Assembly: GCA_018623505.1 (NCBI GenBank)
Contig: JAAZVM010000004.1
Span: 1-15,710, forward strand
DNA from: Patescibacteria group bacterium
GTDB taxonomy: Bacteria; Patescibacteriota; Gracilibacteria; BD1-5; UBA6164
DNA: 15,710 bases
Reading direction: 5' to 3'
The notes under the pieces were generated by a model that ran no database searches, had not been told where the DNA came from, and worked only from the letters and a program-made list of their open reading frames with translations. The position numbers and the translations under genes were made by a program. The first letter of the stretch is position 1. Each line of letters begins with the position of its first letter. Shown here one piece after another: positions 1 to 15,710 of this stretch.

Positions 1-18
1 GAGTTTTACTCAAAATAA
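1..18 (+). CDS. rpsD: 30S ribosomal protein S4 (uS4), last five codons
   Basis: The window opens in frame 1 with codons for EFYSK followed by TAA. The conserved S4 C-terminus is of the form VE(L/F)YS(K/R), and rpsD is the usual gene directly before rpoA in the alpha operon, so this is read as the 3' end of rpsD. Only five residues are visible, so the call rests on the C-terminal motif plus the rpoA context. The gap to the rpoA start is 37 bases, which fits one transcript. Confidence 0.75.
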   Translation, partial: EFYSK

Positions 19-55
19 TAATTGTTTTTATGTTATTTTTGTAATCAATTTAAAT

Positions 56-1036
56 ATGCACATTATTCATAATACAATAGGGGTTCCTAAAATTACTCAA
101 AAAGACTTAGAAAATAATACTTCTGCTTTTACAGTATGACCATTACCTAAAGGTTATGGTGTAACTTTAGGGAATTCATTAAGAAGAACTTTGCTTTCTT
201 CTATACCGGGTACAAGAGTAACTTGAATAAAAGTAAAAGGAGTTAATCACGAGTACTCAACTCTTCCTTGAGTTAAAGATTCAATTTTAGATATTATATT
301 AAATATAAAAGGTTTAGTTTTATCAAAATCGGAAATTTGAGTTGAATGGTTAAAATTAACTAAAAATAAATCTGGAAAAGTTACTGCTTCTGATATAAAA
401 ACTGTAGCATGAGTAGAAATTTTAAATAAAGATTTATACATAACTGAAATCGATAAAGATTGATTAGAACTTGATATTGAGATCAGAGTTGAAAAATGAG
501 TTTGATATTTAACACAAGAAGAACTTAAAGAAAGAGAAGAAGATGTAGAAGTACTATTAGTAGATACAAACTTTTCTCCAGTTCTAAATGTAAAATATGA
601 AATCGAAAAAGCTAGATTTTGAGATATGATAAATCTAGATTCGTTAGTTATGGAAATAACTACTGATGGATCTATATCTCCAGTTGATGCTTTAAAATTT
701 TCTTGAGATATGATGAGTTCTTATTTTTCAATTTTCAATGAAGAATCTCTTCAAGTAGAATGACAATTCATTTCAAATGTAAAAGAATTAATTTCTAGAG
801 AAAAAGAAGAAGTTCAAGAAGAATTAGAAAAAGAAACATATACTCCAATAGAAATTATGGGGCTATCTCCAAGAACGTTAAATGCATTAATTAATTGAGA
901 TATACTATCTATAGAAAAATTAACTAAATGTACTGAAACTAAACTTTCTTCTATCAAATGATTTGGTAAGAAAGCAATGACAGAAATCAGATCTGCACTT
1001 GCTGAAAGAGGTTTAAAATTATTAGGAGATGACTAA
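56..1036 (+). CDS. rpoA: DNA-directed RNA polymerase subunit alpha
   Basis: A 326-residue protein when TGA is read as Gly, close to the usual length (329 in E. coli). The N-terminal dimerisation domain is clear: KGYGVTLGNSLRRTLLSSIPG near residues 32-52, then EYSTLPGVKDS, where the G of PGV is TGA. The C-terminal domain (about 270-325) has LSPRTLNALINGD and the helix-hairpin-helix GFGKKAMTEI, so it can contact UP elements and activators. The arginine of LSPR sits where E. coli Arg265 binds DNA. Start ATG at 56 was chosen because it immediately precedes the conserved N-terminus; no Shine-Dalgarno is seen. Of 26 glycines, 13 are TGA by my count. It follows rpsD and precedes rplQ, the standard alpha-operon order. 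Confidence 0.97.
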
Positions 1037-1065
1037 TATATCTAATTTATAATTATTATAAAAAA

Positions 1066-1428
1066 ATGAGACATAGAGTTAGAAAAAACTTAAAGTTCAA
1101 TAATAAAAGTTTTTCTCATAGAGATGCTATGATAAGAAACTTATTAACATCTTTTTTCTTACATAAATCTATACAAACTACAGAAAAAAAAGTTAAAACT
1201 ATCACTCCTATGATAGATAAACTTATAAATGTAGTTAATACAAAAGATGAAATGAACGCTATAAGATATGTAATGAAATATCTATACACAAAAGAAGCAT
1301 CATTAGAATTATTCAAAAATGTTGCTCCAAAATACAAATGAAATAAAACTTCTGGTTTTACTAGAGCTACTGCTGTTAAATATAGAGACGGTGATTCTGC
1401 TAAAATAGTTAAATTAGAATTAGTTTAA
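1066..1428 (+). CDS. rplQ: 50S ribosomal protein L17 (bL17)
   Basis: A 120-residue protein starting MRHRVRKNLKFNNKSFSHR, the typical L17 N-terminus (MRHR...L.R...HR.A). The middle RNLLTSFFLHKSIQTTEKKVK matches the core helix region that contacts 23S rRNA near the exit tunnel. A TGA at 1339 (YKGNKTSGFTRA) would truncate it under the standard code; read through as Gly, the protein continues to its usual end (KIVKLELV, TAA). It lies 29 bases after rpoA, in alpha-operon order. A TAATTTATAAT element ends 12 bases before the ATG and there is no Shine-Dalgarno. Confidence 0.96.
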
Positions 1429-1451
1429 TATTTACTTAAGTTTAATTAGAC

Positions 1452-1880
1452 ATGAAAACTATTACTCCAACACAATTAAAAGGTGATCAAAGAAATTGGT
1501 ATATCATTGATGCTAAAGGAGAAACTTTAGGTAGATTAGCAACAAAAATTGCTGTTATCTTAAAAGGTAAAAACAAAGCATCTTACGTACCTCACTTAGA
1601 TAATGGAGATTACGTTATTGTAACTAACTGTGATAAATTTAATGTAACTGGTAAAAAATTATCAGACAAAATGTATTACAGACATACTGGTTACTTAGGT
1701 GGTCTTAAAGAAATTTCTTTATGAGATTTATTGGATAAAAAACCATTAAAAGCATTAGAATTTGCTGTTTCTGGTATGCTTCCAAAAAATAAATTAAGAA
1801 AAGGAATGTTATCTAGATTAAAATTATTTACTTGAGACGAACATACTTTTGTTGCTCAAAAACCTGAACTTATAAAATAA
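1452..1880 (+). CDS. rplM: 50S ribosomal protein L13 (uL13)
   Basis: A 142-residue protein, the same length as E. coli L13. Recognisable blocks are [19 protein letters not shown] near residues 16-34, [14 protein letters not shown] near 46-59, and [13 protein letters not shown] near 76-88, all hallmark L13 motifs. Only two glycines (LGDL and TGDE) are TGA; the rest are GGT or GGA, fewer TGA than in rpoA. It binds early to 23S rRNA domain VI during large subunit assembly. It sits 23 bases after rplQ and 13 before rpsI; rplM-rpsI is a widely conserved pair. Confidence 0.97.
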
Positions 1881-1893
1881 TAAAAAATTATTT

Positions 1894-2286
1894 ATGGCAA
1901 ATAAATATACTTATAATATCTGAAGAAGAAAAACTGCTTCTGCTCAAGTTAAATTATTTGAGGGAAAAGGTAAAGATACTATAAATGGAAAAAATGCATC
2001 TGAATATATTTCAAGAGCTGATTTATTTGATGTAGTTTATTCTCCATTAAAAGCATGTAAAGCAAAAGATAATTTCTATTTTGAAGTTGCAATAGCTGGT
2101 TCTGGTGTTTCTGCTCAAGCTGAAGCTATCAGACATGGTTTAGCTAGAAGTTTAGCTGAGTTAGATGAAGGTTTCAAAAAAGTTTTAAAAGCTGCTGGTT
2201 TTTTAACTAGAGATGCTAGAAAAGTTGAAAGAAAGAAACCAGGTAGACATAAAGCCAGAAAAGCTATGCAATGGTCAAAAAGATAA
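1894..2286 (+). CDS. rpsI: 30S ribosomal protein S9 (uS9)
   Basis: A 130-residue protein, the family's usual length. It starts MANKYTYNIGRRKTASAQVKL (GRRK.A.A.V motif) and contains GSGVSAQAEAIRHGLARSL. The C-terminal tail ends GRHKARKAMQWSKR; in the ribosome the terminal Lys-Arg of the SKR tail reaches the P-site tRNA anticodon loop, and that tail is kept here. Only one of ten glycines (NIGRR) is TGA, the lowest share in the ribosomal run I counted. It follows rplM closely. A structured region begins right after its stop. Confidence 0.97.
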
Positions 2287-2365
2287 TTCTTTTTCTCGTG
2301 TCATTATCTGTTTCAAACAGATAATATTAGAATTATCCATTTGAAATGGATAATGACAAAAAAGA
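2287..2365 (+). promoter_or_regulatory. Double-hairpin, possibly bistable RNA leader before rpsL
   Basis: Two adjacent near-perfect hairpins lie at 2304-2324 (TTATCTGTTT, C, AAACAGATAA) and 2333-2353 (TTATCCATTT, G, AAATGGATAA). An outer inverted repeat, GTCATTATC at 2300-2308 and GATAATGAC at 2349-2357, extended by TCTTTTT at 2288-2294 and AAAAAGA at 2359-2365, encloses both. The TTATC and GATAA arms can pair with their own partner or with the outer one, so the two folds compete. This is seen directly; that it controls rpsL-rpsG expression by a ribosomal protein or by attenuation is inference from its place between rpsI and rpsL. Confidence 0.7.
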
Positions 2366-2393
2366 TTATATTTAATTTATAAATATCGTAGAA

Positions 2394-2813
2394 ATGCCTA
2401 CTATAAATCAATTAATTAAAAAAAGAAGAAAAACTCCAGCAGTTAAGAGTAAATCACCTGCTTTACAAGTGATAAAAAACTCTATAAGAAAAACTACTGT
2501 AGAAATTGATGGTGGTTGTCCTCAAAAAAGAGGGGTATGTGTTAAAGTAACAACTATGACACCTAAAAAACCAAACTCTGCCCTTAGAAAAGTAGCTAGA
2601 GTTAGACTTACTAACGGATATGAAGTAAATGCTTATATCGGTTGAGAAGGTCATAACTTACAAGAACACTCTGTTGTTGCTATAAGAGGTGGTAGAGTAA
2701 AAGATTTACCATGAGTAAGATACCATATCGTTAGATGAGTATTAGACTGTGAAGGTGTTCAAAATAGAAACCAAGGTAGATCATTATATGGTACTAAAAA
2801 ACCAAAAAAATAG
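2394..2813 (+). CDS. rpsL: 30S ribosomal protein S12 (uS12)
   Basis: A 139-residue protein ending in TAG. It starts [20 protein letters not shown] and has [39 protein letters not shown] and [17 protein letters not shown]. The first G of GGEGHN is GGT and the second TGA. The lysines of TPKKPNS and GRVKDLP, the classical streptomycin-resistance sites, are unchanged. Between SPALQ and PQKRGVC there are about 15 extra residues compared with E. coli; low-GC Gram-positive S12 proteins have a similar longer loop, so this is lineage variation and not damage. S12 sits at the decoding site. It forms the str-type pair with rpsG, but fusA and tuf do not follow. Confidence 0.97.
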
Positions 2814-2824
2814 AAACTATTATA

Positions 2825-2901
2825 AATAATGTGGAGTAAGTTTAACAATTGCTGAAAATTTACCACATTATTTGAATTATTTACTAATTGTTAAAAACAA
2901 T
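2825..2901 (+). promoter_or_regulatory. Candidate pseudoknot in the rpsL-rpsG gap
   Basis: AATAATGTGG at 2825-2834 pairs exactly with CCACATTATT at 2863-2872; with a two-base bulge the stem extends by TAA/TTA. Its loop contains TTTAACAATT (2841-2850), the exact reverse complement of AATTGTTAAA at 2886-2895, just before the rpsG start. Together these form an H-type pseudoknot. A competing small hairpin, ATTGTT/AACAAT at 2887-2901, would cover part of the ATG at 2900. In E. coli, S7 represses its own synthesis by binding the S12-S7 intercistronic region; a similar role here is inferred from position. Confidence 0.72.
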
Positions 2902-3334
2902 GTTAAGAGATGAAAAATTATCTATGATAGATAAGTTTACTAACTACGTTATGTTAGATGGTAAAAAAAGTGTTGCTATTAAAATTATGAACGATACTTT
3001 TGAAGAAATAAAATCTAAAGGACAAAAAAATCCAAAAGCTATTTTTGATAAAGCTATTGAAAATATTATACCAAGAATTGAGGTTAGACCAAAAAGAGTA
3101 TGAGGTTCAATATACCAAGTACCACAAGAAGTAAAACCAAAAAGACAATTATTTTTAGCATCAAAATGGATCATAGATTCAGCTAGAAGTAAAAAAGGTG
3201 CTAGTTTTGCAAAATTTTTAGCTAATGAATTAATCGAAGCTGCAAATGAAACTGGTAATGCTTATAAAAAGAAATTAGAAGTTTATAAAATGGCAGAAGC
3301 TAATAAAGCATTTGCTAGATTTGCAAACAGATAA
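2900..3334 (+). CDS. rpsG: 30S ribosomal protein S7 (uS7), short N-terminal arm
   Basis: A 144-residue protein from ATG 2900. Clear S7 motifs are KFTNYVMLDGKKSVA near residues 12-26, VRPKRVGGSIYQVP (one G is TGA), ANELIEAANETGNAYKKK and the C-terminal MAEANKAFARFANR. S7 nucleates the 30S head on the 16S 3' domain. The usual N-terminus, about a dozen basic residues before the segment preceding the first helix, is missing, and a TAA at 2885-2887 blocks extension. An in-frame TTG at 2888 could add four residues (reading LKT before M). The ATG is preferred, but the TTG cannot be excluded. It lies downstream of a pseudoknot-like leader. Confidence 0.95.
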
Positions 3335-3369
3335 TAAACAAATAATATTTAATTCATAAATAAAAAAAG

Positions 3370-3642
3370 ATGGCTCACAAGAAAGCTCAATGATCTACTA
3401 ATAATGGTAGAGATAGTAATGCCAAGAGACTTGGTGTCAAAATCTTTGGATGACAAAAAGCAATCTCTGGTAACATAATTGTTAAACAAAAAGGTAATAA
3501 ATTTTGGCCAGGAGAAGGTGTTTCTCAAGGTAAAGACTTTACACTTTTTGCTGTTACTGAAGGAACTGTAACTTTTACTGAAAAGAAAAGAACTAGATTT
3601 GACGGTAGAAAATATAAAGATACATACGTATCTGTTGTATAA
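3370..3642 (+). CDS. rpmA: 50S ribosomal protein L27 (bL27)
   Basis: A 90-residue protein beginning [24 protein letters not shown], the conserved L27 start; the Gly of QGST is TGA. The N-terminal tail reaches the peptidyl transferase centre in the ribosome. The N-terminus begins directly at MAHKK, so there is no sign of the cleavable extension seen in Firmicutes. The C-terminus (KYKDTYVSVV) is in the normal range. In most bacteria rpmA follows rplU; here it follows rpsG and no rplU is seen. It is the last gene before a strong terminator. TAATTCATAAA ends 9 bases before the ATG. Confidence 0.97.
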
Positions 3643-3644
3643 TT

Positions 3645-3678
3645 AAAAAAACAAACTAATTAATTAGTTTGTTTTTTT
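3645..3678 (+). terminator. Intrinsic terminator after rpmA
   Basis: ACAAACTAATTAATTAGTTTGT is a self-complementary stem flanked by A-runs on the left and seven Ts on the right, starting three bases after the rpmA stop. The symmetry lets it act in both directions, so it may also stop read-through from the minus-strand RNA gene to its right. Confidence 0.88.
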
Positions 3679-3683
3679 ATTTT

Positions 3684-3714
3684 TAAAAAGAAAAATCCCC
3701 ACATATGTGGGGAT
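3684..3714 (-). terminator. Intrinsic terminator of the rRNA-like RNA
   Basis: ATCCCCACATATGTGGGGAT (3695-3714) is a perfect palindrome. On the minus strand it is followed by TTTTTCTTTTT (3694-3684). It lies just past the last conserved helix strand of the minus-strand RNA and gives that RNA a defined 3' end. Confidence 0.85.
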
Positions 3715-3997
3715 GAAAAACTTTCTTGAGTCAGCCTCTTCCTCCAGTTTGTCACCGGCAGTTTACTATAAAATCTATAGTATTGGCTTTTAGTCCGTTA
3801 CGGGGGTTAACCCAACATTTCACAACACGGACTCTCAAGAGCTTTAAGGACCGTCATAGTACGGTCAGGGTACCCTAAACTCGATTTACAGAGATAGGTT
3901 CGCCTAAGACTCGGATTTTTTTCACCTTACAACGTAGCGGATTACTAATCCTCCGAGTATTGAACACGAAAATTACCCGAAAGCAATCAGGTTCAAC
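3690..3997 (-). ncRNA. Structured RNA resembling parts of 16S rRNA head domain plus a 23S H69-like hairpin
   Basis: This non-coding stretch has a promoter at its 5' end and a terminator at its 3' end. Read on the minus strand, 3830-3724 aligns with 16S helices 34-40 (about E. coli 1050-1205). Runs include GTTGTGAAATGTTGGGTTAA (3826-3807) and GGTGACAAACTGGAGGAAG (3756-3738). Pairing is kept with changed bases: TCTTGAG/CTCAAGA (h34-like), AGTCCGT/ACGGACT (h35-like), AGCC/GGCT (h38-like), TACTATA/TATAGTA (h39-like) and CCGG/CTGG (h40-like). Upstream, GACCGT-ACTATG-ACGGTC (3866-3849) nearly copies 23S helix 69. Further 5', TCGGA, TAGTAATC and GGTGAA resemble 16S about 1329-1375, which would be a permuted order. 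It is too short and too rearranged to be a working 16S gene. Function is unknown; it could be an rRNA mimic that binds ribosomal proteins, or a decayed rRNA copy. The paired changes and transcription signals favour a maintained RNA. Confidence 0.75.
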
Positions 3998-4003
3998 TAT
4001 TCT

Positions 4004-4030
4004 ATTATAATTAAATTTTTGAATTGTCAA
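4004..4030 (-). promoter_or_regulatory. Sigma70-type promoter for the rRNA-like RNA
   Basis: On the minus strand, TTGACA (4030-4025) is followed after 15 bases by TATAAT (4009-4004). Both boxes match the consensus exactly, although the spacer is one to two bases short. The predicted start is near 3997, where the first pairing strand (GTTGAAC) begins. The -35 box directly follows the T-tract of the preceding terminator. Confidence 0.75.
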
Positions 4031-4034
4031 AAAG

Positions 4035-4057
4035 AAAAAGCCCATATGGGCTTTTTT
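4035..4057. terminator. Bidirectional intrinsic terminator
   Basis: AAAAAGCCCATATGGGCTTTTT is a perfect inverted repeat followed by T-runs on both strands (TTTTTT on plus; TTTTTCTTTTT on minus). On the minus strand it follows the three-way junction RNA and insulates it from the promoter of the rRNA-like RNA. Confidence 0.85.
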
Positions 4058-4059
4058 AA

Positions 4060-4165
4060 AATACGAGCTGACTCTCTGTGAGAACATGTTTACATAATTT
4101 CATAAACAGCCTACAGAGAGCCAACACATATATATACTAGTGAATACATATATGTGTAACGTATT
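4060..4165 (-). ncRNA. Candidate three-way junction RNA (3' UTR element or small RNA)
   Basis: Between the nucleotidyltransferase gene and the terminator at 4035-4057, an outer pair AATACG (4060-4065) and CGTATT (4160-4165) closes two arms. One arm is CTCTCTGT/ACAGAGAG (4072-4079 and 4113-4120) with an inner TGTTTA/TAAACA stem (4087-4092 and 4103-4108). The other is ACACATATAT/ATATATGTGT (4124-4133 and 4148-4157). The strand is assigned as minus because it lies downstream of a minus gene, but the structure is symmetric enough that plus is possible. No family was recognised and no strong own promoter is visible, so it may be a processed 3' UTR. Confidence 0.55.
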
Positions 4166-4204
4166 ATTAACTTTAAATTTTTTTTTAGAAATTGCAAGTT
4201 TTTT

Positions 4205-5383
4205 TTATTTTATAATTGTTCCAGGATTTGTAAAAGTGTTATTTTCTAGTACTCTTCAAGGCATACTAGATGAATTTATACCTGTTTTACAATTATCTCA
4301 AATGATTATTCAAAATTTTCTTAATCAAGTATCTGTAAGTATTCACTTTACAGGCACTTTTATATTTCATTTATCATGTCTTAGATTCGCAGTTATAAAT
4401 CATCAACCTATATTTATATTATTACCTAGTATAGAATCTCATATATAACTTAAATGAGCTATATTTGTATTATCAGATATACTACTATTTTTAACTTCTA
4501 CTGCATTTCATATTTTACAGTTATCTCATATAGATGTTTCTCATCTTAAGTATGTATTAGGTCAAATTTTTGTATTTTTTCATATATAACAGTTTCATTC
4601 TATATATGTTCATGACTTAAGTATTGCTCATTCTTCGAGTATTATATTTCACTTAATATTTACTCAATGTTCTATTTCTCATTTTATTTCTGATTTTTTT
4701 AGTTTAGCTAAAAGTGATTTATTTGCTGATAATATATCCCAAGGGTATCATACATCTATAAATTCTTTTTTAATTTCTATAGCCTTTAACGGATGAAGTT
4801 CTACAAACTTATTTATTGCATCAGTTATCTCATATTCTCATCTTATAGAAGGTTTGACTTTTTCTGATAGCTCTATTATTTTACAATTGAATTTATATAT
4901 TCATAAACTAGCTAGATTTCATACAAAATCAACTGGTTTTTCTATGATTTCTCTAATATTATTATCTGAGTCTGTTTTGAAAATACCATACTTTTCAGGT
5001 TCTGTTACTTGTTTTACAAGTACTCAATATCAGTTGTATTTAGCTAGAGTCTCTATGTCAGTTTTATCAAATATAGTATCTGCATTCATTATAAAAACAT
5101 CTAAATCTTTCTCTATTCACATAATTGCTGCAGCTGTACCATTTTTTTCTACTTGTTCATGATATGTAATAGGAACTCATTTATAATTATTTCAGAAATA
5201 ATCTTTAATTATTTCTGATTTATATTTTACAACTATAACTATTTCTACTACGTGCTTATATATAGTTTCAAGATTGTGTTCCAGTATTGGTTTTCATACT
5301 ATTTTTATCATTGGTTTCGGAATAGTATTCGTAAATGGTCTGAGTCTTGTTCCTTCTCATGCTGCAAGAATTATAGCTTTCAT
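4205..5383 (-). CDS. GlmU-like bifunctional sugar-1-phosphate nucleotidylyltransferase/acyltransferase
   Basis: A 392-residue protein with TGA as Gly. Residues 4-25 carry the nucleotidylyltransferase signature LAAGEGTRLRP...PKPM, with NAD at 100-102 (metal-binding Asp), EKP near 148-150 and VGYPWD at 211-216. From about 240 to the end it has hexapeptide repeats of a left-handed beta-helix, typical of acyltransferases. AHLSYIGDS near 309-317 aligns with the GlmU acetyltransferase block holding the catalytic His. The C-terminal pattern TANLRHD...DTGLRKFGIIIGDN resembles archaeal-type GlmU-like enzymes more than E. coli GlmU. It probably activates GlcNAc-1-P or a related sugar as UDP- or dTDP-sugar for envelope polymers; substrate is not decided by sequence. 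The gene is single, divergent from gyrA. Confidence 0.9.
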
Positions 5384-5412
5384 AATAATTACTTAATTTC
5401 TAATTAATAAGC

Positions 5413-5440
5413 ATTTTAAGGCTTATATTTTTTTTGTAAA
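5413..5440 (-). promoter_or_regulatory. Promoter of the nucleotidylyltransferase gene
   Basis: On the minus strand, TTTACA (5440-5435), a 16-base spacer and TAAAAT (5418-5413) lie about 30 bases before the ATG at 5383. Confidence 0.6.
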
Positions 5441-5466
5441 GACTTATTAAAAAAAACTAAATTTCC

Positions 5467-5494
5467 TTGATTTAATCGGAAAAATAAGTATATT
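5467..5494 (+). promoter_or_regulatory. Promoter of gyrA
   Basis: TTGATT (5467-5472), a 16-base spacer and TATATT (5489-5494) precede the gyrA ATG by 34 bases. The two promoters in this divergent gap are back to back, so transcription of either gene could affect the other through supercoiling. Confidence 0.6.
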
Positions 5495-5528
5495 TAAGTA
5501 GTTATTTTATTAAAGAAAAGTAGCTTTT

Positions 5529-8070
<2,542 letters not shown>

Positions 8071-8072
<2 letters not shown>

Positions 8073-8102
8073 AAAAAATGGATTTTAAAATCCATTTTTT
8101 TT
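8071..8102. terminator. Bidirectional terminator between gyrA and the 736-residue gene
   Basis: AAAATGGATTTTAAAATCCATTTT with further As and Ts on each side is self-complementary over 32 bases. It begins inside the gyrA stop codon and its right edge touches the stop codon of the convergent minus gene, so one hairpin serves both. Confidence 0.88.
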
Positions 8103-10312
8103 TATTTTCTAAGATTGTCTTCTAAAGCTGTATAGTCAAATATAGTTCATAAAGCATATTTTTCTATAAAAATTTCAGAAATAGTAGAATCTCATTTTTT
8201 TGTTGCATCATTTTTATCATTTAAAAATGTCTTATCATTTTCAATTAAAAATAAATTATTAAACTCATGCATACTTTTGCTCATTTCTATCTCTTTTTTA
8301 TCTGTAGATTTTAGTATTGCATTTAAAAATAGTTTCACTTCATTTTCATTTAAATAGTCTCCAGATTTAGTATCAAATCATATACCTTGTATATTTGAAA
8401 TAGCTTTAAATATATTATTTCTATATTCCCATAAATCAGATAGTCATAATACATCTAGATTTTCATAGAAATTTACTATATTTTTCATCATATCTTGGTT
8501 TCAGTCTATTTGTTTTATCTCTTCAGGATTTAGAGCTATAGTTTCTCAAGTTGTTGTTATTATATTTCAAGCATTATAGCTATAAACTTCGTTTCAGCTT
8601 GTGTATGTTAAGTTAGTATTGTTAGTTTCATTATTTTCTGTTGGAGTATTATCTTTGTCTTCAGATTTTTTATTTTCTATTTCTTCTTTATCTTTTTTGT
8701 ACTCTTCATAGTCTTTTTTTAAAGTTTTATTTCTTTCAAAAATCTTTTCTCTTGTTTCTTCCCATGTTACATTTCAAGATTTTAAATTGTTTATATCTTC
8801 ATCTGTCATTTCTGAAATAAATCTATCAGTAATGTTACTTTCTTGCACTTTTATATAGTTTTCATCATTAGAAGGATATTCTATATAGCTTATTTCTTTT
8901 TCAATAGCTATAGAACTTGATGCTACTTTCATTACATTTTTATATTCAACTTCAACACTATATTCTTCTTCAAAATGCTTTAAGCTTTTTATTGCTTTAT
9001 GCAATGAATCTATATTTAAATTTGATTTGAATTCTTGTAAGAAAGCTTTATATAATATTTCAGATTCATTTGATATATAACTTTCATCTTTATTTTCATT
9101 CTCTGATTTAACTTTTTTATAAATTGCATCGTAAAATATAGATCTCAATTTATTATTTTCATTTTCTAATTCTTCTTTTAACTCATTTATTAAAATACTT
9201 TTGTCATCCTCTTCTAAAACCGATATCTTATCTAAGTTTTCTTTAAGCTCATTTGTGTCACCTGAATCTAAAACTTTTTCTTTAAATTTTTTTACTATTA
9301 TGTTCAATGTATTAATAGCTATATCTTTGATACTATTTAGTATACTATCAAATAAATCGTTTTCAGAACTATCTCTTTTTTCTAAATATTTAATTACTTC
9401 GTAAGCCTTTTTATCTCCCATTGCTTCTACTAATTTTTCTGAATTTTCTCATAAATATTTATAATAATTTACAATAGCTATATCTCAAACTTCTTCAGGA
9501 TTTTTATTTTTTATATCATTCTCTACTTCTGTTATATTTCAAATAGTATATCAATTTTTTTCGTCATATTGCATTATTTCTCAATTTTCGTTGTATCATT
9601 TTCCATCAAAATATTTTTCTAACAAATCAAAACTAAATGCTTCAGTTCACAATGCTAAATCTCATAAAGTTGAAGAATCAAATCATGCAGATCTTGCTAA
9701 TCATGATAGAGAATCAAGTAAATTATCAAAACGATTGTTGTCATTAATTGCATTTATATTTTCTTTTAATAGATATTTCAACTCCTCTTTAGTTATTGAC
9801 TCTGAAAAACCTATTGATTTATATAATAAAAAATCTAGTTTAAAGTCTTCTACATCAGGTTTAAAATTAAAGAAATATTCTTTGATTTTTGTAACTTTTC
9901 AATCATTTTCTAGATATAAGTCATAAGTTCATTTATATCTTTCATAACACTTTATATTTCAAATATTATTTACTTCTTCATGAATAAGTCTTCATTTCTC
10001 TAATCAATAATCTTTTCAAGATTCTATATTCCATTTATCTACCCAACTTGCATTATCTGATACATCTTCATATTCTTTTTGTAATAATCTTAATTCTAAT
10101 CTAGTAATTTTTCATCAGCTTTTTAATGCTTCTTGATATTTATTTTTTAATTCATCTAGCTCTATTCTTGCTTTTTTATATCTTTCAGAAGATGCTCAGT
10201 GTTTTTCCATTAAAAACTGAACTATATTTTCAGCTTTTTGAATTAACTCTTGAGAATCAATTTTATTTTCTTCTATACTTGAACTTGATTCTTTATGATC
10301 CATTTTTGACAT
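8102..10312 (-). CDS. Hypothetical acidic protein, 736 residues, unknown function
   Basis: Only with TGA read as Gly does this become one continuous reading frame, from ATG 10312 (a second ATG at 10303 is possible) to TAA at 8104-8102. I do not recognise a family. There is no signal peptide or membrane segment, so it looks cytoplasmic. The protein is rich in Glu, Asp, Lys and Asn. Helix- and coiled-coil-like stretches lie near 20-90 (SERYKKARIELDELKNKYQ) and 330-420, and a charged Lys/Glu-rich then Asn/Thr-rich linker near 530-580 separates a C-terminal part. DTKSGDYLNENE in that part loosely recalls an EF-hand loop but lacks the expected spacing of acidic ligands. It has its own promoter and shares its terminator with gyrA. 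It may be specific to this lineage. Confidence 0.85.
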
Positions 10313-10339
10313 AGTATTTCTTTAGTTATATTTTTATTT

Positions 10340-10368
10340 ATTTTAACACATTTGTTTTATATTTTCAA
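10340..10368 (-). promoter_or_regulatory. Promoter of the 736-residue gene
   Basis: On the minus strand, TTGAAA (10368-10363), a 17-base spacer and TAAAAT (10345-10340) lie 27 bases before the ATG at 10312. Spacing is ideal for sigma70. A matching promoter for the divergent alaS is less clear; TATATT at 10426-10431 is a possible -10 box without a good -35. Confidence 0.65.
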
Positions 10369-10457
10369 AAAATGAAGCATTTTAAATTTGGACTTTATTT
10401 TTTCTTTTTTTTGTTTATTATTAGCTATATTTTAAGCTTAGTTAATTAATAAATTTT

Positions 10458-12275
10458 ATGCAATACAGAAGTAATGAAATAAGACAAAAATATTTAGAGT
10501 TTTTTGAGACGAAAAATCATGCAATAATTCCTAGTGCTTCAGTTGTACCAGAGAATGATCCAACAGTATTATTTAACACTGCAGGTATGCAACCTTTGGT
10601 TCCATACCTTTTGTGAGAAGAGCATCCTCTTTGAAAAAGGCTAGCAGATAGTCAAAAATGTATCAGAACATGAGATATAGAAGAAGTAGGTGATAATAGT
10701 CATCTTACATTTTTTGAGATGCTGTGAAATTGGTCTTTATGAGATTATTTCAAAAAAGAATCTATAGCTTACTCTTGGGAGTTTTTAACTAGCTCTGATT
10801 GGCTATCACTTGATCCTAGAAAAATAGCAGTTACTGTTTTTGAATGAGATAGTGATGCTCCTAGAGATGAAGAATCTGCAAGTATTTGGAAGGAAGTAGG
10901 TATGGATGAATCTAGAATTTCTTACATGTGAAAAAAAGATAATTGGTGGGCAGCTTGAGATACTGGTCCATGTTGACCTGATACTGAGATTTTTTACTGG
11001 GTATGAGATGCTGAGTTTCCACCAGTATGATCAAATGTAAAAACAGATGAAGATAATTGGATGGAAATCTGGAATAATGTATTTATGGAGTACAATAAGC
11101 TTCCAGACGGAAGCTTAGTAAAGTTGCCAAATCAAAATGTAGACACAGGTATGTGACTAGAAAGAATTACTACAGTTTTAAACTGAGAAGTTTCTGTTTA
11201 TCATACAGATGTTTTTAAAGATATTATAGAAACTATAGTAACTTCATTGTGAATTGAAAGATCACCAGAAAAAAGAAACTCTATTAGAATAATTGCTGAC
11301 CACTCAAGAACAGCAACTGTTATGATTTCTGACTGAGTAATTCCATCAAATGTAGATCAATGATATGTACTTAGAAGACTTATAAGAATAGCTATAAGAC
11401 AAGCTAATAAGCTATGATTTAAAGGAGAGTTTTTATCAAAAGTTTGTTCTACAGTTATAGATAAACTTTGAGAAGCTTATCCACATATGATAGAAAAAAG
11501 AGAAGAAATAATCTCAGAAATACTTAAAGAAGAAAAACAATTTTGAGAAACATTGGAAAAAGGTTTAAAAGAGTTTGATAAACTTGTTAGGTGATTAGAG
11601 ATAGCTTTTGAAAGAACAGGTAACAAAATAGATACTATTGCCTGAGCTAAAGCATTTAAACTTTACGATACTTATGGTTTTCCTATAGAAATGACTAAAG
11701 AGCTAGCAATAGAAGCTTGATATAATATAGATGAAGAATGATTTTTAAAAGCTCAAAAAGAGCATCAAGAAAAATCAAGAGCATGAGCTGAGCAAAAGTT
11801 CAAAGGCTGACTTGCTGATTCTTCAGAAGAAACCACAGCTCTTCATAGTGCTACACATTTATTACTTGCTGGTTTAAATCATGTACTTGGTTGAGACATT
11901 CATCAAAAAGGTTCAAATATAACTGCCGAAAGACTTAGATTTGATTTTAACTTTGATAGAAAAGTAGAAAGAGATGAACTAGATAAAGTAGAAGAGTATG
12001 TAAACAAAGCAATTGAATCTTGATTGAAAGTTACTGTTGATAATATGGATAAACAAGAAGCTAAAAACTCATGAGTAGAGGGGAGTTTCTGGGAAAAATA
12101 TCCAGACGTAGTAAAAGTATATAGTATGATTTGAGAAGATGGAGTTACATATTCTAAAGAGCTTTGCTGATGACCTCATGTAGAAAATTCTAAAAATATG
12201 GGTAAGTTTAAGATAAAAAAAGAAGAAGCAAGTAGTAGATGAATTAGAAGAATAAAAGCTGTTTTGATAAAATAA
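10458..12275 (+). CDS. alaS: Alanyl-tRNA synthetase, short form lacking C-Ala
   Basis: A 605-residue protein; typical bacterial AlaRS is about 870. The class II catalytic domain is clear: SASVVP and [14 protein letters not shown] early, [16 protein letters not shown] near 67-82, FFEMLGNWSLGDYFK near 85-99, then [15 protein letters not shown]. The editing domain keeps its four zinc ligands, HSATH (463-467) and CGGPH (Cys570, His574), so clearance of Ser/Gly-tRNA(Ala) should be intact; the two Gly codons in CGGPH are TGA. The protein ends a few residues after [19 protein letters not shown], where the coiled-coil and C-Ala domain normally begin. The following sequence is a TAA stop and the next gene, so this is not a frameshift. 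Short AlaRS forms are known from CPR bacteria. It is probably cotranscribed with the YvcK-like gene 24 bases downstream. Confidence 0.96.
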
Positions 12276-12299
12276 AAAATTTAAAATAAAATTTCAAAA

Positions 12300-13274
12300 A
12301 TGAAAAAAGATAAACTAAATATAGTTACAATCTGATGATGAAAATGAAGTTACTGACTTCTTTCAAGTATAAGAGATAACGATAATTATAATATATCTGC
12401 AATTATATCAATGAGTGATAGTGGTGGATCAACTTGAGTTCTTAGAAAAGAGTTTAATATGCTTCCTCCTTGAGATATTAGAAGATGAATAATGGCTTTA
12501 TCAAGAGAACATGATTTAGTAAAACAACTTTTTGATTATAGGTATGATAGTGAGTGTAGTGTTTGATGACATAGTCTTTGAAATCTTATAATTACAGCTA
12601 TGTCTCAGATAACTTGAGATTTTGATAAATGATTAAAACAAGTTTCAAGAATGTTTAAAGTAAAGGGTAGAGTTCTGCCTGTTACTTTAGAGATTTCAGA
12701 TTTAAATGTAAAGCTTGAAGACGGTACTCTTATAGAATGAGAGACTGATATAGATTTGAAACTAAATGAAAACTCTTCACCTATAAAAAAAGCATTTTTA
12801 ACTCCAGATGTAGTAGCTAATCCAAAGGCAATTAGATCTATTGAAAAGGCTGATTTTATAATTATATCTTTTTGAGATTTATATACTTCTATTGTTCCAA
12901 ACTTACTTGTAAAAGGTATAAAAGAAGCTATAGAAAATAATAAAAATGCAAAAGTTATTTTCTTTTGTAATCTTATGACAAAACCATGAGAAACTACAGA
13001 TTTTGAAGCTATTGATTTTATAGATACTATAGAAAAATATCTTTGAAAAGATATAATAGATTACTTTATTGTAAATAATGGATATATATCTGAAAAATTG
13101 GCAGATAAATATAAATCTTTAGAAAAAAAGAAACCTGTTAAGGTAAAACATGAAAAATACTTTAGATATAAGTCATATAAAGTAGTTCAAGCGGATTTGT
13201 TGCATGAAAATACTTTTGTAAGACATAGTTATGATAAAATAGCTAAAGTACTAAAAGAAATTATATGAAAATAA
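12300..13274 (+). CDS. YvcK/CofD-like protein (gluconeogenesis factor family)
   Basis: A 324-residue protein. GGGKGSYGLL (12-21), SMSDSGGSTGVLRKEF (37-52), LPPGDIRRGIMALS (55-68) and GHSLGNLIITAM (90-101) are the family's signature blocks, which in related proteins bind a nucleotide-sugar or deazaflavin substrate. YvcK of Firmicutes binds UDP-GlcNAc and influences carbon flux and cell-wall synthesis; CofD makes coenzyme F420. No other F420 gene is seen, so the YvcK role is more likely. Length is typical of YvcK. It lies 24 bases after alaS and ends at a strong terminator, suggesting a two-gene operon. Symbol left empty because the exact function is inferred. Confidence 0.9.
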
Positions 13275-13307
13275 AATAGACAACCTATAGGTTGTCTATT
13301 TTATTTT
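13268..13307. terminator. Bidirectional terminator of the YvcK-like gene and the small coiled-coil gene
   Basis: A long self-complementary stem (core ATAGACAACCTATAGGTTGT, centre at 13287/13288) with A-runs on the left and TTTTATTTT on the right. It covers the stop codons of both convergent genes: TAA at 13272-13274 on plus and TAG at 13287-13285 on minus. Confidence 0.88.
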
Positions 13308-13473
13308 CTAACTCTTCTAATTGATCTTGTTCTTTTTTAAATTCTCAAGATTTTTCAGCTTCTTCAATTTTTTTTCTTGCTTCTTCTTGTTTTTCTTTCA
13401 TATTTTTTATGTATTTTTTTACTTGAGCTTTTGTCATTTTAGGGTTACTTCAAGCTGGAGCAAATTCATTCAT
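13285..13473 (-). CDS. Small coiled-coil protein, 62 residues
   Basis: From ATG 13473 to TAG at 13287-13285, with two TGA glycines. The product is highly charged: after MNEFAPAGSNPKMTKAQVKK it is almost wholly helical Lys/Glu sequence (KEKQEEARKKIEEAEKSGEF and QDQLEELENKI), typical of a short coiled coil. ATG at codon 13 is an alternative start. It lies 22 bases after recR on the same strand and is probably cotranscribed with it. Its last codons sit inside the terminator stem. I do not recognise a family, and the N-terminal TKAQVKKYIKNM pattern has no assigned role. Confidence 0.72.
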
Positions 13474-13495
13474 AGTTATATTATTAATTTATAAA

Positions 13496-14104
13496 CTATA
13501 CTTCTTTTCTTTCTTTAAATGCATTAACAAGTGTTATATTATCAGCATATTCTATATATCAGCTAGATAATCATCTAGATAATCTAGTTATTTTTGTTTT
13601 GTATTTTATCTTTCTCTTTTCTATTTCTTCAGTTATATAGCTGGCTGTTGCTTCTCATTCTATGTTTGGATTTGTAGCTAGTATTAGCTCTATTTTTTCT
13701 TCAGAATCAACTATTTTACTAAATAGTTCTTCAAATTTTAAATCTCATATAAAAACTCAATTTATAGGAGAAATAGCTCATCAAAGTACGTGATATACTC
13801 AGTTAAATCATCATGTTTCTTCTATAGTTAGTAGGTCTAAGTATTCTTCAACTACAGCTATTAGATTTTTATTTCTATTTTGATTATTGCATATATTGCA
13901 AGTTTCTTTGTTTTTATCACATATACTATTACAGCTTTTACAAAATCATATATTTTCTTTTAAATTTTTTAAATTTTCACTAAAGTTTTCTATATAGTTT
14001 TGATTAGCATTTAATAGGAAAAAAGCTAACTTAGTAGCTGATTTTTCTCATATTCACGGTAAATAGCTTATTGAGTTTATTAAGTTTTTTATTACTTCAG
14101 GCAT
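13496..14104 (-). CDS. recR: Recombination protein RecR
   Basis: A 202-residue protein, standard RecR length. It has the helix-hairpin-helix (YLPGIGEKSATKLAFFLL, 14-31), a four-Cys zinc finger (Cys55, 58, 69, 72) and a Toprim domain with VVEEYLDL near 84-91, YHVLGGAISPINGV (104-117) and ATNPNIEGEATASYI (143-157). It ends LSRGLSSGYIEYADNITLVNAF, the conserved RecR tail; the first G of RGLSSGY is TGA. RecR works with RecO, and often RecF, to load RecA onto gapped DNA. dnaX and the YbaB gene, its frequent neighbours, are absent here. It lies downstream of the ftsL-like gene but behind a terminator. The gap to that terminator is AT-rich with no convincing promoter. Confidence 0.96.
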
Positions 14105-14136
14105 TTTTTATTTTTTAAATTATTTTTTTTATATTA

Positions 14137-14168
14137 ACAAAAAAAGAGTATTTTTCAATACTCTTTTA
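14137..14168 (-). terminator. Intrinsic terminator after the ftsL-like gene
   Basis: AAAAGAGTATT and AATACTCTTTT form a stem with a TTTC loop. On the minus strand it begins at the TAA stop of the ftsL-like gene and runs into a T-tract, separating rsmH-ftsL from recR. Confidence 0.8.
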
Positions 14169-14531
14169 GTAATTATATACATACTGAACTCATTCTTTTA
14201 TAACTATATAATCTACATCTTCTATTTTTTCCATATTTTTCATATCTTCTTCATTCATTATGTTTCATAGACTTTCTAGCTCTGCTATTTTTACATCAAG
14301 TCTTTCTTTTTCCATAAGTAGGTTTTTCTTTTCAAACTCTAGTTCTCTAATGTTATAACCTTGAGTTGCATTGATATTTATAGTAACTACATAGTATACA
14401 AGCAAAGCTCATATAATAAAAATAAGTCATAAATAAGTCGAGTTTACTCAAAAGTTAAACTTTTCTTTTTCTTTTTTTCTTTTAGAAAAATAATTTCTAG
14501 AGAAATCTTGTGTTACTACTTTATAATTCAC
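14166..14531 (-). CDS. ftsL: FtsL-like division protein (single membrane helix plus coiled coil)
   Basis: A 121-residue protein from a GTG at 14531. An upstream in-frame TAG (14552-14550) and the lack of an ATG before the membrane segment leave this GTG as the best start. It has a basic cytoplasmic tail (RNYFSKRKKEKEK), one membrane helix (about 31-53, LGLIFIIGALLVYYVVTINI) and an extracytoplasmic leucine-zipper-like helix (NIRELEFEKKNLLMEKERLD). That layout and the position directly after rsmH are those of FtsL, the divisome protein that bridges to FtsB and FtsQ. Sequence similarity in this family is weak, so the symbol rests on topology and context. TGA codons encode glycines within and near the membrane helix. 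Confidence 0.75.
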
Positions 14532-14554
14532 TGTCTTGACGATTAGAGGCTAAT

Positions 14555-15493
14555 TTATATCTTTTTTGCAAATCTTGCTTTTGCACTTCTACTTCTAGGG
14601 TTTTCTTTTATTTCTTCAGGAGTAGGTAATATAGGTTTTTTGTTTAATAATTTTAGTTTTTTCTTATGGTGACAACTACATATTAAATCATCGCATATAC
14701 AGTCTTTTGACTCTTTTTTAAATATTTGTTTTGTTATTCTATCTTCAAGTGAATGAAAACTTATTACAAATATTATTCAATCTTTATCCAATAAATCTAT
14801 AGCTTCATTTATAGATTTTTCCATTGATTCTAGTTCTTTGTTTACTTCAATTCTTATGGCTTGAAATATCCTAGATTTTGTTTTTGGTGAGCTTGGTAAT
14901 ATATCACTCAAGTCTTTTGTTGTTTTAAATTTTTGTTTTTTTCTTTGTTCTACTATATTTGCAGAAATCTTGTTTGCCCCTGGTTCTTCTCAGTACTTTA
15001 AAAATATCTCTCTTAATTCTTTTTGTGTGTATCAGTTTACAATATCAGCTGCTGTTTGTCATTTTGTTTTGTCTAGTCTCATGTCTAAAGGTCACTCTAA
15101 CATAAAACTAAATCATCTATCAGCTTCATCTAGATGAAGACTAGATAGTCAAAGATCATAATATATTCAAGTTATTTTGTCTATACCATTTTCTTTTAGT
15201 TTTTCTTCTAACTCTGAGAAGTTTGAGTTTATAAGTATAACTTTTACTCATTTTTCATCTGATATATCTTCAAGTCTAACTTTTGCTAACTTCATATTTT
15301 TTTCATCAGCATCAAATCCTATAAATATATCTCCAGAGTTCATTTTTTCTATCATTTTGCTTGCATGTCATCCCATTCAAAGAGTACAGTCAACTATTAT
15401 ATTTTGTTTATCATTTTTTATATCTATAGCAGAAACTAACTCTTCAAGTAAAACAGATATATGTTTTTTTGATATTTCATTTACATCTATCAT
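14555..15493 (-). CDS. rsmH: 16S rRNA (cytosine1402-N4)-methyltransferase RsmH
   Basis: A 312-residue protein, normal length for RsmH (MraW). It begins with H-SVLLEELV, then the SAM-binding VDCTLGMGGHASKM (34-47), [19 protein letters not shown] (112-130), [16 protein letters not shown] near 247-254 and the CxC pair region [10 protein letters not shown], ending [18 protein letters not shown] encodes conserved glycines in LGMGGH and RGFSF. The enzyme methylates N4 of C1402 in the 16S decoding centre. It starts the dcw-like cluster, but no mraZ is visible in the 217 bases upstream. The downstream ftsL-like gene lies 23 bases away. Confidence 0.96.
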
Positions 15494-15520
15494 ACCCAAA
15501 TTGTTAAAAAAATGTTAAGT

Positions 15521-15548
15521 TCTATAAAATAGTGTCTTTTTCAAGCAA
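15521..15548 (-). promoter_or_regulatory. Candidate promoter of rsmH
   Basis: On the minus strand, TTGCTT (15548-15543), a 16-base spacer and TATAGA (15526-15521) lie about 28 bases before the rsmH ATG. Confidence 0.5.
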
Positions 15549-15710
15549 AACTTATATATATTTTTACTCTTTTTTATCTTATAGTCAAAATAAGTAATAA
15601 CAAATAACTAGACAAAAAATCAAAAAATAACTCTTCTATATAAAGCCTAAAAAAAAGAGTTTTTAACAATTTATTAACACTTGTCTATATTAAAACAAAG
15701 TGTATAAAAA
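15549..15710. other. AT-rich intergenic sequence to the window end
   Basis: No reading frame of note is seen on either strand. A weak inverted repeat, AACTCTT at 15629-15635 and AAGAGTT at 15655-15661 with a 19-base loop, is followed on plus by TTT; it could be a poor terminator. No tandem repeat of the GTGGG type that MraZ binds is seen. Confidence 0.4.

Follow-up and report, generated by a model that had tools for sequence, protein, structure and literature searches.

The minus strand of a Gracilibacteria contig carries what is best read as a dedicated, independently transcribed non-coding RNA of about 310 nt, predicted from its promoter and terminator signals, whose 3' domain has the h34-h40 secondary structure of the 16S rRNA head. 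This fold was supported by a covariance model (R1), by covariation and by a sequence-only control. The window, meaning the whole stretch of 15,710 nucleotides analysed, is contig C104. The genome has 115 contigs and 597 kb, is 64.5% complete and uses TGA for glycine, which places it with the Gracilibacteria/SR1 kind. A second stand-alone RNA, with a similar h40, was found in another family of the same order.

Genomic Setting and Transcription Unit

The 16S-mimic unit is flanked on one side by a plus-strand ribosomal-protein operon with rpmA as its last gene (gene names assigned by eye, rpmA also by search). On the other side is a minus-strand nucleotidyltransferase-like gene, named by eye, which ends at 4205. 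The unit converges on rpmA and leads no gene. The consensus promoter proposed in an earlier, sequence-only reading was present with exact hexamers, and transcription probably starts near 3997. No other perfect TTGACA/TATAAT pair with a spacer of 14-18 nt occurs in the window, where 0.09 would be expected; such a pair was present in 17 of 200 shuffles. A promoter scan using 16-18-nt spacers omits it, its spacer being 15 nt. The T run of an upstream terminator (4056-4035) runs directly into the -35 box. The terminator named in the same reading was recovered by a terminator scan. The GC content of the RNA is 0.42 compared to 0.27 for the window. No Rfam families were matched across the window at E ≤ 1 and no tRNA or tmRNA genes were found in it. 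Folding of the whole RNA was modest (z -2.76), with 2 of 100 shuffles folding equally well. The features of both RNAs are listed in Table 1.

Table 1. Coordinates of the predicted features of the window RNA and of the G059 RNA.
Feature	Position	Strand	Basis or remark
16S-mimic unit	~4003-3690	minus	~310 nt; ~314 nt between the landmarks used for the G059 RNA
-35 box TTGACA	4025..4030	minus	exact hexamer
-10 box TATAAT	4004..4009	minus	exact hexamer; 15-nt spacer to -35
Intrinsic terminator ATCCCCACATATGTGGGGAT + T tract	3685..3714 (stem 3714-3695)	minus	terminator scan
5' half	3847..4001	minus	three hairpin elements (~3997-3959, 3958-3909, 3905-3867), then H69-like hairpin
H69-like hairpin GACCGT-ACTATG-ACGGTC	3849..3866	minus	resembles 23S H69, E. 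coli 1908-1926; score 25
16S-like domain	3721..3846	minus	h34-h35-h38 three-way junction with h36/37, h39 and h40; covariance model R1, sequence-only control R3
h34-like helix, 5' strand TCTTGAG	3834..3840	minus	pairs with 3730-3724
h35 5' strand AGTCCGT and h36/h37, containing GTGTTGTGAAATGTTGGGTTAA	3799..3833	minus	31/34 to E. coli 16S 1071-1104
h35 3' strand ACGGACT	3792..3798	minus	predicted fold, pair comparison
h39-like hairpin TACTATA/TATAGTA, short	3764..3782	minus	predicted fold, pair comparison, covariation
h40 CTGCCGGT-GACAA-ACTGGAG	3742..3761	minus	23/25 to E. coli; element common to the G059 RNA
h38 3' strand GGCT (5' strand AGCC)	3733..3736 (3788-3785)	minus	predicted fold, pair comparison
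h34-like helix, 3' strand CTCAAGA	3724..3730	minus	predicted fold, pair comparison
G059 RNA	L003 1684-1373	minus	separate unit 3' of the 16S gene end (L003 1836)
G059 promoter TTGACA-N16-TATAGT	L003 1712-1685	minus	promoter scan

Sequence and Fold of the 16S-like Domain

The RNA matched E. coli 16S rRNA at 31 of 34 positions over 1071-1104, with a score of 53 compared to a maximum of 32 in 500 dinucleotide shuffles of the whole RNA. Over 1157-1181 it matched at 23 of 25 positions, with a score of 40 (maximum of 30 in 500 shuffles of that piece). The likeness to the 16S head claimed for this locus is thus far above shuffles and is limited to h34-h40. The minimum free energy fold, made without a 16S reference, already contains h34-, h35-, h38-, h39- and h40-like helices, including all four helices for which pairing had been claimed (h34, h35, h38 and h39). 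The locus is not a 16S gene, as had also been stated. A full-length RF00177 match is absent from the window at E ≤ 1, and the true full-length 16S gene of the source genome (G000) is located at G000:C99:2151-3636.

Sequence alignment of the RNA with the own-genome 16S was below significance. R1, which was built from the mimic RNA alone, scored E. coli 16S at 80.5 bits and the own-genome 16S at 54.8 bits. A model of the same rows without base pairs gave 43.6 and 18.4 bits, respectively, so that structure accounts for about 36 bits of both scores. In the comparison with the own 16S that had been proposed as a check, the fold is shared, but the matching bases are of a foreign type and not the genome's own.

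Paired Changes

The mimic was compared to E. coli and own-genome 16S at 36 base pairs. Relative to E. coli, 21 pairs were the same, 2 differed in one base, 11 differed in both bases and 2 were broken. Relative to the own 16S the corresponding counts were 15, 0, 17 and 4. All 36 pairs are intact in the mimic, which is partly explained by their being defined on the mimic RNA itself (34 are also standard pairs in E. coli), yet 26 of its 72 paired bases are unlike E. coli. An equal number of random changes made to E. coli left a mean of 19.1 of the 36 pairs, with a maximum of 27 in 2000 trials. The covariation score was 0.376 compared to 0.102 for shuffled and 0.028-0.066 for slid versions of a 17-row alignment, which was fitted to the mimic structure and so favours the score.

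Of the 16 aligned 16S rows, 14 have UGUCGUC/GACGUCA as their h34 strands. One of the remaining two has a single-base difference and the other was shifted by the aligner. The mimic has UCUUGAG/CUCAAGA, so this nearly invariant helix is rewritten on both strands. Pairs broken by drift, which mark an rRNA pseudogene, were not seen in the mimic domain. The paired changes and the rewritten h34 make the mimic unlike a decayed 16S copy. Of two earlier suggestions, a structure kept through paired changes is upheld by the 11 pairs in which both bases differ from E. coli, and a leftover rRNA copy is made very unlikely by the intact pairs in spite of the altered bases.

Type of 16S Copied

The mimic RNA has the h36 sequence TTGTGAAA and the h40 loop GACAA. 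All 24 distinct 16S segments from the same order (15 from the family and 9 from the order) have h36 CCTTGAGG and an h40 loop of GTYAA (GTTAA or GTCAA). A further 11 segments from the phylum were mixed at h36, and a GAYAA loop was present in none. The absence of this h36/h40 type from the 24 same-order segments places the template outside the own order. E. coli 16S has h36 TTGTGAAA with the loop GATAA, Psychrosphaera haliotis 16S has TTGTGAAA with GACAA, and the 16S of a Bacilli MAG has TCGTGAGA with GACAA; the pattern comparison misses two Mesosutterella/Dakarella loci. BLAST of the mimic against plasmids gave Amphritea and Halomonas as the top matches (34 nt, 94.1%). The template appears to have been a non-patescibacterial 16S, and the gammaproteobacterial type fits best.

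The 5' Half

No 16S similarity above shuffles was found in the 5' half. Colinear 16S homology was rejected, as it depended on a gap-friendly alignment over 16S 944-1215 which 82 of 300 shuffles of the 5' part score as well. Readings as h45 and h44 were below chance level and were discarded. A model of the 5' half (R2) matched 1 of 40 and 1 of 288 genomes, both being the window itself. The H69-like stretch alone had a score that was reached in 59 of 2000 shuffles. Another stretch at 3963-3983 on the minus strand resembles 23S 1938-1959, and the two together within 60 nt were found in 11 of 12000 shuffles over both rRNAs. Three stretches in 23S 1876-1959 were equalled by 8 of 5600 shuffles on 23S, by 25 of 5600 for the match sum on 16S, and by 1 of 1210 real windows. 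The likeness of this hairpin to 23S H69, chosen post hoc, is no more than suggestive.

A Second RNA and the Search for Further Members

BLAST of the mimic over 99 relatives gave one further meaningful match (27 nt, 96%, E 6.9e-6), in genome G059, which belongs to a different family of the same order. Matches in G038 and G030 were rejected as terminator-like and AT-rich stretches. The G059 RNA is 312 nt long up to a bulged stem and six T; this terminator was read by eye from the fold and the terminator scan lists none. It matched E. coli 16S 1157-1191 at 33 of 35 positions (score 60; maximum of 30 in 200 shuffles). It matched the window RNA at 26 of 27 positions (score 49; shuffle maximum 26) over a stretch slightly longer than h40, and its h40 is of the foreign type. 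R1 gave a partial match only, covering positions 65-109 of 126 with 26.4 bits. In the predicted fold a long h34-like helix closes the junction that contains h40, and the place of h35-h37 is taken by a short hairpin. The h35-h37 sequence is lacking, beyond h40 the fold is not 16S-like by R1, and no relative of the 5' half was found in the locus. The unit converges on an ORF which presumably encodes RNase R. A G059-type RNA was absent downstream of 16S in the congener G052. Both RNAs have a CCGGT/ACTGG stem that includes one G-U pair, which would favour a common origin over two captures.

The proposed class of stand-alone 16S-head mimics, with their own promoter and terminator, thus has more than one member (G000 and G059), its two members coming from one genome each in MAG data. 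They occur in different families and different genomic places and were absent from congeners within the range searched. A homolog next to rpmA or elsewhere in related genomes had been suggested as a check. None was found beside rpmA in 29 loci from 45 family genomes, where the best local score was 234 compared to 1580 for self (no shuffle control), and the G059 RNA supplied one elsewhere in the order. Twenty neighborhoods of 16S in relatives contained only genuine lineage-type 16S.

The covariance-model search that had been recommended returned the partial G059 match. R1 matches occurred in 18 of 48 family, 182 of 379 phylum and 147 of 288 class genomes (overlapping sets), in searches whose strict first-look filters lose weak matches and whose sensitivity is lowered by masking from true 16S. 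All matches except the window RNA itself and the partial one in G059 are taken as 16S. Four extra loci fetched from the multi-match genomes G389, G531 and G636 were 16S by Rfam, a check that excludes two of the three G636 matches, both G289 matches and the weak G405 and G561 matches. The second match in G167 (19.5 bits, E 0.067) looks like chance. A first pattern scan of the genome_contigs set gave 0 loci. Later scans with patterns not of the G059 type gave 11, of which 9 were 16S by R1 and the other 2 were judged by eye to be coding. Six patterns gave one locus in the viral_contigs set, coding by eye.

Two other observations were made at these loci. A group II intron D1-D4-1 match lies shortly after the 16S gene in G389 (L076 1913-2009). 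At a contig start in G531 (G531:C34; L075 153-640) the 16S h34-h40 segment is present twice at a distance of 356 bp, one copy lying in a truncated-looking 16S match. This doubled segment is probably an assembly artefact.

Discussion

Maintained as a structural copy of the 16S h34-h40 subdomain, the mimic may act as a decoy for a head-binding protein, a function that we consider about as likely as not. The h36/h37 and h40 loops were kept while the helices were free to change, which points to a protein decoy, or sponge. The RNA would present the h35-h40 surface of the head outside the ribosome, and this exposed surface would titrate a ribosome-binding protein. As the element common to both RNAs, h40 would be the core of the protein site.

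The most likely ligand would be a protein on the uS2/HPF side of the 30S head. S7 binds at h28-29/h41-43, which are absent from the mimic, and so does not fit. S2 would fit best among the candidates S2, S3 and S7, because h35-h37 form the uS2 head contact (PMC10931766). In the S. aureus 100S ribosome the C-terminal part of HPF touches h40, and uS2 meets h26 (PMC5620080). The G059 RNA is without h35-h37, so the uS2 head contact is not common to both RNAs. It would be odd for a sponge of the cell's own ribosomal proteins to have loops that differ from those of the own 16S, as the loops of the mimic do. uS2 was found in the incomplete source genome only as a fragment of 16.9 bits, below the cut-off (G000:C112:10882-11052), and was above the cut-off in 44 of 48 family genomes.

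Ribosomal proteins S15, S8, S7 and S2 (the operator of rpsB-tsf) have autoregulatory leaders which mimic rRNA. These leaders, as is proposed for the mimic, bind a ribosomal protein by imitating an rRNA site without being part of a ribosome. The rpsB operator is said to share its architecture with the uS2 site on 16S (PMC10931766). The leaders act in cis as part of the mRNA that encodes the protein, whereas the mimic is a stand-alone unit with a promoter and terminator and does not lie upstream of a ribosomal-protein gene on its strand. Unlike the leaders, it reproduces an entire three-way junction and does so with sequence identity. CsrB/C and 6S RNA are protein-titrating small RNAs and share the proposed sponge logic; they are not known to contain an rRNA domain. 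The plant 5S rRNA mimic exon P5SM is also an RNA element that imitates rRNA to bind a ribosomal protein but, unlike the mimic, it is eukaryotic, acts in cis and controls splicing. The h34-h40 fold and the loop sequences are common to the mimic and 16S rRNA (RF00177), but the mimic has only about 126 nt of it, with h34 and h35 rewritten. No comparable RNA was found in the literature on rRNA mimics and rRNA-like small RNAs (open-licence articles).

The foreign sequence type raises the question of whose ribosome is imitated. The RNA could mimic the ribosome of a host bacterium and either shield the cell's own store of an anti-16S effector, as a decoy antitoxin, or act in the host cell. The combination of h36 TTGTGAAA and the loop GACAA occurs in gammaproteobacterial 16S and in 0 of 24 same-order segments, and both RNAs have a foreign-type h40. 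GAYAA loops are also found beyond the Gammaproteobacteria, however, as in the Bacilli MAG, no effector, secretion signal or host is known for the source genome, and RNA delivery would be unprecedented here. We regard a host-directed role as unlikely. Its fullest form is a disguise, in which an RNA of host-dependent Gracilibacteria presents the 16S head of a gammaproteobacterial host and neutralizes or stores a protein directed against foreign ribosomes, or titrates ribosome-binding proteins of the host. This is rather improbable; within it, the possible H69 hairpin would make the mimic a composite of both subunits. An RNA of some other function, such as a scaffold or base-pairing regulator, may have taken up an rRNA module simply for its stable fold. 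The 5' half exceeds the 16S-like domain in size and has no relation to 16S, in keeping with such recruitment, but a neutral scaffold needs no exact h36/h37 and h40 loops, and this origin is similarly improbable. A horizontally captured rRNA fragment drifting without function would account for the foreign type and patchy distribution, but it is very unlikely and largely refuted by the paired changes, with 36 of 36 pairs intact compared to at most 27 under equal random change, the nearly invariant h34 rewritten on both strands, a promoter and terminator of its own, and a second promoter-driven example in G059.

If the decoy reading is true, a ribosomal domain taken from another bacterial group is presented in trans by an RNA that is not part of a ribosome. 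Trans-acting rRNA-domain decoys would then be a new principle, and 16S-like fragments in metagenomes would not always be debris. The RNA would also open a testable route to the way in which host-dependent Patescibacteria control ribosomes, either their own or those of the host.
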